A DNA stretch of 64,000 nucleotides from Clostridia bacterium (GTDB taxonomy: Bacteria > Bacillota > Clostridia > Lachnospirales > CAG-274). Location: NCBI GenBank assembly GCA_030524425.1, contig JAUNGN010000007.1:1-64000 (forward strand). The letters are read 5' to 3'. Every line of letters starts with the position of its first letter. Positions within the stretch are counted from its first letter, which is position 1. Of this stretch, positions 1-64,000 are shown one piece after another. The notes under the pieces were generated by a model. That model searched no databases, was not told where the DNA came from, and saw only the letters and a program-made list of their open reading frames with translations. The position numbers and the translations under genes were made by a program.

Positions 1-187
1 ATCTCTGTTGCATTATTTGCCAGAAGCTGTCGGATACACAGAAAATTTTAAAGCGCCGAAATTTACTCACAATAACAATTTCTTACATATAAATCCTATA
101 TTTAAGCGAGATGTTTTACATTGCCAAAAAATATTTACTATGCCCGGTAACATATGCGGTTCACTCATAAAATTAGGCAAATCTCTT
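1..187. other. left-edge segment without a supported gene
   Basis: I see no supported gene here. A plus-strand reading frame crosses this stretch, but it runs through the palindromic repeat and into the 3' end of the dockerin gene on the other strand, and it has no ribosome site. The sequence to the left is outside the window, so a gene end or remnant cannot be excluded. Confidence 0.4.
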
Positions 188-214
188 CAGCATAGGGGAC
201 TGTCCCCTATGCTG
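188..214. repeat. palindromic repeat, copy 1
   Basis: Perfect inverted repeat with 13-base arms, CAGCATAGGGGAC and its complement, around a single central base. A near-identical copy lies at 2972-2998. The GGGGAC/GTCCCC core resembles short REP-like dispersed palindromes of Firmicutes; that link is inference. It sits just downstream of the dockerin gene, so as RNA it could also form a 3' stem-loop. No T-run follows, so a simple terminator role is not supported. Confidence 0.8.
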
Positions 215-231
215 GGTTCTCACGGGTTATG

Positions 232-2448
232 TTACAAATCTATTTCATTAAAAATTTTTACGGCATCCCTTATATCAATAATGCCATCATTATTGTAATC
301 AGCCGCTTTTCTGTTAAACACACTATTGTCCGCTATTCCTGAAGTATATTTAAGTACAAGAGCAATATCACCATTATCTATACTCTCATTCATATCCACA
401 TCACCAAATACAAAACAAATTTCCGTAATTTTATTGGTTTCATAATCTATTTCATAATATATGCTGTTATCCACTGACATATAGCCCGTAAAATATGTAT
501 TTAAAAAATCAAAAGTACATTCATTTATATTATACACTGTTTTAGGTATGTTTATATTACTCCACTTGGTGTTTGCCCTGTTTGCAACAAATATGCATCC
601 CTTTTCCATATTTTCATTACCCTCTGCTATATCAATATTCCCCTCGTACTGATTAGGTATATACCAAAGACTTTTCATATCCTTTGAATACAAAATACCA
701 TCAACTGTTTTATAATTTTCATTTGTATCCTTTACACCAATTTCATTTATTGTGGTATAAACATAGATTGCAACAGAAAGACTGTTTCCGTTTTGATTTA
801 AAACATTTTCAGGTACTTCGGTGCTTATTATATAACTATCGGGCAGTATAATTTTTTTAAGATATCCAGCTCTTGAAAATGCCATTTCATCAATTTGTGT
901 AACTCCTTCAGGAATTTCAAATATTGTATCTGTCTTACCTCTTGGATAGGCAACCATTCTTGTCATATCCTTAGAATAAAGAACACCATCAACAGCCGTA
1001 AAATATTCACTGCCCTCCTCTACCTGAAAAGCAGTAAAACTTGTATTCTTTCCCAAATCATAAAAAACGTGACATCCATATCCCGTATTCTCACTTACAT
1101 TATAATCTCCGCCTATTACCTCAACTGTAGACGGAATTGTAATTACAGTATTATTTATTCCCGTCATATGATTAAAAGCTCCGTCAGATATTACTTCAAG
1201 ACCTTCAGGCAAATTCAATTCCGTTACTTTTGTGGCATATTGAAAAGCAAAACAGCCTATTTTCTTCAATGTTGAAGGAAACTGAATCTCATTTATAGCT
1301 GACATATAGCCTGAATATGATGTAAATGCAAAATCTCCTATTTCACTTACACCTTCCTCAAATATAACTGCACCGTTTAATGACCTGCAAAAATAAAAGG
1401 CCATATCTCCTACTTTATATACGCTGCCAGGAATTGTTATTCCACCACTAATGTTCACACACTGATAAAAGGCAGCCTCCCCAATATAATTAAGAGTATC
1501 GGGAAAGACTATTTCACCCTCTAATTCACTGCAGCCAAAAAAAGCCTGACTATCTATTCTTTCAAGAATATTGTTAAATTTAACTGACTTAATATTTGAA
1601 TTTCTGAAAGCATAAGCACAAATTTCCTTTGTGTTTTCAGGTATAACAACATCATCTGCCAGAGATGTATAAGCAAAAGCTGCACCGCCTATTTCTTCTA
1701 TGCTGTCCGGAAAAGCTGCCGTTGTAAGTTCGCTTATATCATAAAAAGCAAAGTGTCCAATGTTTAATATGCCCTCTGAAATACTTACACTGCTTATACC
1801 TGTCAAATCGGAATTGCCATAAATAATGTTTTCGTATTCATCATTTACATAATATCCTCCAACACCTGTTATAATTTTTCCATTATAAAAGTTTGGTACA
1901 ACAACATCAGATGAACTTCCATTGTATGTATAAAGAATATGTCCATCCTCTGAGGCTGTCCACATTCCATTTTCAGCCTCAACAATTTTTACAATATTTT
2001 TATTTATTTTGTCCGTTGAATTATTATCTGTATTAAACTGAATTTCTACAGATGAACCACTCAACACAATTTCATTGTTATCAATATATTCATAAACATA
2101 CCCATTTTCATCAGGCTGTGATTTTATTTCATAAAAAGTTCCATTAATTACTGCACTAATATTATCGGGATAAACACTTCCTTCATATTTAAAAAGCATT
2201 GCTTTTATATTATTATCGTCACTATATACACTCTTTAAAACAAAATCCGAATTAATGTCTTCATTAGAAATTAACATTATATTATTAACAGACTTTTCGG
2301 TTTCGATAAGCTCTTTGCTTATACTGTAATTTTCTAAATTTTCAGCATCGGGAACTTCGCAAATAAATTCATTTCCGTATACAACAAAATTTATAATTAA
2401 AACACATAACACAAATGTAATAAAGCCTGCAATTCTTTTTATATACAT
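232..2448 (-). CDS. secreted leucine-rich-repeat (BspA-like) protein with C-terminal dockerin
   Basis: 738 residues from an ATG preceded by TTGGAGGT; an in-frame TTG 12 bases upstream lies inside that ribosome site and is rejected. A signal peptide (about residues 1-25) is followed by roughly 160 residues I do not recognise, then a long run of LRR_5/BspA-type repeats (about 190-590) with recurrent motifs such as IGEAAFYQC and IGDFAF. The last about 59 residues form a type I dockerin: two Ca-binding loops (DVDMNESIDNGD and DYNNDGIIDIRD) each followed by a helix. LRR_5 proteins are surface adhesion or recognition proteins; a dockerin plugs into a cohesin on a scaffold. No cohesin or scaffoldin gene lies in this window, so the partner is unknown. 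Family assignment is firm, the ligand unknown. Confidence 0.9.
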   Translation of the reverse strand: MYIKRIAGFITFVLCVLIINFVVYGNEFICEVPDAENLENYSISKELIETEKSVNNIMLISNEDINSDFVLKSVYSDDNNIKAMLFKYEGSVYPDNISAVINGTFYEIKSQPDENGYVYEYIDNNEIVLSGSSVEIQFNTDNNSTDKINKNIVKIVEAENGMWTASEDGHILYTYNGSSSDVVVPNFYNGKIITGVGGYYVNDEYENIIYGNSDLTGISSVSISEGILNIGHFAFYDISELTTAAFPDSIEEIGGAAFAYTSLADDVVIPENTKEICAYAFRNSNIKSVKFNNILERIDSQAFFGCSELEGEIVFPDTLNYIGEAAFYQCVNISGGITIPGSVYKVGDMAFYFCRSLNGAVIFEEGVSEIGDFAFTSYSGYMSAINEIQFPSTLKKIGCFAFQYATKVTELNLPEGLEVISDGAFNHMTGINNTVITIPSTVEVIGGDYNVSENTGYGCHVFYDLGKNTSFTAFQVEEGSEYFTAVDGVLYSKDMTRMVAYPRGKTDTIFEIPEGVTQIDEMAFSRAGYLKKIILPDSYIISTEVPENVLNQNGNSLSVAIYVYTTINEIGVKDTNENYKTVDGILYSKDMKSLWYIPNQYEGNIDIAEGNENMEKGCIFVANRANTKWSNINIPKTVYNINECTFDFLNTYFTGYMSVDNSIYYEIDYETNKITEICFVFGDVDMNESIDNGDIALVLKYTSGIADNSVFNRKAADYNNDGIIDIRDAVKIFNEIDL

Positions 2449-2472
2449 ATTTACCTCCAAATAACCATAAAA

Positions 2473-2970
2473 CTATTCCCTAAATATTTTTAGCTTCTTT
2501 ATAATGGGGTATCTTTTTTTAGCAGATCCCATAATTGTAATAAGCTCTTTAAAGCTTCTTTCTCCCGTAAAAAGACGTTTTATAAACCTTCCGGGAATAT
2601 AAGTACATGCAAACAAAGATACAAACTTATTTTTTCTGGCAAAATTGCCATCTTCAAGTATATTTTTTATAAATTCATCACAAGCCTTATCATCAGCATC
2701 TTTGCACCAAATACACTTTTCAAAAGGAAGACCAATATATTTACAGCACATTTTAGTCAGAACCTTTGTAAAATTTAGTATTTTATATTCTCTTAGAATA
2801 GGCTCAAGCTCCTTTTGCCATACATCAGCAGTAAGTTCATTATTTACAAACATTGCCCAATCCGTAATCTGCCTTAAACAAATTCCACTGCCAAGGTGAT
2901 GAATAATATAAGGAAGAAGAATTAAACCATTATGCTTAGTTTCAGGCTTAGGATAGTTAATTGCCGCAGT
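2473..2970 (-). pseudogene. 5'-truncated nucleotidyltransferase-family (NTP_transf_5-like) gene
   Basis: An open frame runs from the repeat at 2972-2998 down to a stop at 2473, but the first ATG (2853) falls inside the conserved region. Translated without requiring a start, the frame reads through LPYIIHHLGSGICLRQ and ITDWAMFVNN, which matches the conserved HH.G.GI.LRQ..DW block of NTP_transf_5 (PF14907-type) proteins, normally about 350-400 residues. Only about the C-terminal 165 residues remain; the nucleotidyltransferase core is gone. The break coincides with the palindromic repeat. No ribosome site precedes the internal ATG. Family assignment is from memory of the motif and is probable rather than certain. 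Confidence 0.7.
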
Positions 2971-2971
2971 A

Positions 2972-2998
2972 CAGCACAGGGGACAGTCCCCTATGCTG
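2972..2998. repeat. palindromic repeat, copy 2
   Basis: Arms CAGCACAGGGGAC and GTCCCCTATGCTG around a central A, with one mismatch between arms. It is the same element as 188-214 apart from that mismatch and the central base. It lies 2 bases from the stop codon of the dehydrogenase gene on one side and at the truncation point of the nucleotidyltransferase remnant on the other, which marks it as a likely rearrangement junction. Confidence 0.8.
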
Positions 2999-3000
2999 TA

Positions 3001-3996
3001 CTATGCTTCAGGTTTTATAATTATATTTGCATTTTCAATACCATTTTCCATATCAAGAACGCACTTAATCGTCTTCTCAGCCATATTAGACACAACTTCT
3101 CTTGAATAAAAAGCAGTGTGAGGCGTAAGAATTACATTGGGAAAAGATCTTAAAACAGCCATTTGTCTGTTTACAATGCAATCTCCCATTCTGTTTGCAT
3201 AATAAAGCCCTGTTTCATCCTCAAGAACATCAAGTGCTGCACTTTCCACCTTGCCATTTTCAAGATTAACTATAAGTGCATCTGTATCTATAAGTCTGCC
3301 TCTTGCTGTATTTATTATAATAACGCCCTTTTTCATTTTTTCAAAGGCATCTGCATTCAGTAAATGATGATTTTCATCGGAGCCCGGCGTATGAAGTGTT
3401 ATAATATCACTGCATTTTAAAAGTGTATCAAAATCCACATACTCTGCAACATTTTTAATTTCATCATTTTCATAAGGGTCATAGGCAAGTATTTTGCATC
3501 CAAAACCCACCAATCTTTTTATAACAGCCCGTCCAATGTGACCTGTTCCCACAATTCCAACAACACAATCCTTTAAATTCTTGCCTATTTTACCCATTAA
3601 AGTATAATCCTGTACCTCTGACCTTTTTAAAATATGCCCCATTTTCTTACAGCACATCATCATTAACATAACAGAATAATCTGCAACAGTATCAGGCGGA
3701 TAGCTTACATTTGATACACCTATCCCCACAGACTTTGCATACTCAAGCTCAATATGGTCAAATCCTATGGAACGGGTAGAAAAATACCTTACTCCAAGAC
3801 TTTTAAACCGATCAATCATTACCTTGCCAATATGGCATGGTGTAAAGCTTACTGCATCATATCCCTCAGCTAGGATTGCATTTTCGTAACTTGGGTATTC
3901 AGGCGAATAATCATACTCAACATTATATTTTTTTGCAAACTCATCAAAATATTCTTTTTCATCAAATTCCCTAAAACAATAAATAAAAAACTTCAT
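3001..3996 (-). CDS. D-2-hydroxyacid (D-lactate type) dehydrogenase
   Basis: 331 residues. The chosen ATG has AGAGGT eight bases upstream; an in-frame ATG at 4029 has no ribosome site. NAD-dependent reduction of a 2-keto acid such as pyruvate to the D-hydroxy acid. The Rossmann motif GIVGTGHIGR is at about 147-156, and the catalytic triad of the family is present as Arg232 (NTARGR), Glu261 and His293 (TPHTAF). The block RSIGFDHIELEYAKS followed by PPDTVADYSVML is close to the LdhA/VanH branch. There are no vanA or vanX neighbours, so a fermentative or redox role is more likely than glycopeptide resistance. Transcribed alone from its own promoter (4029-4056). The gene ends directly at palindrome copy 2. 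Confidence 0.88.
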   Translation of the reverse strand: MKFFIYCFREFDEKEYFDEFAKKYNVEYDYSPEYPSYENAILAEGYDAVSFTPCHIGKVMIDRFKSLGVRYFSTRSIGFDHIELEYAKSVGIGVSNVSYPPDTVADYSVMLMMMCCKKMGHILKRSEVQDYTLMGKIGKNLKDCVVGIVGTGHIGRAVIKRLVGFGCKILAYDPYENDEIKNVAEYVDFDTLLKCSDIITLHTPGSDENHHLLNADAFEKMKKGVIIINTARGRLIDTDALIVNLENGKVESAALDVLEDETGLYYANRMGDCIVNRQMAVLRSFPNVILTPHTAFYSREVVSNMAEKTIKCVLDMENGIENANIIIKPEA

Positions 3997-4028
3997 AATT
4001 AAAACCTCTTTGTTTAATTTATAATTCA

Positions 4029-4056
4029 CTTATATTTAATAAAAATATATTGTCAA
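4029..4056 (-). promoter_or_regulatory. promoter of the D-2-hydroxyacid dehydrogenase gene
   Basis: On the minus strand TTGACA (4051-4056) and TATAAG (4029-4034) are separated by 16 bases, about 30 bases upstream of the start codon. Confidence 0.65.
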
Positions 4057-4151
4057 CTAAACATAATATAATAATAACATAATAATATTAATTTATCAAT
4101 GTTACGCTTAAATTTAACAATCTGCCAACATATGCATAATAATCCTTTTAC

Positions 4152-4189
4152 AAAAAAACTGCCTCAAGGAATTTAATTCCTTAAGACAG
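4152..4189 (-). terminator. rho-independent terminator of rny
   Basis: A 31-base hairpin (4159-4189; outer arms CTGTCTTAAGGAAT and ATTCCTTGAGGCAG, with one mismatch) followed on the minus strand by seven T residues. It lies 6 bases after the rny stop codon. Confidence 0.9.
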
Positions 4190-4195
4190 TCAATT

Positions 4196-5779
4196 TTAAT
4201 TAGCTTTAGAAGATTTAGCGTATTCAATCGCTCTTGTTTCTCTGATAAGATTAACCTTAATGTTGCCCGGATATTCTAATTCATTTTCAATTTTCTTAGC
4301 AATATCCCTTGCCATTAATACCATATCATCATCAGATACCTTTTCAGGTACTATCATAACTCGCAACTCTCTACCGGCTTGAATTGCGAAAGATTTTTCA
4401 ACTCCATTAAATGAATCTGCAATTCCTTCAAGGGACTGCAAACGCTTAATATATGTTTCAAGAGTCTCACTTCTGGCTCCCGGTCTGGCAGCAGAAATAG
4501 CATCAGCAGCCTGTACCAACACAGCAATAATACTTTGCGGCTCAACATCTCCATGATGTGACTCAACAGCATTAATAACTATATTAGACTCCTTATACTT
4601 TCTGCATAATGCAGCACCAAGCTCAATATGTGTTCCTTCCATATCTTGGTCAATTGATTTACCAATATCATGCAACAAACCGGCTCTCTTAGCAAGGGTT
4701 ACATCCTCACCAAGTTCAGCAGCCATAACACCACATAAATGAGAAACTTCTATGGAATGCTGTAAAACATTTTGTCCATAACTGGTTCTATACTTCATCT
4801 TACCTAAAAGACGAATTAATTCAGGATGAAGACCATGAACACCTGTTTCAAATGTTGCACTGTCTCCTGCCTCTTTCATAGCGGCCTCAACCTCAGTCTT
4901 AGCCTTATCAACCATTTCCTCTATTCTTCCCGGATGAACACGGCCATCAATAATAAGCTTTTCAAGAGCAATTCTGGCAATTTCTCTCTTCATAGCTCCA
5001 AAGCCCGATAATATAACAGCCTCAGGCGTATCATCAATAATAAAGTTAATGCCTGTTAATTGTTCTAATGTTCTGATATTTCTACCTTCACGACCAATGA
5101 TTCTACCTTTCATTTCATCATTAGGTAAATTAACTACAGATACAGTTGTTTCAGCAACATGGTCTGCAGCACAGCGCTGGATAGCATCTGCAACTATTTC
5201 TTTAGCTCTCTTATCAGCCTCAGACTTTGCCTCTGCTTCCATTTCCTTAATCATTACAGCAGTTTCATGCTTAACATCACTCTTAACACTTTCAAGTATA
5301 TATTCCTTAGCCTCTTCAGTAGTTAATCCGGAGATACGTTCAAGTTCGGCAAGTTCCTTATCTTTAAGAGCCTCAACCTCCTTACGCTCATTTTCAATAG
5401 CTTCAAGCTTATTGTTGAGCTGTTCCTCCTTCTTTTCAAGAGAAGCAGTTTTCTTGTCAACTGCATCTTCCTTTTGAGTGATACGTTTTTCAAGGCGCTG
5501 TATCTCATTCTTTCTATCCTTACATTCCTTTTCAACTTCATTTTTTGTCCTAAGTGCTTCTTCTTTTGCCTCTATAAGAACTTCCTTTTTGGTAGCCTCT
5601 GCATTTTTACGAGCCTCCAGCTTAATATTTTCAGCTTCTCTTTCGGCAGAGCCTATCTCAGCTTCAGCAAACTTTTTTCTGATATATTTACCAATAGCTA
5701 TACCAATTAATAACGAAATTAAAACGGATGCAAAGACTATACATAACCAGATGATTGTTAATGTATCCAGTCTAAACAC
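4196..5779 (-). CDS. rny: ribonuclease Y
   Basis: About 527 residues, the usual size of RNase Y, the membrane-anchored endoribonuclease that starts mRNA decay in Firmicutes. Visible in order: an N-terminal membrane helix (about 10-32), a long charged coiled coil rich in KKEE/AE repeats (to about 180), a KH RNA-binding domain with [12 protein letters not shown], and an HD domain with the [10 protein letters not shown] metal motif. The start is unclear: an in-frame stop lies just upstream, and the only candidates are a GTG at 5779, almost touching the AGGAGG, or a CTG at 5770 with ideal spacing. Translation initiation may therefore be unusual. Its promoter (5943-5971) leaves a leader of about 160 bases. 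Confidence 0.95.
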
Positions 5780-5835
5780 CTCCTATTAAATTTTCAAAGT
5801 TCAAATATACAATACACATAAAGTATCAGAAAGAC

Positions 5836-5860
5836 AATCCTCTGCAGCTAATTGAGGATT
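5836..5860 (-). promoter_or_regulatory. stem-loop in the rny leader
   Basis: Inverted repeat AATCCTC ... GAGGATT with a short outer extension (CAGAAA/TTTCTG). It lies between the rny promoter and start codon and no T-run follows, so it is a leader structure rather than a clear terminator. Confidence 0.45.
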
Positions 5861-5942
5861 GAGTTTCTGATTACCTTAAACATGTAAAAAAGAATATATG
5901 TAATAATGCACGTATACATACATTCCTCATTGTTACATATCT

Positions 5943-5971
5943 ATTTTATTACTTTTTCAGCAAATTGTCAA
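5943..5971 (-). promoter_or_regulatory. promoter of rny
   Basis: TTGACA (5966-5971) and TAAAAT (5943-5948) on the minus strand, spacing 17 bases. It lies within 45 bases of the rng stop codon, so rny has its own promoter although it follows rng on the same strand. Confidence 0.65.
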
Positions 5972-5984
5972 GTAAATAAGCCCC

Positions 5985-7364
5985 TTAAATTCGACTTTTC
6001 TCAATTTCATAATAATCAAATTTAGATGTAACTATTGTATTCAGTTCAATTTCAACATTATACTTTTTCTTTATTAAATTACAGCCGTATTTAAGAGCCT
6101 CAATAACGGCAGAGTTTGATGATATTTTAATATAATTATAAATTGTGGATGCAGCTATACTGATAATTTTGTTATTAATATTATCAGCTAAAAACGATAT
6201 ATCCTTAACCCTGCCAAGACCGTCACACATTGGGCATTTATGATAAATATACCGGCTTAGAGGCTTACGCTGTTTTTGCCTTGTAAGCTGCATAAGTCCG
6301 AGTTCCGTCATTCCGACAATATAGGTTTTGATTCTGTCCTTATTTAACTCAGCCTTCAGCACTTTATAAAGCTCATTATTGTTACTGCTGTCTGACATAT
6401 TTATGAAATCAATAATAATCATACCATTTAAATTTCTAAGTCTTATTTGTCTGGCAATTTCAACGGCAGCCTCCTTATTTATTTTGAAATTATTTTTAAT
6501 TTTTGTAGACTTACCGCTGTTCACATCTATTACAGCCATAGCCTCAGTTTCATCAATAACTATATAAGCACCGCAATCCAGCCATATTTTTCTATTGAAA
6601 AGCTTTTCTATTTGGCTTTCTATTCCATATTCCATAAATAAAGGTAAATTACCCTTATAAAATTCAGCATTCTCATATTCATGCTTTATTTTTTCGTATT
6701 CGTTACGGTCATTTATAATAACTCTGCAGTTATCATAGCTTAAATCTCTTATAACCTTATTTAAAGGATTTATTTCCTTATAAATTATTGCAGGAGCTTT
6801 AATATATTTACCCTTATTTTCAATTTCCTCCAGTATATTAATGCTGTTTTTAACTTCATCTTCTATTTCTTCATATTTACCGTTTATGCAGCCTGTTCTC
6901 ATCACAATACTATATCCCGGCTTAACATATTTTTCTGCAATGGCTCTCAGATTTTCTCTGATATTATCATCAGTAATTTTTCTCGACACTCCAATTTCGC
7001 CATTATCCTTAACTGCCACACAATATGTTCCTGCTCTGCTTATATTTGTAGTAACCACGGCACACTTTTCATCATAAGCTTCTTTTGTGACCTGTACAAT
7101 TATTTCCTGCCCCGGTTTAATATTCCTTGTATTTTCAATTTCAGCCTTATCATTAAGCTGTAAAAAAACAGGCTTATTTTCACCAATATTTATAAAAGCA
7201 ATATTTGTAGGCAAAATTTTTTCAACTCTGCCTGCAAATATATCTCCAACACATGCCTTATTCTCCTTATCCTGTAAAATAAGCTCTGCAAGTTTTCCGT
7301 CCTCAATTAATGCTGCTCTGTAATAGGGCGAATAGCAATCTAAATAAATTCTTCTTCCAGACAT
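5985..7364 (-). CDS. rng: Rne/Rng family ribonuclease (RNase G-like)
   Basis: 459 residues, the length of RNase G rather than the longer RNase E. A single-strand-specific endoribonuclease for rRNA and mRNA processing. An S1-type RNA-binding segment spans about 38-125. The Mg-binding aspartates of the DNase I-like domain are Asp280 (MAVIDVNSGK) and Asp319 (IIIDFINM), and the Zn-link CPMC is at 377-380, so the catalytic set is intact. The start overlaps the preceding gene by 25 bases, with GGGAG about 12 bases before the ATG. It is the last gene of an overlapping three-gene run. This neighbourhood, often followed by rplU-rpmA, is common in Clostridia; here rny follows instead. Confidence 0.93.
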   Translation of the reverse strand: MSGRRIYLDCYSPYYRAALIEDGKLAELILQDKENKACVGDIFAGRVEKILPTNIAFINIGENKPVFLQLNDKAEIENTRNIKPGQEIIVQVTKEAYDEKCAVVTTNISRAGTYCVAVKDNGEIGVSRKITDDNIRENLRAIAEKYVKPGYSIVMRTGCINGKYEEIEDEVKNSINILEEIENKGKYIKAPAIIYKEINPLNKVIRDLSYDNCRVIINDRNEYEKIKHEYENAEFYKGNLPLFMEYGIESQIEKLFNRKIWLDCGAYIVIDETEAMAVIDVNSGKSTKIKNNFKINKEAAVEIARQIRLRNLNGMIIIDFINMSDSSNNNELYKVLKAELNKDRIKTYIVGMTELGLMQLTRQKQRKPLSRYIYHKCPMCDGLGRVKDISFLADNINNKIISIAASTIYNYIKISSNSAVIEALKYGCNLIKKKYNVEIELNTIVTSKFDYYEIEKSRI

Positions 7365-8062
7365 AGCGGCAACAAATCTCCCTTATTATCAGTATAAAGA
7401 GTTCCCCTTAAAATATCCGTTTTTTCAAATCTGAACTCCATACCAAGTTTTGAATAAATATATTCAAGCAATACGTCAATTTTTAAGTTCCCCTGACTCC
7501 CTGTTGCAATATTTGTATAAATTTCTGTTTTATCTCCTTCATTGTCAACATATATGGTCTTTATAAACGGTCTGATATTAACTGTTTTTGTTTTCTTTTT
7601 AACAGTTCTCTCAATATTTATTTCCTCTGCCGACATAATTTCATCAACAGTTTCCTGCATGTTTTCATACTTATTATCAAGAGTTACACAATAATCTGCA
7701 TAAGAAACTGCAGCCGCACAGTTTTCAGCCCTGAATTCAAGCTCTATTACCTGTAAAATATCTATACCCTCAGGTAAATTATTGTTAAGTCTTTCCTTTA
7801 TTTCATCACAATCCATTTTTTCAGTAAGCTGAATATCAAGTATTTCACCTACACTGCTTACACCAAGAGCAAGGGGTACCGCAAATGTAGTAAGCTGATG
7901 GGGATTAAAGCCCCATGAATGCCCTATTGGAATACCGGCTCTTTTAAATGTTCTGTGAAAAAACTTAAGTAAATCCAAATGACCGATATAAATCATCCTG
8001 TCTGTCTTTGAAAATTCAATTCTGTATTTAATATTAGTATTGACTGCTTCCCGGCTATTCAA
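7340..8062 (-). CDS. TIGR03936-like (DUF2344) radical SAM-associated protein
   Basis: About 240 residues from a TTG start eight bases after GGAGGAGGT; longer readings would overlap the upstream gene by 50 bases, whereas the TTG gives an 8-base TTGAATAG overlap typical of translational coupling. The N-terminal block KYRIEFSKTDRMIYIGHLDL and the later GIPIGHSWGFNPHQ are characteristic of the DUF2344 family, which is found beside or fused to the TIGR03960 radical SAM protein. The molecular function is not established; the link with rng and ribosomal genes suggests RNA or ribosome modification, which is inference. A GTG nine bases further upstream is an alternative start. Confidence 0.85.
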   Translation of the reverse strand: MNSREAVNTNIKYRIEFSKTDRMIYIGHLDLLKFFHRTFKRAGIPIGHSWGFNPHQLTTFAVPLALGVSSVGEILDIQLTEKMDCDEIKERLNNNLPEGIDILQVIELEFRAENCAAAVSYADYCVTLDNKYENMQETVDEIMSAEEINIERTVKKKTKTVNIRPFIKTIYVDNEGDKTEIYTNIATGSQGNLKIDVLLEYIYSKLGMEFRFEKTDILRGTLYTDNKGDLLPLCLEEEFI

Positions 8063-9887
8063 AACAAACACCTCCTCCAAACTGTGCCGCTCCGCAGCCG
8101 GCACACTGTTTTCTGCAATTAGGTGTGACGGTTCCAGCCTTGGCTCTCTCCATTTCCTTTATAAAGAAATTCTTGCTGACACCAATGGAAATATGATCCC
8201 AAGGCAATATTTCGTCATAACTTCTTTCTCTGTTGGCATAAAATTCCTTAGAAATGCCTGTATCTTTAAAAGCCTGCATCCATGCATCATATTTAAAAAG
8301 CTCACTCCAGCTGTCAAATTTAGCTCCAAGCTGCCATGCTCTGTATATTACCTGTCCGACTCTTCTGTCGCCTCTAGCAAGCACTCCCTCAAGAGAGCTT
8401 AATTCAGGCTCATGATAGTTATATTTAACCTGTTTTCTTGTCATACTTGTTTTAACAAATTTTTGTTTTCTCATAAACTCGTCAACAGTTGACTGTGCTG
8501 CCCATTGAAACGGAGTAAACGGCTTAGGTACAAAACAGGCAGAGCTTACAGTAACGGAAATCGGTCTGCCCTTTCTTTCCTCCTTAGGTATTTCAAAGAA
8601 CTTCTCAACGATGGAGTTTGAAAGATGCACTATACCCAGTAAATCATCATCTGTTTCGGTTGGAAGACCTACCATAAAATAAAGCTTAACCCTTGTCCAC
8701 CCTCCTGAAAAGGCTAAAGCACATCCATTTAATATTTCCTCCTCGGTAATGCCCTTGTTAATTACATCCCTTAACCTTTGAGTACCTGCCTCCGGTGCAA
8801 AGGTAAGCCCTGATTTTCTTACAGCCTGTACTCTTTCCATAAGGTCAAGAGAAAAAGCATCTATTCTAAGTGAAGGCAAGGAAATACTTACACTGTCCTT
8901 TGCATAATTATCTATTAAACCGTTAGCCAGTTCCACAAAGCTTCTGTAATCACCCGTTGAAAGACTTGTAAGGCTTATTTCCTCGTGACCCGAATTTTTA
9001 ATTAAGGAATCGGCAAGACCTAAAAGCTTGTCACAGCCTTTTTCTCTTACAGGTCTGTAGACATAACCTGCCTGACAAAAACGACAGCCTCTTATACAGC
9101 CCCTGAAAACCTCAAGAGTAACTCTGTCGTGTACTGTTTCAATTAAAGGTACAAGCTGTTTTTCAGGATAAAAGGCAGTATCCATATCCTTGACAATAAC
9201 CTTTTTAATTACATTGGGCGCATCGGGTCGGTTAGGTTTAAAGGAGGCAATTTCACCGTTTTCTTTATAAGTCACATCATAAAACTTAGGTACATATATT
9301 CCCTCTATTTTAAGGCATTTTTCCAAAAATTCTTCTTTTGTGCCGCCCTTGTTTTTAATTTCTTTGTACAAATCAAGAAATTCATCATAGCTGACCTCAC
9401 CCTCACCAATATAGAAAATATCTATCATTTCAGCCAAAGGCTCAGGATTATAGGCACATGGACCGCCTGCAATCACAATTGGATCTTCTTCGCTTCTGTC
9501 CTTTGACCATATTGGAATTCCGGCAAGATTAAGCATATTTATTATATTTGTATAACTCATTTCATACTGAAGCGTAAAGCCGACAAAATCAAAGCTTTTA
9601 AGCTCGTCACCTGTTTCAAGAGCAAAAAGAGGTATATTATTTTCCCTCATTTTTTCTTCCATATCATACCATGGAGCAAAGCATCTTTCACAATAAGTAT
9701 CATCTCTCCTGTTAAAGAAATAATATAGAATCTGAAGACCTAAGTGACTCATTCCTACCTCATATACATCCGGAAAGCAGAAAGCAATTCTTATATTTAC
9801 ATCTTCAGGTTTTTTAACAACCATATTTATTTCATTACCTATATATCTTGCAGGTTTTTCAACCTGCAGCAATATTTCCTTAAGCAT
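8055..9887 (-). CDS. TIGR03960-like B12-binding-domain radical SAM protein
   Basis: 610 residues from the ATG preceded by GGAGGAT; an upstream in-frame ATG has no ribosome site. An N-terminal Rossmann-like, cobalamin-binding-type domain has PDVYEVGMSHLGLQ and the GGPCAYNPEP loop, followed by a radical SAM core with the 4Fe-4S motif CIRGCRFCQ. The C terminus carries a second cysteine group, CRKQCAGCGAAQ, which may bind another cluster or metal. S-adenosylmethionine radical chemistry is certain at family level; the substrate is unknown. First gene of the run with the DUF2344 protein and rng, so the three probably act together. Confidence 0.92.
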   Translation of the reverse strand: MLKEILLQVEKPARYIGNEINMVVKKPEDVNIRIAFCFPDVYEVGMSHLGLQILYYFFNRRDDTYCERCFAPWYDMEEKMRENNIPLFALETGDELKSFDFVGFTLQYEMSYTNIINMLNLAGIPIWSKDRSEEDPIVIAGGPCAYNPEPLAEMIDIFYIGEGEVSYDEFLDLYKEIKNKGGTKEEFLEKCLKIEGIYVPKFYDVTYKENGEIASFKPNRPDAPNVIKKVIVKDMDTAFYPEKQLVPLIETVHDRVTLEVFRGCIRGCRFCQAGYVYRPVREKGCDKLLGLADSLIKNSGHEEISLTSLSTGDYRSFVELANGLIDNYAKDSVSISLPSLRIDAFSLDLMERVQAVRKSGLTFAPEAGTQRLRDVINKGITEEEILNGCALAFSGGWTRVKLYFMVGLPTETDDDLLGIVHLSNSIVEKFFEIPKEERKGRPISVTVSSACFVPKPFTPFQWAAQSTVDEFMRKQKFVKTSMTRKQVKYNYHEPELSSLEGVLARGDRRVGQVIYRAWQLGAKFDSWSELFKYDAWMQAFKDTGISKEFYANRERSYDEILPWDHISIGVSKNFFIKEMERAKAGTVTPNCRKQCAGCGAAQFGGGVCFE

Positions 9888-10009
9888 TGTATATCCTCCG
9901 TAAACATTATTATTATAATTATAACACATAATGTCAAAATCATAAAGCAAAAATGTTTTAATCCAAAGAAATATGTATTATCCAATGCAATATTAAAAAC
10001 AATATATAA

Positions 10010-10040
10010 TAAAAAATTGCTCTATATAATCTAGAGCAAT
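10010..10040 (-). terminator. terminator of the M23 peptidase gene
   Basis: A 9-base-pair stem (ATTGCTCTA/TAGAGCAAT, 10016-10040) followed on the minus strand by a T-run, about 52 bases after the stop codon. Confidence 0.8.
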
Positions 10041-10092
10041 CATAAGTAAAAGCATTAAAATTATTGTAATATTAAATATTATACTAAAATTT

Positions 10093-10884
10093 TCAATTGT
10101 TATTTTCAGTCTTTGCTTCCATATAATAGCTGTAAGGATCTAAATACTTGTTATTTTCCATTATTTCATAATGCAAATGAGGTCCTGTAGAGTTACCTGT
10201 ACTTCCTGTATAAGCAATAACATCACCCTGCTTTATTTTCTGATTTTTTTCTGCATTAACAGAGCTTAAATGCGCATACATTATTACATAATTGTCATAG
10301 GTTTTATATTTTATCCAATTACCATAACTTTCTGAATAACCCTTGTCAATAACAATTCCGCTTTTTACCGCTTTAGCCTCTGTATTTATAGGTACACCTA
10401 TATCAATTCCCTTATGATTTTCATTTTTTCCCGTAACAGGATTATCCCTATTGCCGAAAACATCTGTTATCACTCCGCCCTCTACAGGCTGACTCCATAA
10501 TTCATTGGGCGTTTCAAGTTTTTTCTGTAAATTATAATAGGAATTTTCATCAAAATTATTTAAATATTCCTTCACTTCATCACTTGGTATAAATTCATCT
10601 GTACCTGTTAAAAAACCTACACTCTTAGTCTCTGCGGCCAACTCCTTAATATTATAGGCTGTTTCCTTAATTGTTTCTACCGATGTATTGACTGTAAGAT
10701 ATTCCTTAACCTTATCCCCAAAACCCTCTCTGAGCTGATATGCACCTACTGCAACTATAGCCAGCCCCAAACAAATATTAAGCCTTAATATAAAATTAGC
10801 TCCTTCTTTTTTTGTTTGTTCATTTTTTTTACTATAGCCTTTACTTATTCTTCTGTGTTTTGCAGAATGATATCTTTTATCCAT
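10093..10884 (-). CDS. membrane-anchored M23 family metallopeptidase
   Basis: 263 residues from the ATG spaced seven bases after GAGGTG; the GTG 9 bases earlier is part of that ribosome site. A basic cytoplasmic N terminus precedes a membrane helix at about 31-50. A linker follows, then a peptidase M23 (LytM-like) domain at about 135-250 with the zinc and catalytic residues in place: His157 and Asp161 (NHKGID), His205 (YAHL), His236 and His238 (GPHLHYE). Such enzymes cut peptidoglycan cross-bridges or stem peptides at the outer face of the membrane. The short membrane-anchored form resembles sporulation (SpoIIQ-like) or elongation hydrolases, but I cannot tell which. Confidence 0.9.
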   Translation of the reverse strand: MDKRYHSAKHRRISKGYSKKNEQTKKEGANFILRLNICLGLAIVAVGAYQLREGFGDKVKEYLTVNTSVETIKETAYNIKELAAETKSVGFLTGTDEFIPSDEVKEYLNNFDENSYYNLQKKLETPNELWSQPVEGGVITDVFGNRDNPVTGKNENHKGIDIGVPINTEAKAVKSGIVIDKGYSESYGNWIKYKTYDNYVIMYAHLSSVNAEKNQKIKQGDVIAYTGSTGNSTGPHLHYEIMENNKYLDPYSYYMEAKTENNN

Positions 10885-10934
10885 AAAATTCACCTCTTCA
10901 TAATTATATGAAAATGTGAATACTTGTATTCCAA

Positions 10935-12380
10935 TTATCTTGGCAGCAGTACAAAAATTACAAACATAAAAAATCCTAAAATATATAGCAAAGGACTTAT
11001 TTTCTTGTCATGCTCAACAAAAATATGAATCAATACATAACTGATTACACCAATACTTACACCTATTAAAAGACTGTTTGTAAAAGGCATAAGTATCATT
11101 GTAAGAAAGGCAGGCACTGCCTCCGTTATATCCTCAAAATCTATATACTTTAAAACGCCCATCATCAGTACACCTGCCACAATAAGAGTAGTTGCTGTGG
11201 CAGCGGAAGGAACAAGGGATACCAAAGGTGTAAATGGAACTGTAGCAATAAAAAGTATACCCGTTACAACAGCAGTAAGACCTGTTCTGCCTCCTTCTAC
11301 TACTCCTGTTGTGGACTCAACATAAGTTGAAACACTTGTTGAGCCTATTAATGAGCCGACAGATGTTGTTACAGCATCCACCTCAAGAATCTTTGGGGCA
11401 CTTTTTTCGTTATTTAATTTACCATTTGACACATCAATATAGTTATCCATAGCTATAAACATTGACATTGTTTCAAATATATCCATTATACAAAGGGAAA
11501 ATACAATTATCAGTATATTAAGTCCTGTATTAAATATGGTATCGTTGCTTGTAAAGTCTATAAGTCCATTAAAATCCAGCTTAAAGGCTAAAGCTGTAAT
11601 ATCTATATTATAACTGATACCAAAACCGCCGTCAGAATGTATAAGCCCTAAAGGAATAGCCGCAAATATACACAACACTTTACCGATAAATATTGCACCA
11701 TGTATATGTTTTTTAATCATTATTACAATCAAAAGCACCATAAATAGTGCTAAAACTGCACTTATATTATTTTTATCTGCCATATTCGTGCCAAAAATAT
11801 TTGCAAAGCTGTTATCGGCACTAAAATTAATAATATGTGCCTTCGCAAGACCTGTTGAAGCTATAAAAAATCCAATACCTGCACTAACTGCATATTTCAA
11901 ATTATTAGGTATTGCCCTATGCAATTTTTCCTCCATTCCCGTAGCGGATAGAACAAAAAACAATAAACCTGACATAAAAACAAGAGCCAATGCCTGATTA
12001 TAGCTATATCCAAATCCACAGCAAATAGTATATGTTACAAATGTACCTATAGCAATGCTGGGACCCTGTACAAAAGGCAAATTTACAAAAAGCCCCATAA
12101 ATATTGAAGCTATGCCTGCTGCAATAAAAGCAATAGCAGTTAATGTTACAAGCATTTCACTTGCCGTAATATTGCCATAAATCAAAGCATCTTTTACAAC
12201 TTCTCCATTTATTCCTATAGCTCCCGGAAATGCCTCTATAAGAATTTCAGGAACCAGCATAACCGCATATATCAAAGTAAAATAATTTGTTACTCCTGCC
12301 AAAAATTCCGTCTTAAGACTTGTATCATATTTAGATATAGAAAAATAATCATAACAAAAATTTTTAATCCCCTTAACCAT
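10935..12380 (-). CDS. NCS2 family purine permease (AzgA/PbuG-like)
   Basis: 481 residues with about 12-13 hydrophobic segments. Imports adenine, guanine or hypoxanthine by proton symport; the substrate within the group cannot be read from sequence alone. The segment GSTSVSTYVESTTGVVEGG followed by RTGLTAVV is the hallmark of the COG2252 (AzgA/PbuG) branch, as is FVQGPSIAIGTF near residue 105. AGGAGGC precedes the ATG. I looked for a purine riboswitch in the 146-base divergent region upstream and found none, so a PurR-type regulator or constitutive expression is possible. It stands as a single gene. Confidence 0.9.
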   Translation of the reverse strand: MVKGIKNFCYDYFSISKYDTSLKTEFLAGVTNYFTLIYAVMLVPEILIEAFPGAIGINGEVVKDALIYGNITASEMLVTLTAIAFIAAGIASIFMGLFVNLPFVQGPSIAIGTFVTYTICCGFGYSYNQALALVFMSGLLFFVLSATGMEEKLHRAIPNNLKYAVSAGIGFFIASTGLAKAHIINFSADNSFANIFGTNMADKNNISAVLALFMVLLIVIMIKKHIHGAIFIGKVLCIFAAIPLGLIHSDGGFGISYNIDITALAFKLDFNGLIDFTSNDTIFNTGLNILIIVFSLCIMDIFETMSMFIAMDNYIDVSNGKLNNEKSAPKILEVDAVTTSVGSLIGSTSVSTYVESTTGVVEGGRTGLTAVVTGILFIATVPFTPLVSLVPSAATATTLIVAGVLMMGVLKYIDFEDITEAVPAFLTMILMPFTNSLLIGVSIGVISYVLIHIFVEHDKKISPLLYILGFFMFVIFVLLPR

Positions 12381-12526
12381 AAATACCGCCTCCTATTCCT
12401 TAACCCCATATATTTATAATATCAAAAGTTCATATTCATTTCAACCCATTTTAACAATCCTTTATAGTATATCACCTTATTATATTAATTTTCATATACT
12501 TATAAAAATACCATAAAGGAGTTATT

Positions 12527-13006
12527 ATGCTTAATATAAATAAAATGTCACCTGCCCCGCAGTCTGTTGCCTTTGCAAGAATGAGAGGAAGTTATAAATA
12601 CCCGGATATAACAGGAATAGTACAATTCAATCAGACAGAAAAGGGTGTTATTGTTACTGCACGTATATTTAATCTCCCCTATAATAATGACAAATGCAGC
12701 TATGGTATATATGGATTTCATATCCACGAGGGTAACAGCTGCACAGGAAATGAGGAGGATCCCTTTGCAAATTCAAAAGCTCATTATAACCCTAATAACT
12801 GTCCTCATCCTTACCATGCAGGAGATTTACCCCCTCTCTTTGGCAATAAAGGATATGCTTATATGTCAGTACTGACAGACAGGTTTACATTAAATGAAAT
12901 AATAGGCAAAACTGTCATTATACATGATCATCCTGATGATTTTAAAACTCAGCCCAGCGGTAACAGCGGTGAAAAAATTGCTTGCGGAGTAATAAGAATG
13001 TTATAA
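12527..13006 (+). CDS. sodC: Cu/Zn superoxide dismutase family protein, no signal peptide
   Basis: 159 residues, start at ATG after AAAGGAG. All metal ligands of Cu/Zn superoxide dismutase can be aligned: copper His65 and His67 (GFHIHEG), bridging His86 (AHYNP), zinc His94, His97 and Asp100 (HPYHAGDLP), and copper His133 (VIIHDHPDD); Cys72 and Cys153 match the intrasubunit disulfide pair. The C-terminal QPSGNSGEKIACGVI matches the family. Unlike most bacterial SodC, which are exported, it has no signal peptide and so should be cytoplasmic. The expected role is superoxide removal; activity is inferred, not shown. Single gene, divergent from the purine permease. Confidence 0.88.
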   Translation: MLNINKMSPAPQSVAFARMRGSYKYPDITGIVQFNQTEKGVIVTARIFNLPYNNDKCSYGIYGFHIHEGNSCTGNEEDPFANSKAHYNPNNCPHPYHAGDLPPLFGNKGYAYMSVLTDRFTLNEIIGKTVIIHDHPDDFKTQPSGNSGEKIACGVIRML

Positions 13007-13066
13007 ATAAATTAAATTCCATTTGGCTTATAAATGTAATTTAATAGCTGAAACAACTATATATTT

Positions 13067-13096
13067 ACAAAAAAGGGAACGAATTAACGTTCCCTT
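13067..13096 (-). terminator. terminator downstream of tRNA-Pro
   Basis: A 9-base-pair stem AAGGGAACG/CGTTCCCTT (13073-13096) with a six-base loop, followed on the minus strand by a T-run. It ends the tRNA transcript 8 bases after the tRNA 3' end. Confidence 0.85.
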
Positions 13097-13103
13097 AAAA
13101 AAG

Positions 13104-13177
13104 TCGGGGCGACAAGATTTGAACTTGCGACCTCTTGAACCCCATTCAAGCGCGCTACCAAGCTACGCCACGCCCCG
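13104..13177 (-). tRNA. tRNA-Pro(GGG)
   Basis: 74 nucleotides with a 7-base acceptor stem CGGGGCG/CGCCCCG, a D arm containing AGCTTGGTAGC and a T arm with GTTCAAATC. The anticodon arm CTTGA-ATGGGGT-TCAAG puts GGG at positions 34-36. The CCA end is not encoded. It lies between the sodC gene and the hairpin array, on the same strand as groESL. Confidence 0.93.
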
Positions 13178-13270
13178 ATATATATATTTACAAGAAGCTA
13201 ATGCTTCTTGTTGCTATGCTTATTTCATTTCGCATAGCTCTTTGCTGACGCAAAGAATATAACTGCCTCC

Positions 13271-13340
13271 GCTAATGCGTCGGTAACTTTTCGAGCAAAA
13301 TCGAAAGCAAGCTTTCATTTTGCTTCTCATAAGTTATATT
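13271..13340. repeat. 70-base structured repeat, copy A
   Basis: Folds as one nested hairpin: AACTT/AAGTT outer, GCAAAAT/ATTTTGC middle, GAAAGC/GCTTTC inner. Copy B (13418-13487) has the same length and fold but different paired bases. Confidence 0.75.
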
Positions 13341-13417
13341 TCAGGATTTAAAACTTCCTGTAGCTGTGTTATCTATGCTCACACAGCCCCTGTTTCACAG
13401 GGAAATATAATACTTCG

Positions 13418-13487
13418 GCTAACGCCTCAGTAACCTTTCGACCAAAATCGAAAGCGAGCTTTCATTTTGGTTCTCATAGGTTATATT
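13418..13487. repeat. 70-base structured repeat, copy B
   Basis: Same fold as copy A: AACCT/AGGTT outer, CCAAAAT/ATTTTGG middle, GAAAGC/GCTTTC inner. Relative to copy A, one T-A pair is C-G and one G-C pair is C-G, with both sides of each pair changed. Confidence 0.75.
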
Positions 13488-13493
13488 ATATAA

Positions 13494-13536
13494 GATATTC
13501 AAATCAAAAGCAAGTAATACTTTTGATTTGAATATC
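13494..13536. repeat. 17-base perfect inverted repeat
   Basis: Arms GATATTCAAATCAAAAG (13494-13510) and its exact complement (13520-13536) around a 9-base loop. No T-run follows on either strand that would make it a standard terminator. Confidence 0.8.
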
Positions 13537-13555
13537 AATTTTAACAAATTTTTCT

Positions 13556-13817
13556 GCTATTTCATATTTTTATTTCAATATGCTCCGTATATTTACTTGC
13601 TTACGCAAGTGAAAGCTTACGCTTTTAAATAAAAAGACTCGATAAATCGCTTTGTCTTTTCAGCACTTCTTAGCTTTTAGCCGCTATCTCATCTTTTTAT
13701 TTTAAATATGCTCCGTATATTTACTTGCTTACGCAAGTGAAAGCTTACGCTTTTAAATAAAAAGACTCGATAAATCCTTTGTCTTTTCAGCACTTCTTAG
13801 CTTTTAGCCGCTATCTC
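13556..13817. repeat. 127-base tandem repeat, two copies plus a diverged third
   Basis: Units begin at 13556 and 13683 and share almost the whole sequence from 13578-13690 and 13706-13817, with one single-base deletion in the second. A diverged third unit begins at 13810 and runs into the groEL 3' end. Each unit contains the hairpins ACTTGC-TTAC-GCAAGT and AAAGC-TTAC-GCTTT. Confidence 0.8.
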
Positions 13818-13895
13818 CATATTTTATTTTAAATGCTTTCAGCATTTACCTTGCTTACGCAAGGCTGATGCTTCGCATCAAATAAAATACGTCGA

Positions 13896-13950
13896 TAACA
13901 AGCCTTGCAGGGAAAAGAAAGCGAGCTTTCTTTTCTCCTGCTACGGCTTG

Positions 13951-13953
<3 letters not shown>
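13896..13953 (-). other. long hairpin that includes the groEL stop codon
   Basis: On the minus strand TAACAAGCC pairs with GGCTTGTTA at the ends of a 58-base element, with inner stems GCAGG/CCTGC and GAAAAGAAAG/CTTTCTTTTC, about 24 pairs in all. The first TAA is the groEL stop. No T-run follows, so it looks like a 3' stabilising or processing structure rather than a classic terminator. Confidence 0.7.
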
Positions 13954-15591
<1,638 letters not shown>

Positions 15592-15611
15592 CTAATTATC
15601 AACAATTCTTA

Positions 15612-15896
15612 TTATTCTACAACAGCAAGGATATCCCCCTGCTTAACTACAATATATTCTTCGCCATCTACCTTAACCTCAGTACCTGCATACTTAGAAT
15701 AGATAACCTTTTCTCCAACCTTAACATCAACAGGAACTACCTTACCGTCAACAACAGTACCGGGACCAACTGCAATTACTTCAGCCTCCTGAGGCTTTTC
15801 CTTAGACTGAGTAGTAAGGATAATTCCGCCCTTAGTGGTTTCTTCAGCCTCTAACTGCTTTAATACAACTCTGTCACCTAATGGTCTTAAACTCAT
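15612..15896 (-). CDS. groES: co-chaperonin GroES
   Basis: 94 residues, standard length. Heptameric lid of the GroEL chamber. MSLRPLGDRVVLKQLEAEE, the mobile loop ETTKGGIILT, and the closing VVKQGDILAVVE are all typical. GGAGGAATT precedes the ATG. First gene of the operon, about 40 bases downstream of the CIRCE operator. Confidence 0.98.
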   Translation of the reverse strand: MSLRPLGDRVVLKQLEAEETTKGGIILTTQSKEKPQEAEVIAVGPGTVVDGKVVPVDVKVGEKVIYSKYAGTEVKVDGEEYIVVKQGDILAVVE

Positions 15897-15937
15897 AATA
15901 CAATTCCTCCTTAAAATATTTCAAACATCTCCATTTG

Positions 15938-15964
15938 TTAGCACTCTTTTTAATCGAGTGCTAA
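15938..15964 (-). promoter_or_regulatory. CIRCE operator (HrcA binding site)
   Basis: Perfect TTAGCACTC-N9-GAGTGCTAA inverted repeat, the canonical CIRCE element. It lies between the promoter and groES. HrcA is known to repress such operons until heat stress; hrcA itself is not in this window. Confidence 0.98.
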
Positions 15965-15975
15965 CCCATAAACAT

Positions 15976-16004
15976 AATATACCACAACCTCTAAATTTTG
16001 TCAA
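15976..16004 (-). promoter_or_regulatory. groESL promoter
   Basis: TTGACA (15999-16004) and TATATT (15976-15981) on the minus strand, 17-base spacer, immediately upstream of CIRCE. Confidence 0.9.
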
Positions 16005-16132
16005 CAGTTTTTAATAAAATTTTTTACGAGTTTAAATAAATATTTATTTCGGCAAAACTGAAAACAGCTTAAATCTCCTTATGAAATCATATACGCACAT
16101 TTTAAAAACCAAGAAAAGTACATGAACTTATT

Positions 16133-16834
16133 TTAAAAAATCAAATAAACCACACCATAATAAATTACAGGCACAACAACTGCAGGCAGCAAATTAGCCA
16201 CATTTATTTTTCTCATACCAAGCATATCTATACCAAGACCCGTAATTAAAATACCGCCTACAAGTGATATTTCTCTCATAATATCACCTGTCAGATAAGG
16301 CTCAACAAAGCCGGCAAGCACAGTTATTGCACCCTGATAAAGAAATACTGAAACTGCTGAAAAAATAACTCCAAATCCCATTGTTGACGCAAAAATTACA
16401 GCATAAACACCATCAAGTACACTTTTTGTAAAAAGAATAGTATAATTATGATATATACCGCTGTCAATAGAGCCGATAATGGCCATTGTACCCGTACAAT
16501 ACAAAACACTCGCCGCAACAAAGGATTTTGAAACAGTTCCTTCGCCGCCCTTGCATTTACTTTCTATCCAATCACCTGCATTCTTCATTTTGCCCTCAAT
16601 ATCAGCCATTGTGCCGGCAAGACCTCCAATTACAAGGCTTATTACAAAAAGCACTGAGTTACATGGCTCCGTTAACATTCTTGTAAAAGCACTTGATGCG
16701 CCTACAAACAACACAGCCAGTCCTGTTGCCTGTGTTGCTATTTCCTGCAGTCTTTTATTAAACCTCCCCTTTACTATTAAACCTGCAAGCGTGCCTGCTA
16801 ATATTGCTATTACGTTTACTATTGTTCCCAACAT
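16133..16834 (-). CDS. DUF554 family membrane protein
   Basis: 233 residues, almost wholly hydrophobic with about six or seven membrane helices. The start MLGTIVNVIAILAGTLAGL and internal GGLAGTMADIE and TGLGIDMLGMRKI are typical of DUF554 (YdfK/YqgA) proteins, a conserved family of unknown, possibly transport, function. The ATG overlaps the 3' end of the glycosylase gene by 16 bases, with GAGGA upstream, so the two are co-transcribed. Nothing in the sequence gives a substrate. Confidence 0.88.
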   Translation of the reverse strand: MLGTIVNVIAILAGTLAGLIVKGRFNKRLQEIATQATGLAVLFVGASSAFTRMLTEPCNSVLFVISLVIGGLAGTMADIEGKMKNAGDWIESKCKGGEGTVSKSFVAASVLYCTGTMAIIGSIDSGIYHNYTILFTKSVLDGVYAVIFASTMGFGVIFSAVSVFLYQGAITVLAGFVEPYLTGDIMREISLVGGILITGLGIDMLGMRKINVANLLPAVVVPVIYYGVVYLIF

Positions 16835-17712
16835 TTTTTTTTCCTCTTCTCCGTTCCTATTTTAAGGCTTCTTGCATAATAAAATAAATACTGCTGTGCA
16901 TATCCTGCAAGATTACCCCACTTATTCTTTGCAAAGGTATGTATATCCTTAATATTGGTATCATTTCCATCAAAGTAAAGGTATTCCATAACCCTCTTTA
17001 CCCATACATCAGTCGGAAAAACCTCTCTCCTGCCCATTGAAAAAAGCATTGTACAGTCAGCTACCTTCTGCCCTACTCCCTTTATTTTAAGAAGCATTTC
17101 AAGAAGTTCAGATGTAGTCAAATCATTTATTATGTTTAAGTTTACATCTTCCGATGTCAGCTTATCAAGACAATCTCTTATGTACTTCGCTCTGAAACCC
17201 ATTCTAAGCTCAAATAATTCTTCTTCACTTGCAGAATTAAGCTCTGAAAGCACAGGAAATAAGTACTCTCCGTCACAGCATTGACCGTATTTTTCAGCCA
17301 TTCTGTTTATGATGCCTTTAATTCTTGGAATATTGTTATTCTGTGAAATTATAAAACTTAAAAGACATTCATAAGGCTCCTGATTTAAAAGCCTTATACC
17401 TCCCGCATATTCTACAGCCTTTTTCATTATTTCATCATTTTCTGAAATTTTAGTCTTTATTTCATTATAATCTGTATCCATATCAAAATAACTTTTCCAA
17501 ATGTTTTCATAATCATATTCTGTACAAGGATACAGTTTAACTTCATTTCCCTGCTGCTTAATATTAAGTACTTTTCCGCAGGCAACAATCTTATATTCAA
17601 ACTCACCAAGTTTTTCAAACCTGAAACACTGTCCGCACTCCAATATTTCTTCAATATTAAAACAATTTAAGTCTTCTATTATTAATACATTATTAATTTC
17701 TTTATATTTCAT
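16819..17712 (-). CDS. OGG-type 8-oxoguanine DNA glycosylase/lyase (HhH-GPD)
   Basis: About 297 residues from the second ATG, which is correctly spaced from AAAGGA; the ATG three codons earlier sits directly on that site. Base-excision repair enzyme removing oxidised guanine and nicking the strand. An N-terminal OGG_N-like domain (about 10-110, with GQCFRF) precedes the HhH-GPD domain. The helix-hairpin-helix LLKIKGVGQKVADC carries the catalytic Lys216, and PTDVWVKRVM carries the catalytic Asp235. Both are present, so it should be bifunctional. Overlaps the DUF554 gene downstream. Confidence 0.87.
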   Translation of the reverse strand: MKYKEINNVLIIEDLNCFNIEEILECGQCFRFEKLGEFEYKIVACGKVLNIKQQGNEVKLYPCTEYDYENIWKSYFDMDTDYNEIKTKISENDEIMKKAVEYAGGIRLLNQEPYECLLSFIISQNNNIPRIKGIINRMAEKYGQCCDGEYLFPVLSELNSASEEELFELRMGFRAKYIRDCLDKLTSEDVNLNIINDLTTSELLEMLLKIKGVGQKVADCTMLFSMGRREVFPTDVWVKRVMEYLYFDGNDTNIKDIHTFAKNKWGNLAGYAQQYLFYYARSLKIGTEKRKKKCWEQ

Positions 17713-17901
17713 CTTTTTCATCCTTTATATTTATTTTATAGTTAATATAACAAATTTCTTCTAATTTTGCAACGGTATTAAATTAACATTAGCCATAATT
17801 TACAAAAATTATATTTTTATAAATTATAATTTACTTAATTGACTTATATTTATTAAAGATTTATAATTAAATTAAAAACAGATACTAAAGGAGTAATTAT
17901 T

Positions 17902-18774
17902 ATGAAAAAACTTTTATTATGCTTATATATTGCAATATCATTTATGTCTGCAGCAACAGTATTTGCGGCAGAAAACAACAGCATATTTATTTCAACATCA
18001 GACTGCAGCGGCCCTATTAAGGAATATATAAACAAATTTGGCGATGTCAATAAATCCGGAGATGTAACAATAGGCACACCGTTTCATATTGAAAACACGG
18101 AAGAATATTTTTTTCCCGAAATAGAAAATGGTAAAATTACAGGTTTTTACACAATTACTTACAGTGATTACAAACCTTACAGCGGTGAAGGCGGACCGAT
18201 AGAGTTAAATAATCTCAAAGGAATAAACGAACTTAATGACGGCAATATTTATACAATATGTTCGGATGAAGAGAACACTTATGCCGTAAGCCAAAACAAA
18301 AGCTATCTGTTTACAAATGATTATGTAAATTATATTGTTGAAAAATACGACCTTAAAATAGCACCTCCTGCAATAGACAATGCTGACAGAAAAGTTGTAA
18401 ATATTTTAGAACCTCTTAAATATACAAATAATAAAACAAGCGACATAAAATTATTTAATATTAACCAACTTGATACAATACATGAAAATGACAGAATTTA
18501 TTTATCCTTAAGGACCGTATCCGAAATTGCCGGCGGTAATATTATCTGGAATGATAACACAAAAACAGCTCTTGTTACTTATAAAGAAAGTACTATAAGC
18601 TTCACTAAAGATAACAATACCATTCTGTTAAACGATAAAGTATACGAGCTGGATTCACCTGTATTATTAAGAAACGGAAAAATGTATATTTCAATTTATA
18701 CTGCAGATAAAGCCTTTGATTCAAATATTAAATATGATAATAACAACAAGACCATCAGCTTTGAATATTATTAA
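17902..18774 (+). CDS. secreted protein with copper-amine-oxidase-like stalk domain
   Basis: 290 residues, strong ribosome site AAAGGAG. A signal peptide ends near residue 22 (TVFA). The first 150 residues of the mature protein are not recognised. From about 175 to the end there is a degenerate copper-amine-oxidase N-terminal (stalk) domain with RIYLSLRTVSEIAGGNIIWND and MYISIYTADKAF. This fold is used widely by Clostridia as a surface or extracellular module and does not imply amine oxidase activity. The same module occurs in the amidase at 24.7 kb and the double phosphoesterase at 35.7 kb. Single gene; function unknown. Confidence 0.75.
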   Translation: MKKLLLCLYIAISFMSAATVFAAENNSIFISTSDCSGPIKEYINKFGDVNKSGDVTIGTPFHIENTEEYFFPEIENGKITGFYTITYSDYKPYSGEGGPIELNNLKGINELNDGNIYTICSDEENTYAVSQNKSYLFTNDYVNYIVEKYDLKIAPPAIDNADRKVVNILEPLKYTNNKTSDIKLFNINQLDTIHENDRIYLSLRTVSEIAGGNIIWNDNTKTALVTYKESTISFTKDNNTILLNDKVYELDSPVLLRNGKMYISIYTADKAFDSNIKYDNNNKTISFEYY

Positions 18775-18837
18775 ATAAACTTTAATCTTTTACATTATAA
18801 TAATTTGTGCTATAATCACAATAAGAGGTGATTATTA

Positions 18838-19566
18838 ATGAAAGAACAAATTTATACTATTCCCGTAAATGAAGGCTTTGAAGAAGGCGGAGAATGTCCC
18901 TTCTGCAATATGTACAGCAAGCTTGAAAAAGATGCCATTGACTATATGCTTGGTGCATCTTATATGGAGGACGATATCCGTATGGAAACCAACAAAACAG
19001 GTTTTTGCAGTAAGCATTACGATATGATGTATAAAGAGCAAAACAGACTCGGAATGGCATTAATGCTTCATACCCATATTCAAAAAATAAACAATGACCT
19101 TGAAAAACTTTGTGCCGGCCTTAAGTCCGGAGAAAAGAAAGGTCTTTTTTCAAAAACTTCAAGGGGTGAAAACAAGGTGACACCCTATCTTAATAATATA
19201 ACAAATTCATGCTATATTTGCAGCCGAATTAAGACAAACTTTGACAGATACTTTGATACATTTTTCTATATGTGGAAAAAAGATAACGATATGAAAGATA
19301 AAGTAAAAGCATCTAATGGTTTTTGTCTTGACCATTTTGGTATGCTTATAGATATGGCATCAAAAAAACTTAATGGTAAGGATTATGACGAATTTATAGA
19401 TATTGTTGTGCCTGTTCAGCTCGAAAATATGAAGCGTCTTGAAAAAGAGGTTGACCATTTCACAAATAAATTTGACCATAATTATAAGGACGTCCCCTGG
19501 GGCACAGCAAAAGATGCTCTGCCAAGAGCAATATTAAAAACAGCATCACATAAAGCGGAGGATTGA
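18838..19566 (+). CDS. DUF6062-like cysteine-motif protein
   Basis: 242 residues, cytoplasmic by appearance. Four cysteine motifs stand out: ECPFC near residue 20, GFCSKHY near 60, NSCYIC near 125 and GFCLDHF near 160. Their alternating CxxC and FCxxH pattern suggests two metal sites. The layout resembles the DUF6062 family, whose role is unknown. GAGGTG precedes the ATG. It is followed one base later by a membrane protein gene, with which it must be co-transcribed. Confidence 0.75.
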   Translation: MKEQIYTIPVNEGFEEGGECPFCNMYSKLEKDAIDYMLGASYMEDDIRMETNKTGFCSKHYDMMYKEQNRLGMALMLHTHIQKINNDLEKLCAGLKSGEKKGLFSKTSRGENKVTPYLNNITNSCYICSRIKTNFDRYFDTFFYMWKKDNDMKDKVKASNGFCLDHFGMLIDMASKKLNGKDYDEFIDIVVPVQLENMKRLEKEVDHFTNKFDHNYKDVPWGTAKDALPRAILKTASHKAED

Positions 19567-19567
19567 A

Positions 19568-20215
19568 ATGACATTTAAGGAACTGGATACAAAAGAAAAG
19601 ATAGAGCACATTTGGGAGTACTACAGACTTAGAATATTTATGATAATATTTCTTGTTTGTGTAGGAATTTCCATGATTTATACCATATTTATTAAACCTC
19701 ACCCCGATCTTTACTGCGGTATAGCTATGTATGATCAGTTTATTTCCATAGCCGACACGGAAGCCATGACTAACGAGCTTAATGCTAAATTTAATTTGGA
19801 TAACAGAGAGTACACTGTTGATATTCAAAGTTTTTATACCGACCAAAGCGATGTAATGGTTGAGGCTGAACTTAACCAAAAATTTAATACATATATTTAT
19901 GCCTCACAGTTTAATATTTTGCTCAGTGATAAGGAAAATACAAATACATTTATTTCATCTGAGTATGTTGCTCCTTTAAGTGATTATCTCACTGAGGATG
20001 AAATTAAAGCATATGATGAAAAGGGACTTGTGGAATATTCTCTTGACCCTTACTCAAACCAAACTAAACCTATGGCAATAAAGCTTCAAAACTCCGCCCT
20101 TTTAAAGAAATATAATCTTTATCAGGACAGAGATTGCTATTTAAGCTTTGTTCCTATGCCAGAAGAGTACAAGGAAAATACTATAAAAACTTTTAAAGAA
20201 TTTTTAAATCAGTAA
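19568..20215 (+). CDS. single-pass membrane protein of unknown function
   Basis: 215 residues. A short cytoplasmic N terminus, one membrane helix at about 22-43 and a soluble extracytoplasmic remainder. I do not recognise the domain; the segment YASQFNILLSDKENTNTFIS could belong to a binding-protein-like fold, which is speculative. The start is one base after the stop of the DUF6062-like gene, within GGAGGATTGAA, so the two are translationally coupled. Confidence 0.7.
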   Translation: MTFKELDTKEKIEHIWEYYRLRIFMIIFLVCVGISMIYTIFIKPHPDLYCGIAMYDQFISIADTEAMTNELNAKFNLDNREYTVDIQSFYTDQSDVMVEAELNQKFNTYIYASQFNILLSDKENTNTFISSEYVAPLSDYLTEDEIKAYDEKGLVEYSLDPYSNQTKPMAIKLQNSALLKKYNLYQDRDCYLSFVPMPEEYKENTIKTFKEFLNQ

Positions 20216-20242
20216 AATCCAGTATTTTCAGCACATAAAGGC

Positions 20243-20271
20243 TTGCACCTTTTGTTTCTTTATTGTATAAT
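20243..20271 (+). promoter_or_regulatory. promoter of the ECF sigma operon
   Basis: TTGCAC (20243-20248) and TATAAT (20266-20271), 17-base spacer, about 70 bases before the sigma factor start. Confidence 0.65.
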
Positions 20272-20339
20272 AAACAAGAACGCAAATCTTACTTTATGAA
20301 CATATAATTATTATACATATATTTAAAACAGGAGTTAAA

Positions 20340-20870
20340 ATGCTATTTTTATTATTTGACACACTTGAAGAAACAATGCTTGCGGAAAGACTTTATAACA
20401 AATATTCCAAGTTTATGTTTCAAGCAGCATATACAGTTTTAAAAAACAATTTTTATGCCGAAGATGCAGTACAGCAAGCCTTTATAAAAATTATAAAGAA
20501 TTTAAACAAGATAGATGAAAATGACGCAAAAAAGACAAGAAATTTCATAGGTGTAATTACTCAAAATACAGCTATAGACATTTATAATAAGGTCAAAAAC
20601 GAGCCTGCCGGTCTTGATGACAATTATACAACAGATATAAAATATGACATATCCCATATAATAATTGACAGAGAAACTATAGAAAGATTAAAAACACATA
20701 TTAAAACACTTAAACCAATTTACCAAATACCCCTGCTCCTTCACGCAGAACAGGGATTATCTGCAAATGAAATAGCTGAAATTCTTGACCTTAAACCCAA
20801 AACAGTGCAAAAAAGAATTGAAAGAGCAAGAGCACAGCTTATCAAGGCTCTTAACAAGGAGGACAATTAG
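20340..20870 (+). CDS. ECF-type RNA polymerase sigma factor
   Basis: 176 residues. Region 2 (LYNKYSKFMFQAAYTVLKNN then AEDAVQQAFIKIIKN) binds core polymerase and the -10 region; region 4 (LSANEIAEILDLKPKTVQKR) is the helix-turn-helix for the -35 region. It follows its own promoter and has CAGGAG before the ATG. The next gene starts one base after the stop and encodes a membrane protein of the anti-sigma type, so the sigma factor is probably held at the membrane until an envelope signal. Likely targets are the secreted-protein genes downstream, which is inference from position only. Confidence 0.92.
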   Translation: MLFLLFDTLEETMLAERLYNKYSKFMFQAAYTVLKNNFYAEDAVQQAFIKIIKNLNKIDENDAKKTRNFIGVITQNTAIDIYNKVKNEPAGLDDNYTTDIKYDISHIIIDRETIERLKTHIKTLKPIYQIPLLLHAEQGLSANEIAEILDLKPKTVQKRIERARAQLIKALNKEDN

Positions 20871-20871
20871 T

Positions 20872-21600
20872 ATGAACGAGAAAGACCAAAAAATTTTCCA
20901 TAATACTATTGATACCCTTATAGACTCTGCCGCTATTGATGCTGCTAATGAAATCTTTGATGAAATTGAGGCAAGTATTAATGATGAAGAAATTATATTT
21001 TCTGACAATCATATAAATGCAATAAATAAAATTCTTTCAGCAGAAAAACATAATTCCCAAAAAACTAAATATCACAAAATCAATAAACGTATACTGCTTG
21101 TTGCTGTTATTGCCATGATGATTACCCTTGTTGCCGCTATTTCAGTTGGAGCAGGCAGACTAAAATTCTTAAATTATTTTATGAATATAAATGAGAGATC
21201 TACAGAATTTCGTTCGGATGATGAAATATATGAAGAAGAGTATTACATTGGTGAGCCACCAAATGATACAAATACTATTATTAAATATGAAGCTATTGTT
21301 AACTATATTCCCGATAAATTTCAGGAGGACATTATTGAATATACTGATGCTAATTATGTTATAACATATAGGTATCAGGATTATTACTTTAGTATTGCTA
21401 AAAGTATTGTACCTGATTCACTCGATGTTGACACAGAAAATGCTAAAACTAAGTATATTGATATAAACGGAAATAAAGCATTTTTAAGTTCAAAGCCTGA
21501 AGTTAAAATATTATTTTGGATAGAAAATGATACATTATATCAATTAGATGGTAACATAGAAGACGACACTTTGATAAAAATTGCAGAAAATGTAAAATAA
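20872..21600 (+). CDS. putative membrane-bound anti-sigma factor (DUF4367-like)
   Basis: 242 residues from the ATG after AAGGAGG, one base past the sigma gene stop. A cytoplasmic N-terminal part (1-73) precedes one membrane helix at about 74-94. An extracytoplasmic domain follows, ending in FWIENDTLYQLDGNIEDDTL and IKIAENVK, the pattern that closes DUF4367 domains (hydrophobic strand, Y.l.G..s...LikiAe.i). DUF4367 proteins are commonly partners of ECF sigma factors. There is no zinc-binding anti-sigma (ZAS) motif. The role in sequestering the sigma factor is inferred from gene pairing. Confidence 0.78.
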   Translation: MNEKDQKIFHNTIDTLIDSAAIDAANEIFDEIEASINDEEIIFSDNHINAINKILSAEKHNSQKTKYHKINKRILLVAVIAMMITLVAAISVGAGRLKFLNYFMNINERSTEFRSDDEIYEEEYYIGEPPNDTNTIIKYEAIVNYIPDKFQEDIIEYTDANYVITYRYQDYYFSIAKSIVPDSLDVDTENAKTKYIDINGNKAFLSSKPEVKILFWIENDTLYQLDGNIEDDTLIKIAENVK

Positions 21601-21690
21601 AAAAATCTAAAATAATTAAAATTTTTTTGTCGCAAAATCCTCTTTTTACAGTTTTAATATATATAAAACCATAAAAGGAGGATTTTCATT

Positions 21691-22116
21691 ATGAAAAAAT
21701 TTATTTTTATCTTAGCAACCGTCACTTTATTAAATTCCAATGTATTTGCAGATACAAATACCTCTGTAATCATGGATAATGATGAATATACAGAAATATC
21801 TCCAAAATACATAGCAATCATAACGCCTTATAAGAATTTAAGCATTTCAGACGGCAAAGCTACTTGTTATGGATATACCAAAACTCAGGATAACTATAAA
21901 GCTAAAGTAAAAGTAGAACTTCAAAAATTAAACTCGACTTGGACAACCATTAAATCCTGGGAAAAGACATCAACAAGCTCATCAGCAACCATAGATAAAA
22001 CCTACTCTGTTACAAAAGGCTATTCCTACAGACTTAAAACTACTCACTATGCCTTAAACAGCAGCGGAAGTGTAGTTGATAGTGTAGTTAAGTATAGCTC
22101 AACCGTAAGCTATTAA
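21691..22116 (+). CDS. small secreted protein, DUF6147-like
   Basis: 141 residues with a clear signal peptide (cleavage after about residue 20, VFA). The mature part reads SPKYIAIITPYKNLSISDG then KATCYGYTKT, a beta-rich extracellular domain seen in many Firmicute secreted proteins, close to what is called DUF6147; I am moderately sure of the name. AAAGGAGG precedes the ATG. It follows the ECF pair after a 90-base gap with TTGTCG and TTTTA-like boxes, so it may be a target of that sigma factor. No enzymatic motif. Confidence 0.7.
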   Translation: MKKFIFILATVTLLNSNVFADTNTSVIMDNDEYTEISPKYIAIITPYKNLSISDGKATCYGYTKTQDNYKAKVKVELQKLNSTWTTIKSWEKTSTSSSATIDKTYSVTKGYSYRLKTTHYALNSSGSVVDSVVKYSSTVSY

Positions 22117-22131
22117 CAGGCGGTGATATTT

Positions 22132-22197
22132 ATGGAAGATATTAGTCCGCCAATTTTAGTTGGCTGTTGTAATACATATTGCAGCAGCCGAAAATAA
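22132..22197 (+). CDS. possible 21-residue cysteine-rich peptide
   Basis: ATG preceded at good spacing by GGCGGTGAT, one base different from the ideal GGAGGTGAT. The encoded peptide has a C-terminal part SPPILVGCCNTYCSSRK with three cysteines in 6 residues. It starts 15 bases after the stop of the secreted DUF6147-like gene and is probably on the same transcript. No leader or modification enzyme is visible nearby, so a processed or signalling peptide is only a possibility. Short length makes chance occurrence plausible. Confidence 0.4.
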   Translation: MEDISPPILVGCCNTYCSSRK

Positions 22198-22246
22198 ATA
22201 CCGAAATAACAGAAAAAAATAAATTTACTTATAAAGGAGTGTATTT

Positions 22247-22630
22247 ATGTTAAAGAAAATTTTATGTTTAGGTTTAATAAGTACTTCTATATTAGCAATG
22301 AACAATTTATGTTATGCAAACGACTCAAACGCTGAAAATAATGAAACAATCACAATTACAGAAGATAATACTTCCATTTCCGAATCAGATTCAGAAATTA
22401 TGCCAAAGGGCATTTATAAGTATAGAGTAAATGCCAACAACGTAAATGTTAGAAAAAGCCCATCTACCAGTTCTGCAAGCTTAGGTAAGATGAATGCCGG
22501 TGATGTTGTCTATTCTTCATCCGCACCCATTGTAAGAGAAGGCACAACTTGGTTATACGTTGACTGCGGCTATCCTTTAACCGGAAAAAGTGGTTACATT
22601 GCCTATATGTATTTAACATTAGAGTCCTAA
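22247..22630 (+). CDS. secreted SH3-domain (SH3b) protein
   Basis: 127 residues, AAAGGAG before the ATG. Signal peptide to about residue 24 (CYA), then an acidic Ser/Thr/Glu-rich linker and a single bacterial SH3 domain at about 58-127 with the typical ANNVNVRKSPSTSSASLGKM and KSGYIAYMYL strands. SH3b domains bind peptidoglycan or other wall components. There is no attached catalytic domain, so it is likely a wall-associated accessory protein. It shares its setting with other small secreted proteins downstream of the ECF sigma factor. Confidence 0.88.
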   Translation: MLKKILCLGLISTSILAMNNLCYANDSNAENNETITITEDNTSISESDSEIMPKGIYKYRVNANNVNVRKSPSTSSASLGKMNAGDVVYSSSAPIVREGTTWLYVDCGYPLTGKSGYIAYMYLTLES

Positions 22631-22655
22631 TTAAACTTTAATAATAACTAGTTTA

Positions 22656-22687
22656 GGGGATAGTTCCAAGTTTCTGTAACTATCCCC
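22656..22687. other. stem-loop between SH3 protein and next secreted protein
   Basis: A 10-base-pair stem GGGGATAGTT/AACTATCCCC with a 12-base loop, without a T-run. It could attenuate transcription or protect the 3' end of the SH3 gene mRNA. Confidence 0.55.
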
Positions 22688-22712
22688 GTAAAAATTCAGG
22701 AGGTATAAAACT

Positions 22713-23552
22713 ATGTATAAAAAAATAATCTCAATTATCTTATTAACATCATTAACATTAAGCTGCAATGTTTATGCTGATGACAGTAACATTAAACTTA
22801 GAGAATACTTTGAACAGTCCGATTATAAAATCAACTGGAACAACGAAACTAAAATAGCTGAATTTTATGATACAAATTCCCAAAACAAATTAATTGTAGA
22901 TGTAAAAAAAGATATAGCAAAATCTAATGACAATATATTTTTTAACCGTTTTTATATGGAAAACAATAATATTTACATTAGCAAAACGCTTTTAAATATC
23001 CTTGAAAAGTTAAATACAGAGCCAATATATACTGAGGCAAAAAATGTAATTGATAATAATACTAACAATATTACAAAAGACTTTGCCTCTGATAAAGCAA
23101 TTACACTTGTAAAAAAACTCTATAATGTAAACGCCGAAAACTATAATATAAATTGCACATATTACGACAATGATACATGCGGAATAATGCTGGAAAGCCA
23201 AGAAATCACATTCATTATTACACTTGATTCAATAAACGGAGAGCTTTTAGACATTGACAGAACAATAAATAAAAATGATTTTGAACAAAGAGGAGAAATA
23301 ACAGGAAACAGACTTGATTTTTATGATAAAAAAATTCCTGAAATAATAAATGAATTTAATTATTTCGGCAAACTTGAAACACTTTTATATTTCGTTCCTA
23401 ATATGAATACATCAACAGTTTATTCTTTACTTAAAGATGATAAAAACAATTATTATGCATTTGAATTTTCTGATATAGATTTAAAGCCTGTAGGTATTCA
23501 TATATATAAAGATTTTGACACAGCAATAAATGAAATCAACAAAATGTTTTAA
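22713..23552 (+). CDS. secreted protein, degenerate stalk plus PepSY-like region
   Basis: 279 residues with a signal peptide ending near residue 22 (VYA). Residues about 30-100 look like a worn copper-amine-oxidase stalk half (INWNNETKIAEFYD, NNIYISKTLLNILEK). Residues about 125-190 (SDKAITLVKKLYNVNAENYN, then FIITLDSINGELLDIDR) have the helix-then-strands shape of PepSY-type domains. Both are weak matches. AGGAGGT precedes the ATG. No catalytic residues are recognised. It belongs to the run of secreted proteins after the ECF sigma factor. Confidence 0.6.
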   Translation: MYKKIISIILLTSLTLSCNVYADDSNIKLREYFEQSDYKINWNNETKIAEFYDTNSQNKLIVDVKKDIAKSNDNIFFNRFYMENNNIYISKTLLNILEKLNTEPIYTEAKNVIDNNTNNITKDFASDKAITLVKKLYNVNAENYNINCTYYDNDTCGIMLESQEITFIITLDSINGELLDIDRTINKNDFEQRGEITGNRLDFYDKKIPEIINEFNYFGKLETLLYFVPNMNTSTVYSLLKDDKNNYYAFEFSDIDLKPVGIHIYKDFDTAINEINKMF

Positions 23553-23724
23553 CTTAATTTTTATTATACATTATTTATATATTACTACTATAAACAGAAT
23601 AGCATTAATCAATTCAGAAAACTTTTAATAGATAAATGTTAGAAAATAGAACCTAACCTGTATTTATAAACAAAACCCGGTAGTTCCTGCTTTAGCATTC
23701 TGAAAGAAATATAAGCATTTTTTC

Positions 23725-23760
23725 AAGGCTGCCATTTTTTTCGACAGCCTTCGAATAAAT
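23725..23760 (+). terminator. possible terminator in the 23.55-23.80 kb gap
   Basis: Stem AAGGCTG/CAGCCTT (23725-23751) with a T-rich 13-base loop. The following bases are AT-rich but contain no strong T-run, so the assignment is weak. The rest of this 249-base gap shows nothing recognisable. Confidence 0.4.
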
Positions 23761-23801
23761 TTTATAACTTATTTTATGTTTTACGGAAAGGCGAATATAT
23801 T

Positions 23802-24440
23802 ATGAAAAAAATACTTATACCACTTATTATTATAGTAATTATTTTTACAGCAAATAACTTCTACAGGAAAATTAATTTAATTAATAAAGAAGAAAATAGT
23901 TTGTATGAATTTAATCCTGACCCTAAATTAGATCAATATCTTGATAAGGACAAAGTTATTAAAACTATAAAATCAAACCCCATAGGTGCAGCCGGACCTA
24001 AACTTGTATATGCAAACGACAAATATGCAGTTGTTTTAAATTACAATGGAATACTGATTTATAGTCTATTAAATAATGAAGTTATTGGTGGTATAGACAA
24101 TGTGTCATTAGGAATGAACAAAATACAGGGTGATGACTATACTTTAATTGACGGCAATGACAAATTTATATTTATTCATAATTTTTCCGAAAAAAATAAC
24201 GGCTATATCTACTCATTAAAAACTAATGAAATGGCAAAAGCAGAAAATATTAATGAGCTTTGTTTCTATAATACAAATAAGGTTAGCGATGAAAACCTTG
24301 CTAAAATTTCTTCAAATTACATAAATGATAACAAGGATTTTTCTGTTTATCAGACAAAAAATGAAATAGTTGTATTAGAGTATGATTATCAGTCTTTTGA
24401 TTCATGGAAAATATTAACTATATCTAACAAACAATTATAA
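23802..24440 (+). CDS. membrane-anchored extracytoplasmic protein, unknown
   Basis: 212 residues with one N-terminal membrane helix (about 2-20) that may act as an uncleaved anchor. The remaining part is soluble and shows beta-propeller-like alternation (KYAVVLNYNGILIYSLLNN, KFIFIHNFSEKNNGYIYSL), but no family I can name. AAAGGCG precedes the ATG. Transcription probably ends at the hairpin at 24567-24604. Confidence 0.6.
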   Translation: MKKILIPLIIIVIIFTANNFYRKINLINKEENSLYEFNPDPKLDQYLDKDKVIKTIKSNPIGAAGPKLVYANDKYAVVLNYNGILIYSLLNNEVIGGIDNVSLGMNKIQGDDYTLIDGNDKFIFIHNFSEKNNGYIYSLKTNEMAKAENINELCFYNTNKVSDENLAKISSNYINDNKDFSVYQTKNEIVVLEYDYQSFDSWKILTISNKQL

Positions 24441-24566
24441 TAATTTGGTTTTTAAATTTTTAACATAATATTAATGCAGTTAGATATATACAGTATAATT
24501 TAAGCGCTACTTATAAATACAGCTATGTACAAGCTAAATATGTAACAAAATCATACTGAATAATAC

Positions 24567-24610
24567 AGACAGCAAGTAACGGCAAGCTCACATACTTGCT
24601 GTCTTATTTA
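24567..24610 (+). terminator. terminator upstream of the amidase gene
   Basis: A 12-base-pair stem AGACAGCAAGTA/TACTTGCTGTCT (24567-24604) followed by TATTTATT. It separates the 23.8-kb gene from the amidase. Confidence 0.75.
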
Positions 24611-24695
24611 TTAATAAGATAAACTTTATATTTACATAAATAACAAACCATGTTATAATTATTATATTACATTCATAACATAAAGAAGGCAAAAA

Positions 24696-26150
24696 ATGAA
24701 AACAAGAAATTTAATAATAACAACAATTTTATATTTACTTTTAATTCATACCTCAGCTTTAGCCTCAAACAAATACATAAGTCTTACTCTAACCTATGAT
24801 TATCAAGATCACAGCTATTGTGCAGAAGAGGTTTTTATATCTGTTAACGGCAAAGAACTTACAGAGCTTTCAATGCCTCCCATTATTTTAAACAACTATA
24901 CCCTTGTGCCTGCAAGAGAAGTTTTTGAGGCAATAGGAGCAAATGTTGAATGGAAAAAAGATATTGAACAGGTATATATAACATATAATGAAACCGTAAT
25001 AGCACTTCCTGTTAATTCGGAAAAGGCTTATGTAAACGGAAAGCCAATGGCATTGGATACTTCCGCTAAAATTATAAATAACAAAACAATGGTTCCGTTA
25101 AGATTTATAACTACCTCTCTTGGATTTGAAATAAAATGGGACAGCAATACCAGGATTGCTGACATAATTACAAAAGAGGAAACTACCGAAATAACTACTG
25201 AAACCACTACTGAAACCACTACCGAAACTACAACAAAAACCTACACTGAAACAACCGATAAAACGGAAATTACTGCTAAAAAAAATGAAAACATTTATTA
25301 TGAAAATGACACACTTTATATAAAAAACATTAATAATATTAAACTGTCTGACATTACAGAATATGATAACTATATGAGCAGAAATTATACTGTTGTTATT
25401 AACAAAGACTTGCAGAATTATATCAGCAATACAAAATTCACTCCCAATTCAGAAAAAATAAAAGATTGTACCATAGTTACAGGTATTGACAATACAACAA
25501 TAACTTTTAATGAGAACAGAATTGTTGCAGTAAATATAACCGAGGATAATGGCTATATTTGTATTAAATCAATTCTGCCTAAGGAAAAATATGATAAAAT
25601 TATTGTGCTTGACCCCGGACACGGCGGTGAAATGCCCGGAGCAATAGCAAATAACCTTGTTGAAAAGGACTTAACACTTAAAATAGCTTTAAGTGCCAAA
25701 GAAAAGTTTGATAAAGACGGCTCAGTCAAATGTTATATAACAAGAACCACTGACGTAAACCCAAGTTTTGATGAAAGAACAAGTCTTGCTAACGAAACCG
25801 GAGATATTTTTGTATCTGTACATATTAATTCAGCTAACAGCACTGATGCCCACGGTACTGAAACATTTTGTCTGTACGCCAATGACTTAGGCAACGGTCT
25901 TACAAGCTACAGAGTTGCAGAAGAAATGCTTACTCAGCTTCTTAACAGGCTGGGAACAACAAACAGAAATGTAAAAACAGAAGATTTAAAGGTACTTAGA
26001 GATTCAAAAATACCTGCCTCTCTTATAGAAATAGGCTTTATAAGTAATGCTGATGAAGCAGAACTTATGAATAACAGTATTGATAAAGCAGGACAGGCTA
26101 TTTATGAAGGTGTATTAAATTTGTTTGATAAATATCCTGCTGTAAGATAA
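24696..26150 (+). CDS. N-acetylmuramoyl-L-alanine amidase with stalk domain
   Basis: 484 residues. Signal peptide (about 1-23); copper-amine-oxidase-like stalk domain at about 45-155 (YTLVPAREVFEAIGANVEW, TMVPLRFITTSLGFEIKWD); a Thr/Glu linker of repeated TTTE units (about 160-190); a middle region I do not recognise; and an Amidase_3 domain at about 300-480. The zinc site is intact: His in LDPGHGG, Glu in NLVEKDL, His in SVHINS, and the catalytic Glu in LIEIGFISN. It cleaves the bond between muramic acid and L-alanine in peptidoglycan. The stalk probably holds it at the cell surface. Transcribed alone. Confidence 0.92.
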   Translation: MKTRNLIITTILYLLLIHTSALASNKYISLTLTYDYQDHSYCAEEVFISVNGKELTELSMPPIILNNYTLVPAREVFEAIGANVEWKKDIEQVYITYNETVIALPVNSEKAYVNGKPMALDTSAKIINNKTMVPLRFITTSLGFEIKWDSNTRIADIITKEETTEITTETTTETTTETTTKTYTETTDKTEITAKKNENIYYENDTLYIKNINNIKLSDITEYDNYMSRNYTVVINKDLQNYISNTKFTPNSEKIKDCTIVTGIDNTTITFNENRIVAVNITEDNGYICIKSILPKEKYDKIIVLDPGHGGEMPGAIANNLVEKDLTLKIALSAKEKFDKDGSVKCYITRTTDVNPSFDERTSLANETGDIFVSVHINSANSTDAHGTETFCLYANDLGNGLTSYRVAEEMLTQLLNRLGTTNRNVKTEDLKVLRDSKIPASLIEIGFISNADEAELMNNSIDKAGQAIYEGVLNLFDKYPAVR

Positions 26151-26280
26151 AATAATTATGCATTTAACAAAACTATTTTTTTAATTTATTAATACTTTTA
26201 TTGATTATTTAATAAAGTACTTTATATGCCTTATTTAAACAGTTATACAATTTTAATTTAAAAATGCGAGGTGCAATAAT

Positions 26281-26505
26281 ATGAGTATAACACATAAACT
26301 TGAAAAAACTGCTTTCATATTAATCATTTTTAGCTTTATCCTTCCCTCTTTTATAGGACAAGTACTAGAAATTTTAGCACTAATAATTTTAATTTATCTT
26401 ACATCTTTAAATTATGCAGGCAAGAAAAAAATTTGGGTGTTTGCCATAAGTTCTATTATATTATTATTTTTAATTATTTACAATTTTATTTCACTTAGAA
26501 TATAG
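26281..26505 (+). CDS. small hydrophobic membrane protein
   Basis: 74 residues, two to three membrane helices with a positively charged turn (GKKKIW). GCGAGGTG gives a plausible ribosome site. No family recognised. First of three very small ORFs between the amidase and leuS. Confidence 0.55.
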   Translation: MSITHKLEKTAFILIIFSFILPSFIGQVLEILALIILIYLTSLNYAGKKKIWVFAISSIILLFLIIYNFISLRI

Positions 26506-26641
26506 TAAAAAATGAAACCCAAACATCTATTAATTATCCAAACATATTACTGCTTATATTTTAACAAAAATTAAGCAAATATAATTTAATGCTTGAATAT
26601 AATTATTTCTTATTTGTTAATACTATTCAAGAGGTGATATT

Positions 26642-26788
26642 ATGGACAAAGATAAAGAAATGGAATTAAATGAAAAGAAAAATCTTGAAAAGTTTAACAG
26701 CATAACCCAAAGTGTAAAGCCTGTTAACCAAAATCAAACACACAATCCGAGACCTGAATCGGTTGAGCCTAAAATCAGACAGGTTTAA
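26642..26788 (+). CDS. small charged protein, 48 residues
   Basis: ATG preceded by AAGAGGTGAT at ideal spacing. The product is hydrophilic and low complexity: a Lys/Glu-rich N-terminal half (MDKDKEMELNEKKNLEKF) and a Pro/Asn/Gln-rich C-terminal half, with no membrane segment. It is followed at once by a hairpin that could end transcription. The strong ribosome site and terminator favour a real gene. Function unknown. Confidence 0.55.
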   Translation: MDKDKEMELNEKKNLEKFNSITQSVKPVNQNQTHNPRPESVEPKIRQV

Positions 26789-26792
26789 TATC

Positions 26793-26829
26793 AAAGCAGT
26801 ATTTAATATAATTTTTAAATACTGCTTTT
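26793..26829 (+). terminator. hairpin after the 48-residue ORF
   Basis: A 14-base-pair stem AAAGCAGTATTTAA/TTAAATACTGCTTT with an 8-base loop, 4 bases past the stop codon. Only a weak T-run follows. Confidence 0.6.
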
Positions 26830-26879
26830 ACATATAAACTACTATTTGTACTATAATAAAAAACAAAAGGAGGCATTTT

Positions 26880-27011
26880 ATGGATTTCTCACCGATTACT
26901 TTTTTTCAGATATCATTACAGCTTTTAAACACAGTTATTCTCATTGGAATTATTATAATTATCATATTGTTAATTATATTACTTATTAAACTTATTAAAA
27001 AGCATTCATAA
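26880..27011 (+). CDS. small single-pass membrane protein, 43 residues
   Basis: ATG eight bases after AAAGGAGG, an excellent ribosome site. One long Ile/Leu helix (about 12-37) is followed by a basic tail LIKLIKKHS, giving a predicted N-out/C-in or hairpin-free anchor. It has the shape of small membrane regulators or type I toxins, but no antisense RNA has been identified, so no function is claimed. Confidence 0.55.
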   Translation: MDFSPITFFQISLQLLNTVILIGIIIIIILLIILLIKLIKKHS

Positions 27012-27038
27012 CATATATCGTTAAAATTACAATAATAC

Positions 27039-27067
27039 TTGAATTTTCCTTCCCAAAGGTGTATAAT
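27039..27067 (+). promoter_or_regulatory. leuS promoter
   Basis: TTGAAT (27039-27044) and TATAAT (27062-27067) with a 17-base spacer, 34 bases before the start codon. The short leader leaves no room for a T-box. Confidence 0.8.
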
Positions 27068-27100
27068 ATTAAATTAATATTACAATGGAGGAAATATTAA

Positions 27101-29506
27101 ATGAGCACAAAATACAATTATAAAGAAATTGAAAAAAAATGGCGTGCCAGATGGGAAAAAGATCCTGTTAATCCAACCAATACTGACAAGCCAAAATATT
27201 ACTGCTTAGATATGTTCCCTTACCCGTCAGGTAACGGCTTACATGTAGGTCACTGGAGAGGCTATGTACTCTCTGACGTAGTCAGCAGATATAAAATTTT
27301 ACAGGGATATGAAATTCTTCACCCAATGGGCTGGGACGCTTTTGGCTTACCTGCCGAAAACTATGCTATTAAGACAGGCACTCACCCATCAGCAGCAACC
27401 CAAAACAGTATTTCAAACATTAAAAGACAGGTTAATGAAATTGCCGCTGTTTACGATTGGGACAGAGAAATCAATACTACTGACCCTAACTACTATAAGT
27501 GGACACAGTGGATTTTCATTCAAATGTTTAAAAACGGTCTTGCTTACGAAAAGGAAATGCCTCTTAACTGGTGTCCTAACTGTAAGTGCGTATTAGCTAA
27601 TGAAGAAGCTACTAACGGTGTTTGTGACCGTTGCGGTTCTCAGGTTACAAAGAAGAATTTAAGACAGTGGATGCTTAAAATTACTAAGTATGCCGAAAGA
27701 TTACTTAATGATTTAGACAAGCTTGACTGGCCTTCAAAGGTTAAGAAAATGCAGTCTGACTGGATTGGCAAAAGCTATGGTGCTGAAATTGACTTTCCTG
27801 TTGACGGCACTGACAAGTCAATTAAGGTTTATACCACAAGACCCGATACTCTCTACGGTGCAACATTTATGGTACTTGCTCCTGAGCACGCTGTTATTAA
27901 GGAAATTACTGCTCCCGAATATAAGGATGCTATGGAAAAATATGTGTATGACGCAAGTACAAAATCTAATGTATCAAGAATGACAGACAAGGAAAAAACA
28001 GGTGTATTCACAGGTGCTTACGGTATTAACCCATTAAACGGTGCAAAGACGCCTATTTGGGTATCTGATTATGTTCTTGCGGACTATGGCACAGGTGCTA
28101 TTATGTGTGTACCTGCTCACGATGACAGAGATTTTGAATTTGCAAAGAAGTTTGACTTACCTATTATTCAGGTAATAAGCAAGGACGGCAAGGAGTCTGA
28201 ATTAACAGAGGCTTATACTGAATCCGGTATTATGATTAATTCAGGCGAGTTTAATGGTATGAAGTCCGAAGATGCTAAGGCTAAAGTTCCTGATTATATG
28301 GAAGAAAAAGGCTTCGGCAAAAAGACCGTAAACTATAAGCTCCGTGACTGGGTATTTTCAAGACAAAGATACTGGGGTGAGCCTATACCTCTTATTCACT
28401 GTGAAAAGTGTGGTATTGTTCCGGTTCCTGATAAGGATTTACCTGTTATTCTTCCCAATGTTGAAAGCTATAAGCCAACCGACACGGGTGAATCTCCTCT
28501 TGCAGCTATTGAAGACTGGGTTAATGTTAAGTGTCCATGCTGCGGCGGTCCTGCTAAGAGAGAAACTAATACAATGCCTCAGTGGGCAGGCTCTTCATGG
28601 TACTTCTTAAGATATTGTGACAACCATAATGATAAGGAGCTTGCAAGCAAAGAAGCGCTTAAAAAGTGGATGCCTGTTGATATGTATGTGGGCGGTATTG
28701 AACACGCTGTTCTTCATTTGCTTTATGCAAGATTTTATACCAAGTTCTTACATGACATCGGCGTAGTTGACTTTGATGAACCTTTTAAGAGGTTATTTAA
28801 TCAGGGTATGATTACAAAAGACGGTGCAAAAATGAGTAAGAATAAGGGTAACGTAGTATCTCCCGATGAAACTGTAGATGCTTATGGCTGTGATGCTCTT
28901 AGAATGTATGAGCTCTTTATAGGACCACCTGAATTAGATTCCGAATGGGACGATAACGGTATTGACGGTGTATACAGATACCTTAACAAGGTTTGGAAGT
29001 TTGTCGATGAATACAAAGATAAAATTATTGATACTACTCCTGAATTGGAGCGAGCTAAACACAAGATGATTTATGAAATTACTAACAGGCTTGAAGCTCT
29101 TACTCTCAATACAGTTGTATCAGGATTTATGGAGTTTACAAATAAGCTTATTGCTGTTGCTAAAGAGGCAGGCGGTGTAGACCAGTCATCACTTGATACT
29201 CTTGCAATTCTTCTTTCTCCGTTTGCTCCTCATATTGCAGAGGAAATTTGGGAAGTTGTCGGACATAGCGAATCTGTATTCCGCTCAACATGGCCAACAT
29301 ACGATGAATCAAAACTCAAGGAAGATACAATTAATATAGCTGTTCAGCTTAACGGTAAAGTTAGAGCTAATATTACTGTTGCTGCTGATGCTGATAAGGA
29401 CACAGTTCTTACAGCAGCCAAGGAAGCATTAGGCAGTAAAATTACAGGCACTATTGTCAAGGAAATTTATGTTCCCGGCAGAATTTGCAATATTGTTGCT
29501 AAATAG
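27101..29506 (+). CDS. leuS: leucyl-tRNA synthetase
   Basis: 801 residues, the usual bacterial size. Charges tRNA-Leu with leucine. The HIGH-type motif appears as GLHVGH within YPSGNGLHVGHWRGY, and the KMSKS motif as AKMSKNKGN. A zinc-ribbon WCPNCKC...CDRCGS lies before the large editing (CP1) domain, which carries TTRPDTLYGATFMVLAPEH. The C-terminal anticodon-binding and LeuS-specific regions are complete (ending NIVAK). ATGGAGG precedes the ATG. Unlike many clostridial synthetase genes it has no T-box leader. It ends at the terminator at 29521. Confidence 0.98.
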   Translation: MSTKYNYKEIEKKWRARWEKDPVNPTNTDKPKYYCLDMFPYPSGNGLHVGHWRGYVLSDVVSRYKILQGYEILHPMGWDAFGLPAENYAIKTGTHPSAATQNSISNIKRQVNEIAAVYDWDREINTTDPNYYKWTQWIFIQMFKNGLAYEKEMPLNWCPNCKCVLANEEATNGVCDRCGSQVTKKNLRQWMLKITKYAERLLNDLDKLDWPSKVKKMQSDWIGKSYGAEIDFPVDGTDKSIKVYTTRPDTLYGATFMVLAPEHAVIKEITAPEYKDAMEKYVYDASTKSNVSRMTDKEKTGVFTGAYGINPLNGAKTPIWVSDYVLADYGTGAIMCVPAHDDRDFEFAKKFDLPIIQVISKDGKESELTEAYTESGIMINSGEFNGMKSEDAKAKVPDYMEEKGFGKKTVNYKLRDWVFSRQRYWGEPIPLIHCEKCGIVPVPDKDLPVILPNVESYKPTDTGESPLAAIEDWVNVKCPCCGGPAKRETNTMPQWAGSSWYFLRYCDNHNDKELASKEALKKWMPVDMYVGGIEHAVLHLLYARFYTKFLHDIGVVDFDEPFKRLFNQGMITKDGAKMSKNKGNVVSPDETVDAYGCDALRMYELFIGPPELDSEWDDNGIDGVYRYLNKVWKFVDEYKDKIIDTTPELERAKHKMIYEITNRLEALTLNTVVSGFMEFTNKLIAVAKEAGGVDQSSLDTLAILLSPFAPHIAEEIWEVVGHSESVFRSTWPTYDESKLKEDTINIAVQLNGKVRANITVAADADKDTVLTAAKEALGSKITGTIVKEIYVPGRICNIVAK

Positions 29507-29520
29507 TTTAACATATCATT

Positions 29521-29552
29521 AAAGGGCTTGTGGAAATCACAAGTCCTTTTTA
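29521..29552 (+). terminator. leuS terminator
   Basis: Stem AAAGGGCTTGTG/CACAAGTCCTTT with a five-base loop and a following T-run, 15 bases after the leuS stop. Confidence 0.88.
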
Positions 29553-29566
29553 TCTAAAATATTAAA

Positions 29567-29593
29567 CAAAAAAAGACCGATTGCTCAGTCTTT
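29567..29593 (-). terminator. terminator of the putative small RNA
   Basis: Stem AAAGAC/GTCTTT with a 10-base loop, then a run of seven T residues on the minus strand. Confidence 0.75.
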
Positions 29594-29705
29594 CCTGTGA
29601 ATACCCGATTAAATTAATAAATACCTCAATTTATCAGATAATCTGATAAATTTCCCTACCCAATTTATAGAAAAATTTATAAAATTTATATTACATCTTC
29701 TCTTT
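29567..29705 (-). ncRNA. putative small RNA gene of about 140 nucleotides
   Basis: Between two convergent gene ends there is a complete transcription unit on the minus strand: a consensus promoter at 29712-29740, a strong internal hairpin (AATTTATCAGA/TCTGATAAATT, 29628-29652), and a terminator AAAGAC/GTCTTT (29572-29593) followed by seven T residues. I see no ORF with a ribosome site inside it, and no minus-strand gene follows. It does not match tmRNA, SRP RNA, RNase P RNA or a T-box by eye; 6S RNA would be longer. A trans-acting or regulatory sRNA is the likeliest reading. Confidence 0.6.
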
Positions 29706-29711
29706 AAATTC

Positions 29712-29740
29712 ATTATACTACACAATTTTCAACTTGTCAA
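29712..29740 (-). promoter_or_regulatory. promoter of the putative small RNA
   Basis: TTGACA (29735-29740) and TATAAT (29712-29717) on the minus strand, spacer exactly 17 bases: both boxes are perfect consensus. Confidence 0.85.
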
Positions 29741-29778
29741 CAAGATTTTTTTGTACATTTTAAACAAATATTTTATAT

Positions 29779-29809
29779 AAAAAAGATGGACAAAGCAATG
29801 TCCATCTTT
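29779..29809 (-). terminator. terminator of the RpiB/LacAB isomerase gene
   Basis: An 11-base-pair stem AAAGATGGACA/TGTCCATCTTT (29782-29809) followed by TTTT on the minus strand, 10 bases after the stop codon. Confidence 0.8.
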
Positions 29810-29819
29810 AAAAACATAA

Positions 29820-30458
29820 TTATGCCAAAATACTCTTAATATAATCAGCTATTTCGTCATTTTTGCAGTTAGCAAAGAAAAATTCACTAAACTTTTCACC
29901 GCTTACAGCACCTTTTAATAAATCCTGATCAATATTCTTAAGTACATACATAATATCAGTATGTGTAACCTTCTTAACCTCATCAAGTATTTTCTTATTT
30001 CTCTGTTCAGGTATAACCCTTTCCTTTGGGTAACCCTGACCGCTTTCACCAGAGAATAACTGCTCAAAAGTATATTTTAAATTAAGTTCAGCACCCCATC
30101 CAAATCCCTTGGCAAACGGAAAGGCTGCACAGTTACCGTCATTAATCTGTGCAAACATATAACCATCAGACGGATCTACAATATGTCCGCATAATACACC
30201 CGGGAAAGCATTACAAGCAAGCATTGCACCCTCACCTGTACCACAGCCTGTAACAACAAAATCAGCTGCGCCTGAGTTAAGAAGAATGGCTGAAAGAATA
30301 CCGCACTGTACATATGTAAGCTGTGCATCATCCTCAGCAGTATACATACCATAATTAAATACCTCATGACCCTTAGGCTCAACAACACTCTTAAGTGTTG
30401 AGCAAATAAGCTCATTTTTTGCTGCCTGGCTATTTTCGTTAATTAATGCAATTTTCAT
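29820..30458 (-). CDS. RpiB/LacA/LacB family sugar-phosphate isomerase
   Basis: 212 residues from the ATG correctly spaced after AAAGGTG; an in-frame ATG 18 bases earlier precedes that site. The N-terminal part holds the RpiB/LacAB fold with the GCGTGEGAMLACN loop, the Cys of which is the catalytic base region in RpiB. The protein is about 60 residues longer than typical RpiB (about 145-150); the C-terminal extension (PKERVIPEQRNKKILDEVKK) marks a clostridial subfamily. It should interconvert aldose and ketose phosphates; the true sugar is unknown. Single gene with its own terminator. Confidence 0.85.
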   Translation of the reverse strand: MKIALINENSQAAKNELICSTLKSVVEPKGHEVFNYGMYTAEDDAQLTYVQCGILSAILLNSGAADFVVTGCGTGEGAMLACNAFPGVLCGHIVDPSDGYMFAQINDGNCAAFPFAKGFGWGAELNLKYTFEQLFSGESGQGYPKERVIPEQRNKKILDEVKKVTHTDIMYVLKNIDQDLLKGAVSGEKFSEFFFANCKNDEIADYIKSILA

Positions 30459-30592
30459 TTTATTTTCACCTTTCATAAAAAATATTTTATATCTTAACTA
30501 TAAAATAAATACTCTGATTTGTCAATAGCAAAAGAACCTGCCCTGAAAATCAATCAATGACATTCAGGGCAGGAACTCTCAGTGTATCCACA

Positions 30593-30922
30593 TTAACAAG
30601 CTTCCTTGAATAAATCAAGCTTAGATACATGGTTTAAGTAAATAATTTTATTTCTGTTTCTATATGCTTTTTTAAGAACAAAATTTCGTTTTCTCTTCCT
30701 CATTTCTCTTTGCCTTTTTTCTTCAATACTGTCTGCTGCAATACCAAAAGCAAATAAACAGCAAATACTCAATCCTATAAAAGGAAGTGTTACAGCCAGC
30801 ATATTACCATAGCTTAAATTATTAAGCCAGCTTATACCGAAATTAACACAATATAGAGCCGTAAATATAACAACAGCTGCTAATAAATTTATACAAAGTT
30901 TAGCTAAATTATTAATCTTCAT
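30593..30922 (-). CDS. small membrane protein, unknown
   Basis: 109 residues with two membrane helices (about 8-32 and 37-60) followed by a very basic cytoplasmic tail (EEKRQREMRKRKRNF). AGGAGGT precedes the ATG and a consensus promoter lies 46 bases upstream, so expression should be strong. No family recognised. Confidence 0.65.
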   Translation of the reverse strand: MKINNLAKLCINLLAAVVIFTALYCVNFGISWLNNLSYGNMLAVTLPFIGLSICCLFAFGIAADSIEEKRQREMRKRKRNFVLKKAYRNRNKIIYLNHVSKLDLFKEAC

Positions 30923-30967
30923 AATTCAAAACCTCCTGTCATTCGTTCATTTGTTTGTTACAGCAAC

Positions 30968-30996
30968 ATTATACAACATATTTTCTATTTTGTCAA
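30968..30996 (-). promoter_or_regulatory. promoter of the 109-residue membrane protein gene
   Basis: TTGACA (30991-30996) and TATAAT (30968-30973) on the minus strand, 17-base spacer, perfect consensus. Confidence 0.85.
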
Positions 30997-31098
30997 ATAT
31001 TTGTTCTAATTTTTTTGTATTTTTTTACTTTAATTTATAACAGCTCTGTGATATACTTTAATTATAAATTATAGGATTTAATAAGGAGGTATTGGTTT

Positions 31099-31944
31099 AT
31101 GAAACTGGTAACTTTTACACATCTTAAAAAAACTTTAGTTGGTGCATTAACTGATAAATATATGTATCCCCTTCCCTTTAAAACCATGAATGAATTAATA
31201 GATTCCGGTAACTCCATAGAGGCACTTTGTGCCATGGCAGGCAATCCAATAGCCTTGCAGGAAACTAAAATACTTTCCCCTATTCCCGTACCAAAACAGG
31301 ATATTATTTGCCTTGGTATTAATTATATGGCACATGCCGTTGAATCAGCACGCTATAAAAAGGAAGCCTTTGGCGGAGAAAGACCATATGCCGTATATTT
31401 TTCAAAAAGAGTAAATGAATGCTCTCCCCATAACGGTACTATTTCAAGCTATGGAAAGATTGTAGACAGCCTTGACTATGAGTGTGAGCTTGCTGTAATT
31501 ATCGGCAGGGATTGTAAAAACGTAAAAAGAGAAAATGCCTTTGATTATGTATTTGGTTATACTATATTAAATGATATTAGTGCAAGAAATCTTCAAACAA
31601 GACATAAGCAATGGTATTTTGGCAAAAGTCTTGATGGATTTACCCCTATGGGGCCCTGTATTGTAACGGAAGATGAGTTTGAAAGACCTCCCGTACTTGA
31701 AATTAAATCCTATGTAAACAGTGAGCTTCGTCAAAACAGCACAACTGACCTGCTTATATTTGACATCCCTCACGTTATTGAAGAATTAAGCCAGGGAATG
31801 ACATTAAAGGCAGGTACAATTATTTCAATGGGAACTCCTGCGGGAGTAGGTATGGGCTTTAAACCTCCTAAATTCTTAAAGCACGGTGATGTTGTAGAAT
31901 GCTATATTGAAAACATAGGTACTTTGAGAACATATATTGAATAA
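31099..31944 (+). CDS. fumarylacetoacetate hydrolase (FAH) family protein
   Basis: 281 residues, ribosome site AAGGAGGT. The FAH fold is clear: CLGINYMAHAVES at about 71, then the metal-binding acidic residues in LDYECELAVIIGRD and YTILNDISARNLQ, and the closing STGTPAG-type loop ISMGTPAGVGMGF. Members hydrolyse or decarboxylate C-C bonds of diketo acids, or act on oxaloacetate; the substrate is not evident. No catabolic neighbours: it is flanked by a small membrane protein and a GLUG surface protein, so it looks like a stand-alone housekeeping member (oxaloacetate decarboxylase/tautomerase or acylpyruvase type). Confidence 0.88.
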   Translation: MKLVTFTHLKKTLVGALTDKYMYPLPFKTMNELIDSGNSIEALCAMAGNPIALQETKILSPIPVPKQDIICLGINYMAHAVESARYKKEAFGGERPYAVYFSKRVNECSPHNGTISSYGKIVDSLDYECELAVIIGRDCKNVKRENAFDYVFGYTILNDISARNLQTRHKQWYFGKSLDGFTPMGPCIVTEDEFERPPVLEIKSYVNSELRQNSTTDLLIFDIPHVIEELSQGMTLKAGTIISMGTPAGVGMGFKPPKFLKHGDVVECYIENIGTLRTYIE

Positions 31945-31999
31945 AATTAAAACAGCTCCCTTAAAAATTTTTCACTGTAATTACCACTTATGATGATTA

Positions 32000-32011
32000 A
32001 CGAACGTTCGT
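32000..32011. promoter_or_regulatory. 12-base palindrome upstream of the GLUG gene promoter
   Basis: Perfect ACGAACGTTCGT, 10 bases upstream of the -35 box at 32022. Short symmetric GAACGTTC-type sites are typical of TetR-family repressors; no such regulator is in the window, so the protein is unknown. Confidence 0.5.
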
Positions 32012-32021
32012 GCCGATTTGC

Positions 32022-32049
32022 TTGAAAAATTTTTCAAAATTGGTATACT
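32022..32049 (+). promoter_or_regulatory. promoter of the GLUG protein gene
   Basis: TTGAAA (32022-32027) and TATACT (32044-32049), 16-base spacer. Confidence 0.6.
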
Positions 32050-32085
32050 TAAATGCATAAATAAAATAACAGGAGGTCTTCTTTT

Positions 32086-33990
32086 ATGAAAAACAAAAAA
32101 ACTAAAAGAGGCTTAAGTTTAAAATGCCTGTTAATTGGCATTTTTGTTTATGCCCTTATAACAACAGCTATGTTTTCTTTTGAAATCGTAACCGCTGTTG
32201 CGGCCGAAACCCTTTCCATATCTGCAGCCGAAGAACTGTTAGATTTTCAAGAAAGAGTAAATACAGGTGAAGCTGATATTAATGCCACTCTCACATCTGA
32301 TATAGACATGACAGGCATAGAATTTACACCAATAGGCTATTTTGGAGGTTCCACTAAATATAAGTACAGTGGTACATTTGATGGAAACGGTCATAAAATA
32401 ACAAACCTTACCATAAATGATACAAATCAATGCACAGGTCTTTTTGGCTATATAAACACAGACGGTGAGGTTAAAAATCTGACAGTTGAAGGTTCTGTTA
32501 CAGGAGGACAATATACCGGAGGAATTGCAGGCTGTCTAAACGCTGCCAAAATCACAAACTGCACCTATTACGGTACAGTTAACGGAAGTAGCCGTGCAGG
32601 AGGTTTTGCAGGAACAAACCAAAGCGGTACAATAACAAACTGCACCAATTATGCCGCTGTTACAGCAACCGCCAGCTATGTTGGAGGTATTGCAGGCATT
32701 AATAACAAAGGCAGCATTGACAGCTGTAAAAACATGGGAGCTGTTGCAAGCAATGCTGAAAAAGGCTCTATCATAGGCGGTATAACAGGCAACAATTATG
32801 CCGACAGTGTCATAACAAATTGTATCAATGAAGGAAATATCAGCGGCATTTATAGCAATATAGGCGGTATTTCGAGTATGAACACAGGTACAATAATTGG
32901 CTGCCGTAATTCAGGTAATGTCACCTGGACAGGTGAAGATGCCTTTGGCTGCAGCTTTTTTGGAGGTATTGCTTCAGATAACGCAGGCACAATAAAAAAC
33001 TGCTATAATGAGGGCTGCATATACGGTGTCAGCTATGTAGGCGGTATTGCAGGTCGTCACGGTAATTCTTCCAAAGAGGCTTTAATAGAGGGCTGTATGA
33101 ACAATGGTAAAATTAAAGCCGATAATAAAACATATTCAAGTAATATAGGTGGAATATCAGGCACAAACTATGACACCGGTGTGACAACAGCCGAAATTGT
33201 AATAATAAGAAACTGCTGTAATTTAGGTGAAATAGTAAGCCCGGGTTCTTCTACGGGAGGTATTTCAGGCAGCAACATAGGCGGCTCAGAAATACATAAC
33301 TGCTATAATACAGGTATTATTAATGCTACCGGTGCAGGTATTATTGCAGGACGAAATTCTTCAACACAAGACGAGAATAGTGTGGTAAATAATTGCTATT
33401 ATATTCAAACAGATGAAATAAACTCAGCCTTATCAGCCGTTGCCACAATTTCCTCAGGCTCAGTTATAACCTCAACAGAGGTAAAGGATATGTCAGCCTT
33501 TGAAAGGGGTGAGGTAACTTACCTTCTTAACGAATCAAAAAATTCCGAGAGCAGTCCTTGGGTTCAAACCTTAACCGTTGACAGCTTACCTGTGCTTTCA
33601 GCTATGTATGACAGTCTTGAGGTTGTAGGCTTTACGGAAGAAGAAAATGGATCTATGCTCTATGCAAACTGCCTTACTGACGGCAGTATTGAAATAAAGG
33701 ATGTTACAGGCAAAACATTCAATATTGTTGTAGATACATCTGTTTTCGGCGGTGAGGGAAATGCAAAATATCTTGAAGCAGTAAAGGTGCTTAAAAATGA
33801 TGAAATAAGTAAAATAGTCCCTAATTATTACTATACTGATGAAAACAAGCAATATGCGCTCTTTTCCATTGAATTGGAAAGTGACAGTGAAACAACTGTA
33901 CGGGCTGAAATTGTTGCATCAGAAAACTGTGACGAAGCTGCTGCTGAAAACCGGCTTTATTACGTAACAAAAAGTGAATCTGTTTCATAA
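32086..33990 (+). CDS. secreted GLUG-repeat surface protein
   Basis: 634 residues, AGGAGGT before the ATG. Long basic N terminus and signal/anchor helix to about residue 42. From about 60 to 460 the protein is built of GLUG-type beta-helix repeats such as GGIAGCLNAAKITNC, GGFAGTNQSGTITNC and GGIAGINNKGSIDSC, about a dozen in all. The last about 150 residues form a separate domain without recognised motif. GLUG repeats are found in extracellular adhesins and next to IgA-protease-like peptidases; no peptidase domain is present here. No LPXTG or dockerin, so surface attachment is unclear. Possibly under TetR-like control (32000-32011). Confidence 0.85.
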   Translation: MKNKKTKRGLSLKCLLIGIFVYALITTAMFSFEIVTAVAAETLSISAAEELLDFQERVNTGEADINATLTSDIDMTGIEFTPIGYFGGSTKYKYSGTFDGNGHKITNLTINDTNQCTGLFGYINTDGEVKNLTVEGSVTGGQYTGGIAGCLNAAKITNCTYYGTVNGSSRAGGFAGTNQSGTITNCTNYAAVTATASYVGGIAGINNKGSIDSCKNMGAVASNAEKGSIIGGITGNNYADSVITNCINEGNISGIYSNIGGISSMNTGTIIGCRNSGNVTWTGEDAFGCSFFGGIASDNAGTIKNCYNEGCIYGVSYVGGIAGRHGNSSKEALIEGCMNNGKIKADNKTYSSNIGGISGTNYDTGVTTAEIVIIRNCCNLGEIVSPGSSTGGISGSNIGGSEIHNCYNTGIINATGAGIIAGRNSSTQDENSVVNNCYYIQTDEINSALSAVATISSGSVITSTEVKDMSAFERGEVTYLLNESKNSESSPWVQTLTVDSLPVLSAMYDSLEVVGFTEEENGSMLYANCLTDGSIEIKDVTGKTFNIVVDTSVFGGEGNAKYLEAVKVLKNDEISKIVPNYYYTDENKQYALFSIELESDSETTVRAEIVASENCDEAAAENRLYYVTKSESVS

Positions 33991-34430
33991 AATAAAAATA
34001 TAATCTGCTTTTTACCCTTAAAAAATGTCGCTTCTGTAAAAAAACCGGGGTAAACAGTACAGCTAAGGGCGGTTAAGCAGAAACTTGTCTTAACCACCCT
34101 TATAATTTGTAAAAATCCCCTATACTGCTTTGAACATAAATTTTAAATACTTTTATAAATTTCTTCAGTCCAATATATTTCTTATGAGCTTAACATTATG
34201 ACCTACTATTGAAAAATGAGATGTTTTTCGTCCATTTAATATCCTAAGAACCAATGATATACAACATTAATTTCTATTTATTACTCTGCCCTTCTTAATA
34301 AGCTGATACCATAAAATGCTGATTAATACTGTTTAAACAAAATAATATAATCTGTGCCTTGTCTGTGTTATCAGTACAATATAATTACCCAATGATATCA
34401 TAAATCACTTGCGTTCTGAACCCTTTTGTA
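33991..34430. other. 440-base gap without a gene
   Basis: No supported ORF. The only structure is an imperfect hairpin at 34065-34101 (AAGGG-GGTTAAG/CTTAACC-CCCTT with one mismatch), which lacks a T-run and may mark the end of the GLUG transcript or of the convergent YibE/F gene. The rest is AT-rich with many stops and looks like decayed sequence. Confidence 0.5.
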
Positions 34431-35540
34431 TTATAAGACAGCCTTTTTGGTGTAAATTACCGACGAAATAAACGCAGCAACAGGCACTGTATATATTATG
34501 GCCATACTGCCTGCAACACCTTGTATTATTTCTATACCTATTTTTAAAAGATTTATTGTATAAAGATAAGGATAATTATAGGCATACAGGGTAACAACAG
34601 TGTTTACCGATGTTCCCGCAAAGGCGAGTATAAGTGTATTGGACATAGTTCCCATTGCATCTCTGCCTACATTCATACCTGATTTAAAGAGCTCTTTTTT
34701 AGTTAGTTTGTTGTTTTGTTTGTAAATTTCCTCACAAGCAGATGCTACAGTCATTGCCACATCCATAACGGCCCCCAAGGAGGCAATAAGTATACCTGAA
34801 AAAAGCAGTTCTCCGGGCTTTATTGCAGTATTTTGTGCAATGAACAGAAGCTCATCTATTTCAGATACATTATAGCCTGATATATCCGTCATTTTACAGA
34901 AAACAAAAGCGAATAAACCTGAAAGAACAACTCCCGTAACTGTTCCGGCAATGGCAATAAATGCCTTATATGTTTTACCTCCCACAAGAAGGAGGGTTAC
35001 GGCTGTAGTAGCTGCTGATGCCAAAACTGATGCCAAAAATGGAGATACCCCTCTGTATACCATAGGAAGATATACAAAAAATATCATAATAAATGTAAAT
35101 ATAAGTCCAAGTATAGCAAGAATACCTTTTTTTCCTCCTATGACATAAAGGCTTAAAAAGAACATACCTATTATTATGTAAATAGGAAGGGCTCTGTAAT
35201 ATCCTGTTACATTTACCGTATAGTATCCATTGTTCTCATTTACGCTTACCATAACTTTCATTCTGGCTTTACAGTCTGCTCCGTATAAATAAGCCGAGTT
35301 ACTCCTTGCCTCAAAAGTCTGTCCCTTGTGACTGCCCTTTAATATTTTTACCATTACCTCCTGCTGACCAACTCTTGTACCGTTTTCAATTAAATTATCC
35401 TTTATAATGTGAGTAACAACAGCCTCTTCATATGTTTTTCCATCACTGTTTATAAGAGGTACAAAGTCAATGTCATTAAGCTTTATTATTCCTGCAAGTA
35501 TAATAACTGCAATTACAACACAACTGATTTTTTTTAACAT
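34431..35540 (-). CDS. YibE/F family membrane protein
   Basis: About 369 residues from the second ATG; the first ATG (35549) directly abuts the AAAGGG ribosome site. One N-terminal helix, an extracytoplasmic beta-rich segment (about 35-115, with EEAVVTHIIKDNLI and TRVGQQEVMVKIL), then seven or eight membrane helices. The motifs GGKKGILAILGLIFTFIMIF and the GAVMDVAMTVAS block are typical of YibE/F. The family is widespread in Firmicutes and its function, possibly transport, is not established. Single gene, divergent from the double phosphoesterase. Confidence 0.88.
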   Translation of the reverse strand: MLKKISCVVIAVIILAGIIKLNDIDFVPLINSDGKTYEEAVVTHIIKDNLIENGTRVGQQEVMVKILKGSHKGQTFEARSNSAYLYGADCKARMKVMVSVNENNGYYTVNVTGYYRALPIYIIIGMFFLSLYVIGGKKGILAILGLIFTFIMIFFVYLPMVYRGVSPFLASVLASAATTAVTLLLVGGKTYKAFIAIAGTVTGVVLSGLFAFVFCKMTDISGYNVSEIDELLFIAQNTAIKPGELLFSGILIASLGAVMDVAMTVASACEEIYKQNNKLTKKELFKSGMNVGRDAMGTMSNTLILAFAGTSVNTVVTLYAYNYPYLYTINLLKIGIEIIQGVAGSMAIIYTVPVAAFISSVIYTKKAVL

Positions 35541-35717
35541 ATTTTTCATCCCTTTTAACTAAAATTTATTTTCAAAACTATTATAAAATTTAAAAAGTTA
35601 AAGTCAATAGACTTTACTGAGTTTGAAATAACATTTTACAAATATCAGATAGAACTATTTTTTATAATGGGTATAATAGTGTTCGTATATGAAATTTATT
35701 TTAGGAGGAAAACAAAA

Positions 35718-38700
35718 ATGAGGAAAAAAATTTCATTATTATTATCATCTGTTTTGTTGTTAAGCTCTATTGCATGGGGCGCTGACAATGACGGATGGAC
35801 AGAAGCACCTGCAACAGGGGCTGCGGAAAACGGTACATGGGAGGAATGGTGTAATCAGTGGGAAAATACAAAAAATGACTGGGAAAAGATTTCGCTTACT
35901 CCCGGTGAAGATGAAACAGAGCTGAACTTTGCATGGTATTCAAATTCAGCTTCACAGACACCTGAATTCAGATGGTATGAAGATGATGAATTATCTCCGG
36001 CAGGTGCAGTTGCAGTAACACAAACCGATGCTGTTCCGGGATATATGAGCAACAAGGCAACTGTTAAGAATATTAAGCCAGGTGTTACATATTACTACAG
36101 CTATACAAAGGATGGTAAGTGGACAGCTCCTGCTGAATACAGATCAGCAGTATCAGCAAGTGATTTCAGCTTTGTATTTTTTGGTGACCCTCAGATAGGT
36201 TCATCACTTGAAAACGTAGCAGAAAATGCCGGAAGCGGTGAGCTTACTGAATTGGGTCAGGACAGAGCCGTAAGAAATGACAGCTTTAATTGGAATAATA
36301 CTCTTGAAAAGGCTATGGAGCTTAATCCAGATACAGCCTTTATGGTATCAGCAGGTGACCAGATTCAGACAAGGGATAAGAAAAATGCGGATACCTCACA
36401 TTCAACCTTTGCTGAAAATGAAATTGAGTATTCAGGCTATTTATCACCTGAAATTTTGAAGAGTGTGCCTGTAGCAACAACAATCGGCAATCACGATGCT
36501 TTAAGCTCAAACTATTCATATCATTTCAACAATCCTAATGCAAGCGATATTGGTGCTACTTATGCAGGCGGTGACTACTACTTCAGATATGGCAATGCAT
36601 TGTTTATTATGATTAATACCAACAATACTAATGTAGCTGAACACGCATCTTTTGTAAAAAAGGCTTGTGCGTCTTACGAAAATGCACCATGGAAGATAGT
36701 TACATTACATCAGGATATTTATGGTTCAGGAGAACATTCAAATGAGCCTGAAATTATGGAATTAAGATACGGTCTTTCTCCTGTGTTTGAAGAAAACGGC
36801 ATTGACGTTGTACTTACAGGTCATGACCATACCTACAGCCGTTCTTATATGATGAAAACAAGTGTAAAAAAGGAAGATAAGTTTATAAGTCAGGATGACT
36901 TTGACGCTTATATTGACGGTGACAAGGAAATTGATTCGGTTTATAATGATTACCTTACGTCTATTGAAGATGCAGAATATATTGCCGAAAAGGATATGGA
37001 AAAGGCTGTAAATCCCGAAGGTATTCTTTATTTGACAGCTAACTCTGCATCAGGAAGTAAGTATTATGACCTTGTTGAGCATCAGCAGGCATATATTGCA
37101 TCAAGATGGCAGGAAGATGTTCCAACATTTTCAATGATTGATGTATCAAACAATGAGTTTACAATAAACACCTACAGAACAGATACAATGGAGAAGATTG
37201 ACAATGAGTTTACTATTGTCAAGGATGAAACAATTAAGGATGATACCGATAAGGAAGGCTTTGATGCCGAGGATTTGGGACTTACTCCCGGCAGCACTGA
37301 AAAGGATATTAATCTTGCTTGGTACAGTAATCAAAGCAGCGGAGAAAAATCTCTTGTAAGATTTAAGACAGGAAATAAGGTTATAAATGCTGAGGGTACC
37401 GTTAAAGAGGTTAAGGGTACTTATGCAGACGGTGACGCTGTTTCAGCAGGTATAATGCTTACAGGAAAATTGAGTCATAAGGTATCTGTTGAGGGACTTG
37501 AGGCAGGTACGGAATATACATATCAGGTATCAAACGATGGTATAAACTGGAGTAAGGAATATAATTACAGCACACCTGAGGAGGGAGATTTTAAATTTGC
37601 CTTTGTAGCTGACCCACAGATTAAGGAGGGTCAGTCAGACCAGAGCAATCCTGATATTACTCTTGAGGAAAGCTGGAAAAATACTGTAAATAATATTGAA
37701 GAAAAAGGCGCTGACTTTATTGCAAGTGCAGGCGACCAAATTGAGGGTAAAAAGATTAACGATGCCTATAAGACAAATGAAAAGGAGTACAGCTCATTTT
37801 TTGCTCCTGAAGAGCTTAAATCAATTCCTTATGCGGCTGTAGTAGGTAATCACGATATAAACTATGGTTTCCAGTATCACTTTAATTTACCGAATGAACA
37901 GCCTTATGCAATGATTGAAAACTTCAAGAATGTTAAAGATGAAGAGGTAAAAACAAGTGAATCTGCCGGCAATTATTACTACAGCTATAATGATGTACTC
38001 TTTGTAGTTCTTAATGACTCAGCATATCCTTGTGACAGTCCCGAAAATTATGAAGCAGGTTTACCTGCAGCCAAACAGTATATTGATGAATTTGACAAGA
38101 CTCTTGAAAATGCTGTTAAGGATAACCCTGATTACAAGTGGTTATTTGTACAGCACCATAAGTCAACCCGTACAGCTGCTCAGCATACCTGCGATTTTGA
38201 TGTACAGGCATTTGTGGAATCAGGATTTGAAAAGCTTATGGATAAGTATGATGTAGACTTTGTTTTTGCAGGTCATGACCATGTTTATACCAAGAGCTAT
38301 GTATTAAAAGATGGTGTAATTACAAGTGAGGATGCTAAAAATTTAACTAATCCTGATGGTACGGTTTACTTTACGGGAAATACTGCAAGCGGTAAGGAAT
38401 ATTATGACGTATTCTCAGCTAAGGCAAAGAATAATGAAAATTATCCGATACTTGTAAATGGCTTAAAGGGAAGCGAAGCATTTAAAAACGGCAATCTTCC
38501 TCTTGGCATTGCAGAGGCGATACAAAATAAGAAGGCCGCTTATTATATGGTTGATGTAACAGATAACAAGGTGGAAATTAAGGCTTATAGCAATGATTCA
38601 GATATAGCATACGATTCTCTTGTTGTTATAAAGAATGATGATATAATAACAGAAGCAACTACTGTTGAAGATGATACAGAAACAACTACATTAACTGCAG

Positions 38701-39329
38701 ATATAACTACAGAGGTAACAACTATTGAGAATAATACAGAAACATCCACATTAACCGCAGACACAGCTACAGAAACAACAACCAAAAGAACAACATCAGG
38801 AAATGGCGGCGGCGGTCACGGCGCATCTACTCTCTTTGTAGGCAAAAAGACAACCACAACGACAGAGGCAGCAACAACGACAGCTGTTGAAAAGACAACT
38901 GAATTTACTACAGCAGCACCGTTAGACGTAAAGGTGGTTGTGGGAAGTAAAAAGGTTTCAATTAACGGCAATGAGGAGGAAATGGATGCAGTTCCATATA
39001 TCCAGAGTTCAAGCAATTCAACTATGGTTCCTTTAAGATTTGTAGCTCTTGCCGTAAGCACCGGTGATATTAAAAATCCTGACAGTGCTGATAACATTAA
39101 GTGGGATGGTGTAACTAAGACTGTTACGGTTATTGCCGATAAAAGCACGGCAAGCTTTAAGGCAGGAAGTAATATAATGACTTTAAATGGAAACGAAGTA
39201 ATTATGGATAACAGTGTCGCTGCAGAAATTAAGGATAGCAGAATGTATATTCCTTTCAGAGCATTAGGCAGGGTACTTGGTGCAGATGTTGAATGGAATG
39301 CTGACACAAAAACTGCAGTTTACAAATAA
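35718..39329 (+). CDS. secreted protein with two metallophosphoesterase domains and a stalk domain
   Basis: 1203 residues from ATG after AGGAGGA; an upstream in-frame ATG has no ribosome site. Signal peptide (about 1-21). Two repeats follow, each a fibronectin-like purple-acid-phosphatase N-terminal domain plus a calcineurin-type metallophosphoesterase. First unit about 60-500: GDPQ at 156, GDQ at 213, GNHD at 257, His331, GHDH at 368. Second unit about 525-970: DPQ at 632, GDQ at 672, GNHD at 710, HH at 813, GHDH at 852. All metal ligands appear kept in both. A Thr/Glu-rich linker (about 978-1065, with an imperfect 20-residue repeat) leads to a copper-amine-oxidase stalk domain (about 1075-1203). 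Likely extracellular phosphate-ester hydrolysis. Confidence 0.93.
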   Translation: MRKKISLLLSSVLLLSSIAWGADNDGWTEAPATGAAENGTWEEWCNQWENTKNDWEKISLTPGEDETELNFAWYSNSASQTPEFRWYEDDELSPAGAVAVTQTDAVPGYMSNKATVKNIKPGVTYYYSYTKDGKWTAPAEYRSAVSASDFSFVFFGDPQIGSSLENVAENAGSGELTELGQDRAVRNDSFNWNNTLEKAMELNPDTAFMVSAGDQIQTRDKKNADTSHSTFAENEIEYSGYLSPEILKSVPVATTIGNHDALSSNYSYHFNNPNASDIGATYAGGDYYFRYGNALFIMINTNNTNVAEHASFVKKACASYENAPWKIVTLHQDIYGSGEHSNEPEIMELRYGLSPVFEENGIDVVLTGHDHTYSRSYMMKTSVKKEDKFISQDDFDAYIDGDKEIDSVYNDYLTSIEDAEYIAEKDMEKAVNPEGILYLTANSASGSKYYDLVEHQQAYIASRWQEDVPTFSMIDVSNNEFTINTYRTDTMEKIDNEFTIVKDETIKDDTDKEGFDAEDLGLTPGSTEKDINLAWYSNQSSGEKSLVRFKTGNKVINAEGTVKEVKGTYADGDAVSAGIMLTGKLSHKVSVEGLEAGTEYTYQVSNDGINWSKEYNYSTPEEGDFKFAFVADPQIKEGQSDQSNPDITLEESWKNTVNNIEEKGADFIASAGDQIEGKKINDAYKTNEKEYSSFFAPEELKSIPYAAVVGNHDINYGFQYHFNLPNEQPYAMIENFKNVKDEEVKTSESAGNYYYSYNDVLFVVLNDSAYPCDSPENYEAGLPAAKQYIDEFDKTLENAVKDNPDYKWLFVQHHKSTRTAAQHTCDFDVQAFVESGFEKLMDKYDVDFVFAGHDHVYTKSYVLKDGVITSEDAKNLTNPDGTVYFTGNTASGKEYYDVFSAKAKNNENYPILVNGLKGSEAFKNGNLPLGIAEAIQNKKAAYYMVDVTDNKVEIKAYSNDSDIAYDSLVVIKNDDIITEATTVEDDTETTTLTADITTEVTTIENNTETSTLTADTATETTTKRTTSGNGGGGHGASTLFVGKKTTTTTEAATTTAVEKTTEFTTAAPLDVKVVVGSKKVSINGNEEEMDAVPYIQSSSNSTMVPLRFVALAVSTGDIKNPDSADNIKWDGVTKTVTVIADKSTASFKAGSNIMTLNGNEVIMDNSVAAEIKDSRMYIPFRALGRVLGADVEWNADTKTAVYK

Positions 39330-39473
39330 AAAAGTTTTATAAATATGCAAAGCCCCAATCAGATTATAATTTAATATTTAGGGGAATATAAAATTTAATT
39401 ACTGCTTTTACCGACAAAAGCTAAATTCGGTTATATCATAAAGAACTGCTTTCAACGTAAGTTACAATCTGCC

Positions 39474-39513
39474 AAGGGAGATGCTAAAATTTTTAAGCAT
39501 CTCCCTTATTTTT
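39474..39513 (+). terminator. terminator of the double metallophosphoesterase gene
   Basis: A 12-base-pair stem AAGGGAGATGCT/AGCATCTCCCTT (39474-39507) followed by ATTTTTT on the plus strand. The loop holds the stop codon of the convergent transglutaminase-like gene. Confidence 0.75.
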
Positions 39514-41676
39514 TCCATTTATAAGTTTTTTAAGATTTTTAATATCCTCATTATCTACAGAATCATTAAATATACATTCTTCTGCCAAAGTTATAATTGC
39601 ATGGGCTTTTTTAGCTCCATATTTTTCGGCAATATACTTTTCAGCATCTCTGTAGCTTGTACACTTAATTCGGAGCTTTTTCTTAAGATTTTCCATCATA
39701 ATATATGCTTTTTTAGAATTATCGGCTTTTGAATATATTATAAACTTATAAATAAACACAAAAAGCAAAACAGCAGCTATAATTAACGCAGTCAAAATCA
39801 TTACAGATACAATAATTTTAATTACAAGTTTTGCACCTGCTTTTGTAATATTTTCGGGAGAGTATTTTTCCTTGTCTATTGTTCTGAAATAATTGTTCAG
39901 ACTTGTATCAGGAATATATGTGCTTTCAGCATCATCACCATATTTTTCTTCAAGCTCTTTAATGCCTGGTGCAGGAATAATATCAACTTTTCGCCAGCCC
40001 CCGTCACTATTATACACCTCTACCCAGCTATACATATTAGCCTTTTTTACCAAAGTACTTGTTCTGTTTTCTCCTGCCCTTTCACCTGCCAGTATCTGTC
40101 CCGCCTCTACGGCATAACCGCTTACATATCTTGCCGGAATTCCTAAATTCCTGTAAATAAGCGTCAATGCAGATGCATATTGCGTAAAATTACCTGTTTT
40201 TGACTCTTCTAAAAAATAATTAACAAAGTCCTTTCCATAAGGTACACTGTTCACCTCAGTTGAATAAGTAAAATTACTTTTTAAATATTGAGCCAGTTTT
40301 TGATCAATGTCCCTGTCATCTTTACTAAAACCTTCCTCTGCACAAATTTTGTCAATAACAGCCTTATTTTCAACATCAATATTTAAATATGCAGTATTTA
40401 CATATTGATTGTAGTTTTCGTCATTTATTTTTACATTTTTATATTCATATGAAGTAATTTCAGCTTTATTTTTATCATTATAATCATACTTGACATATTC
40501 TGAATATACAGGATAATAAGATATATGGTTCTCAGTATATATCTCAAATTTCTTATCATCAGCCTCCTCATTTTTAAGAGCATTAACCATTACACTATTG
40601 TCATCTTCCGATTCGGTCCATGTATTATATCTATACTTATAGTCCTGTCCTATAAAACTTGCAAAATAAATTTTACCCTCTGTAATAGGTTCAGTTACAA
40701 ATCTGAATACACGCCCTTTAAAATCCGGCTTTACATAAGAAACATATCCCAGCTGACCTAAGCTTACGGTTTGTTCAAAATTAAATTTTTTATATTCAGC
40801 GTATTTAATAACAGCTATATCTCTTAATGTCAATTTAACATTTTCACTGTAACTGCTATTGAATGTTTCTTCAAATTTTTCTTCATTATAAAACAACTTA
40901 AATCCAAAACAAACTGTTGCAAATACTATGCAGGCAATCACTGCAATCTGTACTCCATATAAAACATCAGACTTAATCCTAATTCTTTTACTATCTTTAT
41001 TAAGCAGAGAAAAAATGCTGAATTTAAACGAATCAACACCGCAAATACTTATTGCTGACAACACCGCAAAACACATTAAAAATAAAATCCCATATCCGTA
41101 GCTAATTTCACAATTAAAGAAGCTCAGTAAAGAAAAAACCACTGCCATACCCACAGCAAACAACAATTTGGATGTAATTCTTACCACAACAATAACCATA
41201 ATAACAGAAATAATAAACGCAATTACCCCCGTAACTGAATTAACCGTTAAATATGTATCCGATAAAACATTATCAAAACCATTAACTGCAGGTAAATTCA
41301 ATTCCCTTGAAATAATTGAATAGCATTGATTTGCCATTGTCATTAAACCGCTTTTTAAAATTTCAATATTCCCCGTTACGTAAGTATAAAGCTTTAATGC
41401 CGTAACCGCACAGGCAACACTCATTACGGCGAGATTTATCTGCAGAAAAGAAAAAACAAGTGTAGTAATAAAAATTATCTTTTGCATAAGAGCATAATCA
41501 CATTCAATATTAAATCCTCTGAAAATCAAATTAAAGACCACAAGAGAACATAAAGCACTTAATACGCCCTTCATAAACAAAACAACAAGACCACTATTCC
41601 ATTTAGAATATGGTCTTAAAATCACAAATCCTGTTTCTCTGTTTTTATTTTTAAAAACCATTTTACTCTTGTTCAT
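39493..41676 (-). CDS. transglutaminase-like membrane protein (TgpA type) lacking catalytic Cys and His
   Basis: 727 residues. About six N-terminal membrane helices (to about 265), an extracytoplasmic region, a transglutaminase-like core at about 455-570, one more helix near 635-660 and a cytoplasmic tail. The core motifs align with the family (ASALTLIYRNLGIPARYVSG), but the nucleophile position is Phe497 (family GYC, here GNF) and the His position is Tyr549 (family DAHAW, here NMYSW). Asp565 is kept. It should therefore be inactive as a transglutaminase or protease. The start overlaps the DUF58 stop as TAATG. Last gene of the MoxR-DUF58 operon. Confidence 0.88.
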   Translation of the reverse strand: MNKSKMVFKNKNRETGFVILRPYSKWNSGLVVLFMKGVLSALCSLVVFNLIFRGFNIECDYALMQKIIFITTLVFSFLQINLAVMSVACAVTALKLYTYVTGNIEILKSGLMTMANQCYSIISRELNLPAVNGFDNVLSDTYLTVNSVTGVIAFIISVIMVIVVVRITSKLLFAVGMAVVFSLLSFFNCEISYGYGILFLMCFAVLSAISICGVDSFKFSIFSLLNKDSKRIRIKSDVLYGVQIAVIACIVFATVCFGFKLFYNEEKFEETFNSSYSENVKLTLRDIAVIKYAEYKKFNFEQTVSLGQLGYVSYVKPDFKGRVFRFVTEPITEGKIYFASFIGQDYKYRYNTWTESEDDNSVMVNALKNEEADDKKFEIYTENHISYYPVYSEYVKYDYNDKNKAEITSYEYKNVKINDENYNQYVNTAYLNIDVENKAVIDKICAEEGFSKDDRDIDQKLAQYLKSNFTYSTEVNSVPYGKDFVNYFLEESKTGNFTQYASALTLIYRNLGIPARYVSGYAVEAGQILAGERAGENRTSTLVKKANMYSWVEVYNSDGGWRKVDIIPAPGIKELEEKYGDDAESTYIPDTSLNNYFRTIDKEKYSPENITKAGAKLVIKIIVSVMILTALIIAAVLLFVFIYKFIIYSKADNSKKAYIMMENLKKKLRIKCTSYRDAEKYIAEKYGAKKAHAIITLAEECIFNDSVDNEDIKNLKKLINGKNKGDA

Positions 41677-42650
41677 TACAACAGCTCCATTTTATCACTT
41701 ACATATAGTACCTTATTTTCTCTGTAAAGTCTTTTATACTCAAATAATCCTCTATTCTCAACACTTTCAGGCATAGAGTAATATATTTTATAAACCGCAT
41801 TATTTAATGAACTTTCATCAGAAATAAATTCACTCTCAAACTCTTCATTACCGCCCGGCAGCCACAAAAGTGTAAAGCCTGTCCCTTTATAATCAAGACT
41901 ATACACAATATCTATAGCCTTATCCAGATTTTTAATATTCATATCCATAAGAACAACAGCTTCATCTGCACTTGTCCTTTCAAATTCCTTTACATAAAGT
42001 TTTTCAGTTCGTGCAAAAAGTTTCCAGTTTATATTATTGTTTCTGTCTCCTGCACCATATTCTCTGTAACCGCTGACATCACCATTATTACTTAAAAATA
42101 CATTTGCAGCAGGTATTTCATCAGAAGCAGCATAACCAAATATAACTTCGCTTACATTTATTATCTTAGGCATAACAATAACAGAATAGGAAAAATTTTT
42201 TTTATAATTTCTTTCAAGTATTCCAAACATATCACTACAGCATAATTCATCAACAGAAATGTTTATGACCCCTGATTTTACAGTATCAAGGGGTAAAACA
42301 ATAACTTTGCTTCCAAACATGGCAGCCGGAGTTTCTATTTTAATTGTTTCAGCACTATAAAACCTGTTTTTTATTGTAACATTAAACTTCACTTTATAAA
42401 CAGGCAAAACCCTGTTACTCCTAAGCTTAATATATATTTCTCCTTTTTCTCCCTTTACAAAATCTGTTTTATCACTGCCGATTTCAACATTAACTCCGCC
42501 AAAAGGAATAATAAATGCAAAAATATCAAGCACTGCCATAAAGATAACAATAAAAGCGGCAATCAATAAATAATAGCTGTTAAAAAATACAGCCATATAA
42601 ATTAAAATCGCAAGGCTCAATATATATACTATTGTCTTAAATATTTTCAT
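41676..42650 (-). CDS. DUF58 domain protein
   Basis: 324 residues. Two N-terminal membrane helices (about 5-50), a beta-rich segment, then the DUF58 / von Willebrand A-like block with SGYREYGAGDRNNNINWKL followed by FARTEKLYVKEFE and EAVVLMDMN. DUF58 proteins work with MoxR ATPases, and often a transglutaminase-like membrane protein, in assembly or metal loading of envelope complexes; the exact client is unknown. AAAGGGTGA precedes the ATG, 6 bases after the MoxR gene. Confidence 0.9.
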   Translation of the reverse strand: MKIFKTIVYILSLAILIYMAVFFNSYYLLIAAFIVIFMAVLDIFAFIIPFGGVNVEIGSDKTDFVKGEKGEIYIKLRSNRVLPVYKVKFNVTIKNRFYSAETIKIETPAAMFGSKVIVLPLDTVKSGVINISVDELCCSDMFGILERNYKKNFSYSVIVMPKIINVSEVIFGYAASDEIPAANVFLSNNGDVSGYREYGAGDRNNNINWKLFARTEKLYVKEFERTSADEAVVLMDMNIKNLDKAIDIVYSLDYKGTGFTLLWLPGGNEEFESEFISDESSLNNAVYKIYYSMPESVENRGLFEYKRLYRENKVLYVSDKMELL

Positions 42651-42656
42651 ATTATA

Positions 42657-43577
42657 TCACCCTTTGATTTTAATATCCTTTACAATATTCATTATAACCT
42701 GTTTTTCCCTAAGCCCCTTAGCTCTTCCCTCCGGACTTAACTCAATTCTATGGGCAGCAGTTTCAGCAATAATATCAATAATATCTTCCTGAACAACATA
42801 ATCCCTGTCATTAAAAACCGCATTAGCTTTAGCCATTTTTAATATGGCAATACTGCCTCTCGGACTTATACCAATATTTATATATGAATTGTTTCTTGTT
42901 GCATTAACAATATCCACAATATATTTATAAATATTATCTTTAACAAAGCAGTCTTCAGCCGTTTTCTGATAATCAAGCAGTTCACTGCTTGTCATAATAT
43001 TATTCAAAACACTAAGCTTATCACTTTTTGCACCCTTTAATATTTCAACTTCAGCATCGGCATCAGGATAGCCAATAGACATCCTTACCATAAATCTTTC
43101 AATCTGTGACTGAGGCAATCTTTGTGTGCCTGCAGACCCAAAGGGATTTTGTGTGGCAATAGTAACAAAAGGCTTAGGCAATTCTCTTGTTACTCCCTCA
43201 ACAGTATATTTTCCTTCCTCCATAAGTTCAAGGAGAGCTGACTGAGTTTTTGATGATGTTCTGTTAATTTCATCAGCAAGGAACAAATTACATACAGCAG
43301 CTCCCTCCATATAATCAAAAGAGTGACTCTTTTGATTATACATATTAAAACCAATAATATCTGCAGGCATCACATCAGGTGTAAACTGAACTCTGTTATA
43401 CTTAAGACCCAATGTTTTAGATAATGCCAGTGCAAGAGTTGTTTTTCCTACGCCTGGAATATCTTCAAGCAGTATATGCCCTCCTGCCGTTATTGAAATA
43501 ACAAGAAGCCTTATAACCTCCTCCTTACCCATTACAACTTTACTTATTTCTTCTGTAATTAATTTAAGCTTATTCAT
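42657..43577 (-). CDS. MoxR family AAA+ ATPase
   Basis: 306 residues. Walker A EDIPGVGKTTLALAL at about 36-50, Walker B LFLADEINR near 110, sensor 1 IATQNPFGSAGTQ, arginine finger region LPQSQIERFMVR, and C-terminal lid with SPRGSIAILKMAKA. ATP-driven chaperone-like remodeller, normally paired with a DUF58 VWA-like protein as here. GGAGGCAG precedes the ATG. First gene of a three-gene operon with its own promoter at 43610-43638. Confidence 0.95.
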   Translation of the reverse strand: MNKLKLITEEISKVVMGKEEVIRLLVISITAGGHILLEDIPGVGKTTLALALSKTLGLKYNRVQFTPDVMPADIIGFNMYNQKSHSFDYMEGAAVCNLFLADEINRTSSKTQSALLELMEEGKYTVEGVTRELPKPFVTIATQNPFGSAGTQRLPQSQIERFMVRMSIGYPDADAEVEILKGAKSDKLSVLNNIMTSSELLDYQKTAEDCFVKDNIYKYIVDIVNATRNNSYINIGISPRGSIAILKMAKANAVFNDRDYVVQEDIIDIIAETAAHRIELSPEGRAKGLREKQVIMNIVKDIKIKG

Positions 43578-43609
43578 ATCTGCCTCCTATATAAAACAAC
43601 ACTGTAATA

Positions 43610-43638
43610 AGTATATCATAAAAAAAATTTGTTGTAAA
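43610..43638 (-). promoter_or_regulatory. promoter of the MoxR operon
   Basis: TTTACA (43633-43638) and TATACT (43610-43615) on the minus strand, 17-base spacer. It is divergent from the promoter at 43652-43680. Confidence 0.65.
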
Positions 43639-43651
43639 TAATTCAATAAAA

Positions 43652-43680
43652 TTGACAATCATTCATATTTGTTGTACAAT
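43652..43680 (+). promoter_or_regulatory. promoter of the 43.7-kb membrane gene set and gltX
   Basis: TTGACA (43652-43657) and TACAAT (43675-43680), 17-base spacer. Confidence 0.75.
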
Positions 43681-43707
43681 GTTAAGGATAAGTCACGGAG
43701 GATTTTT

Positions 43708-44778
43708 ATGAAAAAGAATAATAATAAATCTGATTTTATAAAAAAATTAAAGACTGAGCATGTTGTTATATTTACATTGCTTATAATATTACTAATAGTC
43801 ATTATTTTATCTGCAATAAAGGGAGGTACATACTTTATTGCAGATAAGACATCCAATATAACAACGGAGAAAGATTACATTGCTTACTCCCATGAATATA
43901 ATAAGGATAACGTTTATGGAGAAGAACAAACTCCAAATATGGAAAACTACTCTTCAGAGGAATTTGAAGCTGTCCCTATAGCCTGCTGGGGAGATGAATA
44001 TAATATTGCATCAAACACCTATACTCCTTCTATGGCAGCCTTTTTATCAAGAAATACCGAAAGAATAGTTTTTAATATGGCTATAGATAATTGCAGCCTT
44101 GAAACTATGGGAGGCAGACAGGGCGGTTTGCCTATGTATGTAATGCCTTGTGATATTCCTGCAAAAAAATCCAGTGTTGAAGTTGTTATAAAAAATGATT
44201 TCAATGATAATATTTCTATAGATTTCAGTAAAAATGCAGGTCTGAATCCATGCTCCATTAACGATATTGAAGGTGTTATTTCCGAATTTGACGGAACTCT
44301 TAAATTTACAAGAAATAAAAGCGGCTTTGAGGACATTATTCTTAAGCCCACAGTACTTACCACAAGAGCCATGACCTATCGGCGAAATGATATAACTGTA
44401 TTTTTTTTGGGAAATGATACAAGCTACAGTGATATTAATAAGGCAATTAATATTTATGACAAAATGGTATCATATCTTGAAACAGATAAATATCTTATTA
44501 TAGGTCCTATAACGGGTAATACAGCCACTGTTAAAGCGGCAAATGATGCTCTTTCACAGCATTTTGGCAATAAATTTTTTAACTTATATGACTATCTGCT
44601 GAATGTTGCGCCTGATAAGAATTCCATTACTTTATCATCAGAAGGCAAAGAAAAAATTCAGAATGGTGTTTTACCCGATAACTACTTCAGTACAAACAAT
44701 CGCTTTAATAAGCTTGGTGCCGAAATTGCGGCAAATATAATATCAGATAAGCTGAAAGAACTTAAATACATTAATTAA
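43708..44778 (+). CDS. membrane-anchored SGNH-like protein with altered catalytic residues
   Basis: 356 residues from ATG after GGAGGA. One N-terminal membrane helix (about 18-36) anchors an extracytoplasmic domain. The segment VPIACWGDEYNI (about 89-100) resembles block I of SGNH hydrolases, but the nucleophile Ser of GDS is Glu97. The C-terminal part (DKYLIIGPITGN ... NNRFNKLGAEIAANI) resembles the closing block, in which the usual Asp-x-x-His is replaced by Asn residues. If the fold is right it is a non-catalytic relative. The fold call is inference from motif spacing only. First of three genes reading into gltX with gaps of 13-15 bases. Confidence 0.5.
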   Translation: MKKNNNKSDFIKKLKTEHVVIFTLLIILLIVIILSAIKGGTYFIADKTSNITTEKDYIAYSHEYNKDNVYGEEQTPNMENYSSEEFEAVPIACWGDEYNIASNTYTPSMAAFLSRNTERIVFNMAIDNCSLETMGGRQGGLPMYVMPCDIPAKKSSVEVVIKNDFNDNISIDFSKNAGLNPCSINDIEGVISEFDGTLKFTRNKSGFEDIILKPTVLTTRAMTYRRNDITVFFLGNDTSYSDINKAINIYDKMVSYLETDKYLIIGPITGNTATVKAANDALSQHFGNKFFNLYDYLLNVAPDKNSITLSSEGKEKIQNGVLPDNYFSTNNRFNKLGAEIAANIISDKLKELKYIN

Positions 44779-44791
44779 AGGGGTATTAAAT

Positions 44792-45223
44792 ATGAATAAA
44801 TATATTAAAATCACGCTATCTATAATATCAGGAATATTGGCACTTATTACCGCCGTAGGTTTAATTTACGGAATACAGAACAAAATTACCACAAACAACA
44901 TATATTCCTCCTATGACGAAAATATCTCAAATGCTGTAGAAAATTCAATTGCTGTCTGCGTAAACGCATTTTACTCAGTAGGCGCAACTAATGAAGAAAC
45001 CGATAATTTAAACGATTACCTTAACAATATCAATGAGGCTGAAAGCCCTGTCTTAAAGGCTTATATTGCTGATTCAATGCTTACTTATACAGGTGACTTT
45101 GTAATGGTTAAGGAACAAAACTATATTGCAGCAGGAAAATCATCAAACTTTAATGACATTCAGGAAAAGCTTGTTTCCACTAAATCTCAGCTTACATCTG
45201 CAAGAAATTACAATCAGAAATAA
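44792..45223 (+). CDS. small membrane-anchored protein, unknown
   Basis: 143 residues, AAGGGG before the ATG. One N-terminal membrane helix (about 6-28), then a hydrophilic, mostly helical extracytoplasmic part. No family recognised. Thirteen bases separate it from the SGNH-like gene and 15 from gltX, so the three genes are probably one transcript. Confidence 0.6.
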   Translation: MNKYIKITLSIISGILALITAVGLIYGIQNKITTNNIYSSYDENISNAVENSIAVCVNAFYSVGATNEETDNLNDYLNNINEAESPVLKAYIADSMLTYTGDFVMVKEQNYIAAGKSSNFNDIQEKLVSTKSQLTSARNYNQK

Positions 45224-45238
45224 GGAGGATATATTAAA

Positions 45239-46684
45239 ATGATTAGAACAAGATTTGCACCAAGCCCCACAGGCTATATGCATATTGGTAATTTAAGGAC
45301 AGCACTTTACGAATTTTTAATTGCAAAAAGCCGGGGGGGTTCATTTATTTTAAGAATTGAAGATACCGACCAGGAAAGATTTGTAGAAGGTGCAACCGAT
45401 ATTATATATAAAACTCTTGAAATGGCTAAAATGCCTCATGATGAAGGTCCTGATGTAGGCGGTGACTACGGTCCTTATATACAGAGTGAAAGAAAAAATG
45501 ACTATATTAAATACGCCGTTGAGTTAGTAGAAAAGGGAGAAGCATATTACTGCTTCTGTACTAAGGAAAGACTTGATTCTCTTAAAACGGAAACAAGCCA
45601 CGAAGCAATAGTCAAATATGACAGACATTGTTTAAATCTTTCAAAGGAAGAAATTGAGGAAAACCTTAAAAACGGCGTACCCTATGTAATACGTCAGAAA
45701 ATAAGAGACGGCAAGACTACATTCCATGATGAAGTTTACGGTGATATTACAGTTGATAATTCAGAGCTTGAAGACCAGATTTTAATTAAATCCGACGGCT
45801 ATCCTACTTACAACTTTGCAAATGTTATTGATGACCATGCAATGAATATTACTCACGTTGTAAGAGGTGCCGAATATCTTTCATCAACACCAAAGTATAA
45901 TCTTTTATACGAGGCATTCGGCTGGGATATTCCAACCTATGTTCATCTTCCGGCAGTTATGAAGGACAAGCACAATAAGCTGTCTAAAAGAAACGGTGAC
46001 GCTTCATTTCAGGATTTGGTTGCAAAGGGCTATCTTCCCGATGCTATTGTTAATTACATTGCCCTTCTCGGCTGGTCACCTTCAGTAAATCAGGAAATAT
46101 TTACTATTGATGAGCTTATTAAGGAATTCAGCATAAAAGGACTTTCAAAATCACCTGCTATTTTTGATATTGAAAAACTTACATGGATGAATGGCGAATA
46201 TATTAAAAAAATGGATAAAGAAGATTTTTATAACTGGGCCGAACCGGAATTAAAGGCTGCAATTAAAAGAACTGACATTGACTTAAAGAAGGTTGCAGGC
46301 TATGTTCAGACAAGAATAGGCACGTCAAAGGATATTGCCCCTATGGTAGACTTTGTAGATAATCTTCCTGAATACTCAACTGACCTTTACGTTCATAAAA
46401 AGATGAAAACCACTGCTGAAATTTGCCTTGAAAATCTTAAAAAGGTGCTTCCTGTTCTTGAAAAAATTGATGAGGCTGACTGGAATAATGACATAATTTA
46501 CGGCAAGCTTGTTGAATTAATTAAGGAAATGGGAATTAAAAACGGTCAGATGTTTTGGCCTGTAAGAACTGCCCTTTCAGGTGAGCCTACTTCTCCCTGT
46601 GGTGCAAGCGAGCTTGCGGAACTTTTGGGCAAAGAGGACACAATTAACAGAATAAATAAGGGTATTGAATTGCTTTCTGAATAG
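45239..46684 (+). CDS. gltX: glutamyl-tRNA synthetase
   Basis: 481 residues, normal length. Class I synthetase charging tRNA-Glu. HIGH motif as [18 protein letters not shown] at the N terminus; KMSKS as KLSKRNGD; a cysteine/histidine group (YYCFCTKE ... RHC) at the zinc-type site; the discriminating [15 protein letters not shown] segment is intact. The C-terminal anticodon-binding domain ends with the family's usual [24 protein letters not shown] precedes the ATG. A hairpin (46693-46713) follows the stop. Confidence 0.97.
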
Positions 46685-46692
46685 GTTCAATG

Positions 46693-46724
46693 AGGAACGG
46701 TAAATCCGTTCCTTAAATTTTATA
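46693..46724 (+). terminator. possible gltX terminator
   Basis: Stem AGGAACGG/CCGTTCCT with a five-base loop, 8 bases after the stop, followed by a TAAATTTTAT stretch. A weak T-run allows read-through into hydE. Confidence 0.6.
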
Positions 46725-46740
46725 AATAAGTGGTGAATTT

Positions 46741-47757
46741 ATGGAAATATTACCTGAAATCTTATTAAATAAGGAAAACTTAATTAAAATATTATCTACA
46801 AACAAATATGATGAATTTCTTTTTGAAAAAGCAAGGGAAACAGCTCTTTCAATATTTGGCAATAAAATTTACATTAGAGGTCTTATAGAATTTACAAACT
46901 ACTGCAAAAACGGCTGTTACTACTGTGGTATAAACAAGGAAAACACAAAAGCGGAGCGTTACAGACTTAGTCTTGATGAAATTTTGCAGTGCTGCAGGCA
47001 GGGAAACAGACTTGGATTTAAAACCTTTGTACTGCAAGGCGGTGAAGACGGATACTACAGCAATGCCAAAATGACAGAAATTATAAAAGCAATAAAAAAA
47101 GAATTTCCAAACCATGCCCTTACTCTGTCCATTGGTGAAAGAAGCTTTGAAGCCTACAAGAGTTTTTATGATGCAGGTGCCGACAGATACCTTCTGCGTC
47201 ACGAAACCTGTACTCTTGAGCATTACAACAAGCTCCATCCTGAAAATATGAGTTTATTTAACAGACTTAACTGTCTTAAAAATCTAAAGAAAATAGGCTT
47301 TCAGACAGGCTGCGGAATAATGATTGGTTCTCCCTATCAGACTGTGCAAAATATTGCAGATGATATACTTTATATGTATGACTTTAATCCTCAAATGATT
47401 GGTATAGGACCTTTTATACCTCACAAAGACACAATTTTTAAGGATATGCCTAAAGGAAGTGTTGAAATGACTTTAAGAGTTCTTGCAATTATGAGAATAC
47501 TTCTGCCAAATGTTCTTTTGCCTGCTACAACAGCCCTGGGCACTCTTGATAAAAATGGCAGAGAAAAAGGTATACTTGCAGGTGCTAACGTCTTAATGCC
47601 AAATCTTTCGCCCCTAAGGGACAGAAAAAAATATTCATTATATGACAATAAAATATGTACCGGTGAGGAAGCAGCCGAGAGCCTTGAAAAACTTAAAAAG
47701 CGCATAGCTAAAATAGGCTACGAAATAGTTTCAGACAGAGGAGATTATAAAAATTAA
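46741..47757 (+). CDS. hydE: [FeFe]-hydrogenase H-cluster maturase HydE
   Basis: 338 residues. Radical SAM enzyme that helps build the di-iron subcluster of [FeFe] hydrogenase. The 4Fe-4S motif is TNYCKNGCYYCGINKEN, and the following LQGGEDGYYSNAKM and RHETCTLEHYNKLHP blocks are those of HydE rather than biotin synthase or PylB. GIGPFIPHKDTIFKD near the C terminus also fits. AAGTGGTG precedes the ATG. hydF, hydG and hydrogenase genes are not in the window, so the maturation genes are dispersed. Indicates hydrogen metabolism by fermentation. Confidence 0.92.
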   Translation: MEILPEILLNKENLIKILSTNKYDEFLFEKARETALSIFGNKIYIRGLIEFTNYCKNGCYYCGINKENTKAERYRLSLDEILQCCRQGNRLGFKTFVLQGGEDGYYSNAKMTEIIKAIKKEFPNHALTLSIGERSFEAYKSFYDAGADRYLLRHETCTLEHYNKLHPENMSLFNRLNCLKNLKKIGFQTGCGIMIGSPYQTVQNIADDILYMYDFNPQMIGIGPFIPHKDTIFKDMPKGSVEMTLRVLAIMRILLPNVLLPATTALGTLDKNGREKGILAGANVLMPNLSPLRDRKKYSLYDNKICTGEEAAESLEKLKKRIAKIGYEIVSDRGDYKN

Positions 47758-47775
47758 GTTTTTTACAAAAAAACA

Positions 47776-47804
47776 TTGAATTTTAAATAAAAAAGATTTA
47801 TAAT
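47776..47804 (+). promoter_or_regulatory. ilvE promoter
   Basis: TTGAAT (47776-47781) and TATAAT (47799-47804), 17-base spacer, about 40 bases before the start codon. No T-box or leader peptide in front. Confidence 0.75.
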
Positions 47805-47843
47805 CTATGATAAGAAATTTTTTACAAGAAAAGAGGTAATATT

Positions 47844-48914
47844 ATGCTTAATATTAAGTACGATTTATCAAAAAATCCAAAGCAGAAGCCGGATCAAAAT
47901 AACTTAGGCTTTGGTATCTATTACACAGACAATATGTTTGTTATGGATTACACTGAAGGCAAAGGCTGGCATGACCCAAGAATTGTAGAATATGCCCCTA
48001 TTGCTCTTGACCCTGCTGCTATGGTTTTCCACTATGCTCAGGAATCCTTTGAGGGTTTAAAGGCTTACAGAACTCCAAGCGGTGACATTCAGCTTTTCAG
48101 ACCTGAAAAGAACGCTGCAAGAATGATGAATACTAACAAGAGAATGTGTATCCCTGCTGTCCCTGTTGAGGACTTTGTACAGGCTTGTAAGGCTCTTGTA
48201 TCTACAGAAAAGGACTGGGTTCCGTCTGCCGAAGGTACATCTCTTTATTTAAGACCATTTGTTATTGCTGATGAAGCACATTTAGGTGTAAGACCTTCAT
48301 TAACTTATAAGTTTATTATTATTGCATCACCTGTTGGTGCCTACTACTCTACAGGTATTAACCCTGTTAAGATTTATGTTGAAGATGAGTATGTAAGAGC
48401 AGCTCCGGGCTTAACAGGCTTTACTAAGTGCGGCGGCAACTATGCTGCATCCTTAGCAGCTCAGGTTAAGGGACATGACTTAGGCTATGAGCAGGTATTA
48501 TGGCTTGACGGTGTTGAAAGAAAATATGTTGAGGAAGTAGGTTCAATGAACTGTTTCTTCAAGATTGACGGCACTATTTATACAGCTCCTACTGTTGGTA
48601 CAGTTCTTCCCGGTATTACAAGAATGTCTTGTATTGAACTTTTAAAGAAATGGGGTTACAAAGTATCCGAAGACAGACTTGCTATTACTGACATTATCAA
48701 GGCTTCTAAGGAAGGCAAACTTGAAGAAGTATTTGGTACAGGTACTGCTGCTGTTATCTCTCCTGTGGGCGAGCTTAGATATGAGGATGATGTATGTATC
48801 ATCAATAACGGCGAAATCGGAGAAGTTACCCATAAGCTTTACAATACTCTTACAGGTATTCAGTGGGGTAAGATCAAGGACGATATGGGCTGGACAACCA
48901 AGGTTAACGAATAA
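47844..48914 (+). CDS. ilvE: branched-chain amino acid aminotransferase
   Basis: 356 residues, the longer (BCAT II) form of class IV aminotransferases. Transfers the amino group between glutamate and the keto acids of leucine, isoleucine and valine. The AQESFEGLKAYR and SLYLRPFVIA blocks are characteristic, and the PLP lysine lies in GFTKCGGNYAASLAAQ. VLWLDGVERKYVEEVGSMNC follows. AGAGGTAAT precedes the ATG. Monocistronic between its own promoter and terminator; codon use is markedly biased to preferred codons, which suggests high expression. Confidence 0.95.
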   Translation: MLNIKYDLSKNPKQKPDQNNLGFGIYYTDNMFVMDYTEGKGWHDPRIVEYAPIALDPAAMVFHYAQESFEGLKAYRTPSGDIQLFRPEKNAARMMNTNKRMCIPAVPVEDFVQACKALVSTEKDWVPSAEGTSLYLRPFVIADEAHLGVRPSLTYKFIIIASPVGAYYSTGINPVKIYVEDEYVRAAPGLTGFTKCGGNYAASLAAQVKGHDLGYEQVLWLDGVERKYVEEVGSMNCFFKIDGTIYTAPTVGTVLPGITRMSCIELLKKWGYKVSEDRLAITDIIKASKEGKLEEVFGTGTAAVISPVGELRYEDDVCIINNGEIGEVTHKLYNTLTGIQWGKIKDDMGWTTKVNE

Positions 48915-48933
48915 TACACATTACACGCAAAAA

Positions 48934-48960
48934 AAGGCACTCATTAAAGTGCCTTTTTGC
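48934..48960 (+). terminator. ilvE terminator
   Basis: Stem AAGGCACT/AGTGCCTT with a short loop and T-run, about 20 bases after the ilvE stop. Confidence 0.88.
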
Positions 48961-49024
48961 TATTCTAAAAATTTATAAACCTTTAAAAATTCTTTTGGAA
49001 CTTCATGCGACAGCCCCTCTTTTA

Positions 49025-50197
49025 TCAATTATTTATTACTACTTTGTCAACCTGAACCACAATATAATATGTTTCATCAATCTCTTTGACCTTTTCATTT
49101 ATATTTCTTATTATTTCATTATCTTTCAATTCAAAATCGAAAGGTACCTCAAGGTCAAATATAATATTAGTTCTCATTGGTCCATTGGTAACTCTGAAAT
49201 CATGAAAATGAAGTATCGGATTAATTTCGTTTATTATTTTATCAATCATATTTTTAAGCTCATTTACACTTTCATTTTCAGTTTCAATAGGATCCATATG
49301 TATACTGATTTCGCACTTATACTTTCTTTTTATTCTCTCCTCAGTATTATCAATGATGTCATGAGCCTCCATAACATTCATTTCAGCAGGTATTTCGGCA
49401 TGCAAAGAAACAATTACTCTGCCCGGGCCATAATCATGTATGTGCATATCATGTATACCCTTTATCTTGCCTTCACTTAAAATATCCTCCTCAAGTGCCT
49501 TAACAAATTCAGGGTCAGGCGCCTGACCTAAAAGAGGCTGTAATGTATCACTTGCTGCCTCAATTCCTGCTTTAAATACAAATAATGCAACAAGTATACC
49601 TGTATATCCGTCAATATTTATGTTAAAAATGTGACCTATAATAAGACTTAATAATACTGCTCCCGTAGCAATGCAGTCACTTAAACTGTCAGCAGCAGTT
49701 GCAAGCATTGCAGAGGCATTAAGTTTTCTGCCTATTTTTTTATTAAATAATGCCATCCACATTTTAAGACAAATTGAAAATACAAGTATAATTACTGAAA
49801 AAAACGAAAATTCAACTGCCTCCGGATGCAAAATTTTATCAACGGAGCCCTTTAAAAGCTCCACAGCAGTCATAATAATAAGGAAAGCTATAAGCAGTCC
49901 CGATAAATACTCATATCGTCCGTGTCCATAGGGATGGTCATTGTCTGCCGGCTTATCCGCAAGCTTAAAGCCTATAATTGTAATAACTGAAGATGCGGCA
50001 TCCGATAAATTGTTAAAGGCATCGGCAATTACAGATATGGATGCTGATATAATACCTGTCATAAGCTTTATAAGAAACAGTATAATATTGCATACTATAC
50101 CCACACCGCCGCTTAGCGCTCCATAATCTTTTCTTACCCGGGGATTAATAATATCCTCGCTGTTTTTAATAAACAATTTAATTAATAAACCTGTCAT
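49025..50197 (-). CDS. cation diffusion facilitator (CDF) metal efflux protein
   Basis: 390 residues from ATG after GAGGAA; an in-frame ATG 39 bases earlier has no ribosome site. Six membrane helices. Metal-site motifs are DAFNNLSDAASS (site with paired Asp) and TAADSLSDCIA, with the DHPYGHGRYEYLSG signature between. A C-terminal cytoplasmic metal-sensing domain (HDMHIHDYGPGRVIVSLHAE) follows, and an additional C-terminal stretch of about 90 residues makes it longer than classic CDF members of about 300. Exports Zn, Fe or Mn by proton exchange; the metal cannot be told. Confidence 0.92.
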   Translation of the reverse strand: MTGLLIKLFIKNSEDIINPRVRKDYGALSGGVGIVCNIILFLIKLMTGIISASISVIADAFNNLSDAASSVITIIGFKLADKPADNDHPYGHGRYEYLSGLLIAFLIIMTAVELLKGSVDKILHPEAVEFSFFSVIILVFSICLKMWMALFNKKIGRKLNASAMLATAADSLSDCIATGAVLLSLIIGHIFNINIDGYTGILVALFVFKAGIEAASDTLQPLLGQAPDPEFVKALEEDILSEGKIKGIHDMHIHDYGPGRVIVSLHAEIPAEMNVMEAHDIIDNTEERIKRKYKCEISIHMDPIETENESVNELKNMIDKIINEINPILHFHDFRVTNGPMRTNIIFDLEVPFDFELKDNEIIRNINEKVKEIDETYYIVVQVDKVVINN

Positions 50198-50284
50198 TTT
50201 ATTCCTCTTTCCTATAATAACAATATTAATATTCATTATACCAAATATATGTAAGGTTAGGAAAGAGTAACATTTTATTTTTTA

Positions 50285-50707
50285 TCATTTACCCGCCTTT
50301 AATGCTTTTCCATATCCAATTATAAAAATTTTGATAATTACCCAGATATTTTCCCTTATCCTTATATGTATTCCCATTTCTGCTTCCAATTTATCACTAA
50401 TATTTATGTTTTTACCTTTATAATTTATTAAACCGGAGCTTACCAATAAAAAAAGTACTTCTCCAAATAATTCCATAGAATTTTTAAATCCCCTAACAAA
50501 TCCCTGTTTTTCACTTAAAGCCTCATCCTCTAATATTGCCTAGTCTAAATCATATCTTATATTATCAAATCTTTCATCATTATGATAAAGATTATAAATT
50601 TTTTCACTTGCTTTATCTACTTCCTCTGTATCGGTATATTTACTGCAATTATAAAAATTATCCCATATTTCTTTAATCATTTCATTTATAAGTTCATCTG
50701 TATTCAT
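50285..50707 (-). pseudogene. gene interrupted by an in-frame TAG
   Basis: From the ATG at 50707 (GGAGAG upstream) the frame reads 55 residues, ending DNIRYDLD, then TAG at 50540-50542. The same frame continues without another stop as AILEDEALSEKQGFVRGFKN and on to 50285, for about 140 codons in total. The join reads smoothly and the downstream part lacks its own ribosome site, so this looks like one gene with a nonsense mutation. TAG ends several intact genes here, so recoding is unlikely. The shape (short helical protein with an EALSEKQGF.RGF segment) is reminiscent of DUF6809-type proteins, at low confidence. It sits divergent from an XRE regulator. Confidence 0.6.
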
Positions 50708-50756
50708 ATATATACTCTCCAAGCAAAACTAAACATTCGTTACGTATATTCCTTTT

Positions 50757-50784
50757 ATATTACTATATATTTGTTGAGTGTCAA
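50757..50784 (-). promoter_or_regulatory. promoter of the amber-interrupted gene
   Basis: TTGACA (50779-50784) and TAATAT (50757-50762) on the minus strand, 16-base spacer. The arms ATTTG/CAAAT around the -35 box form an imperfect inverted repeat that could bind the divergent XRE regulator. Confidence 0.55.
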
Positions 50785-50813
50785 ATGTTTTTATTGTAAT
50801 TATTTTATAAAAC

Positions 50814-50842
50814 TTTACAAATGTATATTTTTATGCTATTCT
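50814..50842 (+). promoter_or_regulatory. promoter of the XRE regulator gene
   Basis: TTTACA (50814-50819) and TATTCT (50837-50842), 17-base spacer, 18 bases before the start codon. Confidence 0.5.
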
Positions 50843-50859
50843 ATTTTAGAGGTAATATA

Positions 50860-51372
50860 ATGACTATAGGCGAAAAAATCAAAGAAAAACGAAAAGAATT
50901 AAATTTAACACAAAGAGAATTATCTAATCATGCAAATATTTCAGAGACCGCTTTAATTAACTACGAAAAAAATAAACGTACACCATCATTAGAAATACTT
51001 GAAAAAATAGCGTCAGCTTTAGGAACTAATGCATTTTCTTTAGTCGATGATAAATATATAGATAAAAAATATACTAATTTCAAAAACGCCGAAATTGAAT
51101 GTTATGCTTTTATTTATTATCTCAACTCATTAGGCTATACAGTAACTAAATTAAACAACCCAACTGAGTACCCCAATGAATTTATTACAAATATTTCAGA
51201 AACAGACAATAAAAAAGATATTACCATTGGCGAACACTACAATATTGAAATAATAAAAGACAGTAAAAAAATAACTTTAGAAGAAAACGAATTTATTTCA
51301 CTCCAAAACGATACCAAAGAAATTATTGAATATAAATTATGGCAAAAACTTAACCATAATCAAAGCAATTAA
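50860..51372 (+). CDS. XRE family transcriptional regulator
   Basis: 170 residues from ATG after AGAGGTAAT; an upstream in-frame ATG overlaps the promoter. An N-terminal HTH_3 domain (about 1-62; LTQRELSNHANISETALINY, then EKNKRTPSLEILEKIASALG) is followed by a C-terminal region of about 105 residues I do not recognise. Likely regulates its own gene and the divergent, now interrupted gene. There are no phage genes nearby, so an orphan regulator is more likely than a prophage repressor. Confidence 0.88.
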   Translation: MTIGEKIKEKRKELNLTQRELSNHANISETALINYEKNKRTPSLEILEKIASALGTNAFSLVDDKYIDKKYTNFKNAEIECYAFIYYLNSLGYTVTKLNNPTEYPNEFITNISETDNKKDITIGEHYNIEIIKDSKKITLEENEFISLQNDTKEIIEYKLWQKLNHNQSN

Positions 51373-51438
51373 ATTGATATTGAAAAAGCTATATATTTAT
51401 GTTAATATTAAAATATAAATAATGTTAGGAGGTAAATT

Positions 51439-52575
51439 ATGGACATTTTAGATAAGTATATTGATCAATTATTGGAAAAAAGTACCCCCCAGGCTCCAAT
51501 CTGGAACATTGAAAAAATCAAAAGCGGTAAGCCATCTACTTGGAATTACATTGACGGCTGTATGATTAAAGCTATTCTTGACCTTTATGCAATTAAGGGT
51601 GACGAAAAGTTTTTAAAGTTTGCAGATGATTTTATTGACTACTTTGTTCAGGAAGACGGAAGTATTAAGTCATATGACCCAAAGGAATATAATATTGATA
51701 ACGTAAATGCAGGTAAGACCTTATTTGAGCTTTATAAGCTTACAGGCAAGGAAAAGTATAAAAAGGCTATTGAAACAATTTATTCTCAGGTTAAAGAACA
51801 GCCAAGAACACAAGAAGGCAACTTCTGGCATAAAATGATTTACCCCAATCAGGTTTGGCTTGATGGTATGTATATGGGACAGCCCTTCTATATGCAGTAC
51901 GAAGTAGAATATAACAGCTGTGAAAACTGCAAGGACAGCTACAACCAGTTCCTTAATGTTTATAAGAATTTAAGAGATCCCAAAACAGGTCTTTACTACC
52001 ATGGCTATGACTGTTCAAGAAAGGCATTTTGGTGCGATAAGGTAACGGGTCTTTCAAGGAACTTTTGGTTAAGAGCCTTAGGCTGGTATGCTATGGCGCT
52101 TATTGATACTGTTTCAGTTATGCCTGAGTCAATGACTGAGGAAAAAGCAAAGCTTTCTTCCATTTACAAGGAGCTTATTGATTCAATGCTCAAATATCAG
52201 ACAGAAAACGGTATGTGGTATCAGGTTGTTAATCTTGGCGGTATCCCCGGTAACTATCTTGAAACAAGCGGAAGCTCAATATTTGCTTATGCCATTATGA
52301 AGAGTGTAAGAATGGGTATTCTTGATGAAAGCTATTTCCAATATGGCGAAAAGGCATTTAACGGTGTTTGTGAAAAGTATCTTTCTGAAAAAGACGGTGA
52401 GCTTCAGCTTGACGGTATCTGTCTTGTTGCAGGCTTAGGTCCTGAAAACAACACAAGAAGAGATGGCACTTTCGGATATTATATGTCAGAACCTGTAGTA
52501 TCAAATGATGCAAAGGGTGTGGGTCCTCTTGTACTTGCTTACATTGAAATTCTTTATAAAGAACAAAACAAATAA
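51439..52575 (+). CDS. glycoside hydrolase family 105 (unsaturated rhamnogalacturonyl hydrolase type)
   Basis: 378 residues without signal peptide, so cytoplasmic. (alpha/alpha)6-barrel family with VWLDGMYMGQPFYMQYEVEY, the GLSRNFWLRALGWYAMALID block and SGSSIFAYAIMKSVRMG, all typical of GH105 (YteR/YesR). These enzymes remove the terminal unsaturated uronic sugar from pectin fragments after lyase cleavage. There are no pectate lyase or sugar-transporter genes nearby, so the substrate is inferred only from family. AGGAGGT precedes the ATG; it ends at the terminator at 52593. Confidence 0.9.
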   Translation: MDILDKYIDQLLEKSTPQAPIWNIEKIKSGKPSTWNYIDGCMIKAILDLYAIKGDEKFLKFADDFIDYFVQEDGSIKSYDPKEYNIDNVNAGKTLFELYKLTGKEKYKKAIETIYSQVKEQPRTQEGNFWHKMIYPNQVWLDGMYMGQPFYMQYEVEYNSCENCKDSYNQFLNVYKNLRDPKTGLYYHGYDCSRKAFWCDKVTGLSRNFWLRALGWYAMALIDTVSVMPESMTEEKAKLSSIYKELIDSMLKYQTENGMWYQVVNLGGIPGNYLETSGSSIFAYAIMKSVRMGILDESYFQYGEKAFNGVCEKYLSEKDGELQLDGICLVAGLGPENNTRRDGTFGYYMSEPVVSNDAKGVGPLVLAYIEILYKEQNK

Positions 52576-52592
52576 GAATTATACATATACTA

Positions 52593-52619
52593 AAAAACGG
52601 CGTTTTATCGCCGTTTTTT
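52593..52619 (+). terminator. terminator of the GH105 gene
   Basis: A 9-base-pair stem AAAACGGCG/CGCCGTTTT with a 6-base loop and T-run, 18 bases after the stop; it ends just before the ABC transporter start. Confidence 0.9.
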
Positions 52620-52632
52620 ATGAGGAGAAATC

Positions 52633-54327
52633 ATGAAAAACAGGTCAGTTAATGCTTTAAAGTGGATATATAAATATACAGGCAGACAGCTTTGGTGGGT
52701 AGTATTTTTATCTGTAATTACCGGAGCAATTTCATTAGGCTTTATTTGGCTTGCTCTTGTATCAAGCGAAATTCTTGATATTGCAACAGGTGCCAAAAGC
52801 GGAAGCTTTGGGTTTGCCGTTTTTAAAATTCTGCTTATTATTGCCTTGCAGGGCGGTTTAAATATTTTATATTGCAATATTTTAATAAGAGCTATGGGTA
52901 AAATTGACATAAAATTTAAGCAGGGATTATTTAACTGTCTGCTTAATAAAAAGTGGACCAAAATTAATGAATATCACTCAGGTGAGCTCCTTAACCGTTT
53001 TACCTCTGATGTTGATATTATTATAAATGGCATTATTTCTATTGTCCCCAGCGGTATTGCATTAGGTACAAGACTTATAGCAGGTTTAGCTGTGTTATTT
53101 TCCATCGAACCTAAACTAACGGTAATTGTTGTTGTATTTGGTGTATTTATAGCCATAGCAAGTAAAATATACAGCAAACATTTTAAATATCTTCATAAAG
53201 CACTCCAAAGCGCTAACGGTGTTGTTCGCTCCTTTATACAGGAATGTATAGAGAATATAGTTGTTATTAAATCCTTTGCCAATAACAAAATAGTTTCAGC
53301 CGCTCTTAAAGATAAGCAGTTAAGTGCACTTAAACTTATGTACAAAAAACAGACTGTAAGCAATATAGCTGATACGGGAATATATATTCTTTTTACAGGC
53401 GGCTACTATGCTGCTCTTATATGGGGTGCCTTTAAAATAAGTGCCGGTTCTATAACATTTGGTATGCTTACTGCTTTTTTACAGATTATTGAGCAAATTA
53501 AAGCTCCTATGAGAAATATGAGCGGACTTGTTCCTGCCTTCTATTCAATGATAGCCTCATCCGAAAGACTTATTGAACTTGAAAATTTAGAAGATGAATT
53601 AAACTCAAATCATATCATTTCAACAGATAAGCTTTATGATGATTTGGTTTCTCTCAATTTTGAAAATATTACTTTTTCATATAAAGATGATACTGTGCTG
53701 GAAAATGCAAGCACGGTAATTAATAAAGGGGAATTTGTTGCCATTGCAGGACCTTCAGGTATAGGCAAATCTACTATGATGAAGCTTATATTATCCTTAA
53801 TAGAACCTCAGAGCGGTAATATATATCTTAAATTAAAAGACAGAAATCTTCCTATAGACGCCTCCTGCCGTGGTCTGTATTCCTATGTGCCTCAGGGAAA
53901 TATGATTTTATCAGGTACGATAAGAGAAAATATAGCATTTTGCAGACCCAATGCAACAGACGATGAAATAATAAAATCAGCAAAGCTTGCAATGATTTGG
54001 AGCTTTATTGAAACTCTTCCCGAAGGACTTAATACAGTAATAGGTGAAAGAGGTCTTGGCTTAAGTGAAGGACAAATTCAAAGACTGGCAATAGCAAGAG
54101 CATTCCTCTGTGACGCCCCTATTCTCTTACTTGATGAAGCAACATCAGCACTTGACGAAAAGACCGAAAAAGGACTCATTGAAAATATAAAAAGTCTTAA
54201 ATATAAAACCTGTATATTTATATCCCATAAGCATAAAACAATTGAAATGTGTGACAGAATTATACAGTTTAACAATAAAAAGCTTAGGGACTGCAGTTTT
54301 GAAGATTTAACCGAAAGCTGGAAATAA
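52633..54327 (+). CDS. ABC transporter, fused permease and ATPase (exporter half)
   Basis: 564 residues. Six-helix membrane domain (about 20-310) followed by a nucleotide-binding domain: Walker A AGPSGIGKSTMMKL near residue 377, Q-loop in YSYVPQGNMILSG, signature LGLSEGQIQRLAIARA, Walker B ILLLDEATSALDE, and H-loop FISHKHK. All ATPase motifs are intact, but the signature reads LSEGQ rather than LSGGQ. A half-exporter must dimerise; with no second half gene adjacent it probably forms a homodimer. The substrate (lipid, peptide or drug) is not visible. GAGGAGA precedes the ATG. Confidence 0.92.
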   Translation: MKNRSVNALKWIYKYTGRQLWWVVFLSVITGAISLGFIWLALVSSEILDIATGAKSGSFGFAVFKILLIIALQGGLNILYCNILIRAMGKIDIKFKQGLFNCLLNKKWTKINEYHSGELLNRFTSDVDIIINGIISIVPSGIALGTRLIAGLAVLFSIEPKLTVIVVVFGVFIAIASKIYSKHFKYLHKALQSANGVVRSFIQECIENIVVIKSFANNKIVSAALKDKQLSALKLMYKKQTVSNIADTGIYILFTGGYYAALIWGAFKISAGSITFGMLTAFLQIIEQIKAPMRNMSGLVPAFYSMIASSERLIELENLEDELNSNHIISTDKLYDDLVSLNFENITFSYKDDTVLENASTVINKGEFVAIAGPSGIGKSTMMKLILSLIEPQSGNIYLKLKDRNLPIDASCRGLYSYVPQGNMILSGTIRENIAFCRPNATDDEIIKSAKLAMIWSFIETLPEGLNTVIGERGLGLSEGQIQRLAIARAFLCDAPILLLDEATSALDEKTEKGLIENIKSLKYKTCIFISHKHKTIEMCDRIIQFNNKKLRDCSFEDLTESWK

Positions 54328-54353
54328 AATTTCTAATTAGAGCCATATAAATA

Positions 54354-54374
54354 AGGGAGGCATTAAGCCTCCCT
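54354..54374 (-). terminator. terminator of pdxST
   Basis: Stem AGGGAGGC/GCCTCCCT with a five-base loop that contains the pdxT stop codon, followed on the minus strand by TTATTTAT. Confidence 0.75.
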
Positions 54375-54941
54375 GCTGCAAAAATTATCAATAAAATACT
54401 TGTGAACAGCTAATGACTCGGTAAGCTCAGGGTGAAATGCTGTAACAAGCATATTCTTCTCTCTTGCCGCAACAATCTTATCATCAACTACGGACAGCAC
54501 TTCAACACTGTCATCATCAATTCCCTTAATATAAGGTGCTCTTATAAATCTCATTGGAATTTTGCCTATTCCCTTAAATTCATTAACAGTTTCAAAACTG
54601 CCAAGCTGTCTGCCATAGGCATTTCTTTCAGCAGTAATATCCATTAATGCTATATGACATCTGTTATCGTTTTCAATATTATGAGCCAGAAGCAAAAGAC
54701 CTGCACAAGTACCGAAAACAGGCATACCCTCCTCTATCTTTTTCTTAATAGTATCAAACATATTAAGCTCTCTTAAAAGCTTGCCCATAACAGTGCTTTC
54801 TCCGCCCGGAAGAATAAGAGCGTCAAAATCATTATCAAGATCAGCCCTTTGCCTTAACTCAAAGCTTTCAACGCCCAGTTCCTCAAGCATTTTTTCATGC
54901 TCAATAAAAGCACCCTGTAAAGCCAGTACAGCAACCTTCAT
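54363..54941 (-). CDS. pdxT: pyridoxal 5'-phosphate synthase glutaminase subunit
   Basis: 192 residues, standard length. Class I glutaminase that supplies ammonia to PdxS. The catalytic triad is complete: Cys79 ([11 protein letters not shown]), His170 and Glu172 (AFHPELTES); the GGEST loop at 47-51 is also present. The stop of pdxS is one base upstream of its start, so the two subunits are made in a coupled fashion. Confidence 0.97.
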
Positions 54942-54942
54942 A

Positions 54943-55812
54943 TTACTTACCTCTTTCTGCCATTAAAAGTTCTATTTCATCCTCATTAATACCCACCATG
55001 GCTTCACCTAAATCCTCGGATAATTCAGCAAGCATCTTAGCATCATTGTAATTAGTAACAGCCTTAACAATAGCCTGTGCCCTCTTTTGAGGATTACCTG
55101 ACTTAAATATACCTGAACCAACAAATACTCCCTCTGCACCTAACTGCATCATTAAAGCAGCATCAGCAGGAGTGGCAACACCGCCTGCCGCAAAATTAAC
55201 TACAGGAAGCTTTCCGTTTTCATGAACATAAGCTAAAAGCTCATAAGGTACACCTAATTTCTTGGCATTGTCAAAAAGCTCATCCTCACTGCAGTTAGCA
55301 ATTCTTCTGATTTCACTCTGCATCATTCTCATATGTCTTACAGCCTGAACAACATCGCCTGTGCCGGGCTCACCCTTTGTTCTTATCATTGATGCACCTT
55401 CGGCAATTCTCCTTAAGGCCTCGCCTAAATCCTTTGCACCGCAAACAAAAGGAACATCAAACTTGGTCTTATCAATGTGATAAACATCATCTGCAGGTGA
55501 TAATACTTCACTTTCATCTATGTAATCAATTTCGATAGCCTGTAAAATCTGAGCTTCCGCAAAATGACCAATTCTGCATTTTGCCATTACAGGAATAGTA
55601 ACAGCCTCCTGAATACCCTTAATCATCTTAGGATCACTCATTCTTGACACCCCTCCTGCCGCTCTTATATCAGCAGGTATTCTTTCAAGTGCCATAACAG
55701 CACAGGCTCCCGCTTCTTCCGCAATTTTGGCCTGCTCGGGAGTTGTTACATCCATTATAACTCCGCCCTTTAACATTTGGGCTAATTCACAATTTAATTT
55801 ATATCTTGACAT
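54943..55812 (-). CDS. pdxS: pyridoxal 5'-phosphate synthase, PdxS subunit
   Basis: 289 residues. TIM-barrel synthase that builds the cofactor from ribose 5-phosphate, glyceraldehyde 3-phosphate and ammonia. [34 protein letters not shown] and the active-site lysine in [14 protein letters not shown] (about 76-88) are typical, as is [11 protein letters not shown], which carries the second lysine. AGGAGGAT precedes the ATG. First gene of pdxST, divergent from pdxR. Confidence 0.98.
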
Positions 55813-55844
55813 TTTTATATCCTCCTATTGATTTTTATTTAAAA

Positions 55845-55864
55845 TATGTATATAATTATACATA
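55845..55864. promoter_or_regulatory. probable PdxR operator
   Basis: Perfect inverted repeat TATGTATA-4-TATACATA in the 112-base region between pdxS and pdxR. Its position in the pdxS promoter region fits an operator for the divergently encoded MocR-type regulator; binding is inferred. Confidence 0.55.
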
Positions 55865-55924
55865 AAACTGATATGTTTTTAATACCCAGATTTAATTTAT
55901 TTTATAAGGTCAGATGGTGATATA

Positions 55925-57307
55925 ATGTTTACATACATACTTGATTACAACAGCAAGATACCAATATATGAACAGCTCTATGTACATATCAAAGAAGATA
56001 TTTTAAGTCATATAATATCTTCGGGAGAAAAACTTCCTTCTAAGCGAAAACTTGCAGCGCATCTGAAAATCAGTGTTATGACAGTGGAAACAGCTTACGA
56101 ACAGCTTATATCAGAGGGATATATTTACTCTGTATCAAAAAGCGGATATTATGTAAATAATATTGAAAAAACTCTTTCTATTACTGCAACTGACATTAAT
56201 CCAATACCAGTCAGGGAAAATTTAACAAGGTCAGATTACATATATGAATTTAAAACTAATGCTGTTGATACTGAAAATTTCCCCTTTTCAATATGGGCAA
56301 AATTAATGAGAGAGGTTTTAAGAGATAAAGATAAGGAGCTTTTAAACAAAAGCGAACCAAAGGGCTTATATTCTCTAAGAATTGAAATTGCCAAATATTT
56401 AAAGGCATACAGAGGTATAAATTGTCAGCCCGAACAGATTATTGTAGGTGCAGGCTCAGAATATATGATTAACCTTATAATACAGCTTTTAGGCGAAAAT
56501 AATAAATATGCCGTAGAAAATCCCGGCTATCATAAAATAGCTAAAATTCTTTCTGCCTATAATATTGATACTGAATACCTTCCCCTTGATGACTATGGTG
56601 TAAGTATGGAGCATCTTATATATTCAAATATAAATGTACTTCACGTTTCCCCTTCCCATCAGTTTCCCACAGGTATAATAACACCAATCAAAAGACGTTA
56701 TGAAATTTTAAAATGGGCAGCAGAGAAGAACAGTTATATTATAGAAGATGACTATGACAGCGAATTCAGATACAATGGCAGGCCTGTACCTGCACTTCAA
56801 AGTCTTGATAATAACAGCAGGGTTATTTATATGAATACATTTGCCAAAAATCTTGCACCTTCACTCAGAATAAGCTATATGGTGCTTCCTTGGGACTTAG
56901 TATATAAGTTTGATAATAAATTTCAGTTTTATTCAAATACAGTGTCCTGCTTTGAACAATATACCTTAACTAAATTTATGGCAGGCGGATATTTTGAAAG
57001 ACATATTAACCGAATGAGAAATATCTATAAATCCCGTATTAACACTATTAAAAACTGCTTAAATCAAAATGACAATATTGTTATTAAAGGTGAAAATATA
57101 GGCCTGCATATTGTACTGGAATTTAATAAAAATGTTGACATCAATTTAATTATTGAAAAAGCAAAGAACAAAGGTATATTTACATCAAATATAAATAATT
57201 ATTATTTTAAAGGAAATCACCCTAAGCCTGCTTTGGTTTTAGGCTATTCCGGTATTAATAACGAAAATATAGTTGAAGCCTTTAAAATACTAAATAAAAT
57301 ATGGTAA
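55925..57307 (+). CDS. pdxR: MocR/PdxR family PLP-dependent transcriptional regulator
   Basis: 460 residues. N-terminal GntR-type winged helix (about 10-75; PIYEQLYVHIKEDILSHIIS, SKRKLAAHLKISVMTV) joined to a class I aminotransferase-like domain. The PLP-binding lysine lies in TFAKNLAPSLRISYMVLP, and SEYMINLIIQLL, EDDYDSEFRYNG also match. Placed back-to-back with pdxST, it is the expected activator that senses pyridoxal phosphate. GGTGAT precedes the ATG. The domain may have lost transaminase activity, as in other MocR proteins. Confidence 0.92.
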   Translation: MFTYILDYNSKIPIYEQLYVHIKEDILSHIISSGEKLPSKRKLAAHLKISVMTVETAYEQLISEGYIYSVSKSGYYVNNIEKTLSITATDINPIPVRENLTRSDYIYEFKTNAVDTENFPFSIWAKLMREVLRDKDKELLNKSEPKGLYSLRIEIAKYLKAYRGINCQPEQIIVGAGSEYMINLIIQLLGENNKYAVENPGYHKIAKILSAYNIDTEYLPLDDYGVSMEHLIYSNINVLHVSPSHQFPTGIITPIKRRYEILKWAAEKNSYIIEDDYDSEFRYNGRPVPALQSLDNNSRVIYMNTFAKNLAPSLRISYMVLPWDLVYKFDNKFQFYSNTVSCFEQYTLTKFMAGGYFERHINRMRNIYKSRINTIKNCLNQNDNIVIKGENIGLHIVLEFNKNVDINLIIEKAKNKGIFTSNINNYYFKGNHPKPALVLGYSGINNENIVEAFKILNKIW

Positions 57308-57399
57308 AAAATTAATGAAATTTTCATAAATATATAGTGCAAAAGTCATAATAATACTTTATAATTAAATTATAATATAATAACAAAGGAGGAAAAACA

Positions 57400-58092
57400 A
57401 TGGAATATAAAATTTTAGTTGCCGACGATGATAAAGAAATACTTAATGCAATAGAAATATATCTTGCCAATGAACAAATGACAGTATTCAAGGCACATGA
57501 CGGTGAAGAAGCTTTAAAGGTATTGGAACAGCACCCGGATATACATTTAATTATTATGGACTTAATGATGCCTAAAATGGACGGAATACAGGCTATACTT
57601 AAAATCCGACAAGACAAGGAAATCCCCATTATCGTTCTATCTGCAAAGTCAGAGGATAAGGATATTGTCCTTGGATTAAATATAGGTGCTGATGACTATA
57701 TTACAAAGCCTTTTAATTTCCTTGAGCTTATAGCAAGAGTTAAATCAAATTTAAGAAGGTATACAAAGTTCAGCAGCTTTCAGAAGACAAAAGATGAACT
57801 TCTTATAAGAGGCTTATATCTCAACAAAAAAACTAAAGAGGTTAAGCTAGATGATAAGCCTGTTAAGCTTACACCAATTGAATTTAAAATTTTACAATTA
57901 CTTATGGAAAATCCCGATGTTATTTTTTCAATTGAAGAAATTTATGAAAAGGTATGGAACGAGCCCTTTATTAACAGCGAAAATACAGTTGCCGTTCATA
58001 TCAGAAGAATAAGAGAAAAAATAGAGGTTAATCCAAAGGAACCTATTTATTTAAAGGTGGTGTGGGGAATTGGATACAAAATCTCAAAATAA
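57400..58092 (+). CDS. OmpR/PhoB family response regulator
   Basis: 230 residues. Receiver domain (1-115) with acidic pocket Asp10/Asp11 and phosphoacceptor Asp54 (IIMDLMMPKMDG), Lys in ITKPFNFLEL; then an OmpR-type winged helix (about 135-230; LTPIEFKILQLLMENP, AVHIRRIREKIE). AAAGGAGG precedes the ATG. It overlaps the histidine kinase gene by 23 bases. Similar to VanR-type regulators. Confidence 0.96.
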   Translation: MEYKILVADDDKEILNAIEIYLANEQMTVFKAHDGEEALKVLEQHPDIHLIIMDLMMPKMDGIQAILKIRQDKEIPIIVLSAKSEDKDIVLGLNIGADDYITKPFNFLELIARVKSNLRRYTKFSSFQKTKDELLIRGLYLNKKTKEVKLDDKPVKLTPIEFKILQLLMENPDVIFSIEEIYEKVWNEPFINSENTVAVHIRRIREKIEVNPKEPIYLKVVWGIGYKISK

Positions 58093-60238
58093 GGCAGTTT
58101 CCCTTTTATTACTGATTTCTATAGTAATTTTATCGGCTGCTTCAATTATAACCAGCTTTGAAAAAAAGCTGGATTTTAACGAAGATAATATATCCTACTT
58201 CAAGCATAGTTCAGAAATTAATAAGGATGTAATAAGATATGCAAAAAATCTGCAGAGATATTACATTTATTACAATAATTTTGATATTAACAAAGCAACC
58301 TTAAAACTTTCAGAAATCGACAACTATATTGCAACAGGCGAAATCACACCAAAGCCAAGAAATTTTTATGCGAATATAAAGCCTTTTTTAGAAGATGAAG
58401 ACAGCTCCGGCAATTCATCATCAGAAAATACTGAAAATTATACTTTGCCTAACCCTGAAAGTCTTTATAATTTCAGCATAGAAAGCTCTACAATAGATAC
58501 ACTTATTACAAGACAGGCAGAATTAAGTGATGCAATTAATAATTATAATTCAATAGAAAATTACTTACTTACAAATGATGATTTTCATTATTCTCTGTAC
58601 AGCAATATATTATGCCGGGTTGTTGCAACAAATACAAATGATTTTTACAAAGAAGGCAGTTATGAAACAATAAACATTGAAGATCCCATATTTTCAATTA
58701 ATTTTAATAGTGAACTGCTTAATGATTCTTTTACAAATAATGGCTTAACCTGTGATATTTCAATACCTGTTACAACTTCTGCGTCAACAAGACGTCAAAT
58801 GCTTTTATTGCAGGATGAAATAAAGTATAATAATATTTTATCATCACCTGTTTTACCTCTTTGCCTTTTAGGCATAGCTGCATTATTAGCATCTTATCTG
58901 TATTTGTATCATAAGGAAATAACAAAGGAAATTCTAAGCCATTTAAATCAAATATATGCTAAAATTCCTGCAATATTTACATTGCCTCTCGCAATTATAC
59001 TTATTACATTTATGTTCAAATATAACAATGTTAGTTCAAATATATTAACAATGGGGCTGGTAAGCGGAGCGTATTTCGGCACATTTACAGTATTAATAAT
59101 TACCTGTTTTATTGTTGTATTTTTTTCACTGTTTATCAGTCAGGGTATTATATTATTTAAAAATCCTCGGCTTATATTTAAATCTCCAACCACTCAGATT
59201 ATAATAGAAGCTATACTGGATATAAAGCTGGCTTTAAAATCAAAGAGATACGTTCTGACCTGTTTGCTTATATTTCAGGCTATCACAATAATATGGACAA
59301 TAGGTGCAATGTATATTTCATTATTAGGAGCAAATCTGCTTTTAAGAACATTTTTAATATATATAGGACTTACTGTTGCCACACTGGTATCTGCAGTAAT
59401 ATTTAAAGCAATAGTTGCAGAAATCAAACTCAGATATTATTTGCAGGAGCTTGCAGACGGAAAAATGGATACCATTCCCGAACAGACAGGACCTTTTACA
59501 ACTTCAATTAACAACATAAATAAAATAAATACCGGTCTGCAAAATAATATGAATGAAATTCTTAAAAGTGAAAGGCTTAAAACTGAGTTAATTACAAATG
59601 TATCTCACGATTTAAAAACGCCTTTAACATCTATAATAAGTTATGTATCTCTGCTAAAAGAACTTAATATTGATAACAGCAAGGCAAATGAATATATTTC
59701 AGTTATTGACAATAAATCCAGAAGATTAAAAGTATTAATTGACGATTTATTTGAAGCATCTAAGCTTTCAAGCGGTCAAATGAAACTTGACAAAATGTAT
59801 TCCGATATTGTAGCCTTACTTGACCAGACTTTAGGTGAATTATCCTATAAAATAGAAGAATCGGATATTGAATTTATTGTTTCAACAAGCTCAGATTCCA
59901 TACTTGTAAATATTGATGGTCAGAAAATGTGGAGAGTATTTGATAATCTTATTAACAATATACTTAAATATTCAGCTAAAAGCACAAGAGCTTATGTTGA
60001 TATAAAGGAAGACGAAAAGGCAGTTGTAATTACATTCAAAAATGTTGCTAACTACAATATGAATTTTGATGCCAATGAATTATTTGAAAGATTTAAAAGA
60101 GGTGATGCTTCAAGAACAACTGAAGGCTCAGGATTAGGTCTTTCAATAGCCAAAAGTATTGTAGAGCTCCACGGAGGAATAATGAATATAGTTACCGATG
60201 GCGATCTTTTTAAAATTACAATAATATTATCTAAATAA
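58070..60238 (+). CDS. multi-pass membrane sensor histidine kinase
   Basis: 722 residues from a TTG start overlapping the regulator gene, with AAAGGTGG upstream; no ATG is available nearby. One N-terminal helix (about 9-30), an extracytoplasmic region of about 230 residues with a Ser/Glu-rich patch, then about six membrane helices (about 258-455), and a kinase core: H-box NVSHDLKTPLTSIISY (about 507), N-box VFDNLINNILKYSAK, G-boxes DASRTTEGSGLGLSIAKSI. The many helices after a single sensor loop suggest detection of a membrane or envelope signal. All kinase motifs are intact. It ends at the bidirectional hairpin at 60243-60284. Confidence 0.93.
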   Translation: MDTKSQNKAVSLLLLISIVILSAASIITSFEKKLDFNEDNISYFKHSSEINKDVIRYAKNLQRYYIYYNNFDINKATLKLSEIDNYIATGEITPKPRNFYANIKPFLEDEDSSGNSSSENTENYTLPNPESLYNFSIESSTIDTLITRQAELSDAINNYNSIENYLLTNDDFHYSLYSNILCRVVATNTNDFYKEGSYETINIEDPIFSINFNSELLNDSFTNNGLTCDISIPVTTSASTRRQMLLLQDEIKYNNILSSPVLPLCLLGIAALLASYLYLYHKEITKEILSHLNQIYAKIPAIFTLPLAIILITFMFKYNNVSSNILTMGLVSGAYFGTFTVLIITCFIVVFFSLFISQGIILFKNPRLIFKSPTTQIIIEAILDIKLALKSKRYVLTCLLIFQAITIIWTIGAMYISLLGANLLLRTFLIYIGLTVATLVSAVIFKAIVAEIKLRYYLQELADGKMDTIPEQTGPFTTSINNINKINTGLQNNMNEILKSERLKTELITNVSHDLKTPLTSIISYVSLLKELNIDNSKANEYISVIDNKSRRLKVLIDDLFEASKLSSGQMKLDKMYSDIVALLDQTLGELSYKIEESDIEFIVSTSSDSILVNIDGQKMWRVFDNLINNILKYSAKSTRAYVDIKEDEKAVVITFKNVANYNMNFDANELFERFKRGDASRTTEGSGLGLSIAKSIVELHGGIMNIVTDGDLFKITIILSK

Positions 60239-60242
60239 AATA

Positions 60243-60284
60243 AGCTGTTACTTTCAGATAAAATACATCTGTAAAGTAACAGCT
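60243..60284. terminator. bidirectional terminator between kinase and cls genes
   Basis: A 12-base-pair stem AGCTGTTACTTT/AAAGTAACAGCT with an inner CAGAT/ATCTG stem. AT-rich sequence with T-runs follows on both strands. It separates two convergent genes. Confidence 0.8.
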
Positions 60285-60287
60285 ATT

Positions 60288-61760
60288 TTATAACAAAGGT
60301 GAAATTAATCTTGCAAAGGATTCCTGTACTTTCTTTACAATTCCTCTATTTTTATAACTTTCAATGGTAATTTCCCTGCAATCATTAAAATCCAGTTCAA
60401 ATTGTCTGTCAAACTCCCTTGTAACATTCTCATCATAAATAAAAGCATTTACTTCAAAGTTGAGTTTATAACTCCTTATATCCATATTGGCTGTACCAAC
60501 TGATGTAACTATACCATCAATAGTCATAACCTTTGAATGTATAAACCCCTTTGTATACTCATAACATCTCACACCGGCCTCAAGCAGCTCACCCATATAG
60601 TTCAAACTGCATGAATGTACAAATAAATGATCAGGCTTTGCAGGTATAATTATTCTGACATCAACACCTGAAATTGCAGCAGTTTTTAAAGCTTCAAGCA
60701 GACCGTCATCCGGTGCAAAATAAGGGGATTCTATATAAATATTTCTGTTTGCTTCCGTAACCAGCCTGAAATATCCAAAATATATACTATCCCAGCTTGT
60801 ATCAGGCCCGCTTGAAACTATCTGCATATTAACACTTCCCTCCGATGAAGTAATTTCAGGAAAATGCCTTGCATCAAGCTTCATCTTTTCCCCTTTTGTA
60901 AAGTTCCAGTCCATAATAAATCTCAGCTGTAAATCATAAACAGCACTGCCTTCAATTCTTATATGGCTGTCCCTCCAAAATCCAAAACGCTTTTTCGCCC
61001 CTATATATTCATCGCCTATATTTAAACCTCCGATATATCCTGTTTTGCCGTCTATTACAGCAATTTTTCTGTGATTTCTGTAGTTAATTCTTATACCTCT
61101 GGGAGGTAAAAATATTCTTGCTTCACCTCCTGCCAAGTTAAGCTTTTTTCTGAAATTTGGTCTGTTTTTAACATTTCCCATTCCGTCATAAAGAACTTTA
61201 ACTTCAATTCCTGCTTTTGCCTTTTCAATAAGCAAATCCATTATTATATTGCCTAACCTGTCATCGTGCATTAAATAATATTCTAAATAAACATATTTTT
61301 TTGCATTTTTAATATCCTCAACAAGAGCCTTAAATTTAGAATTACCTTCGTGAAAAGCAGTAATTTCATTGTTCTTTCTGTAAATACTGCCACAGCTGTT
61401 GTAATTCATTACAACAAAGTTATTCAGATACCATGTATGTTCTATGGGTAAAATTCTTTCATTAAAATTTTCCGGTATATTATTATTTGCAAGCTCAGGA
61501 AATTTATTTTGAAATTCAATACATATTTCCCTGTCCTCTTGTCCTTTTTTCTCAAACCACTTATGCTTTCTTCCCTCAAATCCAAATATTAAATATATAA
61601 TAAAACCAAAGCATGGTATAAAGGCAAGAACCATTAACCACGCCCATATTACACCGGGATTTTTCTTTTCAAAAAAAACCACAAATACAGCAAACAACAA
61701 ATTAAAAATAAACAAAACAACTAAAAATATATACCAAAACTCGCCTATAAAATTACGCAC
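60288..61760 (-). CDS. cls: cardiolipin synthase
   Basis: About 490 residues from a GTG seven bases after GGGGTGAT; an in-frame ATG 21 bases earlier has no ribosome site. Two N-terminal membrane helices (about 5-55), then two phospholipase D-type HKD motifs: HRKIAVIDGKTGYIGGLNIG and HSKVMTIDGIVTSVGTANMD, both complete. Joins two phosphatidylglycerol molecules into cardiolipin in the membrane. No lipid-synthesis genes adjacent. Confidence 0.94.
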   Translation of the reverse strand: MRNFIGEFWYIFLVVLFIFNLLFAVFVVFFEKKNPGVIWAWLMVLAFIPCFGFIIYLIFGFEGRKHKWFEKKGQEDREICIEFQNKFPELANNNIPENFNERILPIEHTWYLNNFVVMNYNSCGSIYRKNNEITAFHEGNSKFKALVEDIKNAKKYVYLEYYLMHDDRLGNIIMDLLIEKAKAGIEVKVLYDGMGNVKNRPNFRKKLNLAGGEARIFLPPRGIRINYRNHRKIAVIDGKTGYIGGLNIGDEYIGAKKRFGFWRDSHIRIEGSAVYDLQLRFIMDWNFTKGEKMKLDARHFPEITSSEGSVNMQIVSSGPDTSWDSIYFGYFRLVTEANRNIYIESPYFAPDDGLLEALKTAAISGVDVRIIIPAKPDHLFVHSCSLNYMGELLEAGVRCYEYTKGFIHSKVMTIDGIVTSVGTANMDIRSYKLNFEVNAFIYDENVTREFDRQFELDFNDCREITIESYKNRGIVKKVQESFARLISPLL

Positions 61761-61871
61761 GATATCACCCCACTTTATCATAGGTCATAAATATATGATA
61801 CCATAAATTTCAAAATATTACTAATATATATTGCTTAAAATTATTTTACAAATTTATTAAGTTATAAATTA

Positions 61872-61900
61872 TTGACATTGTTATAAATAAGAATTATAAT
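61872..61900 (+). promoter_or_regulatory. promoter of the HIT protein gene
   Basis: TTGACA (61872-61877) and TATAAT (61895-61900), 17-base spacer, perfect consensus. Confidence 0.88.
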
Positions 61901-61932
61901 TAAATAAAAAATTATTATACGGAGGTATTAAA

Positions 61933-62349
61933 ATGGAAAATTGTTTATATTGTAAAAACAAAGAAAAACTTGATTCTCTTATGATTTATATTGCTGACTT
62001 AAAGGTATGTAAGCTATATTTATTTAAGGAACAGACATATTATGGCAGATGCGTAATTGCATATAAGGATCATAATGTTGATTTTACTGAGCTTACTCCT
62101 GAAGATTCTGCCGCATTTATTAGTGATATGCAGACAGTTGGCAAAGCTATTATGAAGAGTGTTAATCCTGCAAAGGTAAATTATGGTATGTTCAGTGATA
62201 CCCTTCCTCATTTACACGTTCACATCGTTCCTAAGCAAAAGGACGGCTATGGCTTTGGAGGCACATTTGAAATGAATGTAAATCCTCCTAAATATTTAAG
62301 TGATGAAGAATATGCTGAAATTATTAATAAGATTAAGAGCAATCTTTAA
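61933..62349 (+). CDS. HIT family nucleotide-binding protein
   Basis: 138 residues. The HIT motif LPHLHVHIVPKQ contains the HxHxH triad near residues 92-96 and the N-terminal CLYCKNKEK could bind zinc. Such proteins hydrolyse dinucleoside polyphosphates or AMP-lysine-type conjugates; here the substrate is unknown. Strong promoter, AGGAGGT-type ribosome site (GGAGGT) and codon use of frequent codons suggest high expression. Ends at a strong terminator. Confidence 0.93.
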   Translation: MENCLYCKNKEKLDSLMIYIADLKVCKLYLFKEQTYYGRCVIAYKDHNVDFTELTPEDSAAFISDMQTVGKAIMKSVNPAKVNYGMFSDTLPHLHVHIVPKQKDGYGFGGTFEMNVNPPKYLSDEEYAEIINKIKSNL

Positions 62350-62353
62350 TTAT

Positions 62354-62381
62354 AAAAGCCTCTCGTTTTTGAGAGGCTTTT
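62354..62381 (+). terminator. terminator of the HIT gene
   Basis: An 11-base-pair stem AAAGCCTCTC/GAGAGGCTTT with a T-rich loop and T-run, 5 bases after the stop codon. Confidence 0.9.
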
Positions 62382-62444
62382 ATACAACATTAAATCCCAA
62401 ACTTCTAAAATCCAGAAAAGTTTAATAACATTCAATATAAAAAT

Positions 62445-62690
62445 TTATTCATATTGTTTTTTAAAAATTTCAAATACCTTATTTATAACCTCATCATTTA
62501 AGACATCATTATAGGTGGCAGTTTCTCCGTCATCATTAGGAACCTGCTCCATAATAACAACCTCATCAGAACCTTCCTCTGCCATTACAACATACTCATA
62601 ACCCTCATATTCAATAAGGTCCAAAAATTCCATTTCTATTTCATTACCCTTATTATCTTTTAGTATAATTAAATTTTCTCCGGCTATCAT
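62445..62690 (-). CDS. DUF1292 family small acidic protein
   Basis: 81 residues, highly acidic. ITLKDDKGNE-like opening (ILKDNKGNEIEMEFLDLIEY) and GYEYVVMAEEG...VVIMEQV are typical of DUF1292 (YrzB-type) proteins, widespread in Firmicutes with no established function. GAGGTG precedes the ATG. It follows the DUF6020-like gene by 21 bases on the same strand. Confidence 0.88.
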   Translation of the reverse strand: MIAGENLIILKDNKGNEIEMEFLDLIEYEGYEYVVMAEEGSDEVVIMEQVPNDDGETATYNDVLNDEVINKVFEIFKKQYE

Positions 62691-62711
62691 ATTAACACCT
62701 CAATTAAAAAC

Positions 62712-64000
62712 TTATTCTTCCTCATTTTTAAAACACATACAGAAAAGTATAGGTGCCATAAACATAATTGGCAAACCATATCTCATTGTGTTATTTACAG
62801 GTGAAGCAATGCACGTAAGCAATGTTATAAGTACAGGTATATTATAAATAATAAATTTCCTATTCTTTTTATACAGCATAAAATAAAGCATTACAAGTAT
62901 ATCTAACCATACAAAGAATCCTAGACTTGAAAACAGACCTATAACAGGCAGTTTTCTTGACTTCATATTAATATCGCAAAGCTTTTCGGAAGCTTCTTTC
63001 AGTCCGCCGGGAGCAAAAATTTTATTTTCATCAACACACTGAGTCATAAAGAATAAATCCTTATAATAACCGATATTTTCAGGATAAAAATAGCCATATA
63101 TATTATTTAATGTTGCCTGAATATACACAGTGGGATGTTTAAATAACTGACTAAACCATACTCCTAAATATTCAGAAAAATCCTCATCAGTTGATTCCTC
63201 CTTAAAGCTGTTTTTTACAGGATCACACAGCTCAGGATTATATAAATCAGGCAAAGCATTATAATCCAATACTTTATCAATTATCTGTCTTTCCTCTGCC
63301 GTAACATCATCACCAAAATCTCTGACAAATCTTGCAGTCTGCTGGAAAGGTATTGAATAAATTTCCTTTGTATCATCATTTCCAATATCCCAGACATTTT
63401 CAATAGCATACTCACCGCCGTAGTAAATACCAAGACCTACAATAAATGCAATTAAAACCGGAATCAGTGCCCTTGTATATTTTCTTAAATATATTAACAG
63501 GAATGGTGCTGTTAATATAACTACATAAACACCGCTTTTTTTTGAAAATGCAACAAAGAGTATGGTCAATAGCCATAACAAAATCAAATATCGGTTCTTA
63601 GCCTCAGTCCATATCCTTTCTTTTAAATCAATAGTCTTAATAATAAGCCAAATCATAAACATAAAATGTATGGTTTGAATCCTTACAAACTGCTGTTGCA
63701 TTTCTTGGAAAAGCAGGCATAAGAGCAATAATTAAAAATGCAATAAAAATAATTATAACAGGATATTTCTTTTTATATACATAGTCTAGAAGTAAGGAAA
63801 CAATAAAGCTTCCATACACAAACTGCAAAAGTACAAAAAGAAAAACACCGGCATTATATGAATTAAAAACATTATGGCCAAATTCTACAAAACTTCCCCA
63901 TACAATTGTCTGCAAAACAGGGTGATGGTTATAAAGGCTTTTATTAAAAAATTCAGACAGCATAACACCTGAATCAGCATGAATAACAGCAGGATAATCA
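62712..64000 (-). pseudogene. DUF6020-like multi-pass membrane protein, frameshifted and cut by the window edge
   Basis: The frame entering at 64000 reads DYPAVIHADSGVMLSEFFNK and on into PAFPRNATAVCKDS, then stops at 63637. A second frame continues the same protein as IHFMFMIWLIIKTIDLKERI and many membrane helices to the stop at 62712. Removing one base of the TTT run at 63674-63676 (AAA on the coding strand) joins the two frames into a smooth KDSTIHFMFMIW, so a single-base insertion is the simplest explanation. It could also be a sequencing error in a homopolymer. The layout (NHHP motif, FPRNA...KD loop, many helices) is that of DUF6020 proteins, which resemble membrane glycosyltransferases. 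The N terminus lies outside the window. Confidence 0.7.

Follow-up and report, generated by a model that had tools for sequence, protein, structure and literature searches.

The two repeats that lie between groEL and a tRNA-Pro gene in the analysed window (64,000 nt, positions 1 to 64,000 of contig JAUNGN010000007.1 of a Clostridia bacterium), referred to as copies A and B, are probably two head-to-tail copies of a dispersed, non-coding and modular repeat of ~150 nt, which behaves as a non-autonomous mobile element of the BOX/RUP/ERIC-like kind and is handled by way of its fold. The family is interspersed in several genomes, has inserted as a unit into a gene and forms head-to-tail arrays whose units meet at one shared TAATAT-like junction, and its members retain a fixed architecture while the sequences of their stems turn over by compensatory change. 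The family belongs to the broad class of small, structured, dispersed repeats and appears to be undescribed.

The 70-base repeats on which the initial annotation had focused form the core of the larger ~150-nt element, for which the minus strand is the better reading direction and which is present twice, head-to-tail, in that orientation (copy A, ~13190-13341; copy B, ~13342-13489). A repeat search returns the similar segments at 13268-13340 and 13415-13487, with 88% identity, in agreement with the coordinates given initially. The array, groEL (13951-15576) and tRNA-Pro (13103-13177) share the minus strand; the array lies between the two genes, upstream of the tRNA gene, and stops ~12 nt before the tRNA 5' end. 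Along the minus strand the element consists of TAATATAAC, a nested hairpin (hp1), a small hairpin (P3), the segment GTTATATTA, three further hairpins and a terminal TAATAT, and GTTATATTA is able to pair with the element start, TAATATAAC. The hairpin hp1 comprises a foot of 5 pairs, a middle stem of 8 and a tip of 5 capped by a CTTG loop, and P3 (ACC-GA-CGC-GTCA-GCG-GA-GGT) combines a G.A/A.G internal loop with a GNNA loop. Model searches used R1, a covariance model of the X module with 87 positions and 31 pairs, whose matches in the window are given in Table 1.

Table 1. Modules of the array and of the adjoining second repeat class in the window, with the basis for each assignment.
Feature	Position	Strand	Basis
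Copy B, X module: TAATATAAC, hp1 (13418-13487), P3 with G.A/A.G internal loop and GTTA loop, TTATATT	13403..13489	-	R1 match 13403-13488, 100.8 bits; fold
Copy B, Y module: hairpins at 13388-13402, 13363-13387 and 13342-13360	13342..13402	-	Fold of 13340-13418; layout as in other copies
Copy A, X module: hp1 (13271-13340), P3 with closing stem AATATAAC/GTTATATT	13255..13341	-	R1 match 13255-13341, 104.7 bits; fold
Copy A, Y module: CTTTGC-GTCA-GCAAAG; GCTATGC..GCATAGC; ACAAGAAGC-ATTA-GCTTCTTGT	13190..13255	-	Fold
Related second repeat class: approximately three ~127-nt units, stem around three short hairpins	13540..13950	-	Repeat search; relatives beside hp1 copies at C60 and C45; weak R1 match 13874-13955

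The last unit of the second repeat class is preceded by an hp1-like hairpin and ATCGA, and a unit of this class directly follows hp1 at C60:22247 and C45:140437, which indicates that hp1 occurs with two alternative 3' modules. The three hairpins inside each of the second-class stems are of the GNRA type. Just upstream of copy B, a perfect 17-bp inverted repeat with a 9-nt loop and no T-run (13494-13536) falls outside the family, and downstream of tRNA-Pro an open reading frame (12527-13006) resembles a Cu/Zn superoxide dismutase gene.

A DNA search of the bacterium's own genome with the 70-base query yielded 13 matches, and a longer query gave matches of up to 312 nt, which represent other dimers. 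Copy numbers per genome were taken from the model searches: R1 returns 28 matches at E<=1 in the 2.6-Mb genome itself, ~20 of which are clear and a few others antisense echoes, ~26 copies in the congener G005, and 8-9 in each of four genomes from another genus (G011, G019, G026 and G032). Overall, the family was found in 14 of the 61 genomes searched and, at E<=1e-6, is confined to two of the 11 genera of the taxonomic family. Plasmid and phage collections gave no match, nor did two scans of IMG/VR, and a scan against Rfam produced no family match above the gathering score, the neighbouring tRNA being the sole match. Screening of 84,980 species genomes, a set from which close relatives may be missing, for the P3-core pattern returned a single match (in Yoonia), which we judged to be due to chance. 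Nearly all copies are intergenic, with two genic cases among ~58 contexts examined (one in frame and one disrupting a mobile gene), and the number of tandem copies varies among loci.

The two genic copies are evidence of insertion as a unit. One of them (L015/L055, G000:C46:50240-50400) interrupts a serine recombinase gene, whose reading frame is restored (..GADDRDIITDKASGK..) when the flanks are joined at TAATAT and 155 nt are removed. The other (L117 59-1627, minus strand; G005:C91) lies in frame within a cobA/hemD fusion gene, to which it adds ~47 residues, and cobA-type orthologues in four congeners lack the insert; since that frame is free of stops in five of the 15 copies from G005, the in-frame insertion is unremarkable by itself. 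Left junctions read (T)A-TANNAT and right ends TAATAT(A), and tandem copies are joined at one common junction. The ends are direct rather than inverted (TAATATRAC on the left, ..GA/TG-TAATAT on the right); classical terminal inverted repeats are absent, and the sole partner of the left end is the internal GTTATATTA. A target-site duplication could measure up to 6 nt (TAATAT) at the serine recombinase and, if the ends are unmutated, at most 2 nt (AT) at the cobA locus (left end TAGCAT, right end TAATAT). As for candidate mobilizing enzymes, the presence of a Y1 transposase, an IS110-type transposase or a reverse transcriptase (RVT) does not track that of the element, and G005, with its ~26 copies, has no match to the Y1 transposase family (PF01797).

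Copies A and B share the nested hairpin described in the initial annotation, with folding energies of -19.5 and -20.2 kcal/mol, respectively, and z ~ -4 relative to shuffles, and comparison of the two bears out both of the compensatory changes named there, T-A to C-G in the outer stem and G-C to C-G in the middle stem. We found two further compensatory pairs in P3 (C-G to G-C and C-G to T-A, minus strand), positioned at or just past the 5' edge of the 70-base span considered initially. The copies differ by 13 substitutions across 87 alignment columns. Nine affect paired columns: eight make up the four compensated pairs, and the ninth replaces an A.C mismatch with A-U. All Watson-Crick pairs of A remain unbroken in B. 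When an equal number of substitutions is placed at random in 200,000 trials, at least two compensated pairs arise in 1.3% of cases, at least three in 0.04% and at least four in 0.0005%, that is, once in 200,000 placements. In its outer and middle stems, copy L048 on another contig has the same C-G/C-G states as copy B, with which it groups, and the occurrence of these states at a different locus indicates that the compensations predate insertion here and arose in the element's lineage. The A/B differences are inherited subfamily divergence and no demonstration of selection at this locus. Of the original proposition that pairing, not sequence, has been kept, the conservation of pairing thus stands on strong support, whereas the compensations are inherited rather than locus-specific.

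That support comes from the family as a whole. Among 71 aligned copies, standard pairs occupy 90.6% of pair cells versus 77.8% in shuffles, double changes occur at 25 of the 31 pairs versus 16.0 in shuffles, and the covariation score reaches 0.339, compared with 0.141 for shuffled data and 0.035-0.074 with the partners slid. This alignment was fitted to the structure, which biases these measures in favour of the fold, and we therefore also traced the changes along a tree built from 51 full copies, using a null model in which each branch's substitutions are re-dealt among the paired columns with the tree preserved. Single-branch double changes from one Watson-Crick pair to another number 31 there versus 2.7 ± 1.6 expected, a count seen in none of 1000 nulls. 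An R-scape-like all-against-all test recovers two pairs at E<0.05, both within the structure, and so small a number indicates that the test's power per pair is low. The three Y hairpins are likewise present in every complete copy, with stem sequences that differ between the bacterium's own genome, G005 and the other genus. Finally, at an orthologous locus in three species (L134, L135 and L138; flanks ~88-90% identical), changes on one stem arm are matched by changes on the other at the same site (GAAG/CTTC versus GGAG/CTCC; GATG/CATC versus GCCG/CGGC), either by compensation or possibly by replacement with another copy. Gathering further copies and testing their covariation, the check suggested initially, hence argues strongly for conserved pairing in both the 71-copy alignment and the 51-copy tree, and stems were not broken as often as preserved among the copies collected.

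An accidental match of two paired differences in an AT-rich hairpin region could be entertained as long as the two copies alone were in view, but four compensated pairs with none broken, together with the strong covariation over 71 copies, refute it, and we give it virtually no weight. It is unlikely, in our view, that template switching between hairpin arms (quasi-palindrome repair) produced most of the compensations without selection on an RNA or ssDNA fold, although covariation alone cannot separate folded-strand selection from such homogenization of the arms (PMC8794818), and this qualifies the initial interpretation. Template switching is documented as a mechanism for RNA hairpins (PMC8794818), and it or a hairpin flip is expected to generate inversions such as that of hp1 in L053/L014 (G000:C59:22985-23071), where the loop CAAG is the reverse complement of CTTG and the bulge sits on the opposite arm; in addition, ~18 of 41 changes between Watson-Crick pairs are of the transversion type, without a G.U intermediate. 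Nevertheless, most of the 41 compensations are not tracts, as only ~7 affect adjacent pairs within a single branch, and neither the bulge nor the imperfect G.A/A.G internal loop has been homogenized. Template switching is also blind to strand, yet on the 51-copy tree changes from Watson-Crick pairs to A.C are depleted (19 versus a null mean of 30, at or below the lowest of 1000 nulls) while those to G.U are not (36 versus 36.6), the raw event asymmetry being moderate (37 versus 20, p=0.03). The same depletion disfavours a symmetric cruciform relative to a single folded strand. Since the element occurs in either orientation with respect to genes, any mutational strand bias would be expected to cancel, and one folded strand is indicated; furthermore, it is on the minus strand that the GNNA loops and the G.A/A.G internal loop are conserved. 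These patterns point, with moderate strength, to a fold that would be under constraint on one strand, as RNA or ssDNA of the window's minus strand.

About as unlikely as template switching, in our judgement, is the reading of the elements as genes for functional small RNAs or as cis-acting RNAs (leader, terminator or attenuator) kept for regulation. At the L134/L135/L138 locus, ~70 nt upstream of the element are nearly invariant in the three species and carry TATAAT where the element begins, and the element's hairpin displays compensatory changes in situ; left flanks across the family often read TATANT and are thus -10-like, and TTGACA-like hexamers are weakly enriched 15-19 nt upstream (3.33 versus 3.00 matches, 5 of 1000 shuffles). 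The -35 signal is nonetheless weak (18 of 49 copies versus 8-16 of 49 at other spacings), a promoter scan of the window does not rise above chance, Rfam offers no match, tandem number is variable and insertions occur inside genes. Nor is there an orientation bias (neighbour pairs: +/- 14, +/+ 13, -/- 10, -/+ 7), and the presence of copies in either orientation to genes makes a dedicated cis-regulatory role per site unlikely and led us to reject a terminator or leader role as a general explanation. It is possible that copies have an incidental effect on local transcripts.

Among characterized repeats, the Streptococcus pneumoniae BOX elements (boxA, boxB and boxC), which are regarded as non-autonomous mobile elements, are similarly small, intergenic, modular, multi-copy and strongly folded, with a variable number of modules (PMC3049150). 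This is a likeness of description; the Rfam scan gave no family match. BOX elements are reported with terminal inverted repeats and target-site duplications (PMC3049150), whereas the ends here are direct TAATAT motifs and no duplication is demonstrable. With the wider BOX/RUP/ERIC-like class the family shares a multi-copy, mostly intergenic occurrence, a length below 200 nt and a common fold, as well as insertion as a unit, which is evident from the restored serine recombinase frame and the cobA orthologues without insert. Rickettsia palindromic elements (RPE), which are palindromic and ~150 nt long, can occur in frame within protein-coding genes (PMC10969869), as does the copy in cobA of G005; RPE membership, however, entails frequent in-frame insertion, and in-frame genic copies account for one of ~58 contexts here. 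REP/BIME repeats associated with RAYT (Y1) are also hairpin repeats, whose single-strand fold is perhaps recognized by the mobilizing enzyme, but the Y1 transposase that defines the REP/RAYT pairing is absent from copy-rich G005, and our element is larger, comprises several hairpins and has no identified GTAG-like foot. MITEs resemble the family in being short, AT-rich, non-coding, dispersed and inserted as a unit, and differ from it in that it has no terminal inverted repeat pair and no demonstrable target duplication; no parent transposon was found among the three enzyme families tested. By these comparisons the family does not qualify as a MITE sensu stricto, as REP/RAYT, as RPE or as any Rfam family. 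Its folded palindrome, AAC/GTT ends and head-to-tail arrays led us to consider integron attC sites, whose core is GTTRRRY; GTTATAT misfits this core and there are no cassette genes between copies, and this assignment was rejected.

Under the favoured interpretation of a non-autonomous mobile element, the repeat would move or be recognized in the form of a folded single strand, either RNA or ssDNA of the window's minus strand, the requirement to fold would preserve pairing, and an activity supplied in trans would insert the element at AT-rich sites near TANNAT. A more specific scenario, which we regard as a long shot, is mobilization by an undescribed folded-single-strand system that chooses its site by base pairing, in which the internal GTTATATTA would pair in a guide-like manner with the left junction TAATATAAC and the TAATAT at the end of a copy would itself serve as a target, with arrays growing head-to-tail. 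If the mobilizer is found, such pairing between end and interior becomes testable. Independently of the mechanism, dozens of copies with heavy stem turnover provide a natural data set for weighing folded-strand selection against template-switch mutation in mobile repeats. They also carry a caution: covariation between two paralogous repeats may be inherited subfamily divergence, in which case it is no proof of a functional RNA at the locus.

Several observations concern the surroundings of individual copies. The ~70-nt segment upstream of L134, L135 and L138 resembles a promoter or another conserved signal. Two copies in G019 (L130 in C45 and L141 in C30) directly adjoin CRISPR-like arrays with the repeat GTTTCAATCCCCTTACGGGGCGCGGGTTGCGAC, within a larger duplicated context. 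Lastly, at L018/L060 (G000:C15, ~30000-31600), a distinct intergenic repeat unit, CCCTCAGTCAGCCTGTGGCTGACAGCTCCCTTAAAAAGGGAGCC.., is present in several tandem copies and adjoins a degenerate member of the family.
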